From the NCBI GenBank assembly GCA_026706075.1, contig JAPOZM010000122.1:1-64000 (forward strand): a stretch of 64,000 bases of DNA, in the 5' to 3' direction. The stretch is from Gemmatimonadaceae bacterium. GTDB taxonomy: Bacteria; Latescibacterota; UBA2968; UBA8231. A model generated the notes under the pieces. It did no database searches, had not been told where the DNA came from, and saw only the letters and a list, made by a program, of their open reading frames with translations. This document shows, piece after piece, positions 1 through 64,000 of this stretch (position 1 is its first letter; each line of letters starts with the position of its first letter). The position numbers and the translations under genes were made by a program.

Positions 1-420
1 GCCGTAGGGTGCGAGAGGAACCCCGCCGAGGAGCACGACCACCTCCGGCAGGACGCACTCGGTCAGGTCGAGGCCGGCCACGGCAAAGCCCGTGGCGGTG
101 GCCGGATGGGCGTGGACGACGGCGGCCATGTCGGCGCGCAGCCGGTATGCCTCCAGGTGCATGCGGATCTCCGAGGAGATTCCCATCGGCCCCGACACCT
201 GGGTCCCGTCCATGTCGCAGATGGCCAGCATCTCCTCGGTGAGAAACCCCTTGCTGACACCGGTGGGCGTGCACAGCACCCGGTCGTCGCCGATCCGGGC
301 CGAGAGGTTGCCGTCGTTGGCGGCGACGAATCCTAGTTGGTAGATGCGGCGCCCCATCTCGCAGATCTCGCGGCGGGCGGCGAAGGCGGAGGAAGCGGTG
401 GCCACGGGATCAGCGGGCAT
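1..420 (-). CDS. Class II aldolase (fuculose-phosphate aldolase type), 3' end cut by window
   Basis: The first 140 residues of a class II aldolase/adducin-family enzyme, which cleaves a sugar phosphate such as L-fuculose-1-phosphate into dihydroxyacetone phosphate and an aldehyde. Visible family marks are NDGNLSARI in the phosphate-binding region, the SKG turn, the conserved Glu in SSEIRMH (catalytic in the family) and the zinc-binding HAHPATAT motif. The ATG at 420 gives a normal N-terminus. The gene overlaps the end of the upstream flippase-like gene by 11 bases, so it is the third gene of a BMC-H, membrane protein, aldolase operon. The C-terminal part with the last zinc ligand lies outside the window. 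Beside a microcompartment shell gene, a role in fucose/rhamnose breakdown inside a BMC is likely, but substrate specificity cannot be read here. Confidence 0.88.
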   Translation of the reverse strand, partial: MPADPVATASSAFAARREICEMGRRIYQLGFVAANDGNLSARIGDDRVLCTPTGVSKGFLTEEMLAICDMDGTQVSGPMGISSEIRMHLEAYRLRADMAAVVHAHPATATGFAVAGLDLTECVLPEVVVLLGGVPLAPYG

Positions 421-1300
421 GGGCCGGGCCGAGGACCGAAAACGTCGACCAGCGGCCTTGACCGAGGACGATCAAGCCGGCCACACCCGGCGCCACGAGG
501 TTGACGGCGCAGAGCAGGAGAGCGGCCTGCAGGGCCACTGCCGGCTGGACTCCGGCCGCCCCGAGGACGGAGACCGCGGCGAACTCGCGCACCCCCAAGT
601 CCAGAAAACTGATCGGCAGCAGAGTCTTGAGGGCGAAGACGGCGGGGACGCTCCAGAAAACGGAGGCGGGCAGGGGGCCGGCAGCCAGCAGCAGCAGGTG
701 GAACTGCCCGAAGAAGACCAGGTTGAAGACGGCGGAACCGCAGGAATTGGCAGCCCAGGCGTGAGCGGGAACCGCGCCCAGCACCTCGAGCCACTGGCGC
801 CGACGGCGGCGAAGGAGGTACCATCCAGCCGCCCCGATCGCAAGGACCGACGCCAAGCCGCCGAGGATCCAGCCTCCCCCGATCCCGGGGATGAGAAATG
901 CCGAGAGGGCGCCCGCCAGCAGCGTCACTCCGGCGGATGTCGTCCGGTCCGCCAGGGCCAGCTGGGTGGCGGCCATCCGCCGGCCCGGCAGGACCAGGCC
1001 GCGGCCGAGCTCCCCCAACCGCCCGGGGGTGATGAGACCCAGGCCGAAGCCGGCCAGCAGGGAGCGCAGCGCGTCGGCTCCGGAGACCTCGGGAGCCGAC
1101 GCGCGCAGCAGGACCCTCCACTTCCACCACTGCAGAGCAAGACCGACCGGCAGGAGAGCCACCGCGGCCCCGGCGAAACGCAGGTCCAACCCGGCCATGG
1201 TGCGCAGCAAGGCCTGCGGCGACGTGGTCAGGCCGACGACCACGGCCAGGAGGACGAGGCCGGCCGCGACTCTCGCGAAGGACGGCACCCGCCCCATCAC
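410..1300 (-). CDS. Flippase-like integral membrane protein (lysylphosphatidylglycerol synthase TM family, UPF0104)
   Basis: A 296-residue polytopic membrane protein with about eight hydrophobic segments. The layout matches the flippase-like part of MprF/AglD2 proteins, including the [16 protein letters not shown] loop near residue 90 that is typical of the family. There is no synthase domain, so this is the membrane module alone, which in relatives is linked to lipid or glycolipid translocation. It starts with ATG overlapping the stop of the BMC shell gene (ATGA) and ends inside the aldolase gene, so all three are translationally coupled. A membrane protein between a shell protein and a catabolic enzyme is unexpected, and its substrate is unknown. 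Confidence 0.8.
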
Positions 1301-1590
1301 GAGCCGGGTCCGGACCCGGCCGCGGAACTCAGAAGCGGCTCGAGGGATGGGTGCGGACGGGGTATCACGTGCACGGCGACGACCTCCCCCACGGCACTCG
1401 CCGCCCGCTCGCCGACCTTGGTGGCCGCGCGCACGGCGGCCACGTCCCCGCGGACCAGGGCGGTGATCAGCCCACCGCCGACGGGATGCCAGCCGAGTAG
1501 CTCCACGTCAGCTGCCTTGACCATGGCGTCGCTGGCCTCGACGAGGGCCACCAGGCCACGGGTCTCGATCAGCCCGAGAGCATCGCCCAT
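1297..1590 (-). CDS. BMC-domain microcompartment shell protein (BMC-H, EutM/PduA type)
   Basis: A 97-residue single-BMC-domain protein, the usual length for a hexamer-forming shell subunit. It opens with [20 protein letters not shown] and continues through the [16 protein letters not shown] core, in which the central-pore loop is expected, and ends with a VHVIPRPH segment and a short tail. I chose the ATG at 1590, directly before the conserved domain; another ATG at 1602 would add four residues. Only one shell gene is visible. Pentamer (BMC-P) and other shell genes would be expected beyond the window edge or elsewhere. The aldolase two genes downstream points to a fucose/rhamnose-type compartment, which is inference. 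Confidence 0.92.
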
Positions 1591-1646
1591 GTTGGATAAC
1601 ATTCTCGGAGAAAAGGACTTGCACGGTTCTACGGGGCAACCGGGCA

Positions 1647-1675
1647 ATAATCGCGCCGCCCCCGGCATCGGTCAA
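1647..1675 (-). promoter_or_regulatory. Sigma-70-like promoter of the BMC operon
   Basis: On the minus strand TTGACC (1670-1675) and GATTAT (1647-1652) are separated by exactly 17 bp. It lies in the 123-base gap after ychF and would start a transcript near 1640, about 50 bases before the BMC gene. The microcompartment genes can therefore be controlled apart from the valS operon. Confidence 0.6.
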
Positions 1676-1713
1676 GGCGGTGGGGCCGGTCCGATGGCCC
1701 GCGGACGCCCGGT

Positions 1714-2802
1714 TCAGCGGAACAGGAAGGTGATAACCTCGCCGTCCGCGACCACGTGATCCCGGCCCTCGGAACGCAGCCGGCCCGTCTCCCGCAGCCG
1801 CGCCGCGTCCCCGTCCACAGACAGCACGTCGGCGACGGTGGTCACCTCGGCGCGGATGAAACCGGCCTCCATGTCGGAGTGAATGCGGCCGGCGGCGGCG
1901 GCCGCATTCGTGCCCGACGGCACCTGCCAGGCCTGCAGTTTGTCGTTGGCGAGGGTGTAGAAGGTGATCAGCCCGAGCAGGTCGCGCGCTTCGCTCAGGA
2001 GGCGGTCGACGCCGCTCTCCCGCAGGCCCAGGCCGGCGATGAACTCCTGCCTCTCATCCTCCCCCAGCTGGGCGAGCTCGGCCTCGATGCCGGCGGAGAT
2101 CCCCAGGACCCACCGCGGTCCGTATCGGTCGCGGAGGGCCCCGGCGGAGAGTGCCTCCACCCCGTCCTCCTCCGAGACGTTGGCCACCACGAGCACCGGC
2201 TTGCCGGTGAGGAAGTCGTAACCTCGCAGGGCCGCGAGGTCCTCCGGGGTGAGATGGCCCTGTCGCAGGGGAATCCCTTCCGACAGGGTTCCGTGGGCCG
2301 CCCTCAGGGCGCCCAGCTCCGTCTGGCGGCCGGACTTCGGATGGGACCGCACCACCTTGTCGAGCTGGGGCAGATTGCGCTCGGCCACCTCCAGGTCGGC
2401 AAGGATCAGCTCGGTGTCCACCGTGTCGGCGTCCCTCAGCGGGTCGAGGTCCCCCTCCACGTGGGAGACCGTCTCCGCCTCGAAGCAGCGCACCACGTGA
2501 AGCAGGGCGTCGGCCTGACGCACGTCGGCCAGGAACTGGTTCCCCCTCCCCTCTCCGCGGCTGGCGCCGCGCACGAGACCTGCGATATCGGTGATCCGGA
2601 TGGCCGCGGGGGAACAGCTGGCTGGCTGCAGCGCCCCTTCGAGCCGGCGCAGGCGCCCATCGGGAACCTCGACGACGGCCACGTTCGGCTCGATGGTGCA
2701 GAAGGGGTAGCTGGAGGCCGCCGCCGAGCTCCGGCTCAGGGCGTTGAACAGGGTCGACTTGCCGACGTTGGGCAGACCGACGATCCCCACGGAGAGGCTC
2801 AT
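1714..2802 (-). CDS. ychF: YchF/OLA1-family ribosome-binding ATPase
   Basis: A 362-residue P-loop protein of the Obg superfamily, the normal YchF length. The G1 motif GLPNVGKST is near the N-terminus. The G4 motif is NVSE instead of NKxD, the change that lets YchF prefer ATP over GTP. A coiled-coil region follows, then the C-terminal TGS-like domain ending in VADGEVITFLFR. The ATG at 2802 overlaps the stop of the NFACT gene (ATGA), which fixes the start. YchF binds the 70S ribosome and is linked to translation and stress responses. Coupling to an RqcH-like gene and valS makes this a translation-themed operon. Confidence 0.97.
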   Translation of the reverse strand: MSLSVGIVGLPNVGKSTLFNALSRSSAAASSYPFCTIEPNVAVVEVPDGRLRRLEGALQPASCSPAAIRITDIAGLVRGASRGEGRGNQFLADVRQADALLHVVRCFEAETVSHVEGDLDPLRDADTVDTELILADLEVAERNLPQLDKVVRSHPKSGRQTELGALRAAHGTLSEGIPLRQGHLTPEDLAALRGYDFLTGKPVLVVANVSEEDGVEALSAGALRDRYGPRWVLGISAGIEAELAQLGEDERQEFIAGLGLRESGVDRLLSEARDLLGLITFYTLANDKLQAWQVPSGTNAAAAAGRIHSDMEAGFIRAEVTTVADVLSVDGDAARLRETGRLRSEGRDHVVADGEVITFLFR

Positions 2803-4493
2803 CCTCCCTCCTCCGCCGGCAGCAGACCCGGGCGGACCATCAAGGTCTTCTCCCGCCTCACCGAGGCCAGACCCGGCGGGCCACCCCTGGGCCTGGAGAC
2901 GTACTTGGCGAGGGTGTAGATGACGGGCACCTTGCCGGCCGTGCGGCCCTTGCTCCACCAGGCGGCCACCCCCGCCGCCTCCTCGAGAGTTCTTCGCGAC
3001 GGTTCGTCCTTGCGCCCCTCGCGGCGCAGGATGACGTGGGATCCGGAGTAGCCCCGGGCGTGGAACCAGAAGTCGTTCTGGGAAGCGAGGCGGTGGGAGA
3101 GCCGGTCGTTTTCCTGGTTGTTCCGTCCGGCCCACACCGACCAGCCCGAAGAGGTGCGGTAGCGCCGCGGGCGAGCAGGCGGGTCCTGCCCTCCGGCCGA
3201 AGACGCGCTCGCGCCCCGCCTGTCCAGGCCCAGACTGCGCTCCCAGCGCTCCATCTCCTTCTCCGTCACCTGTCTGTCCCCGTTCTCCCCGAGCCGCTTC
3301 AGGAGGAGGCGGGTCTCCTCCAACTGCTCCTCCACCCGCTGCAGGCGCGGGGGCAGCACCTCCAGCCTGCGGCGCAGGCGCCGCGCCCGCTTGAGCATGC
3401 GGCCGGCCTGGCTCGCCGCCGACCGCCCCGGCTCCAGCTCGACGACGATGGGCGCCGCCGCCGGGTCGTGCACGTCGGCCACCTCGAGGCGTCCCGGCCC
3501 CGTGGCGCCCGGGTCGCCGGCGGCCACAAGGGAATGGGCGGACCGCTCAAGGAGGTCCACCTGGCGGGCCTCCTCGAGATCGGAGTTCAGCGCCGCCCTG
3601 CGGCGCTCGAGTTGGCCCGCGGCCCGGCTCAGCCGGGAGCGCCGGCCGGCGGCGGCGGAAGGAGCGGCCCCGTCCAGGGGGGCTCGCAGGGCCTCGCTCA
3701 CGGAGCCGAAGCGCTCCACCTCCACACCAGCCACGGGCTCCAGAACGGAGACCCGCACCCATCCCCCGCCCGCTGCCCACCGGAACACCGGACGGCGGCA
3801 GCCGTCGTGCAGCTGCCGGCCCGCCTCGTGCAGGGCCGCGGCCACGGCCGGTCCGCAATCGCTCACCGGCCGGGATGGCTCCGTTCCGGCCTCGGCGCAC
3901 CATCGGGCGATGACGTGGCGGTCCAGTCCGGCCAGCGACCGGCGCAGGGCCTCCTCCAGAGTACCCGGCCCCGCGAGCACCGCGTCCCAGTCCGCCCTTT
4001 CCATGGAGGCGGGATCAAGGCGGCCGGAGAGCCCGGGAGGCCGGTGGGGATCGCCCCTGCGCGGCGTCCGCCGGTCACCCCCGGCGGACCAGGCCCCGAG
4101 GACCCGGCCATGGCGCTCCCCCACGAGGCAGAGCCGGTACCGGGGCGGGACCAGCACGATGTGGAGGACGCCGTACGTCGGGTCTCCGGCAGCGTCCTTG
4201 CGCTGCAGACGAACCTGCAGGACGCGGTCGCCCTCGGCGCAGGAAACCCCCTCCACACGCGCCCGGAGGAGGTAGCGCAGGGAGCGGTCTCCCCGCTCCG
4301 GGCGCTCCGGCGACGGTCCCAGGGCGATGCCGCCCGGGGGGCCGAAACGGAGCTGCAGGGAGTGCTCCGAGGCCCCCTGCGCCTCGAGGGACATGCCCTC
4401 GGCGTCGGCGGCGGCCAGCCGAAGGGGCCGGCCGCTCCAGGCCGCGCGCAGTTCCTCGGAGAGCAGCTGGAGCGTGATCCGGTCGAGGAGCAT
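2799..4493 (-). CDS. rqcH: NFACT-family ribosome quality control protein (RqcH-like)
   Basis: A 564-residue NFACT protein. The N-terminal NFACT-N domain starts MLLDRITLQLLSEEL and carries a conserved Asp-Arg pair (D89, R90, in CAEGDRV), matching the residues needed for alanine tailing in Bacillus RqcH. HhH and long coiled-coil segments follow at about 280-410. The C-terminal NFACT-R domain holds the NDFWFHARGYSGSHVIL motif near 475-495. RqcH recruits tRNA-Ala to stalled 50S subunits and adds C-terminal alanine degrons. The gene follows valS after 43 bases and overlaps ychF. The intact DR pair suggests an active tailing factor rather than only a fibronectin-binding-like protein. Confidence 0.9.
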   Translation of the reverse strand: MLLDRITLQLLSEELRAAWSGRPLRLAAADAEGMSLEAQGASEHSLQLRFGPPGGIALGPSPERPERGDRSLRYLLRARVEGVSCAEGDRVLQVRLQRKDAAGDPTYGVLHIVLVPPRYRLCLVGERHGRVLGAWSAGGDRRTPRRGDPHRPPGLSGRLDPASMERADWDAVLAGPGTLEEALRRSLAGLDRHVIARWCAEAGTEPSRPVSDCGPAVAAALHEAGRQLHDGCRRPVFRWAAGGGWVRVSVLEPVAGVEVERFGSVSEALRAPLDGAAPSAAAGRRSRLSRAAGQLERRRAALNSDLEEARQVDLLERSAHSLVAAGDPGATGPGRLEVADVHDPAAAPIVVELEPGRSAASQAGRMLKRARRLRRRLEVLPPRLQRVEEQLEETRLLLKRLGENGDRQVTEKEMERWERSLGLDRRGASASSAGGQDPPARPRRYRTSSGWSVWAGRNNQENDRLSHRLASQNDFWFHARGYSGSHVILRREGRKDEPSRRTLEEAAGVAAWWSKGRTAGKVPVIYTLAKYVSRPRGGPPGLASVRREKTLMVRPGLLPAEEGG

Positions 4494-4536
4494 GGTTCAG
4501 TCGATCCCGAGGCGCGGCCGGAGCCGGGCCGCCGCT

Positions 4537-7311
4537 TCAGTTGGCGAGCATCTCCAGGCTCGAGGAGAGTCTGGCGAGGCTGGCGCGGCACTCCTCCTGG
4601 CGCAGGCGCTCCTTCTCGACCACAGCCGCCGGCGCCCTGGCCAGGAAGGCCTCGTTGCCGAGCTTCCGCTCCAGGCCATGCACGAGGCCCTCCAGCTTCT
4701 CGATCTCCTTGCGCAGCCGGCGCGTCTCGGCATCGACGTCGATCAGCCCCTCGAGGGGGATGAAGAGCTCCACCTCCCCCACCACGGCGCTGCCGGAAGA
4801 AGGGGGCTGGGGCAGCCCCGCGCCGATCTCGATCGACTCCGCCCCGGCCAGCGCCTCCAGGTAGACCCGGTGCCGATCGAGGGCCGACGCGCCCTCCGGG
4901 CCGTCCGTCGAGATCACGAGGGCCACCTTGCGCCCCCTGGGCACGTTGAGCTCGCTGCGGATCGTGCGGGCCGCCGAGATCACCTCCTGCAGAAAGGCCA
5001 TCTCCCGCTCGGCGGCGGCGTCCAGATCCTCCTCCTCGGCCACCGGCCAGGAGGCGATCATCAGGCTCTCGGCCTTGTCGTCCACCGGCAGTTGCTGCCA
5101 CAACTCCTCGGTGACGAAGGGCATGATCGGGTGCATCAGGCGCAGAGCCTGCTCGAGGACGGAGACCAGCACGCCCCGCACCTGGTCCCGTTCGGCCGGC
5201 GACCCGGCCAGGAGACGGGGTTTGGCCAGCTCGATGTACCAGTCGCAGTAGTCCCGCCAGAGGAAGTCGTGGAGCGCCCGGGTGGCCTCGCCGAAGCGGC
5301 ACCCGTCCTGGGCCTTGTCGACGAGTCGCACCGTACGCGCCAGCCGGCTGCGGATCCAGCGATCGGCGAGATCCTCGGGAGGCGCGGCGGAGGACCGCGC
5401 CGCCTGGCCGTCGAGGTTCATCAGCACGTAGCGCGCGGAGTTCCACAGCTTGTTGCAGAACCGCCGCCCCGACTCGGCGCTGAGGCTCTCCTTGACCTCG
5501 TTGTCGGCCACGTCGGCGTCGAAGCGCATGTCCTGGGTGGAGCCGCACTGGGCGAGCAGGCTCCAGCGGGTGGCGTCGGCGCCGTACAGGCGCACCAGGT
5601 CGAGGGGGTTGAGGCCGGTGCCGAGACTCTTGCTCATGCGCCGACCGTCGCGGGTGAACACCGTGGGGTGCACGAGGACCGTGCGGAAGGGGATCTCGTC
5701 GACGAACTCCAGCGCCGTCATCACCATCCGCAGGACCCACAAGTAGAGGATCTGACGGTCCGTGATCATGAGATCGGTGGGGTGGAAGTACTCCAGGTCT
5801 TCGGTCGAATCGGGCCAACCCAGGGTGGCGAAGGGCCACAGGGCCGAGGAGAACCAGGTGTCGAGCACGTCGGGATCCTGCACGATGCGGCGGCCTCCGC
5901 ACTCCGGGCAGGCCTCAGGCGCCTCGACGGCGACCAGCGGCCGGGCGCCGCCCTCCACCGAGACACGGAAGGCGCCGGCAGCCAGGGCCTCGTCCCGTCC
6001 GTACCCGGTCACAGGCTCCAGGCCGCCGCCCGAGCAGTCGGCGCAGTACCAGGCGGGGATCCGGTGGCCCCACCAGATCTGGCGCGACAAGGCCCAGTCG
6101 CGGATGTTGTCCAGCCAATCGAGGGCGTAGCCGCGATAGCGGTCGGGAACGTAGGCGACCTGCGCCGCCGCCCTGCCGTCGAGGTGGGGGCGCACCTTGT
6201 CGGCGAGGGGCTTCATGTCCATGAACCACTGCTCCATGGGCAGAGGCTCGATCACCGTTCCGCACTTGTCGTGGTGGGGAACGGCGTGCTCGTAGTCCTC
6301 CGTGGTCATCAGCAGGCCCGCCGACGCCAGCGCGGCCACCACGTTCTTGCGGCACTCGTAGCGGTCCTGGCCGGCGTAGGGACCCGCCCGCGAGGTCATC
6401 ACACCGTCAAAGTCGATGACGGGGATCTGCGGCAGGCCGTGGCGGGAGCCGATCTCGTAGTCGTTCGGGTCGTGGGCGGGCGTCACCTTCACCGCCCCCG
6501 ATCCCATCTCCGGGTCGGCATGATCGTCGGCCACGATTGGGATCGGCCGGTCCATGAGGGGCAGCCTCACCCTCCCCCCGACGGCGGCCTTCCAGCGCTC
6601 GTCGTCGGGATGGACGGCGACGCCGGTGTCCCCGAGCATGGTTTCGGGTCTGGTGGTGGCCACCACCACGTCGGGGCCGCCGTCGAGGCCGGGATAGCGG
6701 ATGTGCCAGAGCCACCCCTGAGTCAGGATCTCCTCGGTCTCCAGGTCGGAGATGACGCTGCCGCACCGGGGGCACCAGTTGATCATCCGGGTCCCGCGGT
6801 AGATCCAGCCCTTGTCATGGAACCTCTCGAAAGCCTTGAGGACGGCGTCGACGTAACCGTCGTCAAGGGTGAAGCGGCTGCGCCCCCAATCGTAGCTGCA
6901 GCCCAGCTTGCGCATCTGGTCGTAGATCGCCTCTCCATAGGTCTCGCGCCAGGCCCGGATGCGCTCCAAGAGGCCCTCCCGCCCGAGGTCGTGGCGGGTT
7001 CGGCCCTCCTCCTGGTGCAGCTGCTCTTCCACCTTCATCTGGGTGGCGATCCCGGCGTGGTCGGTGCCGGGCAGCACCAGCGCTTCGTACCCCTGCATGC
7101 GCTTGCGCCGGATGACGTTGTCGTGGATCGCGTGCTGCACGGCGTGGCCCATGTGCAGTTCGCCGGTGACGTTCGGTGGCGGGATGGTGATGCAGTAGGG
7201 GGTGCGGTCCGGGTTCGGACGGGCGCGGAACCAGCCCGCCGACTCCCAGCGGCCGTACCAGCTCCGCTCGCAGCGATCCGGGTCGTACTGCTTGGGCAGC
7301 TCGCCGGTCAT
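4537..7311 (-). CDS. valS: Valyl-tRNA synthetase
   Basis: A 924-residue class I aminoacyl-tRNA synthetase that charges tRNA-Val in the cytoplasm. The HIGH signature appears as HMGH in PPPNVTGELHMGHAVQ. The CP1 editing domain follows, containing TTRPETMLGDTGVAV. The KMSKS signature is RMSKSLGTGLNP. An anticodon-binding domain and the C-terminal ValRS coiled coil (LIDVDAETRRLRKEIEKL) complete it. All parts and the length are normal. It is the first gene of a minus-strand operon with the RqcH-like gene and ychF. Confidence 0.98.
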   Translation of the reverse strand: MTGELPKQYDPDRCERSWYGRWESAGWFRARPNPDRTPYCITIPPPNVTGELHMGHAVQHAIHDNVIRRKRMQGYEALVLPGTDHAGIATQMKVEEQLHQEEGRTRHDLGREGLLERIRAWRETYGEAIYDQMRKLGCSYDWGRSRFTLDDGYVDAVLKAFERFHDKGWIYRGTRMINWCPRCGSVISDLETEEILTQGWLWHIRYPGLDGGPDVVVATTRPETMLGDTGVAVHPDDERWKAAVGGRVRLPLMDRPIPIVADDHADPEMGSGAVKVTPAHDPNDYEIGSRHGLPQIPVIDFDGVMTSRAGPYAGQDRYECRKNVVAALASAGLLMTTEDYEHAVPHHDKCGTVIEPLPMEQWFMDMKPLADKVRPHLDGRAAAQVAYVPDRYRGYALDWLDNIRDWALSRQIWWGHRIPAWYCADCSGGGLEPVTGYGRDEALAAGAFRVSVEGGARPLVAVEAPEACPECGGRRIVQDPDVLDTWFSSALWPFATLGWPDSTEDLEYFHPTDLMITDRQILYLWVLRMVMTALEFVDEIPFRTVLVHPTVFTRDGRRMSKSLGTGLNPLDLVRLYGADATRWSLLAQCGSTQDMRFDADVADNEVKESLSAESGRRFCNKLWNSARYVLMNLDGQAARSSAAPPEDLADRWIRSRLARTVRLVDKAQDGCRFGEATRALHDFLWRDYCDWYIELAKPRLLAGSPAERDQVRGVLVSVLEQALRLMHPIMPFVTEELWQQLPVDDKAESLMIASWPVAEEEDLDAAAEREMAFLQEVISAARTIRSELNVPRGRKVALVISTDGPEGASALDRHRVYLEALAGAESIEIGAGLPQPPSSGSAVVGEVELFIPLEGLIDVDAETRRLRKEIEKLEGLVHGLERKLGNEAFLARAPAAVVEKERLRQEECRASLARLSSSLEMLAN

Positions 7312-7341
7312 TCGATCTCGGAGGAAGACTTCGTTGAATGC

Positions 7342-7370
7342 TGTAACCGCGTGTCGGATAAGCAGTTCAA
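7342..7370 (-). promoter_or_regulatory. Possible valS promoter
   Basis: On the minus strand TTGAAC (7365-7370) lies 17 bp before GTTACA (7342-7347), about 30 bases upstream of the valS start codon. The -10 match is weak. No T-box-like leader fits in the short space between it and the gene. Confidence 0.35.
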
Positions 7371-7404
7371 TATAGGATGACAGGTCGGGAATGACAATCC
7401 TCAG

Positions 7405-7422
7405 GAGCCCTCGAGAGGGCTC
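7405..7422. promoter_or_regulatory. Perfect inverted repeat upstream of the murQ promoter
   Basis: Arms GAGCCCTC and GAGGGCTC are separated by two bases. The repeat ends 12 bases before the -35 hexamer of the murQ promoter, between the divergent valS and murQ promoters. It could be an operator for a dimeric regulator, or a chance GC-rich palindrome. Confidence 0.35.
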
Positions 7423-7434
7423 TCGGACCCGGCT

Positions 7435-7463
7435 TTGCGGACCCGGAAAGGGGCTTCTATACT
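7435..7463 (+). promoter_or_regulatory. Sigma-70-like promoter of the murQ operon
   Basis: TTGCGG (7435-7440) and TATACT (7458-7463) are spaced by 17 bp. Transcription would start near 7470, about 50 bases before the murQ ATG at 7519. This rules out the in-frame ATG at 7435 as a start because it lies inside the promoter. Confidence 0.7.
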
Positions 7464-7518
7464 TGCCCCGGCCGAGCCGTGTGACCGGCCATCCCAGCAG
7501 ATTCGAAGCCGCGAGCGG

Positions 7519-8424
7519 ATGACGGACTGGTCTTCCCTGTCAACGGAACAACGCAATCCGGCCAGCGCGCAGATCGACGAGCTGGGCACCCTCGACCTCG
7601 TACGCCTGATCAACCGGGAGGACTCGTGCGTTCCCGGGGCGGTCGGGCGGGTGGCGGCCGAACTGGCCGTGGCCGTGGACCGCGTGGCCGACGCGATCCG
7701 GTCCGGAGGCCGGCTGTTCTACGCCGGCGCCGGCACCAGCGGGCGGCTGGGGATCCTCGACGCCTCGGAGTGCCCGCCCACGTACGGGACCGACCCGGAC
7801 CTGGTGCAGGGTCTGATCGCCGGCGGCGAAGGCGCCGTGTTCCGGGCCGTGGAGGGGGCCGAGGACGACCCGGAAGGCGCCCTGCCGGACCTCGAGGACC
7901 GGGGTCTGCGCTCCCCGGACATCGTCGTCGGCATCGCCGCCAGCGGCGTGACCCCCTGGGTCCTCGGCGCCCTTGACCACGCCCGTTCCCTCGGTTGCAC
8001 CACGATCCTGGTCTCCTGCAGCCCTTCGGCCGCCGCGGCCGTGGACGCGGACGTGAAGATCGTGCCCGAGGTCGGCCCCGAGGTCGTGACCGGCTCCACC
8101 CGCCTCAAGGCGGGTACGGCAACGAAGCTGGTCCTCAACACCCTGACCACCGCGGCCATGGTCCGTCTGGGGAAGACCTGCGGCAACCTCATGGTCGATC
8201 TGCGGCCGACGAACGCGAAGCTGCGGGACCGCAGCTGCCGGATCCTGGCGGCCCTGTCGGGGATCGACCCGCAGTCGGCGCGCCGACACCTGGAAACCGT
8301 CGCCTGGGACCTGAAGGTGGCCCTGGTGATGCAGACCTGCCATGTCGACGAGGGCCGCGCCCGGAGGCTGCTCGAGGCCAGCGGCGGGCACGTGAAACGC
8401 GCCGCCGCCGCCGGAGGCCGATGA
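7519..8424 (+). CDS. murQ: N-acetylmuramic acid 6-phosphate etherase
   Basis: A 301-residue SIS-domain enzyme that removes lactate from MurNAc-6-phosphate to give GlcNAc-6-phosphate in peptidoglycan recycling. The start MTDWSSLSTEQRNP is the standard MurQ N-terminus. The sugar-isomerase loop FYAGAGTSGRLGILDASECPPT includes the acidic catalytic Glu, and a second conserved Glu sits in VEGAEDDPEGA. The C-terminal part shows DLRPTNAKLRDR. Length matches the family. It heads a four-gene operon and its stop is immediately followed by the GTG of the next gene. No other recycling genes are in the window. Confidence 0.96.
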   Translation: MTDWSSLSTEQRNPASAQIDELGTLDLVRLINREDSCVPGAVGRVAAELAVAVDRVADAIRSGGRLFYAGAGTSGRLGILDASECPPTYGTDPDLVQGLIAGGEGAVFRAVEGAEDDPEGALPDLEDRGLRSPDIVVGIAASGVTPWVLGALDHARSLGCTTILVSCSPSAAAAVDADVKIVPEVGPEVVTGSTRLKAGTATKLVLNTLTTAAMVRLGKTCGNLMVDLRPTNAKLRDRSCRILAALSGIDPQSARRHLETVAWDLKVALVMQTCHVDEGRARRLLEASGGHVKRAAAAGGR

Positions 8425-9393
8425 GTGCAGACCCGCACCCTCGGCTCGACGGACCTGCGTGTTTCCGCCCTGGGCCTGGGCACGGTGGAACTGGGCATGC
8501 CCTACGGGATCGGCAGACCGCCGCCCCCGGACGACAGGCTCTGCCTCCGCCTGCTCCACCGGGCGCGCGACCAGGGCGTGACCTACATCGATACCGCCCC
8601 GGCCTACGGACGCAGCGAGGAACTCGTGGGCCGCGCCTTCCCCGGTGCCCGGGGTGTCGTTGTGGCCACCAAGGTCTCCCTGCGCGATGACGGCGGCGGC
8701 CTCCTGCCGCCGCAGCGCCTGTCCCGGGCGATGGGCGACTCGGTCGACCGCAGCCGCCGCAGGCTCTCGGTGGAAACCCTCGACCTGCTGCAGATCCACA
8801 ACCTCGGCGAAGGCGAGCTGAGCGAGGCGCTGCTGGCGGCCATGGCCGAGCAGGTCGAGGCGGGACACGTGCGCCACTGGGGTGTGTCCACCTACGGCCG
8901 GCTGGCGCCCCGGGAGGCGTTGCGTCACAGGCGGTCCGTCGACGTGCTGCAGGTGGCCTACAGCATCCTCGACCGCACCCTCGAGGAGGAGATCCTGCCA
9001 CGCTGCCGCGAGCGGAACGTGGGCCTCGTGGTGCGCTCCGTCTTCCTGCAGGGCGTGCTCTCGGCGCGGCGCCGGGACCTCGGCCACAGCCTGGAGCCGC
9101 TGCGGCGGGCCTCCGACGCCGCGGCCCGGGTTGCCGACGGCCTCGGGATCGGCCTGCCAGATCTCGCCTTGCGTTTCGCCTTTCACGAATCCCGCGCCCA
9201 CGTGACTCTCGTCGGCACGGCTCAGCCGAACGAGCTCGACGCCAACCTGCGCGCCCTCGAGGCAGGCCCTCTCCCCTCGGACGCGGTGGAGGAGTTGCGC
9301 CGGATTGACGTCGAGGACGAGAGTCTGCTCCACCCCGGAACCTGGAACCCGCTCCCGGAAGGCCCGAACCCATGCCGGAAACATCGCCGTTGA
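8425..9393 (+). CDS. Aldo/keto reductase family oxidoreductase
   Basis: A 322-residue (beta/alpha)8-barrel NAD(P)H-dependent reductase. It begins at a GTG directly abutting the murQ stop. The catalytic tetrad is visible: Asp and Tyr in YIDTAPAYGRSEE, Lys in VVATKVSL and His in LDLLQIHNLGE. The C-terminal cofactor-binding segment includes LVGTAQPNELDANL. The whole barrel is present. The carbonyl substrate is unknown. Its place between murQ and a D-amino-acid-type PLP enzyme hints at metabolism of cell-wall-derived or sugar-like compounds, but nothing in the sequence decides this. The end overlaps the next gene by 22 bases. Confidence 0.9.
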   Translation: MQTRTLGSTDLRVSALGLGTVELGMPYGIGRPPPPDDRLCLRLLHRARDQGVTYIDTAPAYGRSEELVGRAFPGARGVVVATKVSLRDDGGGLLPPQRLSRAMGDSVDRSRRRLSVETLDLLQIHNLGEGELSEALLAAMAEQVEAGHVRHWGVSTYGRLAPREALRHRRSVDVLQVAYSILDRTLEEEILPRCRERNVGLVVRSVFLQGVLSARRRDLGHSLEPLRRASDAAARVADGLGIGLPDLALRFAFHESRAHVTLVGTAQPNELDANLRALEAGPLPSDAVEELRRIDVEDESLLHPGTWNPLPEGPNPCRKHRR

Positions 9394-10475
9394 TCGGTGT
9401 GGCGGTGGACGATCTCGATACCCCCGCCCTGCTCGTCGACCTGGACCGCTTCGAAGCCAACGTCGCCCACCTGGCCGGGTACTGCCGGGACCACGGTGTC
9501 GCCTGGCGCCCCCACAGCAAGTGCCACAAGAGCCCGGAGATCGCCGCCGTCGAGCGCGCCGCCGGCGCCATCGGGGTCACCTGCGCCAAACTCAGCGAGG
9601 CGCAGATCATGATCGACCACGGGATCGACGAGGTCCTGCTGGCCAACCAGGTGATCTCCCATTCCAAGCTGCGCAGGCTCTCCCGGCTTCAGGAGCGGGG
9701 GAGGGTGATCGGCATCGCCGACGCCGAGGAAGCGGTGCGCGCCGCCTCGGCTGCCGGCGTGGAGACGGGCCTGCCGATCCCCCTTCTCGTCGACGTCGAC
9801 ATCGGCATGCACCGCACCGGCGTCCCCCCGGAGGCGGCGCTGCCTCTGGCGCGCAGGATCGCCGACGCGCCCGGCACCCGGCTCCTCGGCGTCATGGGCT
9901 ACGAGGGCCACGTCCTCGACGAGCATCCCCCCGAGGTCAAGGAACGGGCCTGCCACGAGGCCCTCGCCCATCTCGGGCGGGTCCGGGAGGAACTGGTGGC
10001 CGACGGCCTCCCCTGTGAGATCGTCTCGGCGGGAGGCACCGGGTCGTACGCCCTCACCGCCGCCTGGGAGGGAGTCACGGAGATCCAGGCCGGAGGCGGG
10101 ATCTTCATGGACGCCATGTACCGCGAGAAGTGTCACGTCGGCGAGGAGCTCGGTTACGCCCTGACCGTGCTGGCCGGCGTGACCGGCCACCACGACGGCC
10201 ACATCGTCCTCGACTCGGGGTTCAAGACCCTGTCGGCCTTCCACTACCCGCCCCGAGCCCTGGGCCGCGACGACCTCGAGTTCCGCTACCTCTCCGCCGA
10301 GCACGGAGTCTTCGACATCCGATCGGGCCATGAGGGGCCCGCCCTCGGAGAACGAATCCACCTGCTACCCGGGTACGGCGACTCGACGACCGTCCTCCAC
10401 GACGCCTTTCTCGGGGTTCGCCACGGACGCGTCGAGTGCCAGTGGGGCATCCTCGGCCGGGGAGCCCTTACCTGA
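9372..10475 (+). CDS. D-threonine aldolase / D-serine dehydratase-like PLP enzyme
   Basis: A 367-residue fold-type III PLP protein of the alanine-racemase-like group. The PLP lysine motif RPHSKCHK is at about residues 46-53, matching the RPHxKxHK pattern of D-threonine aldolases and D-serine dehydratases. The barrel continues with VDIGMHRTG and SAGGTGSY. In the C-terminal metal site the family His-x-Cys/Asp is replaced by Tyr-Gly-Asp (PGYGDSTT), followed by a normal LHD motif. One metal ligand therefore appears to be changed and the precise reaction is uncertain. It overlaps the preceding reductase and is followed 7 bases later by the sulfatase-fold gene. Confidence 0.82.
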   Translation: MPETSPLIGVAVDDLDTPALLVDLDRFEANVAHLAGYCRDHGVAWRPHSKCHKSPEIAAVERAAGAIGVTCAKLSEAQIMIDHGIDEVLLANQVISHSKLRRLSRLQERGRVIGIADAEEAVRAASAAGVETGLPIPLLVDVDIGMHRTGVPPEAALPLARRIADAPGTRLLGVMGYEGHVLDEHPPEVKERACHEALAHLGRVREELVADGLPCEIVSAGGTGSYALTAAWEGVTEIQAGGGIFMDAMYREKCHVGEELGYALTVLAGVTGHHDGHIVLDSGFKTLSAFHYPPRALGRDDLEFRYLSAEHGVFDIRSGHEGPALGERIHLLPGYGDSTTVLHDAFLGVRHGRVECQWGILGRGALT

Positions 10476-10482
10476 CAGCCTC

Positions 10483-11667
10483 ATGAACCTGCTCCTGGTC
10501 TCGGTCGACAGCCTGCGTCTCGATCACGCGGCGAGGGCCTCCGGGACCCGGGTGCGGACGCCGCGCTTCGACGCCCTCACACGAGGCTTCGCCTTCACCG
10601 AGTCCTGCTTCTCGGTCTCCTCGGCCACCCGGCCCGTCCACGCCACCCTGGTGACGGGACTCTACCCCTTCGAGCACGGGGTCCAGGGCCAGCACGACCA
10701 GCGGCTGCGCCCGGGGACTCCCCGGCTCTTCGGCCGCCTCCGGAAGGCCGGCTACCGGGTCGGGCTGTTCTCGGAGGCTGCCTCGATCTTTCACGGCCTC
10801 GACTTCGGCGCCCCCGTCCGGGACCTCGACCGACGGCCCGAGGCCGGTCTCGCGCACCTGCGCGCCTGGCTGGCGGAGTCGGCCGCCGCTTCGCGGCGCT
10901 GCCTGTTCGTCCACTACTGGAGCACCCACACGCCCTATGGGGCCTCCGACGGTCTGGCCATGGGAGAGACGCTGCAGCTCTTGCGCGGCGGAAGGCTCGA
11001 GGTGGTCCGGGAGCGCTACCGTCGGGCGGTGGAGAGCCTGTTCGAGGCGGGCATCGCCCCCCTCCTGGAGGAGATCGACCTCGGCCGGTGGTCGATCGTG
11101 ATCTTCGGCGACCACGGGGAGAGCTGGACCCCGGAGGAGCCGTATCACGGCAAGAGCTTGCGCAACTCCGTCCTGAGGGTGCCCCTGTGGATGCACGTCC
11201 CCGGCGCCGGCCGGGGGACCGGGCCAGGTACCGCGGAGGTGGTGAGTCTGATCGATTTATGCGAAACCGTGGGGACCCTCTGCGGACTGGAAGACCTCGA
11301 ACCCGGCTTCGGGCGGAGCCTGACCCGATCCTCCGGGGAGGCCCGGTACTGCCTGGCCGAGGTCCGGCCGGGGGGCGACGACGACGCGGCGCAAGGCCCG
11401 GAGCACTCGAAGGCCGGCCTCCGCTGGTGCGTTCTGGACCGCCGCCACAAACTCCTCGGCGGGGACGAGGGCTGGGAGTTGTTCGACACCTGGTCGGAGC
11501 TGCCGGTTTGCGGCGAGGACGTATCCGAGCGGGCCGAGCCCTACCGGACGGCCAGGCTGGAGATGCGCAGGAGATCCAGGTGGGGCGAGAGCGCGGGGCC
11601 GGTCTCGGACGGGGATGAGTCCGCGGAACTGCGCCGTCGGCTTCGGGCCCTCGGCTACCTGGACTAG
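10483..11667 (+). CDS. Sulfatase/alkaline-phosphatase-superfamily hydrolase with Thr at the nucleophile position
   Basis: A 394-residue protein of the sulfatase fold. Metal-binding motifs are clear: the N-terminal VSVDSLRLDH and the later FGDHGESWTPEE. The motif aligned to the formylglycine site (C/S-x-P-x-R) reads TRPVH before ATLVTGLYPFEHG, so there is no Cys or Ser to convert. A Thr nucleophile suggests a phosphodiesterase or phosphotransferase rather than a true sulfatase. No signal peptide is visible, so it is probably cytoplasmic. It ends LRALGYLD, a tail I associate with sulfatase-like proteins of Acidobacteriota. Its stop shares the palindrome CTAG with the stop of the convergent gene. 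Confidence 0.82.
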   Translation: MNLLLVSVDSLRLDHAARASGTRVRTPRFDALTRGFAFTESCFSVSSATRPVHATLVTGLYPFEHGVQGQHDQRLRPGTPRLFGRLRKAGYRVGLFSEAASIFHGLDFGAPVRDLDRRPEAGLAHLRAWLAESAAASRRCLFVHYWSTHTPYGASDGLAMGETLQLLRGGRLEVVRERYRRAVESLFEAGIAPLLEEIDLGRWSIVIFGDHGESWTPEEPYHGKSLRNSVLRVPLWMHVPGAGRGTGPGTAEVVSLIDLCETVGTLCGLEDLEPGFGRSLTRSSGEARYCLAEVRPGGDDDAAQGPEHSKAGLRWCVLDRRHKLLGGDEGWELFDTWSELPVCGEDVSERAEPYRTARLEMRRRSRWGESAGPVSDGDESAELRRRLRALGYLD

Positions 11668-12113
11668 GACCGGCCTCCGGATTCCGGTGACTCCGGAGCT
11701 CCCGGCGCCGGGGCCCCCCGCCGCATCAGGGACGACTTGTAGCGCTCCGGCTCGTAGGCCTCGAGAGTGACGATGCGGCACCCCGGGATGGCCTGGGCGA
11801 GGCCGGGCGGCGACTTCTGGTCATACCCCAGAGCGATCACCCCGGGGCCTATGTCGGCCACCACCCGCAGGAAGTCGGAGCCTGGATACCCGAGACGAGC
11901 GTCGTCCACGGCGTCGTGCTCCGAGATCCGCCGCAGGCGTTCCTCCTCCCCCTGGTCCGGCCCCTTGCCCTTGATGCGGAGGACGTTGGCATCCCGCGCC
12001 ACGACCACGAAGAGCTCGTCGCCGAGACGGGCGGCCTGACGGAGGAAGGAATCGTGGCCCGGGTGGAAGTGGTCGAAGGTGCCGCAGCACATGACCCGCC
12101 GCCCCGCCTCCAC
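11664..12113 (-). CDS. Cytidylyltransferase-family nucleotidyltransferase (RibL/TagD-like)
   Basis: A 149-residue HIGH-superfamily nucleotidyltransferase. The active-site motif is GTFDHFHPGH near residue 11. Then come VVVARDANVLRIKGKGP, ISEHDAVDDARLGYPG and VIALGYDQK. This pattern closely follows archaeal RibL FAD synthetases and the related glycerol-3-phosphate cytidylyltransferases. Either FAD synthesis or CDP-alcohol formation is possible. It starts at a GTG overlapping the SPOR gene stop by one base and is the last gene of the ymfF operon. The C-terminus is a low-complexity Pro/Ala/Ser-rich tail. Confidence 0.8.
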   Translation of the reverse strand: MEAGRRVMCCGTFDHFHPGHDSFLRQAARLGDELFVVVARDANVLRIKGKGPDQGEEERLRRISEHDAVDDARLGYPGSDFLRVVADIGPGVIALGYDQKSPPGLAQAIPGCRIVTLEAYEPERYKSSLMRRGAPAPGAPESPESGGRS

Positions 12114-12631
12114 TAGCGGCCCTCCCCCTCCTTCGATCGGCGGTCCACCCAGAACTGTCCGCCCTGCTCGCGGCTGAATCGCTGTCCGAAGCTGTCGGCC
12201 TCCTCGCGGCGGGAGAAGTAGCCGATGCGCAGGCGGACCCCCTGGTCCGAGGGGAGCAGATAGGCGGGGTAGCCGAGGGCCTTGAGCTGTTGCAGCCGCT
12301 CACGGGCCCGGCCGGGGTCTGCAAACGTCCCGATCTGCACCGTGTACTCCCCGTCGGGAGCGAAGGCCACCCCATCCTTCGCGCCAGGCAGGGCTGCCTC
12401 GGTGGGGGCCGGCTCTTCGCGGGCTTCCTCGATCTCTGGCGGAGGGCCCGACAGGTCGGCGGTGCGGACCTGCTGGCTGTCCTCCACAACGTAGACGATC
12501 TCGGTCCGCGTCCCCGGCTCCTCCCCTCCGGGGTCGGAGCCGCCTCCGGCGCATGCGCACAGAATCAGGGAGAACGCCACCGAGGCCGGGCCGGGAGCGC
12601 CGAGCCAGGAGGATGGACGGGTCAGTCTCAT
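12113..12631 (-). CDS. SPOR-domain protein, probable lipoprotein
   Basis: A 172-residue exported protein. The N-terminal hydrophobic stretch VAFSLILCACAGG ends in an imperfect lipobox, so outer-membrane lipid anchoring is likely. A disordered acidic linker spans about residues 30-85. The C-terminal SPOR domain begins at GEYTVQIGTFADPGRARERL and ends near FWVDRRS. SPOR domains bind denuded septal peptidoglycan, so this protein probably acts at the division site. It lies 12 bases after the THUMP gene and overlaps the RibL-like gene by one base. Confidence 0.85.
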   Translation of the reverse strand: MRLTRPSSWLGAPGPASVAFSLILCACAGGGSDPGGEEPGTRTEIVYVVEDSQQVRTADLSGPPPEIEEAREEPAPTEAALPGAKDGVAFAPDGEYTVQIGTFADPGRARERLQQLKALGYPAYLLPSDQGVRLRIGYFSRREEADSFGQRFSREQGGQFWVDRRSKEGEGR

Positions 12632-12643
12632 GGTCTCACATCC

Positions 12644-13636
12644 TCAGGACGCCCTTGGAGGCAGGCAGCCGCGGCCCTCGAGCCGTTCGAGGAGGAACAA
12701 CCCCCACTTCTTTCGGTTCACATGGTACGGCAAGGAGGCGAGGGCTTCCAGCGGCAGGCCGGAACGGCGCAGCCGCGTCCCCAACTCCGGACCCGGCGGG
12801 GTCAGCATGGCCACGACCCCTCCCGGAGCGACGACCCGGGTGGGGTCGGCCATCTCCTCCTCCAGGTTCTCCGCCCCGGCCCCAGGGACCAACAGGGCCG
12901 CCGCGGCCGTCTCGTCAGCCACCGGCAGGCGCAGGCGATCGGCGCCCACAGCGAGGCCGCTGCCGTCCCCCCGGCCGACCCAGGCTCCCGCCCTCCCCTT
13001 GTGGGGGACCGCCACGAGCAGATCCTGATCGTCGAGGTCGAGGAGCCGCGCCACGGAGCTTGCCGCAGGCCCGGGCCAGCCCTCCCGGCGGGGATCTCCC
13101 CCGGGCCGTCCGGGACCGAGCTGGACGGAGACCAGGGCGCGCCGGCGCCTCACCTGCAGGCTCAGCCGCAGCGGCGAGCCACTCCCGCTGCCGGGCTGCA
13201 GCCCGAGCTCGGACCTCAGGAGCGTCTCGGCCCGGGCGCGCAACTCCCCGGTCTCGAAGCGGTGGTTCCCGCGAAGGCTGACATCCAGGTGGAACCGCTC
13301 TCCATCGACGCCCGGGTCGCAGGCGCGGGCGATACGCTGAACGCTCTCCAGCGGCAGCTGACGGAGGCATCTCAGGGTCCGCTCCAGACCAGGCCTGCCG
13401 ACGGTGACATCGTGGGCCTGCGCCGCGATCGCCTGCAGGCGGGTGGGGCAGCGCAGCTCGAGGAGCCGGCGGGGACTGGCGCGGTAGCGAAAGAAGACCC
13501 GACCCACCCCGCCTCTCTCGGGGCGCACGGCAGAGGCTGCGGAGCCGAGACGGACCCGCATCTCCTCGGCGGCGACCTCCTCGAGGCCGCCGATGCAGGT
13601 GATGACGAACTCCGTCAGACTCGCGGGGGCGGACAT
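12644..13636 (-). CDS. THUMP-domain protein with degenerate methyltransferase domain
   Basis: A 330-residue protein beginning MSAPASLTEFVITCIGGLEEVAAEEM, the usual opening of THUMP-type RNA guanine-N2 methyltransferases (TrmN/RlmL group). The THUMP region covers about residues 1-190. The C-terminal third resembles the Rossmann methyltransferase (GADRLRLPVADE, VVAPGGVVAMLTPP, YHVNRKKWGLFLLERL). However, the SAM-binding DPFCGSGT-type loop is missing and the catalytic NPP(Y/F)-type motif is not found. It may bind RNA without methylating it, or be decaying. It sits between ymfH (5-base gap) and the SPOR gene. The ATG at 13636 was chosen because it directly precedes the conserved domain. Confidence 0.78.
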   Translation of the reverse strand: MSAPASLTEFVITCIGGLEEVAAEEMRVRLGSAASAVRPERGGVGRVFFRYRASPRRLLELRCPTRLQAIAAQAHDVTVGRPGLERTLRCLRQLPLESVQRIARACDPGVDGERFHLDVSLRGNHRFETGELRARAETLLRSELGLQPGSGSGSPLRLSLQVRRRRALVSVQLGPGRPGGDPRREGWPGPAASSVARLLDLDDQDLLVAVPHKGRAGAWVGRGDGSGLAVGADRLRLPVADETAAAALLVPGAGAENLEEEMADPTRVVAPGGVVAMLTPPGPELGTRLRRSGLPLEALASLPYHVNRKKWGLFLLERLEGRGCLPPRAS

Positions 13637-13641
13637 GCGGT

Positions 13642-14904
13642 TCAGCCCGAGGGGAGGACGGTGGCGGCGGCCGGCCCGTCCGGTGTCAGACACTCGGCCG
13701 CGCAGGCCGCCACTGCCGGCGCGTCGAGGGCGCCGTCGCCGAGATGGAGGTCCACGAGATCGAAGGGATGGCAGCCGCGGCGCACGGCGCACTCGACGAG
13801 GTCGGCGCACTCCTCCGCGTCCTCCCACCGGCAGACCATCTCGCCGAAGACCCGGCGCCGGGCCTGCTCGAAACCCTCCTCGATCCGCGCACCCGTCTCC
13901 AGCTCCTCGAGGATGGCCTGGCGCAGCGCTTCGGGGTGGTCCGTATCTCCCCCGAGCAGGCAGAAACCGTAGAGCCCGTCGAGGTGGACCTCGCCGCCGA
14001 AGCTCTCACCGTCGATCAGGCCGGACTCGTAGGCCTCCTCGAAGAAGCCGCTCGAAGCGCCGAAGAGGATGTCGAGGGCCATCTCCAGGCTCAACTCGCG
14101 CCGCAGCAGCTCCAACCCTTCAGCCGGGACCGGATCCGGGAAGAGCAGCAGGTGTCGGGCCTTGGCCACGGCTCTCCGGACCTCCATGTCCTGCGGCCTC
14201 GCTTCGATCCTCGGTCCGCGGCCCCCCCCGGCGGAACCCGCCGGCCACGCCTCCAGCAGCTCCACCCCGCGCCGGCACACGGCGTCCCCCTCCGGGGCGC
14301 CGCAGACGATCAGCTGCAGGGCGCCGGGGTGGTAGTACTGCTGGTGGCATCGGCTCAGCACCCCGGCGTCGATCCGGCGCAGGCTCTCCGGGGTTCCGGC
14401 GATGTCCACGGCGATCCGGTGTTCGCCGTACAGGGCGCGCAGGGAGGTCTGGAAGGCCACCCACTCGACGCTGTCATCGAAGAGCTGGATCTCTCGGGCG
14501 ATGATCTCTCGTTCCCGCTCGACGCCCGACTCGGGGAAGTGGCCCCGACCGGCCAGCTCGAAGAGCAGGGGGAGGCAGTCCTCGAAGGTTTCGGCGCCGG
14601 CGGTGAAGGAGAAAGAGGTGCCCGTGAGCCCGGTCTGGGCGTCGACATCCGCTCCCAGACTCGTGAACCGGTCGGTGATGTCCCCCTCGGGCTTCTCGAA
14701 GAGCCGGTGCTCCAGGAAGTGGGCGGTCCCCTCCGGCAGAGCCGGTCCTCCGGGGGCTCCGGCGTCGATGGAACCGAAGTCCACCAGGAGGACCGCGTGA
14801 CAGCGGCGGCCCGGGCCGGGCACAGCCCACACCCTTCCGCCGCCGGGGACGGCGGCGGTCCACACCTCCTCGCGCAGCAGGGGATGCCCTCTCCGGTTCA
14901 CCAT
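13642..14904 (-). CDS. ymfH: M16 metallopeptidase, YmfH-like active subunit
   Basis: A 420-residue insulinase-family peptidase. The inverted zinc motif HxxEH is intact as HFLEH in EGTAHFLEHRLFEK, near residue 62, with a downstream Glu region (EREREIIAREIQLFDD) supplying the third ligand. The stretch after the motif, FEKPEGDITDRFTSLGA, closely follows Bacillus YmfH. It overlaps the YmfF-like gene by 7 bases, the same inactive/active arrangement as Bacillus ymfF-ymfH, which database annotation associates with elongation factor P modification. No signal peptide is visible. The target is unknown. Confidence 0.88.
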   Translation of the reverse strand: MVNRRGHPLLREEVWTAAVPGGGRVWAVPGPGRRCHAVLLVDFGSIDAGAPGGPALPEGTAHFLEHRLFEKPEGDITDRFTSLGADVDAQTGLTGTSFSFTAGAETFEDCLPLLFELAGRGHFPESGVEREREIIAREIQLFDDSVEWVAFQTSLRALYGEHRIAVDIAGTPESLRRIDAGVLSRCHQQYYHPGALQLIVCGAPEGDAVCRRGVELLEAWPAGSAGGGRGPRIEARPQDMEVRRAVAKARHLLLFPDPVPAEGLELLRRELSLEMALDILFGASSGFFEEAYESGLIDGESFGGEVHLDGLYGFCLLGGDTDHPEALRQAILEELETGARIEEGFEQARRRVFGEMVCRWEDAEECADLVECAVRRGCHPFDLVDLHLGDGALDAPAVAACAAECLTPDGPAAATVLPSG

Positions 14905-16190
14905 GGCGCCAGAAAGTAGTCGGTCTCCAGTTCCAGGCGCCCCGCCTCGGCACGGACCGCCGCCGCGTCGACCCCGCCCAGGGCCTGCCGCAGGCGCCTT
15001 CGCGAGGTGTCGGCTCCCGCCAGCCGCCGGTAGTAGTCGAAGCGGACGAGGCGGTCCCGGGCGTCGTCGAAGGCGTCGAGCCGGTTCCGGGCGAGGGCAC
15101 GCGAGCGTTCGAGCTCGGCCCCGCCGGGACCGGCCCGGGCCAGCTCTCGCAGCTGCTCCCGAACCAGGCCGCCCACAGCCTCCCGGTCTCCGGCCTCGAC
15201 CCCGGCCTCGACGAAGAACATCCCTCCCATGGCCTCGCCGTAGGAGGTGATGTAATAGCACATCCCCGACTCCTCGCGGACTACCCGCGAGAGGCGGGAG
15301 TGCTGATCGGCCCCGAAGATCAGGTCCAGGAGGGCCAGGGCCGGGTAGCGACAGCGCTCCCCGCCGCCCACGGTGACATCGGTGTGGTAACCAAGCATCA
15401 TCCGGCCCTGGGCCACACGGTCCCGCTCGGTCACCCTCCTCATCCCCTCCCCCGCCAAGTGGACTGGAGGCAGGGGTGTCGCCTCCAGGTCGGGGCGCGG
15501 CCAGCCCAGGGCCGCCTCCGCCAGGGTCGCCGCCCGGTCGACATCGACATCCCCGCAGATGTAGAGATCGAGGACCGCCGAAGCCCGGAGCCCGGCCAGC
15601 TCGGCCAGCAGGTCGGAGCCGGTCAGGCCGCACAACTCCGACGGATCGCCGTGCGCCGCCAGTCCATAGGCCTCCCCCGCGCACATGGTTTCGAGACAGC
15701 GCCTCTGGGCGAGGGCGGTCCGATCGGAGTACATCGCCTCGACACTGCGGCGCAGGGACTCCTTCTCCTGCTCCACCCGGGCCTCCGGAAAGACCCCCCC
15801 CTCCAGGTACGGCTCTCGCAACGCCTGACCCAGCAGCTCGAGGCCGGGGGCCAGCAGGTCGGGGCGGCCTGGGAGGTACGCGCCTTCCACGGCCTCGTAG
15901 TGCAGGTGCAGGACCTGGAAGGGTCCCATGCCTTCGGTCTGGGAGGAGAAGACGGCTCCGTAGAGATCGTCGGTGTGGCGGTTCAACTGCCGGATCCCGG
16001 GGAGACTGGCGGTACCGCGCTCCAGCAGGCGCCCCACCAGGGCCATCCGCGTCGCCGCCACGGGCCGGAGCAGACGCGGAAGGAAGAGATCGATCCACAC
16101 CGACTTGAAGCGCCGGGAACGGCGCACGTGGAGGCGCAGCCCCGGGTCCAGGAGGAAGCTGTCGAAGTCCGAGTCGGGCTCCGGGGCCAC
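14898..16190 (-). CDS. ymfF: M16 peptidase-like protein lacking the zinc motif, YmfF-like
   Basis: A 430-residue M16-family protein without an HxxEH motif, so it is a non-catalytic partner. RRFKSVWIDLFLPRLL, then LLERGTASLPGIRQLNRHTDDLYGA, match the N-terminal pattern of YmfF. The second M16 half includes LLDLIFGADQHSRLSRVVREE and YYITSYGEAMGGMFF. It starts at a GTG with no clear Shine-Dalgarno and is the first gene of the five-gene minus-strand operon. In M16 heterodimers the inactive subunit helps form the closed chamber, so it should act with the downstream YmfH-like protein. Confidence 0.87.
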   Translation of the reverse strand: MAPEPDSDFDSFLLDPGLRLHVRRSRRFKSVWIDLFLPRLLRPVAATRMALVGRLLERGTASLPGIRQLNRHTDDLYGAVFSSQTEGMGPFQVLHLHYEAVEGAYLPGRPDLLAPGLELLGQALREPYLEGGVFPEARVEQEKESLRRSVEAMYSDRTALAQRRCLETMCAGEAYGLAAHGDPSELCGLTGSDLLAELAGLRASAVLDLYICGDVDVDRAATLAEAALGWPRPDLEATPLPPVHLAGEGMRRVTERDRVAQGRMMLGYHTDVTVGGGERCRYPALALLDLIFGADQHSRLSRVVREESGMCYYITSYGEAMGGMFFVEAGVEAGDREAVGGLVREQLRELARAGPGGAELERSRALARNRLDAFDDARDRLVRFDYYRRLAGADTSRRRLRQALGGVDAAAVRAEAGRLELETDYFLAPW

Positions 16191-16348
16191 GGCGAGAGCG
16201 AGGGTTGGTGCGTGGTTGGCGGTAGAGTCCAGGGCGGGCCCTTGCAGGGCTCGCGGGTGTCACGGGATCCAAGATCGGCGAACCCCGGCTCCAGGGCAAA
16301 GCCTGGGGCCCCGCGGATGATCCGAGCCGCCGATCCGATCCCCGGGGC

Positions 16349-16377
16349 TTGCCCGGCGGCTGCGGGTGGCCGATGAT
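16349..16377 (+). promoter_or_regulatory. Possible trmJ promoter
   Basis: TTGCCC (16349-16354) and GATGAT (16372-16377) are spaced by 17 bp, four of six matches each. The predicted start near 16384 leaves a leader of about 18 bases containing the AGGACAGAGGA ribosome-binding region. The divergent ymfF promoter was not identified. Confidence 0.4.
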
Positions 16378-16401
16378 GGTGCACCTTGCCAGGACAGAGG
16401 A

Positions 16402-17160
16402 ATGAGCGTCTCTCTGGATCTGATCTCCATCGTGCTGGTGGAGCCTGCGGTTCCCGGAAACATCGGCTCCGTGGCACGGGTCATGCGCAACACGGGGCTG
16501 AGCCGCCTCACCCTCGTCCGCCCCGGCGACTGGCGCACCCCCGAGTGTGAATGGATGGCCCACGGCTCGGCGGATGTCCTCGACGAGGCCCGTGTCGTGG
16601 AGGACCTGGAAGAGGCGGTCACGGACTGCCAGATCGTCATCGGGACCACGCACCGCGTGGGCAGGTTTCGGGTCGTGGACGACGACTACCGCGCATCTCT
16701 TGCCGAGGCTTCGGGCCAGGCCGCTGCGGGCCGGCGCATCGCCGTCCTCTTCGGCCGCGAGAAGGACGGCCTCTCGCGGTCGGAACTGGTGCGCTGCCAG
16801 CGCCTCATCCGCATCCCATCGGCTGTCCCCCACCCCTCCTTCAACCTGTCCCACGCGGTGCTCCTGGTGGCTTACGAACTGTTCCGCCGGCTCGGCGATC
16901 CGCCCCGGAGGGCCCCCGCCGCGCCGCTGGCCACAGCGGCGCAGATCGACCGGGTCGTGGAGCACCTGCTGGAGGCGATGCTCACCATCGGGTTCAGGCC
17001 CCGGAACGAGGACCCGGCGAACTTCGAGCGCGTGCTCCGCCGGTTCCTGGGGCGGGCACCCCTCGAAAGGCGGGACGCCGCCGTGCTGCACCGCCTGGCG
17101 GGACAGGTCGGCAAGTTCGCCCGCCGGCTCCGGCAGGGCCCGGACGAGCCTTCAATGTGA
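16402..17160 (+). CDS. trmJ: tRNA (cytidine/uridine-2'-O-)-methyltransferase TrmJ
   Basis: A 252-residue SPOUT-class methyltransferase that methylates the 2'-O of position 32 in tRNA. The SPOUT core is visible: VLVEPAVPGNIGSVARVMRNTG at the N-terminus, LFGREKDGLS in motif 2, and IPSAVPHPSFNLSHAVLL in the knotted SAM-binding motif 3. The C-terminal helical extension ends in a region typical of bacterial TrmJ. The ATG at 16402 follows an AGGACAGAGG ribosome-binding region. It converges on the esterase-like gene with a 9-base overlap of the two 3' ends. Confidence 0.95.
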   Translation: MSVSLDLISIVLVEPAVPGNIGSVARVMRNTGLSRLTLVRPGDWRTPECEWMAHGSADVLDEARVVEDLEEAVTDCQIVIGTTHRVGRFRVVDDDYRASLAEASGQAAAGRRIAVLFGREKDGLSRSELVRCQRLIRIPSAVPHPSFNLSHAVLLVAYELFRRLGDPPRRAPAAPLATAAQIDRVVEHLLEAMLTIGFRPRNEDPANFERVLRRFLGRAPLERRDAAVLHRLAGQVGKFARRLRQGPDEPSM

Positions 17161-18165
17161 GTCCGGCAGCGGTTCGAGCCAGCGCTGGAACCAGGCCAGG
17201 ACGCGGCTCTCCATCGGCCTCGAGAACCCGTGCCCCACATCCTCCTCGATCCAGAGCTCCAGTCTGTCCGCGGCGCTGTCGGCATAGGCCGGCGCGGCGG
17301 CCGCAAAGGTCCGGCGCGCCGCAGCCGGGGTGATGAAGGGGTCCAGCTCTCCAGTCATCAGCAGCAGCGGCCGGGGGGCCAGGGAGGCCGCCAGGCGCGG
17401 CGCGTCGAGGACGGTCAGCTCCGGCATCCAGGCGAGAAAGGCCTCCCGGACCCGGTGCGGAGAAGCCTCCTCCCGGATCAGGCGTTCGGTCAGGGGCAGT
17501 CCCCCGAAGAGCCGCCGCCAGGCAACGGTGCCGAAGACCTCCGCCCAGCACAACTGGCCGGCCACGGAGGCGACGCAGTCGACCCGCTCGTCGATCGAGG
17601 CCAGCAGCAGCGCCTCCATGCCGCCCATGCTCAACCCCATCATGCCGATACGGCCGGCATCGGCCTCCGGCCGCGAGGCGGCGTAGTCCAGGGCCCGCTG
17701 CAGATCCAGGACGTACTCGCCGAGCACCCGCGGCAGGCCCTTGGCGCGGATGGCTTCCGCCGGGTCCCCCGGGCGCTCTCCGTGATAGGGCCTGTCGATG
17801 GTGAGGACGAAGAACCCGGCCTGGGCCCACAGGGGCAGCAGGGCCCGGGGCTGCAGGAGGTCTTCCTTGCGGTTGGGACTGCCCGGCATGACCAGAAGGA
17901 CGGGCAGGGGCCGCGCCCTCGGCAGCTCGGACCAGCTCACCAGGGCGGGTATGGTGCGGCCGTGGTAGCCGTCGAAGCGGACCCGTTCGACGACCGCGTC
18001 GCGGCGGCGCCAGGAGCTGTCCACCCGGGCCGAGAGCGGCGCGGACGTCCTGTGGGGCAGATGCAGGGCCTGGCGGACCCGGGTCTCGGCATCGGGGGCG
18101 GCCCGGCAGCCGGAGCCGATGACGAGCAGGGCCAGCGCCGCCCGCCCCCACCTCCCGCGGCTCAC
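17152..18165 (-). CDS. Alpha/beta hydrolase, probable lipoprotein (dienelactone hydrolase/acetyl esterase-like)
   Basis: A 337-residue alpha/beta hydrolase. The GTG at 18165 overlaps the gmd stop (GTGA). From there the N-terminus is a short basic region, a hydrophobic stretch and a lipobox-like GSGC, so it is probably exported and lipid-anchored. The nucleophile elbow is GLSMGG, the acid lies in TGELDPFIT and the histidine in DVGHGF. An oxyanion/active-site region [13 protein letters not shown] precedes the elbow. The natural ester is unknown. It is the last gene of the pfkB-hflKC-coaE-gcvTP-gmd operon. Confidence 0.85.
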
Positions 18166-19133
18166 TTCTCGAGGGCCACCAGTTCCATGTCCCGCTCCAC
18201 CATCATCGCCACCATCTCCTCGAAGGAGACCTCCGGCTCCCATCCCAGGACCCGACGGGCCTTCGACGGATCGCCGCGCAGGACCTCGACCTCGGCCGGC
18301 CGCAGGAAGCGCTCGTCGACCTGGACATACTCCTCCCAGTCGAGGCCCACGGAGCCGAAGGCGGCCTCGCAGAACTCGCGGATCGTGCGGTCACGGCCGG
18401 TGGCGATGACGAAGTCGTCGGGGGTCTCCTGCTGGAGCATCATCCACATGGCGCGCACGAAGTCACCCGCGTAGCCCCAGTCCCGGCGGGCGTCGAGGTT
18501 GCCCAGCAGGAGCCGGCTGTCCCTGCCGTGCTTAATGCGCGCCACTCCGTTGGTGATCTTGCGGCTGACGAATTCCAGCCCCCGGCGAGGAGACTCGTGG
18601 TTGAAGAGGATCCCCGCGCAGGCGTACATGTCGTACGACTCGCGGTAGTTGATGGTGATCCAGTGTCCGTAGACCTTGGAGACGCCGTAGGGGCTGCGCG
18701 GGTAGAAGGGTGTCGTCTCCGTCTGCGGCGACTCCCGCACCTTGCCGAAGAGCTCCGACGTGGAAGCCTGGTAGAAGCGGATCTCCGCGTCGGTGGAACG
18801 GATCGCCTCGAGGAGGCGGGCCACGCCGAGAGCGGTGATCTCGCCCGTCAGCAGGGGCTGGGCCCAGGAAGCCGGGACGAAGGACTGGGCACCGAGGTTG
18901 TAGACCTCGTGGGGACGGGCTTCCTGAATGGCGAACATCAGGGAGTTCTGGTCGAGGAGGTCTCCCGACAGCAGGTGGACATCGTCCTGGATGTGGCGGA
19001 TACGCTCGAAGTTGACCGTGCTGGAGCGGCGGATCAGTCCGTAGACGTCGTAGCCTCTCTCCAGCAGGAACTCGGCGAGGTAGGAACCGTCCTGCCCGGT
19101 GATCCCCGTAACGAGAGCGCGGCGGTCACCCAT
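18162..19133 (-). CDS. gmd: GDP-mannose 4,6-dehydratase
   Basis: A 323-residue extended short-chain dehydrogenase that converts GDP-D-mannose to GDP-4-keto-6-deoxymannose, the precursor of GDP-fucose and related sugars. The NAD(P) loop is [13 protein letters not shown], the catalytic triad includes the STSELFG motif and YGVSK, and the substrate segment [16 protein letters not shown] is present. Length is slightly below the usual 340-370 but all motifs are intact. The ATG at 19133 overlaps the gcvP end by 8 bases. A GDP-deoxysugar gene in a glycine-cleavage operon is unusual. No fucose synthase gene is adjacent. Confidence 0.95.
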
Positions 19134-22026
19134 ACTTCCCCTCCCCCCCATCGGCAAGAGCCTGGTGCGTCGGACAGGTGCAGATGAGCTGGCGGTCGCC
19201 GAAGGCGTTGTCGATGCGGCCGACGGCGGGCCAGTACTTGTGCTCGTGCAGCCAAGGAGCCGGGCGCGCGGCCTTCTCCCGGCTGTAGGGTCGGTCCCAG
19301 CCCTCGGCCATCACGTCGTCGATGGTGTGCGGCGCCCGAGTCAGGGGGCTGGCGGCCCCGTCCACGGTCCCATCCTCGATCTCGGCGATCTCCCGCCGGA
19401 TGGAAACCATGGCTTCGCAGAAGCGGTCGAGCTCGCCCAGGGACTCGCTCTCCGTGGGCTCGATCATGACCGTGCCCGGCACCGGGAAGTGCACGGTGGG
19501 AGCGTGGAAACCGTAGTCCATCAGGCGCTTGGCCACGTCGTCGACCTCGACGCCGGCGGTCTTGCGGTAGTTCCGCAGATCGCAGATCGCCTCGTGGGCG
19601 ACCCACCCTACCCGGCCGCTGTAGAGCACCGGAAAGTGCTCGTCCAGGCGATGGGCGATGTAGTTGGCGTTGAGAATCGCCACCTCCGTAGCCCGCCGCA
19701 GCCCTGCCCCTCCCATCAGGTGCAGGTAGGCCCAGGAGATCAGCAGGATCACGGCGCTGCCGTACGCCGACGCCGAGACCGCCCCCCGGCCATCCGATCC
19801 CGGGTCTCCATCCGGCGGCAGTCCGGCGGCCAGCGGATGCCCGGGCAGAAACGGCATCAGGTGCTCGGCCACGGCGATCGGTCCCATCCCCGGACCTCCG
19901 CCGCCGTGGGGGATGCAGAAGGTCTTGTGCAGGTTGAGGTGGCAGACGTCGATGCCGAACTCCCCCGGCCGGCAGAGGCCGACCATGGCGTTCATGTTGG
20001 CCCCGTCCATGTAGACCTGTCCCCCCTGCTCGTGGACGATGCCGCAGATCGTCCGGATCTCCTCTTCGAAGACCCCGTGCGTGGACGGATAGGTCACCAT
20101 GAGGGCCGACAGGGACCGGCCTGACTTCGCCGCCTTCCGCCGCAGGTCGTCGAGGTCGATGTTGCCGGCCTCGTCGCAGGCGACGACGGAGACCTCCAGC
20201 CCAGCCATGGTGGCGCTCGCCGGGTTGGTCCCGTGGGCAGATGCCGGGATCAGGCAAACCCGCCGGTCCTCCTCGCCGAGCGCCGCCTGGTAGCGGCGGA
20301 TCGCCAGCAGGCCGGCGTACTCCCCCTGTGATCCGGCGTTCGGCTGCAGGGAGACCCCGGGCAGCCCGCAGATCTCCGCCAGCATCGCCGCCAGCTCCCG
20401 GAAGACGGTACGGTAGCCGCCGTTCTGCTCCAGCGGGGCGAAGGGGTGAGGCCCGGCGAAGGACGGCCAGGTAATGGGCATCATCTCGGCCGCGGCGTTG
20501 AGCTTCATGGTGCAGGAGCCGAGGGGAATCATCGACGTAGTCAGCGACAAATCGCGGGCGTCGAGGCGCCGCATGTAACGCTGTATCTCGGTCTCGGAGC
20601 GGTGGGCGTGGAAGACGTCGTGCTCGAGGAAGGGGCTGGTCCGCACCAGATCCTCCCTCCACTCGAAGCGGCCGCCGGAGGTGCCGGTGGACGATCCCCC
20701 TCTGCCCAGGATCTCCGCCAGGTCGCGGAGGTCGTCGTCACCGCAGGTCTCGTCGAGGGAGATCGTCAACCGTCCCTCATCGAGGCGGCGCAGGTTGATC
20801 CGCCGCTCCGCCGCCCGCTGCAGGGCGGCATCGATCCGGGAGCTGTCCGCGGCCAGGCAGAGGGTATCGAAGAACCGCTCGTGCTCGACGCGGAATCCCG
20901 CCTCTTCGGCGGTCTCGGCCAAGGTCCTGGCGCGGTCGTGGACATCGGCGGCGATCGCTCGCAGTCCCTCCGGACCGTGGTAGACGGCGTAGAAGCTGGC
21001 CACCACCGCCGGCAGGACCTCGGCGGTGCAGATATTGCTTGTGGCGCGCTCACGCCGGATGTGCTGCTCGCGCGTCTGCAGAGCCATGCGCAACGCCGTC
21101 CGCCCCCGAACGTCGCGGGCGACGCCGATGATCCGCCCGGGAACCAGGCGCCGGTAGTCATCGCCGCAGGCGAAGAAGGCTGCGTGGGGACCGCCGAACC
21201 CCATGGGCATGCCGAACCGCTGGCTGCTGCCGACGGCGATCCGGGCGCCGAGCTCGCCCGGCGGCTTCAGGAGCGCCATGGCGAGCAGGTCCGTGGCCAC
21301 CGCCACCGGCACTCCTGCGGCCTCGGCGCGCTTGCAGAAGGCCTCGAGGCCGATGTCGACATCGCCCTCCGTGTCCGGGTACTGCAAGAGGGCACCGAAG
21401 TACTCTCCGCCCGTCAGGTCCACGGTGGCCGGATCGCCGACCTCGACCTGCCAGCCGCGCCACCGCGCCCGGGTCCGGACGACGGCGAGCGTCTGGGGGT
21501 GGCATCCCGCCGCCGCGAAGAACCGCTCCGCCTCTGAGTGCCGCGGCCGGGCGGCGTGGAGCAGGGCCATGGCCTCGGCCGCAGCCGTGGCCTCGTCGAG
21601 GAGGGAGGCGTTGGCCAGGGGCAGGGCAGTGAGGTCGATGACGGCAGTCTGGAAGTTGAGCAGCGCCTCGAGGCGGCCCTGGGCGATCTCCGACTGGTAC
21701 GGCGTGTACTGGGTGTACCAGGCCGGGTTCTCCAGCACGTTGCGCTGGATGACCGGCGGGGTGACGCAGCCGTGATAGCCCATGCCGATGTAGGAGCGGT
21801 AGTCGCCGTTCTCCCCGGCGAGCCGGCGCAGGCGGTGCAGCAACTCCTGCTCGGAGATCGCCTCGGGGAGCTGCAGCTCGCGGCGCGTGCGGATCGCCTC
21901 GGGCACGACCTCGGACACGAGCTCGTCGAGGCTGTCCAGGCCGAGGGCCTCCAGCATGAGCTCGATCTCGTGATCCCGGGGGCCGATGTGCCGGTAGTCG
22001 AACCTGTGGGCCTCACACCTGCTCAC
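19126..22026 (-). CDS. gcvP: Glycine dehydrogenase (decarboxylating), single-chain P-protein
   Basis: A 966-residue P-protein of the glycine cleavage system, with both halves fused in one chain. It decarboxylates glycine with PLP and passes the aminomethyl group to the lipoyl arm of H-protein. The PLP lysine lies in [21 protein letters not shown], the glycine-rich loop in SAYGSA, and [15 protein letters not shown] marks the second half. It starts at GTG 22026, inside the end of gcvT (14-base overlap). gcvH is absent from the window and must be elsewhere. Confidence 0.97.
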
Positions 22027-23143
22027 CGGCGCTCCTCCTCGGGCGGCGGAGACGGCGGCGGCGGACCCTGGACGGCACGAAGGGCAGGGAGACGACCTCG
22101 GCGGCTGCCGCCTTGCCGCGGATCTCCACCCCCAGCCTCGTCCCGACGCCGGCATGTCGGCTGGCCACGTAGCCCATGGCGATCCCCCGCCGCAGAACGG
22201 GAGAGTGGGTACCGCTGGACACGCGGCCGACCTCGACGCCGTCGACTCTCAGCGCCTGCCCGGGGCGGGGGATGCCGCGGTCGAGCAGGCGGAGGCCGAC
22301 CAGTCGCCGGGGAACGCCGGCATCGCGTTGGGCCCGCAGCGGCCCCCGGCCCGGGTACTCCCGTGGCTTGTCCAGGGCGAGGGCCCACTCCAGGCCTGCT
22401 TCCAGAGGGCTCGTGGTCTCGGTCAGCTCGTTGCCGTAGAGGCAGAGGCCGGCTTCCAGGCGCAGGGAGTCCCGAGCCGCCAGCCCCACGGGGTGGGCGC
22501 CGGCCTCCAGCAGCCGCGACCAGAGGGCCGGGCCGTCGGCGGCGGGGCAGATGATCTCGAAACCGTCCTCCCCCGTGTAACCGCTGCGGCTGACCAGCCA
22601 ATCGCCCGAGGCGCCCTCGACCATGATGAATCGGAAGAATCCGAGGCGGCTGCAGGCGTCGTCGATCACGGATGTGACCATCCCTTCGGCCTTCGGCCCC
22701 TGGAGGGCGACCATCGCCTGACTCCCGGTCCGCTCCTCGACCCGGGGGGAGGAGGATGGCAACCGCTCCAGAATCCAGGCGCGGTCGGACTCGGTACGGG
22801 CCGCGTTGACAACGAGGATGAACCCCTCCTCCGCGAGGCGGTACACGGCCAGATCGTCGAGGGCCCCGCCCCGGTCATTGCACAAGACGGTGTAGGCCAT
22901 TCGGCCGGGGGACAGCGGCTCGACGGCGCAGGGCAGCAGACCATCGAGGAACTCCGCCGCTCCCGGGCCGGAGACGTACAGGCGCCCCATGTGGCTCACG
23001 TCGAACAGACCGGCACCCGTGCGGGTCTGCAGGTGCTCGTTCTGGATGCCTGTGTATTGGATCGGCATCTCCCAGCCCGCGAAATCGACGAGACGGGCCC
23101 CGGCTTCATTGTGTCGATCCCACAGGGGCGTCCTGCGACTCAA
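22013..23143 (-). CDS. gcvT: Aminomethyltransferase (glycine cleavage T-protein)
   Basis: A 376-residue T-protein that moves the methylene carbon from H-protein to tetrahydrofolate. It begins SRRTPLWDRHNEAGARLVDFAGWEMPIQY, followed by FDVSHMGRL and SRSGYTGEDGFEI, all standard. The start is a TTG at 23143 overlapping the coaE stop (TTGA), preceded by a GGAGGG ribosome-binding site four bases away, which supports the rare start codon. The C-terminus has an arginine-rich extension after the usual domain end. The gene overlaps gcvP. Confidence 0.95.
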   Translation of the reverse strand: MSRRTPLWDRHNEAGARLVDFAGWEMPIQYTGIQNEHLQTRTGAGLFDVSHMGRLYVSGPGAAEFLDGLLPCAVEPLSPGRMAYTVLCNDRGGALDDLAVYRLAEEGFILVVNAARTESDRAWILERLPSSSPRVEERTGSQAMVALQGPKAEGMVTSVIDDACSRLGFFRFIMVEGASGDWLVSRSGYTGEDGFEIICPAADGPALWSRLLEAGAHPVGLAARDSLRLEAGLCLYGNELTETTSPLEAGLEWALALDKPREYPGRGPLRAQRDAGVPRRLVGLRLLDRGIPRPGQALRVDGVEVGRVSSGTHSPVLRRGIAMGYVASRHAGVGTRLGVEIRGKAAAAEVVSLPFVPSRVRRRRLRRPRRSAGEQV

Positions 23144-23745
23144 GCTTCCCTCCCGTCCTGCCGTTGCTGCAGGCCTTCCCAGACCCGCAGCGCCTCGCTG
23201 CGCAGGGACTGGAGATCCCCGTCGTTGCTCACCTCGTAGTCGACGGATCCCCCCGGAATGTCGTCCTGCTGGATGGCCCGGCGCTGCCGCACTTCTTCGG
23301 GGGCTAGTCCTCGCTCCCGGGTGACTCGCCGGGTTGCGAGGCCGGATTCTGTCCTGATCAGGATTACGGCGTCGAAACGGTCCTGCAGCCCCCACTCGAA
23401 GACCAGGGGCGCGTCGAGGAGCACGATCCCGCCGCCCGCCTCGGCCTCCCGCAGGGCCTGCCAGATGCGGGGCTCCAACTCCGGTCTGACCAACTCCTCC
23501 AGCCGCCGCCGGCCTTCCTCGTCGGCGAGGGCCCGGCGGGCGAGACCCCGGCGATCGAGCCTCCCTTCGCTGTCGAGCAGATCCTCTCCGAAGGCCCCCG
23601 CCAGTCGGCGGCGCAGGCCTTCGCTCGCCTCGACGACCTCCCGCGCCAGCACATCGGCATCGATCCGGCGAGCGCCGAAATTCTCGAGCATCGCCGCCAA
23701 GGTGGTCTTGCCGGCGCCCATGTTGCCGGTGACCGCCACCAGCAT
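23140..23745 (-). CDS. coaE: Dephospho-CoA kinase
   Basis: A 201-residue P-loop kinase performing the last step of coenzyme A synthesis, phosphorylation of dephospho-CoA. Walker A is GNMGAGKTT at the N-terminus, followed by RRIDADVLAREVVE for substrate binding and VLLDAPLVFEWGLQ for the core. The lid region RRVTRERGLAPEEVRQRRAIQ is typical. Length is normal. The stop overlaps the TTG start of gcvT, and hflC ends 24 bases upstream. Confidence 0.96.
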   Translation of the reverse strand: MLVAVTGNMGAGKTTLAAMLENFGARRIDADVLAREVVEASEGLRRRLAGAFGEDLLDSEGRLDRRGLARRALADEEGRRRLEELVRPELEPRIWQALREAEAGGGIVLLDAPLVFEWGLQDRFDAVILIRTESGLATRRVTRERGLAPEEVRQRRAIQQDDIPGGSVDYEVSNDGDLQSLRSEALRVWEGLQQRQDGREA

Positions 23746-23769
23746 CTCAGGGTTCCTGGCGCGTCGGCC

Positions 23770-24624
23770 TCACCTGCCCTTGAGATGGCGGAAGAACTCG
23801 GTGTCGGCGGGCTGGACGAGAACCGTGTTCTCCTGCAGCGACTTCTCATACGCCTCGAGAGTCCGGGTGAACTGGTAGAAGCCGGTGGCGTTGCGGTAGG
23901 CCGCCGCGTAGATCGCCAGGGCCTCGGCGTCCCCTTGGCCCCGGATCCCCTGGGCCCGCTCGTAGGCCTCGGCGGCGATGGTGGCCGCCTCCAGATCGGT
24001 CGCGGCACGGATCTTCAATGCCTCTTCCTCTCCCTCGGATCGGTAGGCCTTGGCCTCCCTCGCGCGTTCGGCCCGCATTCGATTGTACACAGCCTGCTCG
24101 TTCTCCGGGGGAAGGTCGGCGCGCTTGATGCGCACGTCCAGAACCTCGATCCCGTAGACTTTCGCGGCCAGGTTTGCCCGCGCCCTCACGGAGTCCATGA
24201 TCGCTTGGCGGTTGGTGGCCACCACCTCGGACAGATCGTGTTGACCGAGCTCCTTGCGCAACTCGGAGTAGATGACGTCGTCGAGCCGGGCCAGGGCCTC
24301 GTCTACGGTTCGCAGGGCCTGCATGAAAGTCAGGGCGTCAACGATCCGCCAGCGGGCGTAGTTGTCGATGATGAGGGTCTTCTTGTCCTTCGTGTAGATG
24401 GGATCCGGGTTAGAGTCGTAATCGAGGAGGCGGCGGTCGAAGAAGGTCGTCTTCTGGATCGGATCGGGCAGCTTGAGATACAAGCCAGGCTCGGTATTCA
24501 CCTCGACGGGCTCCCCGAACTGGGTGACCACGACTTGCTCGACCTCGGTCACGGTGTAGAGAACGAGGTTGGCGCCGAAGAGCAGCAGCACGAGGGCGAC
24601 GACGACACCGACGGCGTTGCGCAT
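23770..24624 (-). CDS. hflC: Membrane protease modulator HflC
   Basis: A 284-residue SPFH/band 7 protein with one N-terminal transmembrane segment (about residues 4-24), followed by VEQVVVTQFGEPV and PGLYLKLPDPIQKTTFFDRR, the HflC signature. The C-terminal half is a long charged coiled coil (RMRAERAREAKAYRSEGEEE), and the tail FYQFTRTLEAYE is typical. HflC and HflK form a large periplasmic cage around FtsH and modulate its proteolysis. It follows hflK after 10 bases. Confidence 0.95.
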   Translation of the reverse strand: MRNAVGVVVALVLLLFGANLVLYTVTEVEQVVVTQFGEPVEVNTEPGLYLKLPDPIQKTTFFDRRLLDYDSNPDPIYTKDKKTLIIDNYARWRIVDALTFMQALRTVDEALARLDDVIYSELRKELGQHDLSEVVATNRQAIMDSVRARANLAAKVYGIEVLDVRIKRADLPPENEQAVYNRMRAERAREAKAYRSEGEEEALKIRAATDLEAATIAAEAYERAQGIRGQGDAEALAIYAAAYRNATGFYQFTRTLEAYEKSLQENTVLVQPADTEFFRHLKGR

Positions 24625-24634
24625 GGCGGCCTCC

Positions 24635-25633
24635 CTATTCCGAGCGCGCCGGCTGCAGGCGCTCGAGGTTGATGAGGTTGAGGACGCCTTTGCCATCGGC
24701 GTCGATGATGTACTTCTGCAGCCCCGGCAGGATCCTCTCCATCGTCTCGATGTAGAGCCGCTTTTCCGTCACCTTGGGGGCTTTCACGTACTCGGCGTGG
24801 ATCGCCCGGAAGCGGTCGGCGTCGCCCTGGGAGCGGCGCACCCGCTCGACGGCGTAGGCCTCTGACTCCTTGATCATGCGCTCGGCCTCGCCCCGGGCCT
24901 TCGGGATGACGTCGTTCTGGTAGCCCCGGGCCTCGTTCACCAGCCGTTCGCGGTCTTCCTTGGCGCTGGCCACGTCCTTGAAGGCCGCGTCTACCTGCTC
25001 CGGAGGGCCCACCGACTGCAGCTGCACGGACTCGACGGTGAGCCCGCAGCCGTAGGTCTGGAACAGCTCCTGCAGACGCTCCTTGATCGCGATCTGCACC
25101 TCCAGCTTGCCCTCCGTGAGGACCTCGTCGATGCCGCGCCGGCCCACGACCTGCCGCAGGGCGGCTTCGCAGGCGTCGTGGACGAGCCCCTCGCCTCCCC
25201 CTTCGAAGGCGCCCAGGCCCCTCACCTGGAACAGGGCGTCTACGACGTTGCTCACCTTGTACTGCACGACGAGCTCGACGTTGACGATGTTGAGATCGCC
25301 CGTGAGCATGAGCGACTCGTTGGGCCTCTGCCGGTAGCGCGCCGGCGGACCCGGGTCGATGGTGCGGAAGCCGATCTCCTCCCGGTAGACCCGCGTCACC
25401 GAGCGGATGATGTGCACCTCGATCGGCGAAGGCCAACGGTAGTGCAGGCCCGGGTCGACCACCCTCTGCACCTTGCCGAAGCGCAGGATCACCGCCTTCT
25501 CGTCGGGATCGACGGTGTAGATGCCGCTGGCAAGCCAGAGGACGGCAAGGACCCCGAGGACGAGGTACACCGTGCGCGGGCTGAAGCGAAGGTTCTGCAC
25601 GGGAGACTTGGGGAAATCAAACTGTTGTGGCAT
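24635..25633 (-). CDS. hflK: Membrane protease modulator HflK
   Basis: A 332-residue SPFH protein, the partner of HflC. A short cytoplasmic N-terminus is followed by a transmembrane segment at about residues 20-42, then GIYTVDPDEKAVILRFGKV and PGLHYRWPSPIE, the HflK signature. The band 7 domain (LMLTGDLNIVNVELVVQYKV) and a coiled coil rich in Glu/Arg follow. The glycine-rich N-terminal region found in enterobacterial HflK is missing, giving a shorter protein. The gene lies 13 bases after the PfkB kinase gene. Confidence 0.95.
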   Translation of the reverse strand: MPQQFDFPKSPVQNLRFSPRTVYLVLGVLAVLWLASGIYTVDPDEKAVILRFGKVQRVVDPGLHYRWPSPIEVHIIRSVTRVYREEIGFRTIDPGPPARYRQRPNESLMLTGDLNIVNVELVVQYKVSNVVDALFQVRGLGAFEGGGEGLVHDACEAALRQVVGRRGIDEVLTEGKLEVQIAIKERLQELFQTYGCGLTVESVQLQSVGPPEQVDAAFKDVASAKEDRERLVNEARGYQNDVIPKARGEAERMIKESEAYAVERVRRSQGDADRFRAIHAEYVKAPKVTEKRLYIETMERILPGLQKYIIDADGKGVLNLINLERLQPARSE

Positions 25634-25646
25634 GGTTACCGTCCGT

Positions 25647-26561
25647 TCAGGATCCTTCCTCCGCGAGGAGGCAGAGGGACTCGATGCCTGTCAGGGTGCA
25701 GTTCCGGGACGCGGCGCGAATCGCCCGGTCCAAGGCCCGCGGGACCGTCCCGCCTGCCAGCAGACCGGCCGCCATGGCCGCCAGGAAGACATCCCCGCAG
25801 CCCGTGGGGTCGACAGGGAGGCCCGCAGCCACCGCTGCCGCCGGTCGGCGCAGGCGGCGAACCCCGCCATCGGAGGCCCGCCAAGCGCAGAGCGCGCCCT
25901 TCTCACCCAGAGTAATCACGGCAACCTTCGGTCCCAGGTCCAGCAGGGAGACAGCCCACTCCTGCAACTCCTCCGGCGGGGCACCCAGGGTGCGGGCCTC
26001 CAACTCGTTCATCTGAACCACGTCGGCCATCGATGCCCAGAGGGGCCAGGAAGGTGGGGGGCGCAGGTGTCGGCGGCCCTCCGCGTCCCTCGCCAGGGTC
26101 AGGCTGTGGACATCCATCAGGATCGGACCGTGGACGATGCGCCGGAGGCCGCGAAGTGTGTCCGGCTCGAGCTCGAATCCCGTGATGAAGTTGACGAGCA
26201 GGGCGTCCAGAGAGGAACCCGGGCCGGGCAGGTCGGCCGGTCCGAGGGGCGGCACGTCCCCACGGAGCAGTTCGCTCTTGCGCCCTGCCCGGTCATATCG
26301 GATCTCGCAGCGAAAGCCCGGACCGTCGAGCCGCCGAAGTCCGTCCTGAGAGACCTCGGGACACGCTCTCAGGAGAGCCTCAACCCTCGGCTCGATCTCC
26401 CGCGGAAGCCGCGCGAAGGGCCGGGTGCGCAACCGTCCCTGCCCGAGGTGGGCGAGGGCGCAAGCGGTGAACAGAATGCCGCCCAGGCTGTCGCTGCGCC
26501 TGCCGTCGGGATGGTGAATCGTGTCGAGGTTGATGCTGCCGATGACCCCCACTTCCTGCAT
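25647..26561 (-). CDS. PfkB-family carbohydrate/nucleoside kinase
   Basis: A 304-residue ribokinase-fold kinase. The N-terminus [19 protein letters not shown] and the LGGILF segment match the substrate-binding part. The C-terminal PfkB signature is [18 protein letters not shown], holding the catalytic Asp and anion hole, with Cys instead of Ala in GAGD. I chose the ATG at 26561 because a GGGGGAG ribosome-binding site lies two bases before it; the ATG at 26630 would add 23 residues. The substrate is not predictable. It heads the eight-gene hflK/gcv/gmd operon and is divergent from clpP. Confidence 0.88.
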
Positions 26562-26638
26562 CGCTCCCCCAGGGGGGACCCCTGGGGCATGCCGCCATCC
26601 GGCGCCGCGAGCGGTCTCGGGATCAGCCATGGCCGGCT

Positions 26639-26667
26639 TTGACCTTGGGGCGATGGACCCCTATGCT
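26639..26667 (+). promoter_or_regulatory. Strong sigma-70-like promoter of clpP; transcript probably leaderless
   Basis: TTGACC (26639-26644) and TATGCT (26662-26667) are spaced by 17 bp. A start point 6-8 bases after the -10 falls at 26673-26675, on or next to the clpP ATG at 26675. The in-frame ATG at 26663 lies inside the -10 and cannot be the start if this promoter is used. Confidence 0.7.
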
Positions 26668-26674
26668 CCCTCTC

Positions 26675-27289
26675 ATGGCGATCGTACCTGTTGTCATCGA
26701 GCAGACGGGACGCGGCGAGCGCGCCTACGACATCTTCTCGCGGCTCCTCAAGGAACGGATCATCTTCATCGGGTCGGTAATCGACGACGCCGAAGCCAAC
26801 CTGATCATCGCCCAGCTTCTCTTTCTGGCCTCCGAGGACCCAAAGAAGGACATCTCCCTCTACATCAACAGCCCCGGGGGCCTGATCACCTCGGGCCTGG
26901 CGATCTACGACACGATTCAGCACATCCCCTGCGACGTGGCCACCCTCTGCGTCGGCCAGGCCTACAGCATGTCGGCCATTCTGCTGTCCGGCGGCACCCA
27001 GGGCAAGCGCCACGCCCTGCCCCATTCGCGCGTGATGCTCCACCAGCCCTGGGGAGGGGTGGGCGGCCAGGCCGCCGACGTGGAGATCCATGCGCGCGAG
27101 ATCATGGAGTGGCGCCGCCGGCTCAACCAGATCCTCGTGAAGAACACAGGCAAGGACCGGGAGACGATCGACCAGGTCACCGACCGCAGCTATTACCTGT
27201 CCCCCGAGGAGGCCCGGGACTTCGGCCTGATCGACGGCGTCTTCCAGTCGGCGGCCGATTCCGGCGCCGCCGAGATCGTCCGCGCCTGA
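26675..27289 (+). CDS. clpP: ATP-dependent Clp protease proteolytic subunit
   Basis: A 204-residue serine protease subunit forming the 14-mer chamber used with ClpX. The catalytic Ser is in [15 protein letters not shown] (Tyr replaces the more common Ala before it), His in [14 protein letters not shown] and Asp in [13 protein letters not shown]. The INSPGG oxyanion region is present. The start [20 protein letters not shown] is the standard ClpP N-terminus and matches the promoter position. It converges on epmA with 7 bases between the stops. clpX is nearby but on the other strand. Confidence 0.96.
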
Positions 27290-27296
27290 TCCCCGG

Positions 27297-28307
27297 TCAG
27301 AAGGCGGCGACCTCCCCGATCCGCTGCGCTCCGCAGAGGAGCATCACCAGGCGGTCGAATCCGAGGGCCACTCCCGAGGCCTCCGGCATCGATGTGAGGT
27401 CCCGCAGGAATTCCTCGTCCAGGGGGAGCTCGCGTCGCTTCTCCCGCCGCCGCCGGAGTCGCTCCACGCGGAAGCGCCGTCTCTGCTGCCTGGCGTCGGT
27501 GAGTTCCCCGAACCCATTGGCGAGCTCGAGTCCGCCGGCGTAGGACTCGAAGCGCTCCGACAACTGGGGATCCTTCCCGTCGAGGCGGGCCAGCGCCGCC
27601 AGCGGCGCGGGATAGCCGGTCAGGTGAACGCCCTGCCCCATGTCGGCGAGGGCGGGTTCGACTCGCTCCACCAGCAGCTTGTGGAAGGCCGTCTCCCAGT
27701 CGTCGCCATCCTCGACGCTGTCACACCCCGCGGCGCGAGCGCCCTCCCGCAGTGACGTGGCACCGCCGTCGAGCAGGCAGTCCCGGGGGATTCCGGCGTG
27801 ACGCTCGAAGGCGGCGGCCACCGTGAGCCGCGGCCAGGGTGGGGTCAGATCGACGCGGGGGCCGGCGGGGCTGCGGCCGAAGGATCCGCCGTTGACCTTG
27901 CGGGCAGCCTCCGACAGGAGACACTCCACGTCGGCCAGGACCCGGTCGGGGCCCGCATGCGCCCGGTACCACTCCACCATGACGAACTCCGGCCGGTGGC
28001 TCGGGGAGTGGTCGCCGCCACGAAAGCAACGGCAGATCTGGTAGATCTTCGGCGGACTCCCCAAGGCCAGCAGACGCTTCATGTGGTACTCGGGAGAGGT
28101 GATCAGCCAACCGGCGCCGCAGTCGAGGCCAACCGGCTCCAGGTGGGCGTCGAGGGAGGGCGCCGGCACGGCGGCCGGCGTCTCGACCTCGACGAACCCC
28201 TGGTGCCTGAAGTACTCTCGGACCGCCTCGAGGACCGAGGACCTCAAGGAGAGGAGCCACCCCAGGCGGCCACGGTCCCTGCACTCGCCGGCCGGGTCCC
28301 GGATCAT
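27297..28307 (-). CDS. epmA: EF-P--(R)-beta-lysine ligase EpmA (GenX/PoxA)
   Basis: A 336-residue class II lysyl-tRNA-synthetase-like enzyme without an anticodon-binding domain. It attaches a lysyl group to elongation factor P. Motif 2 appears as YQICRCFRGGD with HRPEFVMVEWYR after it, and motif 3 as GVALGFDRLVMLL. ITSPEYHMKRLLA is characteristic of the family. The length fits EpmA and excludes LysRS. efp and epmB (lysine 2,3-aminomutase) are not in the window. It lies 55 bases after clpX on the same strand. Confidence 0.93.
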   Translation of the reverse strand: MIRDPAGECRDRGRLGWLLSLRSSVLEAVREYFRHQGFVEVETPAAVPAPSLDAHLEPVGLDCGAGWLITSPEYHMKRLLALGSPPKIYQICRCFRGGDHSPSHRPEFVMVEWYRAHAGPDRVLADVECLLSEAARKVNGGSFGRSPAGPRVDLTPPWPRLTVAAAFERHAGIPRDCLLDGGATSLREGARAAGCDSVEDGDDWETAFHKLLVERVEPALADMGQGVHLTGYPAPLAALARLDGKDPQLSERFESYAGGLELANGFGELTDARQQRRRFRVERLRRRREKRRELPLDEEFLRDLTSMPEASGVALGFDRLVMLLCGAQRIGEVAAF

Positions 28308-28362
28308 CTCTAGTGGGGCAGCCGGCCGAAGGGGGGTTCGGATGGCGCCCGGTGGGGGACGG

Positions 28363-29586
28363 TCAGGCCCGCTTCTTCCGGTAGACGAAGGTGGGCGGGC
28401 CCTTGTGCTGGATGAAGTCGGCGGTGATGATGCACTCCTTGACCTCGTTCCTCGAGGGCAGCTCGAACATGATCTCGTACATCGCCGTCTCCAGGACGGC
28501 CCGCAGCCCCCTGGCGCCCATGGATTTCTCCTGGGAGAGCTCCACGACCTTGCGCAAGGCCTGGTCCTCGAAGCTGAGACCCAGACCATCCATCTCGAAC
28601 AGCTTCTTGTACTGGCGGACGAGGGCGTTCTTCGGCTTCTTGAGGATTTCAAGCAGGGCGTAGTCGCTCAGGGGGTGGAGGGTGCTGATCACCGGGAGAC
28701 GCCCGATCAACTCGGGGATCAGGCCGTACTGGATGAGGTCTTCCGGCTCCACCCTCGACAGCAACTGGCCAGCGTCGAGCTCGTCCTTGGCCTCGTGCCG
28801 GACGCCGAACCCCATGGCGCGGCTTCCGGTTCGGGCGGAGATGATCTTGTCGAGAGCGTCGAAGGCACCGCCGCAGATGAAAAGGATGTTCCGTGTGTTG
28901 ATCTGTACGAGGGGCTGCTCCGGATGCTTGCGCCCGCCCTTGGGAGGCACTCCCGAAACCGTGCCCTCCAGAATCTTGAGTAGTTCCTGCTGCACCCCCT
29001 CCCCCGACACGTCCCGGGTGATCGACGGGTTGCCCGACTTGCGGGCCACCTTGTCGATCTCATCGATGAAGAGGATGCCGCGCTCCGCCTGCGCCACCTC
29101 GTAGTCGGCGGACTGGAGGATGCGGACCAGGATGTTCTCCACGTCCTCACCGACGTACCCGGCCTCGGTGAGAACCGTGGCATCGACGATGGCGAAGGGA
29201 ACCTGGAGAATCCGGGCGAGGGACTCGGCCAGCAGCGTCTTGCCGGTGCCGGTGGGTCCGATGAGCAGGATGTTGCTCTTGGACAGCTCGACATCGGAGC
29301 CGCCCGAGTTGACCCGCTTGTAGTGGTTGTACACGGCCACGGAGAGGGCTTTCTTGGCCCGCTCCTGGCCGATGATGTGCTCGTCGAGCTGAGCCTTGAG
29401 CTCCGCGGGCTTCGGCAGGGGGTCGCCGTTGAGGCTGGGCTCTTGCCTGTCCTCCTCCTCCAAGACCTCGTTGCACAACGAAACGCACTCGTTGCATATG
29501 TGCACGGAGGAAGGGCCCGTGACGATCTTGTCGACCTGCCCCACGCCCTTGCCGCAGAATGCGCAGCTGACGGTCTTCTTCAGCAC
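28363..29586 (-). CDS. clpX: ATP-dependent Clp protease ATP-binding subunit ClpX
   Basis: A 407-residue AAA+ unfoldase. The N-terminal zinc-binding domain has Cys at 8, 11, 31 and 34. Walker A is GPTGTGKT, the pore loop is GYVGED, and Walker B is ILFIDEIDK. The ClpP-docking loop reads MGF. It starts at GTG 29586 with a GGAGGGG ribosome-binding site seven bases upstream. It forms the ClpXP protease with the ClpP encoded about 1.1 kb away on the opposite strand. Confidence 0.98.
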
Positions 29587-29607
29587 GGCGTCCCCTCCGA
29601 GCCGCGC

Positions 29608-30333
29608 TCAGCTCGAAGCCGGGGCCGACTCGTCGTCCTCTCCGTCCTGTGGGGCTCCAGCCTCGGCGCCTTCGGCCACGGCCGGGTGGGCATCGGTCTT
29701 TTCTTCATCGGAAGATGGTTCCGAAGCCGCGGCCGACTCGGTCTCGCTCAAATCTCCGGGCTCCTCGTCGAGCCCTCCGAGTTCCTGCGCCTCGGCCACC
29801 TGGCCTGCGACGCGGGTGCCGTCCTCGGAAGACTCTCCGGAGCCGGGCTTCATCACGTTGATCGCCTGGAACCCCTTTGCGGTCTTGGTGACCATGAACT
29901 CCACCTCGTCGCCCTGGGTCAGACTGCGGTCCCATGAGGAGATATCGCGCCAATGCACGAAGACGTCGGTGTCGGCCGCCGTCGAGATGAATCCGTAGCC
30001 CTTGTCGTTGTTGAACCACTTGACGGCTCCTCGGATCCAGGTGTTCTCCTCGAGGCCCTCTCCGCGTCCTCGTGGCACGGAGGCCTCGGGCTTGGCGGGC
30101 CTGGAGGACGGCGTCTGGGCAGAGGCGGGAGCCGCCTTCCCTCCCTCGACCTCCACGACGCGGTCGAGGATCTGCCGCCGGACCGACTCGCCGCCGCCGC
30201 CGTCGAGAAGCCACTCGAGGCTCGTGAAAAGACCGATGACGTAGGAGCTGTCGGCCCCGTACAGGCGGCGAGCCTGGACGATCCGATCTGCGATGGACGA
30301 GATGTTACCGTGATTGATCTGCACGGATGCCAA
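29608..30333 (-). CDS. Cold-shock-domain protein with extra N-terminal domain and acidic tail
   Basis: A 241-residue protein. Residues 1-60 form a predicted helical domain (NISSIADRIVQARRLYGADS). A Pro/Ala/Ser linker follows, then one cold-shock domain at about 100-165 with both RNA-binding motifs, KGYGFIS and DVFVHW. The rest is a strongly acidic, low-complexity tail. Typical CspA is 70 residues, so this is a much larger RNA chaperone-like protein. The start is a TTG at 30333 with a GGGAGGAGGG ribosome-binding site seven bases upstream. It precedes clpX by 21 bases and has its own promoter and a structured leader. Confidence 0.85.
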   Translation of the reverse strand: MASVQINHGNISSIADRIVQARRLYGADSSYVIGLFTSLEWLLDGGGGESVRRQILDRVVEVEGGKAAPASAQTPSSRPAKPEASVPRGRGEGLEENTWIRGAVKWFNNDKGYGFISTAADTDVFVHWRDISSWDRSLTQGDEVEFMVTKTAKGFQAINVMKPGSGESSEDGTRVAGQVAEAQELGGLDEEPGDLSETESAAASEPSSDEEKTDAHPAVAEGAEAGAPQDGEDDESAPASS

Positions 30334-30365
30334 ACGATCACCCTCCTCCCCTGACCCAGGTCTAT

Positions 30366-30385
30366 CCGGCGGAGCCCTCCGCCGG
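30366..30385 (-). promoter_or_regulatory. GC-rich hairpin in the leader of the cold-shock-domain gene
   Basis: Arms CCGGCGGAG and CTCCGCCGG are perfect complements with a minimal centre. The hairpin lies in the roughly 97-base leader between the promoter and the TTG start. Structured leaders are known for cspA-type mRNAs, but a regulatory role here is inference. Confidence 0.45.
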
Positions 30386-30436
30386 CCTGGTACTGGAATC
30401 GACCGATACTTGTGACAGACGGTCACCGAATCTCCC

Positions 30437-30466
30437 TAAGTACCCATACGCCTGTTCCATTGTCAA
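30437..30466 (-). promoter_or_regulatory. Promoter of the cold-shock-domain gene / clpX / epmA operon
   Basis: On the minus strand a consensus TTGACA (30461-30466) is followed after 18 bp by TACTTA (30437-30442). The TGA within TTGACA is the stop codon of the upstream AI-2E-type permease gene, so promoter and gene end overlap. Confidence 0.6.
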
Positions 30467-31962
30467 CTCTGGGAGACTCTGCTCCAGGTCGCCCCCCGGA
30501 CGTCGGGTCGCGAAAGCCCGGAGACTCGGTATCCCCGGATTCCCTCGTGAATCCTCTGAACGCTGACCTTGAGGATTCCGCTGACGGGTACGGCGATCAG
30601 CATGCCGACCACGCCCCCGAACTCGCTGCCAATCATCACCACCGTCAGCACCACCAGGGGGTGGAGGGCGACGCTGCGGGCGACGACGATGGGCTGCACC
30701 AGCACGTTGTCGACGATCTGAATGCACAGGAAGAGCAGGACCACCTTGGCCACCATGGCGCCGCCGCTCGCGGTGGCCAGGGCCACGCCGGTGGCCGAAG
30801 CGATGCCGATGACTGGGCCCAGGTAGGGGATCAAGTTCGCCAGCCCGGCGGCGATGCCCACGGGAATGGCGTACGGCAGCTCCAGAAGGACCAGACCGGT
30901 CACCGAGAGAAGGGCGACGACGGAGACGGCGAGGAGCTGTCCGCGGATGTATCCGCCGATAGAGTGGTTGATGGAGTGTACGAGGTTCAGGGTCATCTCG
31001 AAGTAGGCGTTGGGGACCATCTCGACCAGGGCACGGGTGATCCGCCGTCCCTCCTTGAGGAAGAAGAAGGCCACGAAGGGAACGAAGACCAGAAGCATGA
31101 CGCCCGACAGGAAACCACTGAGCAGCCGGGTCGTCACCGAGCCGCTGAGGAACCTCGTCGTGCGCTCGAAGAGAACATCGACGAGCTGGTGGCTGTGGGT
31201 CGTGGCCCAGGTGGTGGCGGCGGCCATCGACTCCTCCCCGAAGCCGAGGTAGCGGCCGAGTCTCCAGGTCTTGGAGGTGACCCGCCTGACCAGGTGGGGA
31301 CCTGCCAGGCCGAAATCGAGACCTCCCGCCGAGAGGGTCCACTCGCCCAATGTCCTCCCACCTCCGTGGCGTCGCTCCCAGGCGCCCTTCTGATCTCCCC
31401 TCTCCATCAGGTTGCCTCGCAGAGGTACTGAGTGAGGGGTGCCGCTCAGACCCTCCAGGACGAGGTTGCCCGCATGTTCGGCTACGTCCAGCGGAGCGAA
31501 TTCGATCTTCAGGGCTGTCTGCTGTCCCGGCTCCAGAAAGAGCCTCCCGTCCGGCGGGTCGAGGAGGACGAAGGGGTTGACCGCGCCCTCGGACCGGATG
31601 GTGGCGTGCGCTTCGATGGCCCGGTCCCCCCGGCCCGTGATGGTGACCGTGGACTGGACGCTCTCGGGCCGCAGCAGGTCTTCGTACAGATCGACCATCT
31701 CCCCGGTCACGCGCTTGCCGAGGGTGACCATCCCGAAGGCCACCACGGCGAGGGTTGCCAGGAAGATCAGCAGGATGCTGGGCGCGCGTCTCAACCCCCT
31801 CGCCTCCATGCCGTCTACCAGCGGCGTCAGGACATAGGAGAGGACGAAGGCGAGCACGAAGGGAGCCAGGATGCCACGAAGGAGGTATACCAGCCACAGG
31901 GCCAGAAGGGCCGTGACGATGACGACCAGCAGCGCGATTCTGGGCCCGGGGAGGGAGCCCAT
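30463..31962 (-). CDS. AI-2E-family permease with an inserted beta-sandwich (ASH-like) domain
   Basis: A 499-residue membrane protein, longer than the usual 340-380. Two N-terminal transmembrane segments (residues 8-45) include LRGILAPFVLAFVLSYVLTPLVD. From about 95 to 195 an insert reads like a choice-of-anchor/ASH repeat: NPFVLLDPPDGRLFLEPGQQ, LKIEFAPLDVAEHAGNLVLEG, then VPLRGN. The rest is the normal AI-2E core with several segments, including GLANLIPYLGPVIG and QIVDNVLVQPIVVARSVALHP. The insert probably faces the periplasm. The family includes autoinducer exporters and Na+/H+ antiporters, and the substrate here is unknown. It follows the cyclic-nucleotide-binding gene after two bases. Confidence 0.85.
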   Translation of the reverse strand: MGSLPGPRIALLVVIVTALLALWLVYLLRGILAPFVLAFVLSYVLTPLVDGMEARGLRRAPSILLIFLATLAVVAFGMVTLGKRVTGEMVDLYEDLLRPESVQSTVTITGRGDRAIEAHATIRSEGAVNPFVLLDPPDGRLFLEPGQQTALKIEFAPLDVAEHAGNLVLEGLSGTPHSVPLRGNLMERGDQKGAWERRHGGGRTLGEWTLSAGGLDFGLAGPHLVRRVTSKTWRLGRYLGFGEESMAAATTWATTHSHQLVDVLFERTTRFLSGSVTTRLLSGFLSGVMLLVFVPFVAFFFLKEGRRITRALVEMVPNAYFEMTLNLVHSINHSIGGYIRGQLLAVSVVALLSVTGLVLLELPYAIPVGIAAGLANLIPYLGPVIGIASATGVALATASGGAMVAKVVLLFLCIQIVDNVLVQPIVVARSVALHPLVVLTVVMIGSEFGGVVGMLIAVPVSGILKVSVQRIHEGIRGYRVSGLSRPDVRGATWSRVSQS

Positions 31963-31964
31963 GC

Positions 31965-32552
31965 TCAGCCCTCGGCCGACGGGTCCTCGCCGGCCCCGGC
32001 TCCGTCAGCCGGCTCTCCGGAATCGGCCTCCGCCTCAAGCCGGCGCACCCGCTGCCGGGCCTCCCTGAGCAAGCGGTTGGTCTGGTGCAGCCGGACCGCG
32101 GCCATGCGCGAGAGTTGCATCACGACCTTCAGTCCGATGCGGGGCTGGCTCTGGATCAGCTGCAGCAACTCGGCACGGTAGAACCCCATGACCCGGGTCG
32201 GCTGCCGGGCCACCGCTGAGGCGTTGCGGGGCGACTCGTCGAGGAGCACCTGGTCTCCGAAGAAGTCCCCCTCCCCGAAGGTGGCGACCTCGACGGCGGC
32301 ACCGTCCCCCTCCTCCTGGAGGACCGCCACCTCTCCGGAGAGGATGACATACATGCCGACCCCCGGATCCCCCTCCCTGACGATGGCCTCCTCCGCCGCA
32401 TAGGTGCGCGGATGAAGGACCTCGCGGACGCGCTCGAATTCCCGGCGGCTCAGGTCCTGAAAGACCGGGACCTTGGACATCACTTCGTAGAGTTCGTCAC
32501 CGCCATGGTCCCGCCGGCGGAAGAGGTTGCTCCAGAAGGGGTCCGGGGGCAT
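31965..32552 (-). CDS. Cyclic-nucleotide-binding-domain protein without DNA-binding domain
   Basis: A 195-residue protein with one cNMP-binding domain at about residues 28-145. Typical turns are FQDLSRREFERVREVLHPRTY, IVREGDPGVGMYVILSGEVAVL and FGEGDFFGDQVLLDESPRNASAVA. The phosphate-binding Arg is present in SPRNASA. No HTH follows, so it is not a CRP-like transcription factor. A charged coiled coil (LREARQRVRRLEAEAD) ends the protein. It may sense a nucleotide and regulate the permease encoded two bases downstream. The ATG at 32552 lacks an obvious ribosome-binding site. Confidence 0.85.
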   Translation of the reverse strand: MPPDPFWSNLFRRRDHGGDELYEVMSKVPVFQDLSRREFERVREVLHPRTYAAEEAIVREGDPGVGMYVILSGEVAVLQEEGDGAAVEVATFGEGDFFGDQVLLDESPRNASAVARQPTRVMGFYRAELLQLIQSQPRIGLKVVMQLSRMAAVRLHQTNRLLREARQRVRRLEAEADSGEPADGAGAGEDPSAEG

Positions 32553-32587
32553 GGGCGGTCGGCGGGATCGGAATGTGCCGCGGAAGA

Positions 32588-32914
32588 TCAGGCCAGGGCG
32601 GCGTCCAGCTTCTCGGTAATCTGCACCTTGGGAACGGCGCCGATGACCTGATCGGCGACCTTGCCCTCGCGGAAGATCAGGAGGGTGGGAATGCTGCGGA
32701 TTCCGTATTCCTGCGCCGTCTTCTGCGCCGAGTCGACGTCGAGCTTTCCGACCTTGGCACGCCCGAGGTACTCGCCCGCCAGCTCCTCGACGATGGGCGA
32801 GACCATCCGGCAAGGCCCGCACCAAGTCGCCCAGAAGTCGACGAGCACGGGCCGGTCGGACTCGAGGACTTCGGATTCGAAGTTGTCGTCGGTCAGGACG
32901 ATCGGGTCGGCCAT
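32588..32914 (-). CDS. trxA: Thioredoxin
   Basis: A 108-residue thioredoxin with the redox motif WCGPC at residues 31-35 in FWATWCGPCRMVSP, the cis-Pro in IRSIPTLLIF and the buried Asp at 26. It reduces disulfides in cytoplasmic proteins. A GGAGG ribosome-binding site precedes the ATG. The gene has its own consensus promoter and a leader with a stem-loop. The downstream cNMP-binding gene starts 35 bases after its stop. Confidence 0.98.
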   Translation of the reverse strand: MADPIVLTDDNFESEVLESDRPVLVDFWATWCGPCRMVSPIVEELAGEYLGRAKVGKLDVDSAQKTAQEYGIRSIPTLLIFREGKVADQVIGAVPKVQITEKLDAALA

Positions 32915-32929
32915 CGAGCCTCCAGTTGG

Positions 32930-32956
32930 GTAAGTCAGTGTTTATCTGTCACTTAC
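32930..32956 (-). promoter_or_regulatory. Stem-loop in the trxA leader
   Basis: On the transcript GUAAGU pairs with ACUUAC and, inside, CAG pairs with CUG across a seven-base A-rich loop, with a two-base bulge. It ends a few bases before the Shine-Dalgarno, so it could affect translation or mRNA stability. Confidence 0.4.
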
Positions 32957-32967
32957 TGTCTGTGCCC

Positions 32968-32997
32968 AATATACTGGGGGGCCTCTTTCTGTGTCAA
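32968..32997 (-). promoter_or_regulatory. Consensus sigma-70 promoter of trxA
   Basis: TTGACA (32992-32997) and TATATT (32968-32973) are separated by 18 bp on the minus strand. The -35 hexamer contains the TGA stop codon of holA. Transcription should start near 32961, about 47 bases before the trxA ATG. Confidence 0.75.
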
Positions 32998-34043
32998 CCC
33001 AGGGATTGTGCCCGCCGGGGTGAGACCAAGGCCGCCAGACAGAGATCCAGCAACGCCCGGGAACGCGTTCTGCCTCCCCCGCCCTTGAGCAAATCGTCGG
33101 TCCGGCGCAGAGCGCTCAGCCCCCGCCAGAGAGCGCCGGACGGGGACCGGCGGGCCTGTTGCCGGTAGGATTCCAGGAAGAAGGGCGCGACTCCCAGGCT
33201 GCGCGCCATCTGATCCTTCGGCAGCCCCTCTCTCTCGAGCTGCTGGGTGCGAAGCAGCAGCTGCAGATGGCGCGCCATGAGCGGCAGGATGCGGTTCGGC
33301 TCCTCGCCCTGCTCCAGCAGCGCATGGAGCAGGCCCGCCGCACCCCGGCGGTCCGCCCGACCCACGGCATCGGTGAAGTCGAAGACGCTCTCGCCCCGGG
33401 TGCCGACAAGGGTTTCCACGTCCTCATCCCTCACCTCCCTGGGACCGCTGACGTAGAGAGACAGCTTGTCGAGCTCATTGGCCAGCTCCGCCAGCTGGTT
33501 TCCCACGTACATCCTCAGTCGCTCCACGGCACCGGGCGAGAGTTGCACCTTGCGCTCGGCCGCCATCTCGCGGATCACCTCCGGCAACTGGTTGTCATAG
33601 GGAACCCGGAACTCACAACCGATCCCCTGTTTCGACAGTTGCGCGTAGAAGCGGCGGCGCATGTCGACCTTGCCGCCCACGGCGAGCAGGACCGAGCTCT
33701 GGGAGGGGTTGTCGACGATCGGCTCGAGGGCCTTGCACAACGGCGGAGTCAGACGCTCGACGTTGCGCAGGGCCACCACCCGGTGGGTCGTCATCATCGG
33801 ATAGGAGTAGTAGACGTCGAGCAGCCTTTGCGGATCGAGAGCGTCGCCATGGAACCGGTCGACGTTGAAGTCGGCCGCCGCCTCGGGCCGGAGACGATCC
33901 ATGAGCCACTCGTAGAGGCGCTCGCGCTGGTAAGCTTCGTCGCCGTGGAGCAGATAGAAACCCGCCCCCTCCCCCCTCTCGACCTGGCGGCGCACGGCCT
34001 CCGGACCCCATCGAGGCGAGCGGGAACGCTTTGCCGCGCTCAC
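32994..34043 (-). CDS. holA: DNA polymerase III delta subunit
   Basis: A 349-residue clamp-loader delta subunit. It opens the beta clamp together with gamma/tau and delta'. Family features are the N-terminal FYLLHGDEAYQRERLYEWL, the VVALRNVERL core and the C-terminal collar region with ILPLMARHLQLLLRTQQLEREG and APFFLESYRQQAR. The P-loop is absent, as expected for delta. The GTG at 34043 has a GGAGGGG ribosome-binding site and overlaps the stop of the small upstream gene (GTGA). The stop codon lies in the trxA promoter. Confidence 0.94.
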   Translation of the reverse strand: MSAAKRSRSPRWGPEAVRRQVERGEGAGFYLLHGDEAYQRERLYEWLMDRLRPEAAADFNVDRFHGDALDPQRLLDVYYSYPMMTTHRVVALRNVERLTPPLCKALEPIVDNPSQSSVLLAVGGKVDMRRRFYAQLSKQGIGCEFRVPYDNQLPEVIREMAAERKVQLSPGAVERLRMYVGNQLAELANELDKLSLYVSGPREVRDEDVETLVGTRGESVFDFTDAVGRADRRGAAGLLHALLEQGEEPNRILPLMARHLQLLLRTQQLEREGLPKDQMARSLGVAPFFLESYRQQARRSPSGALWRGLSALRRTDDLLKGGGGRTRSRALLDLCLAALVSPRRAQSLG

Positions 34044-34219
34044 GGCCCCCCCTCCTTCGAGGACCGGTCCGCCGCATCTTCGAACTCGGCCTCCACGACG
34101 CGGCGGCGGTCGAGGGGTGCGCGGGCCCTCTCGCCATCGTCGGCCCCCGACCGGCCGATGGACCGGATCAGGCGATAGCCAAGCCCGCACAGCAAACCGA
34201 AGAGAAGGAGCTTGATCAA
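34040..34219 (-). CDS. Small single-pass membrane protein, 59 residues (unrecognised)
   Basis: A short gene directly upstream of holA. From a TTG at 34219 it encodes MIKLLLFGLLCGLGYRLIRS, one transmembrane segment with positive residues after it, followed by a polar tail with RRRVVEAEFED and ending SSKEGGP. Its stop overlaps the GTG of holA in a GTGA, and a good promoter lies 37 bases upstream of the start, so the pair looks like a real operon. No Shine-Dalgarno is evident, so the exact start is unsure. I do not recognise a named family. Confidence 0.55.
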   Translation of the reverse strand: MIKLLLFGLLCGLGYRLIRSIGRSGADDGERARAPLDRRRVVEAEFEDAADRSSKEGGP

Positions 34220-34255
34220 GGTGAGTACTTGTGAGGGAAGAGGAGGCCTGTCGGC

Positions 34256-34284
34256 AAACTACCGGGGTATCCGGCAGGGGTCAA
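34256..34284 (-). promoter_or_regulatory. Sigma-70-like promoter of the small membrane gene and holA
   Basis: TTGACC (34279-34284) and TAGTTT (34256-34261) are spaced by 17 bp on the minus strand, just after the rnr stop. The predicted start near 34249 is about 30 bases before the TTG start of the small gene. Confidence 0.6.
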
Positions 34285-34325
34285 CAGAGGGGTGGGCCCT
34301 CCCACGTTCCTGAAGGACCTTGTGA

Positions 34326-36557
34326 TCAACGGTGTCGGCGCTTCCCGGCCCGGCCCCGCCCGCCCCTTCCGGCCGATCGACGGCCCTGACGCGCCGCCCG
34401 GGCCGAGGCTCGGCGATCACCGCGGCCTCCCGGGCGCTCCTCACGGGGACGCCTCGACCTCCCGTCCCCGCGAACCTCCAGAACCTGGAGGTCCATCCGC
34501 CGGGAGGAAGGCTCCACATGCCCCACCCTTACCCGCACGGAGGTGCCGAGGGCGAGGACGAGGCCGGTGCGGCGGCCCCGCAGACGGTGGCGCAACTCGT
34601 CGAACTCGAAGTCGTCGCCGGGGAGCAGGCGTTTGGGGCAGAACCCCTCCACCAGCCACTTGTCCAGCTCGACGAAGATACCGGCGCCCACCACTCCCGA
34701 CACGATCCCGTCCACCTCCTCCCCCAGGCGCCGGGCCATGAACCGCAACTGCTTGATCCGCCGGTAATCACGCTCGGCCGCCTCGGCCCTCTGTTGGCAG
34801 TGGCTGGTCCACTCGCCGAGCCACTCCCCATCCTCCGCGTCCGACCCCTCGACTTCGAGGAGATGCTCCCTCAGGAGGCGGTGGACGAGGAGGTCGGGAT
34901 AGCGGCGGATCGGAGACGTGAAGTGGAGGTAGGGTTCAACGGCGAGACCGAAATGGGCACTGGAGGCGGCGGCGTACCGGGCCCGCATCATGGAGCGCAG
35001 CAGCAACTGGCCCAGGAGCCCGGAGTCGCGCCGGCTCCGGAGGGCCTCCAGGGTGTGCTGGAGTTGAGCGCTGGTCACGGATCCCGAAGGAGGCAGCCGC
35101 CGGCCGAGAGATCCGGCCAGCGTGCGGAAGCGGTCGAGCTTCTCCGGGTCCGGTGGATCGTGGATCCTGTAGAGAACGGGAAGACCGGCCTCGAAGGCCC
35201 TCGAGGCTACGGCCTCGTTGGCGGCCAGCATGCATTCCTCGACGAGCCGGTGGCTGCGCCCGCGAAGGCCGCGGGCGAGGCGGACCGGCACGCCGTCGCC
35301 GCCGACTTCGACGAGCGCTTCGGGGAGGTCGAAGTCGATGGCTCCGCGATCCAGCCGCCGCGCCCGAAGGCGCTCCCCGAGGTCGCACATCTGCCTCAGG
35401 AGATCCCGGTGGCCAGCCGCACAACCGGCTACGGCGCCGTCATCGAGGGCGGACTCGACCTGGGCATAGGTCAGCCGCGCTGCCGACCGGACCACCGACA
35501 GATGGAAGCGGCTCCCGAGGACCCTCCCGGCTCCATCGATGTCGATGAACACGCTGACGGCGAGCCTGTCCTCCCCCGGAGCCAGAGAGCAGAGGCCCGT
35601 GGCCACGCCGGAGGGCAGCATGTGGATGACCCGGTCGAGGAGGTAGACGGAGGTTCCCCGCTTCCGGGCCTGTCCATCGATGGCGCAGCCCCGGGGCACG
35701 TAGTGGGCCACGTCGGCGATGTGTACACCGAGACGCTGACAACCATCTGGAAGGGACTCGAGGGAGACGGCATCGTCGTAGTCACAAGCCTCCTCGGGGT
35801 CCACTGTCAGGACCGTCAGATCCCGAAGGTCGAGGCGCCTCTCCAGCTCCCGCTCACGATCCACCCCGGCATCGGCCACCAAGGCTCCGGCTTCGGCCTC
35901 GGCCAGGGGATCCGCCTCGGTCGGGATCCCGTGGGCGGCCGTGGCGGCCTCGAGATCGTGACGGGGATCCTCGGGGCTGCCGATCACGCGGGCAAGTCGG
36001 CCCCCGCCCTGCCGCCCCGAAGCGGCCTCCACCTCCACCACCACCAGATCACCCTCCCCCGGTGGATCGGGCATGCCTTCGTCGAGATGGACCAGAGAAT
36101 CGGCGGTGGCGACCGCGCCGTGGCGGCCACGATGGCGGTAGATCCCCACCCTCGGGCGCGGAGTGGCCGCACGGGTGCCGGCGATGCGCCCACGGGACCG
36201 CTTCCCCCGCTTGCCTGGCTCGGTGACCTCCACCTCCACCCAGTCACCGTCGGCCGCACCGGACAGATCCTCGGCGGGAACGAAGAGATCGGGTTGGCCG
36301 CTGCGGGACACGAGGCCGAAGCCGCGCCCATGGATGGAGAGGCGTCCCCAGGATCTCCTTGTGGAGACGGCCAGGACGTAGCGCTGCCGCCCGACGCGCC
36401 TGACCTTGCCCGCCTCCTCCAGATCCCGCATGGCCGCCCGGAAGAGTCGGTACTCGTGGCTGTCCACACCGAGGCGGCGGGCCAAGTCCTTCAGCTTGGC
36501 TGGCCGGTAGCCGTCACCTGAGAGGTGCGAGAGGATCTGCTCACGGAAACCGATCAC
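34326..36557 (-). CDS. rnr: Ribonuclease R (VacB/RNB family)
   Basis: A 743-residue 3'-to-5' exoribonuclease. It has an N-terminal winged-helix domain (residues 1-65), cold-shock domains at about 65-200 and the RNB catalytic domain from about 240. The four-Asp active site lies in VDPEEACDYDDAVSLE. HFTSPIRRYPDLLVHRLL is the RNB hallmark. An S1 domain (VDGIVSGVVGAGIFVELD) and a basic Arg/Gly-rich tail end the protein. RNase R degrades structured RNAs and, with SmpB/tmRNA, non-stop mRNAs; smpB is 4.4 kb away. Confidence 0.95.
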   Translation of the reverse strand: MIGFREQILSHLSGDGYRPAKLKDLARRLGVDSHEYRLFRAAMRDLEEAGKVRRVGRQRYVLAVSTRRSWGRLSIHGRGFGLVSRSGQPDLFVPAEDLSGAADGDWVEVEVTEPGKRGKRSRGRIAGTRAATPRPRVGIYRHRGRHGAVATADSLVHLDEGMPDPPGEGDLVVVEVEAASGRQGGGRLARVIGSPEDPRHDLEAATAAHGIPTEADPLAEAEAGALVADAGVDRERELERRLDLRDLTVLTVDPEEACDYDDAVSLESLPDGCQRLGVHIADVAHYVPRGCAIDGQARKRGTSVYLLDRVIHMLPSGVATGLCSLAPGEDRLAVSVFIDIDGAGRVLGSRFHLSVVRSAARLTYAQVESALDDGAVAGCAAGHRDLLRQMCDLGERLRARRLDRGAIDFDLPEALVEVGGDGVPVRLARGLRGRSHRLVEECMLAANEAVASRAFEAGLPVLYRIHDPPDPEKLDRFRTLAGSLGRRLPPSGSVTSAQLQHTLEALRSRRDSGLLGQLLLRSMMRARYAAASSAHFGLAVEPYLHFTSPIRRYPDLLVHRLLREHLLEVEGSDAEDGEWLGEWTSHCQQRAEAAERDYRRIKQLRFMARRLGEEVDGIVSGVVGAGIFVELDKWLVEGFCPKRLLPGDDFEFDELRHRLRGRRTGLVLALGTSVRVRVGHVEPSSRRMDLQVLEVRGDGRSRRPREERPGGRGDRRASARAARQGRRSAGRGGRGRAGKRRHR

Positions 36558-36580
36558 GGGAGGGGATCATCAGGCAGCCA

Positions 36581-36616
36581 AGAAGAAAAGGGCGCTCCGG
36601 ACCGGCCGGCCCGCCC
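36581..36616 (-). terminator. Possible intrinsic terminator after the lipoprotein gene
   Basis: On the minus strand a GC-rich stem closed by GGGCG and CGCCC is followed directly by TTTTCTTCT. It lies about 40 bases after the lipoprotein stop and before rnr. A second GC-rich inverted repeat (36608-36629) overlaps it. Confidence 0.5.
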
Positions 36617-36653
36617 TCCGGGCGGGGCCCGGTGAGGCCAACGCGTTCAGCCT

Positions 36654-37115
36654 TCAGTCCTGGCCGGGCCAGGACAATCCGGGCTCGCCGGGACGGTCTG
36701 CCTCCGCCCAGAGCTTGGCCAGGTTATTCACATGTACCACGTAGCCCTCCTCGACCAGGTCGATCTGGCGCAGGCCGCTGATCGTGAAGGTCGGGAAATC
36801 CGGCTCCACCAGCTTGGTCAGCGAGGATTGGAGATCCCGTTTCAAGGCGTTGTGTCCCGCCTTGATGAACTTGTCCTTCGTGTGTCCGAAGCTCTCCATG
36901 TCGGCCAGGTAGGCCTCGATCGTCTCCCGCAGTCCAGCCGCCTTGCTCGGCTGGTCCGACTTCAGATAGAAACGATACTCCACGAGCTTCTCGTTGTACT
37001 TGTCCATCTGCTTCAACTGCTCGACGTACGGTCCCAACTCGTCCACTGCCTCGCCGCACCCAGCCACGGCGGCGGCCACCAGGAACACCCTTGCTGCTGC
37101 GCCTGCGCAACTCAT
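36654..37115 (-). CDS. Lipoprotein of unknown function
   Basis: A 153-residue protein with a clear lipoprotein signal: MSCAGAAARVFLVAAAVAGC, with Cys20 as the lipid-modified residue. The mature part is mostly helical and charged (ELGPYVEQLKQMDKYNEKLVEY), followed by a region ending HVNNLAKLWAEAD. No domain was recognised. A strong GAAGGAGG ribosome-binding site precedes the ATG. It stands alone between rnr and the hisN-like gene. A weak TTGACG-containing promoter candidate lies in the 177 bases upstream. Confidence 0.8.
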   Translation of the reverse strand: MSCAGAAARVFLVAAAVAGCGEAVDELGPYVEQLKQMDKYNEKLVEYRFYLKSDQPSKAAGLRETIEAYLADMESFGHTKDKFIKAGHNALKRDLQSSLTKLVEPDFPTFTISGLRQIDLVEEGYVVHVNNLAKLWAEADRPGEPGLSWPGQD

Positions 37116-37292
37116 TTCTCGCCTCCTTCGGATGGTTGGACCTGACCGGAAGCGCGGGCCGACTCAGTCGGTGTCGGAAGCTCCGGACCCGCCAGGTCCA
37201 CGGCGGAGAAACAGGGCAGTTCCACATGGCCCGTCAAGGGAGACGGACCGGGTGAGGGGAGGACCGGAGAGTCCGCGGGATCGGCCCGGAAG

Positions 37293-38069
37293 TCATCCCT
37301 CCCGAAGATGGCTGAGGATGTCCTCTCGGAGCCGGCCGTTCGTCGACACGCCGTCCCCGCCGTGGATCGTGGGTTGCCCCTGCCAGTCGGTGAAGGAGCC
37401 GCCCGCCTCCTCCAGGATCACCGGAAGGGGGCCGCAGTCCCAGGGACTGATGATCGGATCCAGCATCGCCTCGGCGCGTCCCGTGGCCACGAGGATGTGT
37501 CCGTAGCAGTCCCCCCAGCCCCTCTCGAGGCGGGCCCGGGGCGCGAGGGCCTCCCAGGCGCCCTGACGGCCGCACTCGGCAAAGCTCCGGGCGGAGGTAT
37601 AGCAGATCGATGCATCGGACAGCCGGCCAACCGCCGAGACCCGGGCGCGCCGCCCGTTCCAGAAGCAGCCCTCGCCCCTCGAGGCGCACACCATCTCGTC
37701 CAGGGCGGGAAGGTATACGGCCCCCGCCAGGCAGGTGTCGCGTGGACCCTCCAGCCCGATCAGGACGCCGTAGAGAGGCACCCCGGAGACGAAGGACTTC
37801 GTGCCGTCGATGGGGTCGACGTACCACGTTCGACCCGACCTGGACTCGACGGGGTCGAACTCCTCGCCCACGATACCGTCGTCGGGGTAGGAGGCCTGGA
37901 GCCCCTGACGGATGATCGTCTCCGCCTCCCGGTCCGCCGCGGTCACGGGGGACTCGTCCTCCTTGAGTTCGGCCAGGACGCCGGTCTGGAAGTGCTGCAA
38001 GGTCAGCCGCCCCGCCTTCCAGGCGAGGTGGACGGCCACCTCCATCTCAAGGCGCCAGCTCGCGCTCAT
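37293..38069 (-). CDS. Inositol-phosphatase-family phosphatase, histidinol-phosphatase-like
   Basis: A 258-residue Mg-dependent FIG-superfamily phosphatase. Metal-binding motifs are GEEFD and DPIDGTKSF, with the C-terminal WDCGPLPVILEEAGG. The segment GDCYGHILVATGRAEAMLDP resembles HisN-type histidinol-phosphate phosphatases more than classic SuhB, but substrate choice between histidinol phosphate, inositol phosphate and 3'-phosphoadenosine 5'-phosphate is open. Start at ATG 38069; an upstream ATG at 38090 adds seven residues. It follows the 49-codon gene after 40 bases. Confidence 0.86.
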   Translation of the reverse strand: MSASWRLEMEVAVHLAWKAGRLTLQHFQTGVLAELKEDESPVTAADREAETIIRQGLQASYPDDGIVGEEFDPVESRSGRTWYVDPIDGTKSFVSGVPLYGVLIGLEGPRDTCLAGAVYLPALDEMVCASRGEGCFWNGRRARVSAVGRLSDASICYTSARSFAECGRQGAWEALAPRARLERGWGDCYGHILVATGRAEAMLDPIISPWDCGPLPVILEEAGGSFTDWQGQPTIHGGDGVSTNGRLREDILSHLREG

Positions 38070-38109
38070 GGCCCCGCGGGGGGAACCCACTCCCTCCAGG
38101 GTGCCGGGG

Positions 38110-38259
38110 TCACGGCCTCTCCTCCCTCCACCTTTCCTCGCCCGTTGTCTGGGCGGAGTCCAGGACCGCCCGGACGCGGTTGCGGAACAGCTTGATGCGG
38201 TCCTCTACCTCCTCGATGGAACGCAGCAGTTCCTCCTCGACACCTGTGTCGGCAGACAC
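38110..38259 (-). CDS. Small highly charged coiled-coil protein, 49 residues (unrecognised)
   Basis: A short gene between the sigma factor and the phosphatase. From GTG 38259 it encodes a protein rich in Glu and Arg (VEEELLRSIEEVEDRIKLFR), predicted to be one amphipathic helix, ending RWREERP. A GAGGAG ribosome-binding site lies eight bases before the GTG. The ORF is 150 bases and would be missed by length cut-offs. No known family is recognised. It is probably co-transcribed with the phosphatase gene. Confidence 0.55.
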   Translation of the reverse strand: MSADTGVEEELLRSIEEVEDRIKLFRNRVRAVLDSAQTTGEERWREERP

Positions 38260-38350
38260 GGTTCCGTCTCCTCGTTGTGGACATCGGGGAACGGGTCGGC
38301 GGCCGACTCGGGGGTGAGCAGCGACCGACGCCAGGGAGGATCGAGCGGTC

Positions 38351-38380
38351 GGCGCGGCAGTCCTTTCGGGATGCCGCGCC
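38351..38380 (-). terminator. Hairpin after the sigma-factor gene
   Basis: Perfect nine-base arms GGCGCGGCA and TGCCGCGCC flank a 12-base loop, 14 bases after the sigma-factor stop. No T-tract follows, so it is either a weak terminator or a 3'-end stabilising stem. Confidence 0.4.
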
Positions 38381-38394
38381 AGGGGATCCGGGCC

Positions 38395-39255
38395 TCAGGC
38401 CCGGCTGTACGTGCGCAACTGATCGCAGCGGCTGGGGTGCCGCAGGCGATGCAGAGCCTTCTCCTTGATCTGGCGGACACGCTCCCTCGTCAGATCGAAG
38501 CGGGCGCCGATCTGGTCGAGGGTCATCGGTTCCTCGCCATCGAGACCGAAGTAGAGCCGCAGGATCTCGGCTTCACGGCTGAGCAGACTTCCCAGGGCGC
38601 TGTCGATCTGGCCGCGCAGACACCCCTTCATCACCTCGATCTCCGGCGACTCCTGCCGGTCGTCGGGAAGCACGTCGAGGAGGCTATGCTCCTCCTCCTC
38701 GCGGAAGGTCGCATCGAGAGACCGCACCCGGCGGCCGCAGAGGATCGTCTCCTTCACCTCCTCCACCGGCACGTTCAACTCGGCGGCAATGTCCTCCGGC
38801 TCGGGAGCGTCGGCCCGCTGCTGCATGAGCTGGCGCGAGGCCTTTGAGATCTTGTAGAGCAGACCGATCTTGTTGAGGGGCATGCGGACGGTGCGCGCCT
38901 GTTCGGCGAGGGTCTGCAGAATCGCTTGGCGAATCCACCAGACGGCGTAGGAGATGAACTTGAAGCCCTTCTCCTCGTCGAAACGCTCGGCCGCAGTGAT
39001 CAGGCCCATGTTGCCCGCGCTGATCAGATCGGCGAGGGGGACTCCGCGGTTCTGGTATTCCTTGGCCACGCTCACTACAAAGCGCAGGTTGGCCTCGACG
39101 AGGGCGTTCCTCGCGCTCTCGTCGCCGGCCTTGATCCGGCGGGCCAGCGCCACCTCCTCCCCCGCGGAAAGAGGCTTGGAACTGGAGATCTCCCCGAGAT
39201 AGCTGCCGAGGGAGTCCTCCATGTCCCAGAAGGGAGCCTTCGCTTGCTCGGCCAT
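38395..39255 (-). CDS. RNA polymerase sigma factor, sigma-70 family (short RpoD/group 2 type)
   Basis: A 286-residue sigma factor with region 1.2 (DSLGSYLGEISSSKPLSAGEE), region 2 (ANLRFVVSVAKEYQNRG, and FISYAVWWIRQAI in 2.3-2.4), region 3 and region 4.2 (ARFDLTRERVRQIKEKALHRLR). Region 1.1 and the non-conserved insert are missing. This could be a primary sigma of the short kind or an RpoS-like group 2 factor. It has a TTGACA promoter of its own. The many TTGACA/TATAAT-like promoters nearby fit the specificity of such a factor. Confidence 0.93.
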   Translation of the reverse strand: MAEQAKAPFWDMEDSLGSYLGEISSSKPLSAGEEVALARRIKAGDESARNALVEANLRFVVSVAKEYQNRGVPLADLISAGNMGLITAAERFDEEKGFKFISYAVWWIRQAILQTLAEQARTVRMPLNKIGLLYKISKASRQLMQQRADAPEPEDIAAELNVPVEEVKETILCGRRVRSLDATFREEEEHSLLDVLPDDRQESPEIEVMKGCLRGQIDSALGSLLSREAEILRLYFGLDGEEPMTLDQIGARFDLTRERVRQIKEKALHRLRHPSRCDQLRTYSRA

Positions 39256-39334
39256 GCCCCTCGCCTGTGGACCGGAGCCGGCGACACGAGCAGGACAGCC
39301 GGACCCGGGTGATACCGTGTGCCGCAGGCCGCAA

Positions 39335-39363
39335 AACTAATCGGCTCCAGGAGAGGCTGTCAA
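39335..39363 (-). promoter_or_regulatory. Promoter of the sigma-factor gene
   Basis: TTGACA (39358-39363) and TTAGTT (39335-39340) are spaced by 17 bp on the minus strand. The predicted leader is about 70 bases. It lies between the rph stop and the sigma gene. Confidence 0.6.
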
Positions 39364-39418
39364 GCTTCCCCTGGGCACCCCTGGCTGACCGGCTCGCCAA
39401 GGAGGTCGGGCGTCTGGC

Positions 39419-40150
39419 TCAGGGCCGTTTCAAGGCACGGCTCTGAGCCCGTATCAACCGCTCGATCCCCGCCGCGGCCAGCTCGATCAGGTCGGCGCAC
39501 TCCCGGCGTGTCAAGGGCGTTCCCTCGGCCGTCGCCTGGACTTCGATGATCTCGCCGGCGGCAGTCATCACCGCGTTGAGGTCGGTATCGGCCGAAGCGT
39601 CCTCCACATAGCACAGGTCCAGCATCGGGGAGCCGCCCACGATTCCGGCGCTCACGGCCGCCACCTGGGTGGTCACGGGATCCGCGGCCAGCACGCCGTC
39701 GGCCTGCCATCGCCGGACCGCCAGGCGAAGGGCCACGAAGGCGCCGGTGATGGCCGCGGTGCGGGTTCCCCCGTCCGCCTGCAGCACGTCGCAGTCGACG
39801 TATACCGTGCGCTCGCCGAGAACGGACAGGTCGACGGTGGCCCTCAAGGAGCGTCCGATGAGCCGTTGGATCTCGCGTGAGCGGCTGTTCGGTCGGCCGG
39901 TGGAGGCCTCCCGGGTGACTCGCTGTGGAGAGGAGCCGGGCAGCATGCCGTACTCGGCGGTCAGCCAGCCCTTTCCCCGTCCCGTGAGAAAAGGGGGAAC
40001 CCGCTCCTCGAGAGCGGCCGTGCACATCACCCGGGTCCGGCCCATCTCCATGAGAACCGCCCCGGGGGCCGTGTCTACGAAACCGGGGGTGATGCGCACC
40101 GGGCGCAGCTGATCCGGCTCCCGTCCGTCGGCCCGCCGGGAACCGGTCAC
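39419..40150 (-). CDS. rph: Ribonuclease PH
   Basis: A 243-residue phosphorolytic exonuclease that trims tRNA 3' ends. It starts VTGSRRADGREPDQLRPVRI at a GTG, the normal N-terminus, and includes LTAEYGMLPGSSPQRVTREA, the phosphate-binding RSREIQRLIGRSLRA and VYVDCDVLQADGGTRTAAITG. The GTG overlaps the stop of the DnaC-like gene (GTGA). It is the last gene of the smpB, DnaC-like, rph operon. Confidence 0.97.
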   Translation of the reverse strand: MTGSRRADGREPDQLRPVRITPGFVDTAPGAVLMEMGRTRVMCTAALEERVPPFLTGRGKGWLTAEYGMLPGSSPQRVTREASTGRPNSRSREIQRLIGRSLRATVDLSVLGERTVYVDCDVLQADGGTRTAAITGAFVALRLAVRRWQADGVLAADPVTTQVAAVSAGIVGGSPMLDLCYVEDASADTDLNAVMTAAGEIIEVQATAEGTPLTRRECADLIELAAAGIERLIRAQSRALKRP

Positions 40151-40968
40151 GACTCCATGTAGGAGCGGTAGTCCTGCCCCTCCATGTCGACGACGTAGCA
40201 CATCTCCACCAGACGCGACAGGATCCGCCCACCCTCGGGCTCCCCCATCTCCTGGCGTGACTGGTTGGTGGTAACGATGGTGAAACGTTCCTCGCCGTAT
40301 CGGGCGTCGACCAGATCGTAGAGCATCTCTTTCTCCCACTCGGTGCCGCGCTCGACGCCGAAGTCATCGAGCACCAGATATGGGATATTGCACAGTTCCT
40401 CGATGATCTGCCAAGTGCGGCCGTAGTGCTCGCTCTCCTGGGAGTAAGTGGCGCGCACCTTCTGGAAGTAGCGCGACAGGTTGACGAATCGGCCGGCCCG
40501 CGCCCTCCGGAGCAGCACCTCGTTGAGCAGGATGCAGGCCAGAAGGCTCTTTCCCGTGCCGGGCGGCCCGTGGAACAGGTAGCCCCGCCGGGGGTCCCGA
40601 TCGTCGTTCACCAAGGCGGTCACGTAGTCGAGGACGGGCCGTACACGGCGCTCTACCAGGAGAGCGGTACCGTCGGGAGCCAAGGCCTGGAAATCGCCGC
40701 GGAACTTGAAGCGGAAGCGGGTCGGCACCTCGGCCTCGCGGAACAGGCTCTTCAGATGTGCCAGACGGCGGCGGGCGGTATGGCAGGGACACCACCTCCG
40801 CTGGGAGTCGTCATCCCAGAACTGGTAGGGCGGGCGGCCGTTGCAGCGACACAGGTCGGAGATGCACGAACACAGGACCAAGTCTCCGAAGCGGCCCACC
40901 TCTACCTTGCCGTCGTAACGCACACCGTGACCGCCGCAGACGGAGCACGGCTCGGGCGGCTGCGTCAT
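40147..40968 (-). CDS. DnaC/IstB-like ATPase with a Cys-rich N-terminal domain
   Basis: A 273-residue AAA+ protein. The C-terminal two-thirds resemble DnaC/DnaI: Walker A GPPGTGKS, Walker B YLVLDDFG, sensor 1 IVTTNQS and an Arg finger region RILSRLVEM. The first about 65 residues are unusual: CSVCGG, then CSCISDLCRC, then CPC, eight or more Cys that look like a zinc-ribbon module. Helicase loaders usually have no such module. There is no transposase beside it, so an IstB role is unlikely. It overlaps smpB and rph by four bases on each side, which suggests a link to RNA handling or trans-translation, but this is inference. Confidence 0.8.
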   Translation of the reverse strand: MTQPPEPCSVCGGHGVRYDGKVEVGRFGDLVLCSCISDLCRCNGRPPYQFWDDDSQRRWCPCHTARRRLAHLKSLFREAEVPTRFRFKFRGDFQALAPDGTALLVERRVRPVLDYVTALVNDDRDPRRGYLFHGPPGTGKSLLACILLNEVLLRRARAGRFVNLSRYFQKVRATYSQESEHYGRTWQIIEELCNIPYLVLDDFGVERGTEWEKEMLYDLVDARYGEERFTIVTTNQSRQEMGEPEGGRILSRLVEMCYVVDMEGQDYRSYMES

Positions 40969-41456
40969 CGTCCGCCCCTCGCGGCCAGAGCCCTGTCGAC
41001 GGCGAGCCTCGCGTCGCGCCGGGCGATCTCCCGGCGCCGATCGTACTCTCGCTTCCCGCGGACCACGCCGATCTCGACCTTGGCCCAACCTCTTTGGAAG
41101 AACAAGCGGAGAGGGACCATGGTGAGCCCCTTCTCCTCGGTGCGGACGGCCAATCGACGGATTTCAGCTCGATGGAGAAGCAGCTTCCGGGATCTGCCGG
41201 GGTCGTGGTTGGCGCGGTTTCCCCCGGCGTAAGGCTCGATCCGGACCCCGTGCAGGAAGACCTCCCCGTTCTCGATTCGGGCGTAGCCATCGGTCAGGTT
41301 GGCGTCCCCGTTGCGCAGGGACTTTACCTCCGTGCCTGCCAGAGCCAGACCGGCCACCGCGGTGTCCAGAATCTCGTAGTCGTGCGATGCTCGCCGGTTC
41401 CTCGCCACGAGGTGCAGGCCCCCCGCCGGGGTGCTGTGATCCTGCCTGCTCGGCAT
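40965..41456 (-). CDS. smpB: SsrA-binding protein
   Basis: A 163-residue SmpB, partner of tmRNA in ribosome rescue. It begins in a slightly extended N-terminus and then follows the family: RRASHDYEILDTAVAGLALAGTEVKSLR, GYARIENGEVFLHGV, and the C-terminal basic helix region GKREYDRRREIARRDARLAVDRAL that enters the mRNA channel. It is preceded by an AAGGAGA ribosome-binding site. The stop overlaps the DnaC-like gene start (ATGA). ssrA itself was not seen. Confidence 0.97.
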   Translation of the reverse strand: MPSRQDHSTPAGGLHLVARNRRASHDYEILDTAVAGLALAGTEVKSLRNGDANLTDGYARIENGEVFLHGVRIEPYAGGNRANHDPGRSRKLLLHRAEIRRLAVRTEEKGLTMVPLRLFFQRGWAKVEIGVVRGKREYDRRREIARRDARLAVDRALAARGGR

Positions 41457-41466
41457 CCCTGTCTCC

Positions 41467-41494
41467 TTGACGGGAACGGCGCCGGATCTAAGTT
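41467..41494 (+). promoter_or_regulatory. Promoter of tRNA-Leu
   Basis: TTGACG (41467-41472) and TAAGTT (41489-41494) are spaced by 16 bp, ending 19 bases before the tRNA. It is divergent from smpB. Confidence 0.5.
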
Positions 41495-41513
41495 ACGATG
41501 GCCCGTGCGGAGT

Positions 41514-41600
41514 GCCGATGTGGCGAAATTGGTAGACGCGCTGCGTTCAGGGCGCAGTGGGGATTTCCCCGTGGGGGTTCGAGTCCCTCCATCGGCACCA
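41514..41600 (+). tRNA. tRNA-Leu (anticodon CAG)
   Basis: An 87-base class II tRNA. The acceptor arms GCCGATG and CATCGGC pair perfectly. The anticodon loop TTCAGGG gives CAG, decoding CUG leucine. The long variable arm (GGGGATTTCCCC) marks tRNA-Leu, and GGTTCGAGTCC is the T arm. The 3' CCA is encoded. Confidence 0.97.
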
Positions 41601-41612
41601 GGAATCGAAGGA

Positions 41613-41646
41613 GCGGCGGTCCGGAATGGGCCGCCGCTTTTTCTTT
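41613..41646 (+). terminator. Intrinsic terminator after tRNA-Leu
   Basis: A GCGGCGG/CCGCCGC stem extended by further pairs, followed by TTTTTCTTT, 12 bases after the tRNA CCA. This is a classic rho-independent terminator. Confidence 0.85.
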
Positions 41647-41693
41647 CGGGCTCGACAATCTACCCGAGACTACGGAACCACGCAAGTTGCGGA

Positions 41694-41708
41694 GCTCTCA
41701 TAGAGAGC
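41694..41708. other. Short inverted repeat upstream of the VOC gene
   Basis: Arms GCTCTC and GAGAGC flank a three-base centre in the AT-richer 130 bases between the terminator and the VOC gene. The octamer CTTGAATC is repeated twice further downstream. No clear promoter was found here. Confidence 0.3.
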
Positions 41709-41776
41709 AGTCATTTTGTTGTTCCTCAACATCTTGAATCACTCCATCTTACTTGAATCGGGAAGGATGATCCACC

Positions 41777-42154
41777 ATGGCCGTACTCCTGCACACCCGG
41801 GTTCGCGTCAGCGACCTCGACCGCACCATCGACTGGTATTGCAAGCACCTCGGTTTCGAGGTCCTCAGTCGCACCGACAAGTCTCCCGCGGGCAATCACA
41901 TCGCTCACCTTGAACTGCCGGGCAACGACCACACCCTCGAGTTCACCTGGTCGCCGGAGTATGAGTTGAAGGTCCCCGAGGACCTGCTCCACTTCGCCAT
42001 CGGGGTGCCGGACCTGATCGGCTTCTGCGACCAGCTGGAGAGGGACGGCATCGAGATCTGGCCCGAGGACTGGCGGGCCAGTTTCCCCACGGGACGGAAG
42101 ATGGCCTTCATCGACGATCCGGACGGGTACGAGATCGAGTTGCTCGAGCGCTGA
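41777..42154 (+). CDS. VOC-superfamily (glyoxalase I-like) protein
   Basis: A 125-residue vicinal-oxygen-chelate protein resembling lactoylglutathione lyase. It opens with LLHTRVRVSDLDRTIDWYCKHLGFEVLSR and has the metal-ligand-type His5/His6 region, LEFTWSP in the second strand, LLHFAIGVPDL and the terminal FIDDPDGYEIELLE with the final Glu ligand. Substrate choice (methylglyoxal hemithioacetal or another) is uncertain. It stands alone, downstream of the tRNA-Leu terminator, preceded by a GGGAAGGA ribosome-binding region. Confidence 0.88.
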   Translation: MAVLLHTRVRVSDLDRTIDWYCKHLGFEVLSRTDKSPAGNHIAHLELPGNDHTLEFTWSPEYELKVPEDLLHFAIGVPDLIGFCDQLERDGIEIWPEDWRASFPTGRKMAFIDDPDGYEIELLER

Positions 42155-42181
42155 AGTCCCCGGGGGAGGGGCCGACGGTGC

Positions 42182-43552
42182 TCACCGCCGCCGGACGGCC
42201 CCGGGATAGCGGGAAAGGATGAAGTCCCGAGCCGTCCTCCCTCCCACCAGATCGTGGTTGTTCCGCAGACACCAGACACGGAACGACTCGAGAAGGCTTT
42301 CCTCCTCCTCCGGGATCCCGGCGTGGCGCGCGTAGTCGAGCAGGATCGACTCGTACTGGCTTTTGTCGGGGAGATCCAGATAGATCTTGAGGGCAAAGCG
42401 GTCGTCGAGGGCGCGCCTCTCGTCGAGGCGCTGGAAGGCCTGTGGATCGTAAGGCCAAGGTGCGGCCGTGGCCGTTGTCCGCCGGTCCGCCGGTGCACCC
42501 TCCACCTGCAGGGGCGGCGGGCCCTGAGGCCTGTCCCCTTCGCGGTCGATCAGGTCCTTGAAGTTCGAGGTGGCATAGAAGACGAGATTCACCGGAACCT
42601 GCTCGAGGCCGCCGTCCAGAACGCTCGACAAGGCCTTGGCCAAAGAGCCGCGGCGGTCGAGGCCGATGTTGTCGAGGACGGCGATGAAGCGCTCTCTCCG
42701 TTGCCGCACGAGAGCGAACAACCGGGGTAGGAGGCCGTAGCTCGCGGCCGGGACTTCGACGCCGCGGAGCCCGCGCTCCCAGTACCGGGTGATGAGTCCG
42801 CGGATCAGGGAGGACTTGCCGCATCCCCTCGGCCCCCAGATGAGGGCATTGTGGGCCCGGTACCCCTCCAGGAGGTTGCGGGTGTTCTCGTCCAGAAGCC
42901 GCATGCGCTGCTCGTTGCCCGCCAGCCACCCGAGGTCGAAGGCGTCGAAGTCGCGGATGGGAGTGAGCCCCGGACGGCCAGCCTCGACGAGCTCCAGGCG
43001 ATAGGCGGGGCACCCCTGCTCCCTCCCCAGGCCATAGCGATAGACCAGCTCGCCCAGGCCGCGGACCAGCTCCTGCCAATCCGGAGATGCCTTCTCGAAC
43101 TTCTCGCGCAACCGGCAGTGGAGGGTCGAGACCGACCAGGGCGGGACCCCCGTCGACCAGGGATCGGGGGCGACCGCCGGCTCCCGCGGGGCTGCAGGCT
43201 GGGGAGCGGAAGCGACCTCTCCCACGCAGGCGTCGACGGCGTGGGCCACCGATTTCAGCTGCCGCAGGTCCTCGACCATCCGCTCGGCGAAGATGGCGGG
43301 CACTCCCTCCGGCCCCAGAACGGCGCACCGCCGCAGATAGGGGTGAGAATCGTCGGTGCAGATACGGTGGCCGAGGTACTGGCCGAAGGATTCGGTCCGG
43401 GGTGCGGAGACCGCCGTGCACGCCTCGATGAGACGCCATCGGCTGGCCGTCAGCCGGGTGTCGTCCCGGCAGGTCCCGGACCGGGCGGAGCGGTCAAGCA
43501 GATCGCTGGCGGCCCGGGCCACGGCCGGAGGCAGGATGGGCCAGTCGGCCAT
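42182..43552 (-). CDS. DUF815-family AAA+ ATPase with long N-terminal extension
   Basis: A 456-residue protein. The DUF815 core starts near residue 225 (GNEQRMRLLDENTRNLLEGYRAHN). Walker A is GPRGCGKSS, and the Walker B region FIAVLDNIGLD keeps Asp but lacks the usual double acid. GGLEQVPVNLVFYATSNFKDLID is the sensor 1 region and DDRFALKIYLDLPDKSQYESIL the lid. Residues 1-220 are not assigned. I chose ATG 43552 for its GGAGG six bases upstream; a TTG at 43657 would add 35 residues. The role of DUF815 ATPases is unknown. It lies directly downstream of the cysS remnant. Confidence 0.82.
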   Translation of the reverse strand: MADWPILPPAVARAASDLLDRSARSGTCRDDTRLTASRWRLIEACTAVSAPRTESFGQYLGHRICTDDSHPYLRRCAVLGPEGVPAIFAERMVEDLRQLKSVAHAVDACVGEVASAPQPAAPREPAVAPDPWSTGVPPWSVSTLHCRLREKFEKASPDWQELVRGLGELVYRYGLGREQGCPAYRLELVEAGRPGLTPIRDFDAFDLGWLAGNEQRMRLLDENTRNLLEGYRAHNALIWGPRGCGKSSLIRGLITRYWERGLRGVEVPAASYGLLPRLFALVRQRRERFIAVLDNIGLDRRGSLAKALSSVLDGGLEQVPVNLVFYATSNFKDLIDREGDRPQGPPPLQVEGAPADRRTTATAAPWPYDPQAFQRLDERRALDDRFALKIYLDLPDKSQYESILLDYARHAGIPEEEESLLESFRVWCLRNNHDLVGGRTARDFILSRYPGAVRRR

Positions 43553-43635
43553 AAGGGCCTCCAGCAGGCCCCGGGCGTTCGAAGGTGAGGACCCCGCAGC
43601 GTCGGCTGCGACCACGGGCCGGCGAACACACCCCG

Positions 43636-44610
43636 TCAAGGGGGGTCCCACTTCCAACGAGGGCCGTCCGGCGTGTCGGTGACCACCACTCCCGAGGCCA
43701 CCAGCTCGGCTCCCAGGGCGTCGGCGCGGTCCCAGTCAAGGAGGTTCCGAGCCTCCTCTCTCTCCTCCACCAGCCGGCGGAGCTGCGGAGGAAGCTCTGG
43801 ATCCTCGTCTACCGCTTCGTCCCCAGGGGCCTCTTCGATAATTCCGAGGACGGAGTCCACCTCCTCGATCAGACCGGAAACGCGCAGGGCCTCGGGTGCG
43901 GGCAACTCCCCGGAGGAGAGTGCTCGCTCCGCATCCGCGACGAGGTTGAAGACGGCTGCCATCCCCGGGGAGGCGTTCAGATCGTCATTCACGTTCAGAT
44001 CGTCATTCATCAGATCGTCATTCATATGTTCGATGAAGCCCCGCCCGGGCTTGCGCAACGGGACCGCACCCCCAGGGACGCCTTCGTGAAGTTCAGCGCG
44101 GTACGGCAGTGGTTGGTGACTACGAAGTAGCGGAACCCGCAAACCACCTCCCCTCTCCCGGCACCGTCGACGAGGCCGGCGAGGTCGCGCAGCAGGAGCT
44201 GGTTGCCGAGGCTCTTGTAGAGCTTCACCCCCTCGATGTTGATGAACTCAGTGTGCATCCAAGTACCTGGACAGGGTCTGGCCCGTGGCTCCTCGCTCTG
44301 GGCGACCTCGTTCTGAATGGCCCGGCTGTCGACGTGAGCGAAGTCACCGTACGCGGGGAAGCGGGCGATGGAGAAGTAGACCGATCCTTCGTGAACATAG
44401 GCCATCCCGCGCTGGAGGAGCTGCTCGACGAGTCGCACCATCTCCGGAATGCTCGGTAGCCCGTGGATAGTGGTCTGCCCGCTGGATCCCGAGGTCCGAG
44501 CTCCTTGAAAAATCGAAGAGGCGCTTGCCGCGGCTGGCAGTGTCGTGGAAACGGATCATCCGGCCCGCCTCGACCTGCCCCCGGAGGGCGTGAGCGTGCC
44601 TCTTGGAAGG
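43636..44610 (-). pseudogene. cysS: Decayed cysteinyl-tRNA synthetase gene
   Basis: CysRS pieces can be followed in order over three frames. LGIQRADHYPRATEH (about 44460-44510) is followed by a frameshift, then MVRLVEQLLQRGMAYVHEGSVYFSI. NEVAQSEEPRARP remains of the HENEIAQSE zinc region, but the preceding catalytic and zinc-binding part is gone. EGVKLYKSLGNQ replaces EGxKMSKSLGN. After ALNFTKASLG another frameshift leads to MNDDL and an otherwise normal C-terminal domain ending RWKWDPP. The 5' third with the HIGH motif is missing. An intact cysS must exist elsewhere. A tandem repeat lies inside. Confidence 0.88.
43978..44024. repeat. Triple 14-bp direct repeat in the cysS remnant
   Basis: Three copies of CAGATCGTCATTCA start at 43978, 43996 and 44011. 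On the minus strand they encode three NDDL units where functional CysRS has one MNDDLN. They probably arose by slippage after the gene lost function. Confidence 0.9.
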
Positions 44611-44660
44611 GTCCCGGACCACCCGTCGGTCGATCGGAATCACCACGGCCGGCGCAAGGA

Positions 44661-44689
44661 GAAGGGGCCGCAGTTCATGCGGCCCCTTC
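44661..44689 (-). terminator. Hairpin terminator after tRNA-Arg
   Basis: Perfect 11-base arms GAAGGGGCCGC and GCGGCCCCTTC around a seven-base loop, 48 bases after the tRNA 3' end and before the cysS remnant. The following bases are only moderately T-rich (CTCCTT). Confidence 0.65.
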
Positions 44690-44736
44690 GACCTGGGACT
44701 CGAGGGAACCCGAGGAAAGGTTCCGACTCGACCAAC

Positions 44737-44813
44737 TGGCACCCCCGACAGGATTCGAACCTGTGACCCACAGATTAGGAATCTGTTGCTCTATCCTGCT
44801 GAGCTACGGGGGC
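44737..44813 (-). tRNA. tRNA-Arg (anticodon CCT)
   Basis: A 77-base tRNA on the minus strand. Acceptor strands GCCCCCG and CGGGGGT pair with one G-T wobble. The anticodon stem ACAGA/TCTGT holds loop TTCCTAA, giving CCT, which decodes AGG arginine. GGTTCGAATCC is the T arm, and CCA is encoded. Confidence 0.97.
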
Positions 44814-44882
44814 AATGGGACGACCGGATCTCCCGAGGTCGGGAAAGGCCACTTGACCGGCCCCCGGGGAACCTTCCAGAAT

Positions 44883-44911
44883 AGGGTAGGGGCGGCGGCG
44901 GCGGCGGTCAA
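44883..44911 (-). promoter_or_regulatory. Promoter of tRNA-Arg
   Basis: TTGACC (44906-44911) and TACCCT (44883-44888) are spaced by 17 bp on the minus strand. The spacer is almost purely repeated GCC triplets. The predicted leader before the tRNA is about 60 bases. Confidence 0.55.
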
Positions 44912-44954
44912 TGAACCGCGGGGCGATGGCCCCCGGCAGGCGGGCTCGGCCCTG

Positions 44955-44983
44955 TTGACAGGCCCCGGGGCCCGGCCTACCTT
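44955..44983 (+). promoter_or_regulatory. Promoter of the ACIII-caa3 operon
   Basis: Consensus TTGACA (44955-44960) and TACCTT (44978-44983) are spaced by 17 bp. The transcript would begin near 44990, leaving a leader of about 119 bases before actA. All twelve genes to 57561 follow with overlaps or gaps below 11 bases, so this promoter probably drives them all. Confidence 0.75.
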
Positions 44984-45108
44984 ACAGCCCTCGTTCGACC
45001 CGCGTCGCGAGAGCTGCCACTCCGTCGCGACTCCCCGCACTGAAACAGAGCACCGCAACCCGCCCTCCTTGGCCCGAGGCAGGCCAGGGTCCGGCTCCGA
45101 GTGTGTAG

Positions 45109-45761
45109 ATGGCGCAGGTTTTCCATCGCAGCATCAACTGGGTCGCCAAGCTGTCCATCCTCCTTCTGCTCGCCCTCGCCAGCCTGTGCCTCGCCATCCT
45201 CCTGAACATCAACCGGCTCGACTACGTCAGCCACGTGGGCTTGGCCAAGGATCAGCCGGTCCCCTTCTCGCACAAGCACCACGTCACCGGCATGGGCATC
45301 GACTGCCGCTACTGCCACACGAGCGTCGAGGAGTCCGCCTTCGCCGGCATCCCGCCCGTGGAGACGTGCATGACCTGTCACTCCCTGGTCTGGACCGAGG
45401 CCCCGTTGCTCGAGCCCGTCCGGACGGCTTGGCGGGACGAGGTCCCACTGCAGTGGACCCGGATCCACGACCTGCCCGACTTCGTGTACTTCCGGCACGA
45501 CATCCATGTCGCCAAAGGGGTCGGCTGCACCAGCTGTCACGGGCCGGTCGACCAGATGCCCCTCATGTACAAGGAGAACACCCTGAACATGGAGTGGTGC
45601 CTCGAGTGCCACCGCGAGCCCGAGAGGCAGATCCGGCCTCGCGACCAGGTATTTGACGTGACTTGGTCCCCCCCCGCTGACCAGGAGCGCGCCGGAGCGC
45701 GGCTGGTGGAGGAGTACGACGTGCAGGTTTCGCAGCTGACCGACTGTTCGGTCTGTCACCT

Positions 45762-45765
<4 letters not shown>
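45109..45765 (+). CDS. actA: Alternative complex III subunit ActA, pentaheme cytochrome c
   Basis: A 218-residue membrane-anchored multiheme cytochrome. An N-terminal transmembrane segment (about residues 12-35) is followed by five CxxCH motifs: CRYCH, CMTCH, CTSCH, CLECH and CSVCH. HKHHVTG and NMEWCLECH match ActA. It carries electrons from quinol oxidation in ACIII towards the terminal oxidase. It is the first gene of the operon, and its stop overlaps the GTG of actB. Confidence 0.95.
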
Positions 45766-48815
<3,050 letters not shown>

Positions 48816-48816
48816 G

Positions 48817-50190
<1,374 letters not shown>

Positions 50191-50192
50191 TC

Positions 50193-50738
50193 ATGAACGA
50201 CCCCGCCCCCGCCGGAGCCCATGGCCTGATGGCCGAGTTCGAACGTCCCGAGGATCTCCTCGCGGCGGCGAAGAAGGCCTACGCCGAAGGCTACCGGCGC
50301 ATGGACGCCTACTCCCCCCTGCCGATCCACGGCCTGGCGGCGGCGATCGGCTTCCCGCGCACGAACCTGCCCATCGCCACCTTCCTGTGCGGATTGCTCG
50401 GCGGACTCTGCGGCTACGGGCTGCAATACTGGGTGCACGTCATCGACTACCCGATCAACATCGGTGGCCGGCCGATGCACTCGGGTCCGATGTTCATTCC
50501 CGTCACCTTCGAGTTGACCATCCTCTTTGCAGCCATCGGTACCGTGGTGGGGCTGATCCTGCTCAACCGGCTGCCCCAGCCCCATCATCCTGTCTTCAAC
50601 GTGCCCGCCTTCGAGCGTGCCAGCCAGGACCGCTTCTTTCTGTGCATCGAGTCGGAGGACGATCGATACGACGCGGGCTCGACCCGGACCTTCCTCGAGG
50701 GGGTGGGAGCGGTGGAGGTCTCGGAGGTACAACCCTGA
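50193..50738 (+). CDS. actD: Alternative complex III subunit ActD (DUF3341)
   Basis: A 181-residue membrane protein with two transmembrane segments at about residues 57-80 and 105-128. The DUF3341 pattern starts GLMAEFERPEDLLAAAKKAYAEGYRRMDAYSPLPIHGL and includes INIGGRPMHSGPMFIPVTFELTIL. It is a structural subunit of ACIII. The C-terminus after the second segment is a soluble domain. Confidence 0.94.
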   Translation: MNDPAPAGAHGLMAEFERPEDLLAAAKKAYAEGYRRMDAYSPLPIHGLAAAIGFPRTNLPIATFLCGLLGGLCGYGLQYWVHVIDYPINIGGRPMHSGPMFIPVTFELTILFAAIGTVVGLILLNRLPQPHHPVFNVPAFERASQDRFFLCIESEDDRYDAGSTRTFLEGVGAVEVSEVQP

Positions 50739-50740
50739 CG

Positions 50741-51319
50741 ATGTTGCGCGCCACCCTCCTCCGCGCGGCCCTGGCCGCCCTGTTCCTGTTGCCTGGGTGC
50801 GACCTGCGCCAGCGCATGTACGACCAGCCCAAATACGAGGCGCACGAGGCGACTCCCTTCTTCGACGACGGACTGAGCGCCCGGCCGGCCGTGGAGGGTA
50901 CCGTCGCCCGGGGCCAGCTTCGCTTCGACGAGCACTATTGGGAAGGCCGGGTCGATGGAGAGCTGGCTGCTACCCTTCCGGCCCGGGTGGCCTTCGACCG
51001 TGGTCTCCTCGACCGGGGGCGCGAGAGGTTCGAAATCTTCTGCTCTCCCTGCCACGGCCGCACCGGCCGGGGCGACGGCATGATCGTGCAACGAGGCCTG
51101 AAGCGCCCCCCCTCCTTCCATGAGGAGCGCCTGCGGGAGGCGGCCATCGGCTATTTCTACGACGTTCAGACCGAGGGGTTCGGCGCCATGTTCAGCTACG
51201 CCTCGCGAGTCCCCGTACCGGACCGCTGGGCCATCGCCGCCTACGTCCGGGCTCTCCAGTTGAGCCAGCGCGCCGAATTCGACCAGCTGCCCCCTGAAGA
51301 TCAGAGACAGCTTCCGTGA
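50741..51319 (+). CDS. actE: Alternative complex III subunit ActE, monoheme cytochrome c lipoprotein
   Basis: A 192-residue lipoprotein: signal LLRAALAALFLLPGC with lipobox, then a region DLRQRMYDQPKYEAHEAT typical of ActE, and one heme motif CSPCH in FEIFCSPCHGRTGRGDG. The axial Met is probably in the FGAMFSYASRVPVPDRWAI segment. It can pass electrons from ActA to the caa3 oxidase. Its stop overlaps the GTG of actF. Confidence 0.95.
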   Translation: MLRATLLRAALAALFLLPGCDLRQRMYDQPKYEAHEATPFFDDGLSARPAVEGTVARGQLRFDEHYWEGRVDGELAATLPARVAFDRGLLDRGRERFEIFCSPCHGRTGRGDGMIVQRGLKRPPSFHEERLREAAIGYFYDVQTEGFGAMFSYASRVPVPDRWAIAAYVRALQLSQRAEFDQLPPEDQRQLP

Positions 51320-52548
51320 ACGGCGGCCTGAACCAGCAACTGCTCAGCCAGAGCGAGGCCCTGGCACCCCGCTTCGCCCGCTGCCGCCGCGTCGCCCTGG
51401 TCGCCGCCCTGGCGGGCCTCGCCCTCACCGCCCTCGGGTATATGACCCAGCCGGAGCAGTTCTTCCGCTCGTGGCTCCTCGGCTTCGCCTACTGGGTCAG
51501 TCTCACTCTGGGATGCCTGATGGTCCTCCTGATCCACCACCTGGCGGGAGGACGCTGGGGATTCGCGGTGCGCCGCATCCTCGAGGCCGGGGCCCGCACC
51601 TGGCCGCTGATGCTGATTCTCGGCCTGCCCGTGCTGGCCGGTTTGCACGACCTCTATCACTGGACCCACACGGAGGTGGTGGCCGAGGACGAGATCCTCC
51701 AGCACAAGTCGCCGTTCCTCAACACGCCTTTCTTCGTCGTGCGGTACTTCCTGTACTTCGCGCTCTGGGGAGGGATGGTTCAACTCCTCCACCGCTGGTC
51801 GAAGCTGCAGGACGAGCAGGCCGAGACCTGGCCCACCCGCAGGATGCAGGTTCTCTCCGGCCCGGGGCTTGTGCTCTTCGTGCTCTCCGGGACCCTGGCC
51901 GGCGTCGACTGGATCATGTCTCTCGAGCCGCACTGGTTCTCGACGATCTTCAGCGCCATCTACATCATCGGGCAGGGGCTTGCGGCCTGGGCCTTCGTGG
52001 CTGTCGTCGGCGTCAGCCTCTCCCGCCACGAGCCGCTGAGAGCCCTGCTGAGCAACGAGCGTCTGCGCGACCTGGGCACCTTCATGCTCGGCTTCGTGCT
52101 CCTCTGGGCCTACACCTCGTTCTCCCAGCTGCTGATCATCTGGGCCGGCAACCTGCCCGAGGAGATCACTTGGTACTACACGCGCCTCAGCGGCGGCTGG
52201 CTTCATCTCGGCTACCTTCTCATCGGTTTCCACTTCGCCGTGCCCTTCCTGTTGATGATCTCCAGCCGCCTCAAGTCCCGTCTGCGGATCCTCGTCTCCG
52301 TCGCCTGCGGCCTGCTGGTCATGCGCCTCCTCGATCTCTACTGGATCTCCGCCCCCGCCTTCCAGGGCGGGCAGGCCTCGGCGGCCCCCCACTGGCTCGA
52401 CCTGGTCATCCCCTTCTTCATCGGGTGTCTGTGGCTGTTCGTGTTCTTCGGGCACCTGAAGAGCCGCTGTCTGGTGCCGCTGAACGACCCGAGGTTCGAC
52501 TTCACCGCCCTCGCCGCGGAGACGGCGGAGGAAGATCACCATGGCTGA
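51316..52548 (+). CDS. actF: Alternative complex III subunit ActF (NrfD-like membrane protein)
   Basis: A 410-residue polytopic membrane protein, the second NrfD-like ACIII subunit, with about ten transmembrane segments. FRSWLLGFAYWVSLTLGCLMVL, NTPFFVVRYFLYFALWGG, GVDWIMSLEPHWFSTIF and WAYTSFSQLLIIWAGNLPEE are characteristic. It starts at GTG and overlaps the next gene by 8 bases. Confidence 0.94.
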   Translation: MNGGLNQQLLSQSEALAPRFARCRRVALVAALAGLALTALGYMTQPEQFFRSWLLGFAYWVSLTLGCLMVLLIHHLAGGRWGFAVRRILEAGARTWPLMLILGLPVLAGLHDLYHWTHTEVVAEDEILQHKSPFLNTPFFVVRYFLYFALWGGMVQLLHRWSKLQDEQAETWPTRRMQVLSGPGLVLFVLSGTLAGVDWIMSLEPHWFSTIFSAIYIIGQGLAAWAFVAVVGVSLSRHEPLRALLSNERLRDLGTFMLGFVLLWAYTSFSQLLIIWAGNLPEEITWYYTRLSGGWLHLGYLLIGFHFAVPFLLMISSRLKSRLRILVSVACGLLVMRLLDLYWISAPAFQGGQASAAPHWLDLVIPFFIGCLWLFVFFGHLKSRCLVPLNDPRFDFTALAAETAEEDHHG

Positions 52549-53017
52549 TCATCACGGTGCCGCCGATGGACATGTCCACGCCGCTTCGGCCGCGGCGGGT
52601 CACGAGGTCACCGACGCCCCGGCCAGTCCCCTGGCCAAAGTGGGGATCGCGATCGCCGTGCTCATGCTCGTCTCTTTCGTTGGCGTTCTCCTGCTCTTCC
52701 GGTTTCTAGTGCACGTGCAGCCTCTGTACGACAAGGAGGAGCCGGCCCACCCCCTGCGCGACGTGCGGGTCTCTTCCACCGAGCCGCGGCTGCAGCCCGA
52801 CCCACCGCGCGAGAAGGCCGAGCTGCGGCGCATCGAGGACCACCTTCTCACCACCTACGACTGGGTGGACAAGGAACAGGGGCTGGTGCGCATCCCCGTG
52901 GACCGCGCCATCGACCTCCTCTCCCGCCGCGGCCTGCCCGAGAAGACCGGTACGGGAGCCGCCTCGACTGGAGCCGACTCAACAGGGGCCGCTGCCCCAC
53001 CGGCAAGCGAGGAATGA
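52541..53017 (+). CDS. Small single-pass membrane protein of the ACIII locus
   Basis: A 158-residue protein with a His-rich N-terminus (MADHHGAADGHVH), one transmembrane segment at about 32-57 (IAIAVLMLVSFVGVLLLFRFL) and a soluble part containing EDHLLTTYDWVDKEQGLVRIPVDRAIDLL, then an Ala/Gly/Thr tail. This RIP-x-x-RAIDLL pattern recurs in small proteins beside ACIII. It occupies the place of ActG in other loci but I cannot confirm homology. It may help dock or assemble the oxidase. The end overlaps the SCO gene (ATGA). Confidence 0.75.
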   Translation: MADHHGAADGHVHAASAAAGHEVTDAPASPLAKVGIAIAVLMLVSFVGVLLLFRFLVHVQPLYDKEEPAHPLRDVRVSSTEPRLQPDPPREKAELRRIEDHLLTTYDWVDKEQGLVRIPVDRAIDLLSRRGLPEKTGTGAASTGADSTGAAAPPASEE

Positions 53018-53859
53018 GGGTGAGACCGGGTTCCCACCTCTCCTCAGCGATCACCGCCCTGACGGCCCTGACGGTGGGGTCGGCCCATGGCCAGGCGCTC
53101 GACTCCACAGTGGGCGACCAGATCGGCATCGACCAGCGGCTTGGCGAGCGGATCCCGCTGGACCTGGCCTTCCGCGACGAAACGGGAGCGGTGGTGCGCC
53201 TCGACGAGATCCTGGACAAGAGGCCGGCGATCCTGTCTCTCGTCTACTATGAATGCCCCATGCTCTGCACCCAGGTCCTCAACGGCCTCCTCCGCAGCCT
53301 GCGCGTGCTCTCCATGGACGTGGGCGGCGAGTTCGAGGTGATCACGGTGAGCATCGATCCCGGCGAGACTCCGGCCTTGGCGGCGGCCAAGAAAAAGGAA
53401 TACGTCGGGCGCTACGGCCGCGATGACGCGGCAGGGGGCTGGCACTTCCTCACCGGAACCCGGGAGCGGATCGAGGAACTCGCCGAGGCCGTGGGATTCC
53501 GCTACGAGTACGATCCCGAGACCGATCTCTACGTACACGCCAGCGGCATCATGGTCCTCACCCCGGGGGGAGAGCTGGCCCGCTACTTCTATGGCGTCGA
53601 GTACGCGCCGAAGGACCTGCGGCTGGGTCTGATCGAGGCGGCCGAGGAGCGCATCGGCAACGCCGTGGACCAGATCCTCCTGTTGTGCTACCAGTACGAT
53701 CCCACGACCGGCAAGTACGGCCTGGTGATCCTCAACAGCCTGCGTGTCGCCGGGGCGGCTACCGTGGCCATCCTGGCCGCCCTCGTCATCGGCTGGATCC
53801 GCCGGGAACGCCGGCAGGCCGGCCCCCCGGCGGCCAACCCCATTCCGCACCGGAACTGA
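53014..53859 (+). CDS. SCO1/SenC-family copper chaperone with C-terminal membrane anchor
   Basis: A 281-residue exported protein. A signal-like N-terminus ends near GSAHGQA. The thioredoxin fold has the copper motif CPMLC in LVYYECPMLCTQVLNGLL and the third ligand His in YVHASGIMVL. A transmembrane segment at about 248-268 anchors the C-terminus. SCO proteins deliver copper to the CuA site of cytochrome oxidase subunit II, encoded 6 bases downstream. The C-terminal anchor differs from the usual N-terminal one. Confidence 0.93.
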   Translation: MRVRPGSHLSSAITALTALTVGSAHGQALDSTVGDQIGIDQRLGERIPLDLAFRDETGAVVRLDEILDKRPAILSLVYYECPMLCTQVLNGLLRSLRVLSMDVGGEFEVITVSIDPGETPALAAAKKKEYVGRYGRDDAAGGWHFLTGTRERIEELAEAVGFRYEYDPETDLYVHASGIMVLTPGGELARYFYGVEYAPKDLRLGLIEAAEERIGNAVDQILLLCYQYDPTTGKYGLVILNSLRVAGAATVAILAALVIGWIRRERRQAGPPAANPIPHRN

Positions 53860-53865
53860 CCTGCG

Positions 53866-54801
53866 ATGTCGAAGGAATTCCCCCTCCATCCCGACTTGGC
53901 CTCCACCTTCGCCCTGCAGGTGGATCTGCTGTACTTCCTGCTGGTGGGGCTCAGCGTCCTCTTCGCGGCGGGCGTGGTCATCGTCCTGGTGATCTTCGCC
54001 ATCAAGTACCGCAGGCGCTCCGACGACGACCGGCCCCATCCCGTCCACGGCTCGATCCCCCTCGAGGTAGCCTGGAGCATTATCCCGCTGTTCATGGCCA
54101 TCGGCGTCTTCACCCTGGGAGCCGAGGTCTACTACCGCATGTACCGCTCACCCACCAACGCGATCGACATCTACGTCGTGGGCAAGCAGTGGATGTGGAA
54201 GATCCAGCACCCCGAGGGCCGGCGCGAGATCAACGAGCTCCACATTCCCGTCAATCAGCCGGTGCAGCTGACCATGACCTCGGAGGATGTGATCCACGCC
54301 TTCTCGGTGCCCGCCTTCCGCACCAAGAAGGATGTCGTGCCCGGCCGCTACAACACGATCTGGTTCGAGGCCACCAAGACGGGCGAGTACCACCTGTTCT
54401 GTGCCGAGTACTGCGGCACCCAGCACTCCACCATGATCGGCACGGTGTACGTGATGGAGCCGGAGGACTACCAGGAGTGGCTCGGCGGCGGGGTCAGCGG
54501 CGAGACCATGGCCGAGGCAGGGGAGCGCCAGTTCCAGCAGCTTGGATGCGCCACCTGCCACAAGGCCGAGTCCATCGGCCGCGGCCCCACCCTGGTCGGT
54601 CTCTTCGGCGAGCAAGTGGAACTCGCCTCGGGCGCTGTGGCCGTGGTCGACGAGAGCTACCTGCGCGAATCGATCCTCGCGCCGGCGACGAAACTGGTGA
54701 AGGGCTATGACCCGATCATGCCCACCTTCCAGGGGCAGATCAGCGAGGAAACCCTCCTCCAACTCATCACCTACATCAAGTCCCTCGGCGCCAGCGAGTG
54801 A
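53866..54801 (+). CDS. coxB: Cytochrome c oxidase subunit II with fused cytochrome c (caa3 type)
   Basis: A 311-residue protein with two transmembrane segments (about 20-50 and 65-90). The cupredoxin CuA domain carries CAEYCGTQHSTM with both Cys, the His and the Met ligand, plus the upstream His in DVIHAFSVP. A C-terminal cytochrome c domain has CATCHK. The heme domain replaces a soluble cytochrome c, fitting direct electron transfer from ACIII. Ten bases precede coxA. Confidence 0.96.
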   Translation: MSKEFPLHPDLASTFALQVDLLYFLLVGLSVLFAAGVVIVLVIFAIKYRRRSDDDRPHPVHGSIPLEVAWSIIPLFMAIGVFTLGAEVYYRMYRSPTNAIDIYVVGKQWMWKIQHPEGRREINELHIPVNQPVQLTMTSEDVIHAFSVPAFRTKKDVVPGRYNTIWFEATKTGEYHLFCAEYCGTQHSTMIGTVYVMEPEDYQEWLGGGVSGETMAEAGERQFQQLGCATCHKAESIGRGPTLVGLFGEQVELASGAVAVVDESYLRESILAPATKLVKGYDPIMPTFQGQISEETLLQLITYIKSLGASE

Positions 54802-54810
54802 GGCGGAGCC

Positions 54811-56508
54811 ATGACCACGACGACAGCTGAACCGACGACCCACGGCAACGGGCACCACGGCGACGGGGAGGCGGAGAACTACCTCAACGCCCGGTACGGG
54901 ATCGCATCCTGGCTGCTGACCCTCGATCACAAGCGCATCGGAATCCTCTATCTCCTGGTGACGACCCTGTTCTTCATCGTCGGAGGCCTCTTCGCGGCGC
55001 TGATCCGCCTCGAGTTGCTGACGCCCCAGGGGGACGTCCTCGAGGCCGACACATACAACAAGATGTTCACCATGCACGGCGTGGCGATGATCTTCTTCTT
55101 CCTCATCCCTTCCGTGCCCGCCGTCCTTGGCAACTTCGTCATCCCCATCATGATCGGCGCCAAGGACGTCGCCTTCCCGAAGCTCAACCTGCTCAGTTGG
55201 TACTGCTACATCGTGGGCGGATCGCTGGCCACCCTGGCCATCATCATGGGCGGAATCGACACGGGCTGGACCTTCTACACGCCCTACAGCTCGACCTACG
55301 CCAGCGGCTACGTGGCCATCGCCCTCACGGGGGTGTTCATCAACGGCTTCTCATCGATCCTGACGGGGGTCAACTTCCTCACCACCATACACAAGATGCG
55401 CGCCCCGGGCATGACCTGGTTCCGACTGCCCCTGTTCATCTGGGCCCAGTACGCCACGAGCCTGATCATGATCCTGGGCACACCGGTCATTGCCATCACC
55501 CTGTTGCTGCTGGCGTTGGAACGGGTGCTCCAGATCGGCATCTTCGATCCCAGCCTCGGCGGCGACCCGATCCTCTTCCAGCACCTGTTCTGGTTCTACT
55601 CGCATCCCGCCGTCTACATCATGATCGTGCCCGGCTTCGGGGTGATCAGCGAGGTCATCGCCTGCTTCTCCCGCAAGCGCGTCTTCGGATACAGTTTCGT
55701 CGCCTTCTCGAGCCTGGCCATCGCCGTCCTGGGCTTCCTGGTCTGGGGACACCACATGTTCACCACGGGACAGTCGATCTATGCCGGCATGGTGTTCTCC
55801 TTCATCACCTTCCTCATCGCCGTCCCCACGGCCGTGAAGATCTTCAACTGGACCGCTACCCTCTACCGTGGGTCGGTCTCCCTCGAGTCCCCCATGCTCT
55901 ACAGCCTCGGATTCATAGGGCTCTTTCTCGTGGGCGGCCTCACAGGGCTCTTCCTCTCTACCCTGGCCACCGACATCCATCTGCACGACACCTACTTCGT
56001 CGTCGCCCACTTCCACTACGTCATGGTGGGCGGCATGGTGATGGCCTACCTATCGGGGCTGCACTTCTGGTGGCCGAAGATTACGGGCCGCATGTACTCC
56101 GAGGCCTGGGGCAAGGCGGGGGCGATCCTGATCTTCCTGGGATTCAACTTCACCTTCTTCCCCCAGTTCGTCCTCGGCTACCTGGGCATGCCCCGCCGCT
56201 ACCACGTCTACCCCGAGGAGTTCCAGCTCCTCCACGTCTCGTCGACCATGGGGGCCACGGTCCTCGGGCTGGGCTACATGGCCCTCTTCATCTGCCTCAT
56301 CTGGTCTCTCGTGCGGGGAGCCGAGGCGGGTCCGAACCCCTGGCGCGCCAAGGGCCTGGAGTGGGAGATCCCCTCGCCCCCGTCGCTGCACAACTTCCAT
56401 TCGACGCCGGTGGTCACCAAGGAGGCCTACGCCTACGAGGAGGAGGACGTGACCCTGGCCGATGCCAGCCATGCGCCCGAGAGCGAGCCGGTGGCGGGAT
56501 CCAGGTGA
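54811..56508 (+). CDS. coxA: Cytochrome c oxidase subunit I (A2-type)
   Basis: A 565-residue heme-copper oxidase subunit I with twelve transmembrane segments. The CuB/Tyr motif is [18 protein letters not shown]. The YS in place of an E before the helix VI motif marks the A2 class, like the caa3 of Rhodothermus marinus. GHHMFTTG and the heme ligands in [15 protein letters not shown] are present. It reduces O2 to water and pumps protons. The C-terminal tail is soluble. Confidence 0.97.
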
Positions 56509-56515
56509 CCAGAGG

Positions 56516-57211
56516 ATGAACACGACCGCGCATAACCCGGCTCTCCAGCACCAGTTCGACGACCTGAACCAGCAGTACGAGGCCGCGAACATGGGCATGT
56601 GGGCATTCCTCGCCCAGGAGATCATGTTCTTCGGGGGGATGTTCGCCGGATACACCGTCTACCGCTACGAGTACCTGGCGGCCTTTGTTGACGGCAGCAA
56701 CCGCCTGCCCATCGAGTGGGGCGCCTTCAATACGGCGGTCCTCATCGCCAGCTCCTTCACGGTGGCCATGGCTGTGCGCGCTGCCCAGACGGGGCGCAGC
56801 CGAAGCCTGCAGAACTGGATCCTGGCAACCCTTGTCCTCGGCTCGATCTTCCTGGGAGTCAAATACATCGAGTACTCCCACAAGTACCACGACGGACTGA
56901 TCCCGGGCGCCAGCTTCGGAATCTATCCGGATTCGGGTGAAGTCCACGAGCTGGGGGCCCTGAAACCCCAGCTGAAGATCTTCTTCTCCTTCTACTTCGC
57001 CATGACCGGCATGCACGCCCTGCACATGGTGATCGGCATCGGCATCATGCTGTGGCTGTTACCCAAGGTCCGGCGCGGCACTTACTCGAGCGAGTATTAC
57101 AGTCCAATAGAGAACTTCGGTCTCTATTGGCACTTCGTGGACATCGTCTGGATCTTCCTCTTCCCCCTGCTCTACCTCATCGGACGCGATCCCTGGATTC
57201 GCCTGCTATGA
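56516..57211 (+). CDS. coxC: Cytochrome c oxidase subunit III
   Basis: A 231-residue membrane protein with about five transmembrane segments, shorter than the seven-helix form because the first two helices are absent, as is common in caa3 oxidases. [20 protein letters not shown], then [20 protein letters not shown] and [23 protein letters not shown] are typical. The conserved Glu lies near the FLAQEIMF helix. Stop overlaps coxD (ATGA). Confidence 0.95.
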
Positions 57212-57561
57212 GCGACCCCCAAGCCGGCCACCATCCTCCCGGAGGCGAGCACCACGTCCTGCCCGTCAGGACCTACGTGACCATCGTCTCCCTCCTCTTC
57301 GTCTTCACCGTCATAACGGTGCTGGTGGCCTTCGTGGAACTGGGCCCCCTGAATACCCCGGTGGCGCTGGCCATCGCCGTCTTCAAGGCCACCCTCGTGG
57401 TGTTGTTTTTCATGCACGTGCGCTACAACACGCCTCTCATGTGGGTCTTCGCCGCCTCCGGGTTCTTCTGGATGCTCATTATGTTCGCCCTCACCATGCA
57501 GGACTACGTCTCCCGCGACTGGGAAACGCCGCCGCCGGTGCACTTCCTGGATCTCCTGTAG
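57208..57561 (+). CDS. coxD: Cytochrome c oxidase subunit IV (CoxD-like)
   Basis: A 117-residue protein with a His-rich N-terminus and three transmembrane segments: [20 protein letters not shown], the second around [21 protein letters not shown] and the third around [16 protein letters not shown]. The [15 protein letters not shown] motif is typical of bacterial subunit IV. Last gene of the operon, followed by a strong hairpin. Confidence 0.93.
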
Positions 57562-57580
57562 CAGAGGCTCGACGGTCAAT

Positions 57581-57618
57581 AAGAACGCCCTGCCCGGTCG
57601 ACCGGACAGGGCGTTCTT
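57581..57618. terminator. Terminator at the end of the ACIII-caa3 operon (possibly bidirectional)
   Basis: Twelve-base arms AAGAACGCCCTG and CAGGGCGTTCTT with further pairing inside. It lies 19 bases after the coxD stop and 22 bases from the convergent GroES-like gene stop. A and T runs at the stem base allow use from both sides. Confidence 0.85.
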
Positions 57619-57640
57619 CGTGTGCGGAGCGACTGCGGGC

Positions 57641-58042
57641 TCAGCTCTCCTCTCCTGACGGTTCGAGATCGAAAACCCCCGTCGACCGGATCAGCACGAG
57701 GATCGCCGTGTGGGGGACGACGACGAATTTCTCGTTGTCGAACTTGATCTCCACCGCCTCCTTGCGCGCGTAGATGGCGTGATCCCCCTTCTGCGCCTGC
57801 AGGGGGATGAAGCGCATCTCCGCCTCCGAACCCGACTCCGCCCAAGGCACGTCGTCCTCGTCGCCCTTGGGCGGAAGGGGGATTCCGGGTCCCACCTCCT
57901 CGATGCGTCCACTCTGCACGTTCTCCTTCTCCAGCGCTGTCGGGGGCAGGTAGAGCCCCACCTCGGTGCGCTGCTCCTGCTCATCGACGCGTACCAGCAC
58001 GCGGTCGCCCACGACGAGCAACTCCTTGTCACCTCGCAGCAT
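57641..58042 (-). CDS. GroES-family co-chaperonin-like protein, divergent
   Basis: A 133-residue Cpn10-fold protein, longer than the usual 95. It starts with [25 protein letters not shown], where the mobile loop reads [20 protein letters not shown]. An insert of about 25 residues with [22 protein letters not shown] falls in the roof loop, and the end [25 protein letters not shown] is the usual second half. groEL is not beside it. It may be a second co-chaperonin. A TAATAT promoter lies upstream, overlapping the ppgK end. Confidence 0.82.
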
Positions 58043-58096
58043 GGCTCAAGCTGTCCTCGTTTGCGTCTCCGTGGCCGCCTCGGGACGGTCAACGGA

Positions 58097-58125
58097 ATAT
58101 TACGGGTACGGGGGAAGGCCCTCAA
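58097..58125 (-). promoter_or_regulatory. Promoter of the GroES-like gene
   Basis: TTGAGG (58120-58125) and TAATAT (58097-58102) are spaced by 17 bp on the minus strand. The TGA in the -35 hexamer is the ppgK stop codon. No CIRCE element is seen. Confidence 0.7.
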
Positions 58126-58871
58126 TGCCCGGAGCCGCCATCCGCCGCCGCGGCGGCGCCGATGATCCCGGCTTCGTTGCGGAGCCGGGCGGGTACGATC
58201 TCGCAGTCGACGGTCAGGTGGGGCAGGAACTTCTCGTGCCTCTTGCTCACGCCGCCGCCGATGATGATCAGTTCCGGCCACAGGTAGAAGGCCACCCTCT
58301 GCAGATAGGCGTCGACGCGGGAGGCCCACCGCTTCCAGCTCAGTTGGCGGCGGGTGCGAACCCTCGCCGAGGTTCGCTCTTCGGCGGCCTTGCCGTCCAT
58401 CTCGATGTGGCCGAACTCGGTGTTGGGGACCAGCCGCCCGTCGGTGAAGAGGGCCGAGCCGATCCCGGTGCCGATGGTGAGAACCAGGACGACGCCCGAG
58501 CGCCCCCGCCCGGCCCCGAAGCGCATCTCCGCCATGCCCGCCGCGTCGGCATCGTTGAGGACCGAGAAGGGGCATCCCGTGGCCGCCCCGAAGATGGCCT
58601 CCGCGTTCCTGCCGATCCACGAGTCGTCGATATTCGCTGCCGTGCACACCTGTCCCTGCCGGACGACGGCGGGGAACCCCGCCCCCACCGGGCCCTTCCA
58701 GTCGAAATGCTCCACGATCCGGACCACCCCCTCCGCCACGGTCTCGGGCGTGGCGGGCCGGGGGGTCCTCACCCGGAAACGCTCGCCGAGGAGCTCTCCC
58801 CCCGACCCGTCGACCAGGGCGCCCTTGATGCCGGTGCCTCCGATGTCGATACCGAGCACGGCCACGGCCAA
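58122..58871 (-). CDS. ppgK: Polyphosphate glucokinase (ROK family)
   Basis: A 249-residue ROK-fold kinase that phosphorylates glucose with polyphosphate or [19 protein letters not shown] is the phosphate loop, then [16 protein letters not shown] and [10 protein letters not shown], then [31 protein letters not shown], which match PPGK rather than ordinary ROK glucokinases. The start is either the TTG at 58871 or a GTG two codons later. Four bases follow the HupE-like gene. Confidence 0.92.
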
Positions 58872-58875
58872 AAGA

Positions 58876-59979
58876 CTACATCGGCATGTAGTCGAGATCG
58901 AGGACCCGCTCCACGAGCCAGCCGATGCCGAAGAGGAGGATGACCGCGGAGAGGCCCCGCACGATGCGGGCGTGGCCAGGACGGCGGGCGGACCACAGGA
59001 TGAGGGGGAAGAGGAGGGCCACGATCGCCACCTGTCCCACCTCGACGCCGACGTTGAAGGCCAGCAGGGAGGTCACCAGCCCCCGGGAGGGCAGACCGAG
59101 GTCGCGCAGCACGTTGGCGAAGCCGAAGCCGTGGACGAAGCCGAAGAAGAAGGTCAGGATCCAGCGGTGGTCGGGGCGGCGGAGCCAGAAGTTCTCGGCC
59201 GCCACGTAGGCGATGCTCAGGGCGATCCCCGACTCGACGAGGCGCGAGGGCAGACTCACCCACTCCAGGGCCGCCAGGATCAAGGTGACGCTGTGGGCCA
59301 CGGTGAAGGCGGTGACGATCTTCACGAGGGTCCCGAGCCGCGACCCCACCACGATCAGGGCAAGGAGGAACAGCACGTGGTCGTACCCGAGGAAGATGTG
59401 CTCCACGCCGAGGACGAGGAAGCGCGCCGCCTGCGCCCAGAGGCTCTCGCGCTCCCAGGAGGACAGGCCGATCCGGTGAACCGGCTCGCTCGCGGAGAGG
59501 AGGGCGGCCTCCGCCGGCCGCCCGGGAACCTGGATGCGGAGCAGGATGCGATGGTCCTCGGAGAGAGGGGCAAGGTAGCGGGAGAGGTCGAGGTCCAGGC
59601 GGTCGACCCTGGCGGGGGTCTCCGCCCGGGCCCTGAACCGGGCGACGAGATCGCCCTCGCTGTCGAGATCGGGCTCCACCGTCGCCTGATGAAGCTCCAG
59701 GTCCGCGCCGGCGGCCTTCAGGGAGATCCTCTTCCGGAGGGTATCGGCGGCCTCGGAGGCCCCGTCGAGCATCTCCTGGGCCCAGAGGGTCTGATCGCCG
59801 TTGCGGTCCAGGCTGGGTACCAGGCTGCGCAGGTCGAGGTCGTTGAGGGTGACGGAGAGCCGAAGGCTGTCGTCGCCGACGCTCACCAGCGTATAGCTCC
59901 GGTTGATCTCGTGAGCGCCGGCGGCGCCGGCACCGAGACAGAGGGCGAGTATCACTCCACAGCGCAGCATCGCATCCAT
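58876..59979 (-). CDS. HupE/UreJ-family membrane protein with periplasmic N-terminal domain
   Basis: A 367-residue protein. A signal peptide ends near AAGAHE, leaving a His-bearing mature N-terminus. The periplasmic domain (about 22-180) contains [12 protein letters not shown], an EF-hand-like 12-residue loop. About six to seven transmembrane segments follow, with [22 protein letters not shown] and [11 protein letters not shown], where His and Asp residues could bind a metal. Family members are linked to nickel or cobalt transport. Beside SCO and cytochrome c genes, a copper or heme-related role is also possible. Confidence 0.85.
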
Positions 59980-59986
59980 CTCCCTC

Positions 59987-60580
59987 TCAGAGGAGCCGGC
60001 GAATCACGCCGGCCATCATCTCGACGCCGTCCTGGTCCGAAAACAGGAAACGCACCACCCCCTCGCCATCTATCAGATAGGTACGGGAGGTGTGGCCGAT
60101 CTCGCCGTCGTCGTCCGGTCCGAAGCCGGCGCCGTACTGACGGGCCACCGCCGCCACCGCCTCCGGGGTCCCGGTCAGTCCGGTGAGGCGGTACGGGTAG
60201 CCGGCGCAGTACTCGGCCAGCGCCTCGGGTGTATCGTGCCCGGGGTCGACGCTCACGAGGAGGACCTCCACCTCCGGCGCCGGCAGACGGCGGACCACCT
60301 CGCCCAGCTTGGACAGGGTCGTCGGGCAGGTGGCGGCGCAGCGGGTGAAACCGAAGAACAACAGCAGCGGCCGTCCTCGCCGTTGCGAGAGCGTGAAGGC
60401 CTCCCCCCTCTGATCGACGAGCTCGAAATCGCCTCCCAACTCGTAGCGGTCCAGGGACGCCGGCTCACCGTCTGGGGGAACCTCCCCGGAACCTCCGCAT
60501 CCCGCGGCGGCCAGGAGGGCCGCGGCCCACGCCGCCCACCAAGGGAGGCGCCGCCCCCACGGCCAGGAGGACCGGCTCAT
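59987..60580 (-). CDS. SCO-family copper/thiol protein, lipoprotein
   Basis: A 197-residue lipoprotein with lipobox LLAAAGC, then a thioredoxin fold. The Cys pair is in TRCAATCPTTL (CxxxC) and the third copper ligand His in IGHTSRTYLID. It is the second SCO protein in the window and carries a lipid anchor rather than a C-terminal helix. It may insert copper or act as a thiol reductase. The ATG overlaps the cytochrome gene stop. Confidence 0.92.
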   Translation of the reverse strand: MSRSSWPWGRRLPWWAAWAAALLAAAGCGGSGEVPPDGEPASLDRYELGGDFELVDQRGEAFTLSQRRGRPLLLFFGFTRCAATCPTTLSKLGEVVRRLPAPEVEVLLVSVDPGHDTPEALAEYCAGYPYRLTGLTGTPEAVAAVARQYGAGFGPDDDGEIGHTSRTYLIDGEGVVRFLFSDQDGVEMMAGVIRRLL

Positions 60581-60993
60581 TCCGCCGGCTCCAGGAGGGA
60601 GTGGATGTAGAGGGCCAGGCTTCGGCGGTCCTCCCGAGACAAGTGGCCGTAGGCCGGCATGCTCCGCCCGACCCCCTCCTGTATGGACGCCTCGATCCGC
60701 TCCACGTCGTGCCCCTGACGGTAGAGACGGGAATCGTGCAGATCCCTGGGCGGCGGCTCCTGGCTCGCCGCCAGACGGCCGTCGCCCCGGCCCTCCGGTC
60801 CGTGGCACAGGGCGCATCCGTGGCGCTCGTACAGCTGCCGCCCCCGGCGCACCTCCTCGCTCCCGGAGGCCTCGCGAGGGGGGCGGCCGCCCCCCTTCTC
60901 CGACCCCTTCCCCTCACAGCCCAGGGCCAGCCCCGACCATACCAGGACGGCCGCCAGCCAGGAGCCGGGGGGAGCTTCAGATGCGCGTGCCAT
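60577..60993 (-). CDS. Monoheme cytochrome c lipoprotein
   Basis: A 138-residue lipoprotein: signal WLAAVLVWSGLALGC with lipobox, a basic Gly-rich linker, then a class I cytochrome c domain with CALCH in YERHGCALCHGPEGRGDG and Met in SMPAYGHLSREDRRSLALYI. It could donate electrons to an oxidase. The ATG at 60993 lies inside the end of glgC (17-base overlap) and its end overlaps the SCO gene. Confidence 0.9.
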   Translation of the reverse strand: MARASEAPPGSWLAAVLVWSGLALGCEGKGSEKGGGRPPREASGSEEVRRGRQLYERHGCALCHGPEGRGDGRLAASQEPPPRDLHDSRLYRQGHDVERIEASIQEGVGRSMPAYGHLSREDRRSLALYIHSLLEPAE

Positions 60994-62242
60994 TGGGGAT
61001 GACGGCGTCCTTGGGCACCACCACGATGCCTTCACGGATGACGTGTCCGTCGGCATCCGCTTCCTGGATGCGCGCGTCGTTGCTGATGATGACGCCCTCG
61101 CCGATGCGCGCGTTCTTGTCGACGATGGCGTGGTGGATGACGCTGCCGGAGCCGATGCCGACATCGGGCAACCCTCGGGCGCGATTGCGCTCGCAGTCCT
61201 CGCGGGTCTCGTAGTAGTCGGCTCCCATGACCACCGACTGGAAGATGCGGGCACCGGCCCCGACCTGGCTGCGCACGCCGATGACGGACTGCTCGACCTC
61301 GGCTTCGCGGAGGGAGCAGCCCTCCCCGACGATGACGCGGTCCATGCGGCAGTCGTCGATGCGGGAGCCGGCCAGGAACCGCTGGTGGGTGAAGATCGGC
61401 GCGTCGGGCCGGTGGAACTGGAAGACGGGCTCAAGGTCGGTGAGGCGGATGTTGGCCCGGTAGAAGGCCGAGATCGTCCCGATGTCCTCCCAGTACCCGT
61501 CAAAGGCATGGGCGAAGACGTTGAGCTTCTCGATCGCCGCCGGGATCAGGTGACGGCCGAAGTCGTCCTCCTCGATGCCGAGGAGAAGACTGGTCAGCAC
61601 CTGGGGCTCGAAGAGGTAGATCCCCATGGAGGCGAGGAAGCGCGCTTCCGGGTCGGCGCCAGGGGCCTCCGGCAGCTCCAGCTCGTCGAGCTCGGCCTCC
61701 GTCTGCGGCTTCTCGCGGAAAGCGACTATGCGGGAGCGCTCGTCCACCTGCAGGATCCCCAGGGAGGAGGCCTCCTCGCGGCGCACCGGCTTCACGGCGA
61801 TCGACACGTCCGCCGAGCGCCGGCGATGGTCGTCGACGAAGGCGCGGTAGTCCATGCGGTAGAGGTGGTCGCCGGAGAGGATCAGGACCTCGTGGCCCTG
61901 ACGGGCCTGGATGCGACGCAGTTGCTTGCGGACGGCGTCGGCCGTGCCCTGGTACCAGTCCGTCTCCTCCATGGTCTGCTCCGCCGCGAGGATCTCGACG
62001 AAGCCGCCGAAGAAACTGTCGAAGCGGTAGGTGGCGCTCACGTGGCGGTTGAGGGAAGCGGAGTTGAACTGGGTGAGGACGAAGATCTTGTCGATGCCGG
62101 AGTGGATGCAGTTGCTGATGGGGATGTCGATGAGCCGGTACTTGCCGCCGATGGGCACGGCGGGCTTGGAGCGGTAGCGGGTGAGCGGGTAGAGGCGCGC
62201 GCCCCGTCCCCCGCCCAGGATCACGCCGATGACGTTGCGCAT
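60977..62242 (-). CDS. glgC: Glucose-1-phosphate adenylyltransferase
   Basis: A 421-residue enzyme making ADP-glucose for glycogen. ILGGGRGARLYPLTRYRSKPAVP is the nucleotide loop, and PIGGKYRLIDIPISNCIHSG, GTADAVRKQLRR and SGDHLYRMDY follow. The C-terminal left-handed beta-helix carries repeated hexapeptides, ending VVVPKDAVIPNGTRI. Start at ATG 62242; a longer ORF exists but lacks homology. Gene pairing with polyphosphate glucokinase three genes on links it to glucose storage. Confidence 0.96.
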   Translation of the reverse strand: MRNVIGVILGGGRGARLYPLTRYRSKPAVPIGGKYRLIDIPISNCIHSGIDKIFVLTQFNSASLNRHVSATYRFDSFFGGFVEILAAEQTMEETDWYQGTADAVRKQLRRIQARQGHEVLILSGDHLYRMDYRAFVDDHRRRSADVSIAVKPVRREEASSLGILQVDERSRIVAFREKPQTEAELDELELPEAPGADPEARFLASMGIYLFEPQVLTSLLLGIEEDDFGRHLIPAAIEKLNVFAHAFDGYWEDIGTISAFYRANIRLTDLEPVFQFHRPDAPIFTHQRFLAGSRIDDCRMDRVIVGEGCSLREAEVEQSVIGVRSQVGAGARIFQSVVMGADYYETREDCERNRARGLPDVGIGSGSVIHHAIVDKNARIGEGVIISNDARIQEADADGHVIREGIVVVPKDAVIPNGTRI

Positions 62243-62355
62243 ACCGGTCCTGCTCCCGCTGCGATATCCCCGGGGCGGGCGACCTGCCCTGCGCCCTGAG
62301 GAGATCAGCGCGCCAGGCATCCACCGCTGGTGCGCCCTGTGAATGGAGAACGACT

Positions 62356-62384
62356 AAGTTGTTCCAGCCCGCGGGTTTCCGCAA
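62356..62384 (-). promoter_or_regulatory. Weak promoter candidate of glgC
   Basis: TTGCGG (62379-62384) and CAACTT (62356-62361) are spaced by 17 bp. The -10 is poor. The 212-base gap between mgtE and glgC holds nothing else I can name except a GCCCGC/GCGGGC inverted repeat. Confidence 0.25.
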
Positions 62385-62454
62385 GTTGCGGGCAGCCCGC
62401 CGGACCGGCGCGCGCCACCTTCCGGGGACCGGCCCCGCGGGTGGGCGGCCGAGG

Positions 62455-63849
62455 CTAGGCGGTCCAGCGCAGCAGCAGCCCCGCCACGCCGAAGTAGATG
62501 ACCAGGGAGAGAATGTCGTTGAGGGTGGTGATCAGGGGGCCGGAGGCGACGGCGGGATCGATGCCCGTGGCCCGGAAGGAGAGGGGGATGACGGCGCCGA
62601 CCCCCGCCGACAGCAGGACCGCGGCGAACATGGCGAGGCCGGCGCTGGGAGCCACCGGTGAGCCATCGGTCCACAGGTGCGCAACCATGAAGACGATGCT
62701 CCCCAGCAGCAGGCCGATGCCCGCGGCGGCGCCGAGCTCCCGCCACAAGGCAGGGCCCACCCGGCCGCGGGGCAGGGTCCCCGTGGCCAGGGCCCGGACG
62801 GTTACCGTCGATGTCTGTATACCTGAGTTCCCGCCCATGGCCATGATGGCCGGCACGAACAGCACCAGCGGGCTCAAGGACGCCAGCACCCCCGAGAACA
62901 GGTCGAGAACGCCGCCTGTCAGCAGGGTTCCGGCCAGGCAGAGCAGCAGCCACGGCAGGCGCCGCCGAACGACGCCAGGAATGGAGGGATCCTCCATCTC
63001 CCGGGAACTGGTGGCCGCCATCTTGAGGTTGTCCTCGGTGGCCTCCTCGTGGATGACGTCGACGATGTCGTCCACCGTCACCTGTCCGATGAGCTCGTCG
63101 TGCTCGTCCACCACGGGGAGGGCCAGCAGGTCGTAGTCGGAGAAGATGGCGGCGATCTCCTCCTGGTCCATGTCAGCCCGCACCGTCATCGGTTCCCGGT
63201 CGGCCAGTTGTTCCATCGTCGCCTCCCGGTTGGCCAGCAGCATGCGGCGCAGGGAGACGGTGCCCACCAGGCGGTGTTCCTCGTCGACGACGAAGACGGT
63301 GAGGATCTCCTCTTCCTCCGCCCAGGCGCGCAGGAGGTCGACGGCCCGTGATACGGTGACCTCCCGGGGCACAGCTACCAGGCGGGAGGTCATGATGCCG
63401 CCCCCTGTGTCCTCCGGGTGCTCCATCAGGTCCTGAAGCTCGGCAGCGTCCTCGGGGGGCAGGAGGGCCAGGACTTCGTCGCTTCGGTCCTCGGGCAGAT
63501 CGGCGAGGACATCGGCGGCCGCGTCGGGCGCCATCTCCCCTACGAGGCCTGCCAGGGCCCGCTCGTCGAGGTCCGCCGCCACCTGCGCCGCCATCGCCGG
63601 GTCGAGCTCGGCCATGACTCTCGCCGAGAGCCTGTCCTCCAGGAGACCCATGCAGCGCTGACCGGCTTCCTCCTCGAGAACCCTCACCAACTCGGCCAGA
63701 TCGGCGGCGTGCTCGTCGTTCAGGATCAGCCGCAGGGTGCCATCGTCCCCCGCGGCCAGGGCCTCGCAGACGGTCTCGACGAAGACCTCGCGGCGCGCCT
63801 TCAACCCGCCCTGTCCGAGTACTTCGCTGCTTTCCTTAGACTCGATCAT
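62455..63849 (-). CDS. mgtE: Magnesium transporter MgtE
   Basis: A 464-residue MgtE. The N-terminal superhelical domain (AADLAELVRVLEEEAG repeats) spans about 30-145. Two CBS domains follow, with MTSRLVAVPREVTVSRAV and DYDLLALPVVDEHDELIGQVTVDDI. The C-terminal five transmembrane helices include VPAIMAMGGNSGIQTSTVTVR and GAVIPLSFRATGIDPAVASGPLITTLNDILSL. Cytoplasmic domains sense Mg2+ and gate the channel. ATG 63849 was chosen; a -10-like TATATT lies upstream near 63890. Confidence 0.96.
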   Translation of the reverse strand: MIESKESSEVLGQGGLKARREVFVETVCEALAAGDDGTLRLILNDEHAADLAELVRVLEEEAGQRCMGLLEDRLSARVMAELDPAMAAQVAADLDERALAGLVGEMAPDAAADVLADLPEDRSDEVLALLPPEDAAELQDLMEHPEDTGGGIMTSRLVAVPREVTVSRAVDLLRAWAEEEEILTVFVVDEEHRLVGTVSLRRMLLANREATMEQLADREPMTVRADMDQEEIAAIFSDYDLLALPVVDEHDELIGQVTVDDIVDVIHEEATEDNLKMAATSSREMEDPSIPGVVRRRLPWLLLCLAGTLLTGGVLDLFSGVLASLSPLVLFVPAIMAMGGNSGIQTSTVTVRALATGTLPRGRVGPALWRELGAAAGIGLLLGSIVFMVAHLWTDGSPVAPSAGLAMFAAVLLSAGVGAVIPLSFRATGIDPAVASGPLITTLNDILSLVIYFGVAGLLLRWTA

Positions 63850-63914
63850 GATCCTCTCCGGCCCGGGAATCGACCTCAGCCTCGGCGAATATACGATCCG
63901 CCCAGTACTGGCCA

Positions 63915-63943
63915 TTGCCGCTGCCAGGCCCCGCTTCTACACT
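63915..63943 (+). promoter_or_regulatory. Sigma-70-like promoter at the right edge
   Basis: TTGCCG (63915-63920) and TACACT (63938-63943) are spaced by 17 bp. A plus-strand gene should begin just after: an ATG at 63998 is preceded by GGAG nine bases upstream, with another ATG at 63969. Its coding sequence lies outside the window. Confidence 0.5.
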
Positions 63944-64000
63944 GTGGCGCACAGGAACGGGGGCCGTGATGGAGCGTCCTCCACGGAGATCGGAACCATG

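Follow-up and report, generated by a model that had tools for sequence, protein, structure and literature searches.

What charges tRNA-Cys in a bacterium whose gene for cysteinyl-tRNA synthetase (CysRS) has been wrecked? This question is raised by a 64,000 nt stretch of DNA (termed the window) at positions 1 to 64,000 of contig JAPOZM010000122.1, which belongs to a metagenome-assembled genome (MAG; GCA_026706075.1) of a Latescibacteria-related bacterium. On the minus strand of the window, at positions 43654-44559, lies a dead cysS gene that we call T1. Very probably, this native gene is decaying at its ancestral locus after a second CysRS (T2), acquired horizontally, made it redundant. Five parts of this explanation were computed directly: T1 is broken, it is syntenic with the intact T1 genes of relatives, an intact T2 is present in the same bin, T2 falls among the CysRS proteins of other phyla, and one congener combines an intact T1 with a decayed T2. 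On this reading, the locus shows an essential gene partway through its displacement by a xenologue.

A dead cysS gene in its ancestral place

A decayed cysS next to a tRNA-Arg gene had been proposed in an earlier note made from the letters of the window, and homology searches bear this out. When the intact T1 of the congener G001 was used as a tblastn query, segments were recovered between positions 43600 and 44736 at E values of 1e-15 to 4e-25. Their scores were 93.6, 90.1 and 64.7 bits, compared with 23.1 bits for the top of 200 triplet-shuffled versions. Frameshift-tolerant alignment to T1 of both G001 and a second congener, G003, requires frame changes near 44448, 44294, 44265 and 44072, and thus the two or more frameshifts that the note had counted become at least four sites. 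The same alignments lack residues about 157-235 and part of 318-362, where residue numbers are those of the matched stretch (the full protein is numbered three higher).

The pieces that survive can be followed along the minus strand. The ATG and the first 17 residues of T1 (MIRFHDTASRGKRLFDF) are still present at 44559-44509 and align to residues 3-17 of G001 CysRS. The score of this piece was reached by 0 of 2000 shuffles against G001 and by 1 of 2000 against a third congener, G002. Just upstream of the next piece (44449-44493; residues 101-115), a deletion has taken out residues about 18-100 and, with them, CGPT and HIGN. Because the N-terminal 17 residues continue almost straight into residue 101, the HIGH region has been excised, which goes beyond mere degradation. 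A remnant of residues 117-156 follows at 44328-44447, frameshifted at about 44448, and behind it a second deletion has removed residues about 157-235 with the zinc-site Cys, WDSPWG and GGxD. The remnant of residues 236-316 (44073-44315) contains the frameshift sites near 44294 and 44265, and carries KLYKS at 44211-44225 where KMSKS is expected. Of the features of functional CysRS (TIGR00435), the remnant lacks both HIGH and the zinc ligand near the N-terminus (CGPT), as well as the zinc-site core (HLEC, HHxNE), of which QNE alone is left; the zinc role of the CGPT Cys and the zinc-site motifs are assumed here to be as in E. coli CysRS. The note had likewise reported the loss of the HIGH and zinc-binding parts and the KLYKS substitution, and had overlooked the surviving start codon and 17 residues.

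The C-terminal DALR_2 and CysS_C (anticodon-binding) remnant at 43654-43995 has a frame that is still open, but it is a remnant and not a working gene. Pfam models recognise the catalytic domain (PF01406), DALR_2 and CysS_C in separate open frames of the minus strand, and TIGR00435 matches the remnant only in pieces of 36.7, 32 and 28.3 bits that do not share one frame and lie far below the cut-off of 340. Three tandem copies of an NDDL-coding motif, spaced 18 and 15 nt apart, are located at 43974-44024. The note had called these a slippage repeat; the three copies are there, but they are not foreign to the gene, as each repeats the DDLN motif native to CysRS. Since the motif occurs as a single copy in the T1 genes of intact relatives, the copies are most naturally read as a local expansion within the dead gene.

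In relatives, the gene order is smpB, glyoxalase, DUF815 ATPase, coiled-coil protein, cysS (T1), dicarboxylate/glutamate symporter, pentapeptide-repeat protein, tRNA-Arg(CCT) and a multihaem cytochrome gene, which we take to be actA; smpB, glyoxalase and pentapeptide repeat are likewise names that we assign from sequence. This order was followed over the entire stretch in G001 and G010, and over the part of the contig read in G002 and G003. In the window the flanks of the locus are intact while cysS is wrecked: the DUF815-type ATPase gene lies at 42182-43657 (minus strand), an intact tRNA-Arg(CCT) gene at 44737-44813 (minus strand) and the actA gene, a conserved anchor, at 45109-45765 (plus strand). 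Because the intact cysS of relatives sits between the DUF815 gene and tRNA-Arg(CCT)-actA, T1 of the window is the ancestral copy, which is decaying where it has always stood. The interval between the DUF815 and tRNA genes has lost the coiled-coil, symporter and pentapeptide genes. A symporter homologue (53% identical) is found at another site in the window genome, and a search of that genome for the coiled-coil protein returned no homologue. The coiled-coil-looking protein beside cysS (618 aa; L040:4829-6685) exists in several copies in congeners and belongs to no NCBIfam family.

The same site was inspected in two genomes of another genus (g7) that carry T2 only, G009 and G018, and no T1 match was present in either. 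G009 retains the coiled-coil gene there, and in G018 the DUF815 and tRNA genes alone stand beside the cytochrome gene. The resident cysS has thus gone from its ancestral place, leaving a wreck in the window and no T1 match at the site in these two genomes.

A second CysRS and its phylogenetic origin

The earlier note had argued that a second cysS copy must exist, and an intact T2 was indeed found. The top cysS match of the window genome ends with contig C115 at model position 305, and the remainder opens contig C109. The two contig ends have in common an exact 55-nt sequence, which is unique to them within the genome, as expected from an assembly-graph break. Joined, they encode a protein of 457 aa that scores 379 bits against TIGR00435 (cut-off 340), carries HIGN at 37, HTEC at 217, HHVNE at 245 and MSKS at 278, and has solved CysRS structures as its top PDB matches. 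T2 is about 42% identical to the T1 proteins of congeners, and both are class I CysRS. T2 is predicted to charge tRNA-Cys in the window organism. An alternative route to Cys-tRNA through SepCysS (TIGR02539) was rejected, as this model gave only sub-threshold matches in the window genome (best 48.8 bits; cut-off 365.25), and became superfluous once T2 had been found. On the T2 contig, an ORF overlapping the start of cysS (L038:953-1279) may encode a HicB-like protein and another (L038:4660-5025) a HicA-like one, neither of which has an NCBIfam match.

T1 of the family (f1) joins family f4 of the same class, with a support of 99 in a quick tree and 100/99 in a later one. T2 clusters with CysRS of Chloroflexota and Pseudomonadota in a clade (100/100) that lies outside T1, f4, the other sampled families of the phylum and the lineage of family f3. 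Its nearest rows outside the family are from Chloroflexota, in a tree whose backbone is not resolved. The candidate reading that T2 is the class's own vertical enzyme was rejected: TIGR00435 scores are also low in f3, yet f3 makes up a third lineage that does not fall within the T2 clade. The tree bearing on f3 used 8 of 12 additional stretches (those from G006, G033, G028 and G037 were left out). L035, L085, L104 and L150 (incomplete, or duplicates of other rows) and roughly three quarters of L113-L171 were excluded before the quick tree was built, and the later trees used hand-picked subsets of sequences.

The phylogenetic comparison that the note had proposed for the functional cysS thus reveals no duplicate of T1, but another type nested among the enzymes of other phyla. 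Its suggestion that cysS had been replaced by horizontal transfer is now the best-supported reading, because T2 is nested in other phyla and the dead T1 is vertical in descent and stands at the syntenic place. T2 is accordingly best regarded as a xenologue of foreign phylogenetic origin and T1 as the vertically inherited copy.

Two further kinds of CysRS were encountered in these trees. MAGs titled Gemmatimonadetes and Latescibacterota (L106, L107) carry another T2-type CysRS that branches away from the T2 of the family, and its placement suggests further independent transfers of this type. The CysRS of G006 (genus g4 of the same family; L083, G006:C41:28333-29814) sits on a very long branch and is neither T1 nor T2.

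Opposite fates of T1 and T2 within one genus

Among 25 genomes of the family, T2 is carried by 10 (the window genome, g6 and eight of g7), T1 by 11 and the divergent CysRS by G006. Three g7 bins that are 75-87% complete show no CysRS of these types; the three genomes scored as unknown, which gave no match to the T2 query, are G012, G019 and G022. None of the 25 has both T1 and T2 intact. The congener G002 has an intact T1 and, on another contig, a decayed T2 in which residues 8-58 are joined to 277 onward and the N-terminus is in another frame. This remnant is sister to T2 of the window genome (100/100). T1 and T2 have met opposite fates within one genus, a reciprocal loss. Absence of T2 from G001 and G003 is weak evidence, because the congener bins are incomplete (76-87%).

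These observations are consistent with a simple course of events. T2 would have been acquired by horizontal transfer from an unrelated lineage, the two genes would have stood side by side for a time in the genus, and mutation would then have removed whichever copy was dispensable, T1 in the window genome and g7 and T2 in G002. We infer that T2 arrived before the species split and that the opposite losses followed. The T2 neighbourhoods of the window genome, G002, g6 and g7 have no common gene besides cysS, so it is the tree, and not the surroundings, that argues for common descent of T2 in the window genome and G002. Relatives of one T2 neighbour, which we take to be heparinase-like, occur in G009, G002 and G008, but not on the contigs that carry T2 there. 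As the flanks differ, separate late transfers of T2 from one donor lineage are possible.

A variant of the displacement explanation is that the genus of the window and g6/g7 gained T2 separately, rather than the family gaining it once. We lean slightly towards separate gains, since careful trees keep the genus apart from g6/g7 and no neighbours are common to them, even though a quick tree joins both groups (SH-aLRT 90) and a single T2 clade is not rejected (AU p = 0.306). It is also conceivable, if rather unlikely, that both enzymes were long functional in the genus, each giving something that the other lacked, and that this dual use was resolved oppositely in sister species. If so, the genus would be a natural experiment on which of two essential synthetases survives.

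Two observations on individual genomes may be added. G021, which has a full T2 elsewhere, carries an additional piece of the T2 N-terminus where a contig ends (L088, G021:C27:3-239; 77% identity). In a tree of actA+actB (L049, L048), G002 groups with G004 of another genus (100/99), whereas the T1 cysS tree places it inside the window's genus (g1); exchange of the respiratory locus in G002 is possible. Because the two trees disagree on G002, actA+actB was not used to date the loss.

If T2 were a binning contaminant, the true functional cysS of the organism would be missing from the assembly and the wreck would have some other cause. The estimated contamination of the bin is 9.08%, and T2 is split over two short contigs (5.7 and 6.4 kb). 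However, the GC contents of these contigs (0.664 and 0.695) match the mean of the window genome (0.696) and not those of relatives, which in the pieces tested are near 0.59-0.60 for congeners and 0.48-0.64 for other family members. In distance from the composition centroid of the window genome, C115 is equalled or exceeded by 13 of 57 pieces of 6 kb from that genome and C109 by 52, whereas each of 12 pieces from relatives is equalled or exceeded by only 0 or 1 of the 57. GC3 is 0.92 for T2 and 0.85-0.91 for window genes. Furthermore, no second T1 was found in this 96%-complete bin. The composition of both contigs, together with the decayed sister of T2 in G002, makes contamination unlikely, and we give the account that depends on it little credence. 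The GC content of about 0.70 in the window genome (e.g. L178-L197), against about 0.59-0.60 in pieces of G001 and G002, is itself a large shift inside one genus.

The protein remnant of T1 has changed more than its intact counterparts. Over 231 aligned positions with G010 as the outgroup, 41 amino acid changes are specific to the remnant versus 19 to G001, and 37 versus 18 to G002; with G005 as the outgroup, the counts are 41 versus 20 and 36 versus 16. The intact T1 proteins of G001 and G002 are even (13 versus 16; 231 positions, outgroup G010). T1 in the window thus shows about double the lineage-specific change of intact relatives, which is relaxed selection. Third codon positions differ at about 0.6 in all T1 comparisons, the remnant no more than intact pairs, and are saturated, so dating the loss by synonymous change was abandoned. 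Because the wreck keeps its codon structure, constraint probably acted on T1 along much of its branch, and the death of the gene would be comparatively recent.

That codon structure also bears on whether the DALR_2 and CysS_C frame (43636-44142) has been kept as a short gene with a new role, such as tRNA binding. The frame is open, and its third codon positions differ from G001 at 0.64, compared with 0.41 and 0.33 for first and second positions, yet recent decay leaves the same signal and open frames are cheap at about 70% GC. Its listed start codon, TTG, falls within the remnant, the frame contains a frameshift as well as the repeat, and the amino acid difference there is 0.56, versus 0.43 between intact G001 and G002. 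We therefore consider a retained short gene very improbable. Weakest of all is the proposal that the gene is intact and its disruptions are sequencing or assembly errors, for which the reliance on a single MAG might speak but which we practically dismiss, given that cysS has lost two large coding segments, has at least four frameshift sites and shows a repeat expansion, and given also the roughly doubled amino acid change, open genes on either side and a 164-kb contig.

Relation to known displacements

Trees have made the transfer of aminoacyl-tRNA synthetases a familiar event, but usually nothing is left of the displaced gene. The displacement of T1 by T2 is known in kind, but it is unusually well resolved: a native gene and the foreign one that replaces it, a congener with the opposite outcome and the emptied sites of a sister genus form a time series of the replacement of an essential gene. 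These results also suggest that, in this group, cysS should not be relied on as a single-copy marker. No comparable cysS case was found in the literature searched, whose coverage takes in few subscription journals.

Xenologous displacement of aminoacyl-tRNA synthetases has been surveyed (PMC2651853), and Table 1 of that survey includes a CysRS that moved from Bacteria to Methanosarcina and Archaeoglobus. As in the cases tabulated there, a resident essential synthetase has given way to one of distant origin. What differs here is that the displaced gene can still be seen at its ancestral locus, and that a congener has the opposite outcome. Replacement via a stage with both enzymes has been proposed for LysRS1 and LysRS2 (Shaul et al., 2006; PMC1475646), and the course suggested for T1 and T2 likewise includes a period in which a cell has two synthetases for the same amino acid. 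LysRS1 and LysRS2 belong to structurally unrelated classes, whereas T1 and T2 are both class I enzymes at the identity given above. A further difference is that the intermediate is visible in this genus as reciprocal pseudogenes.
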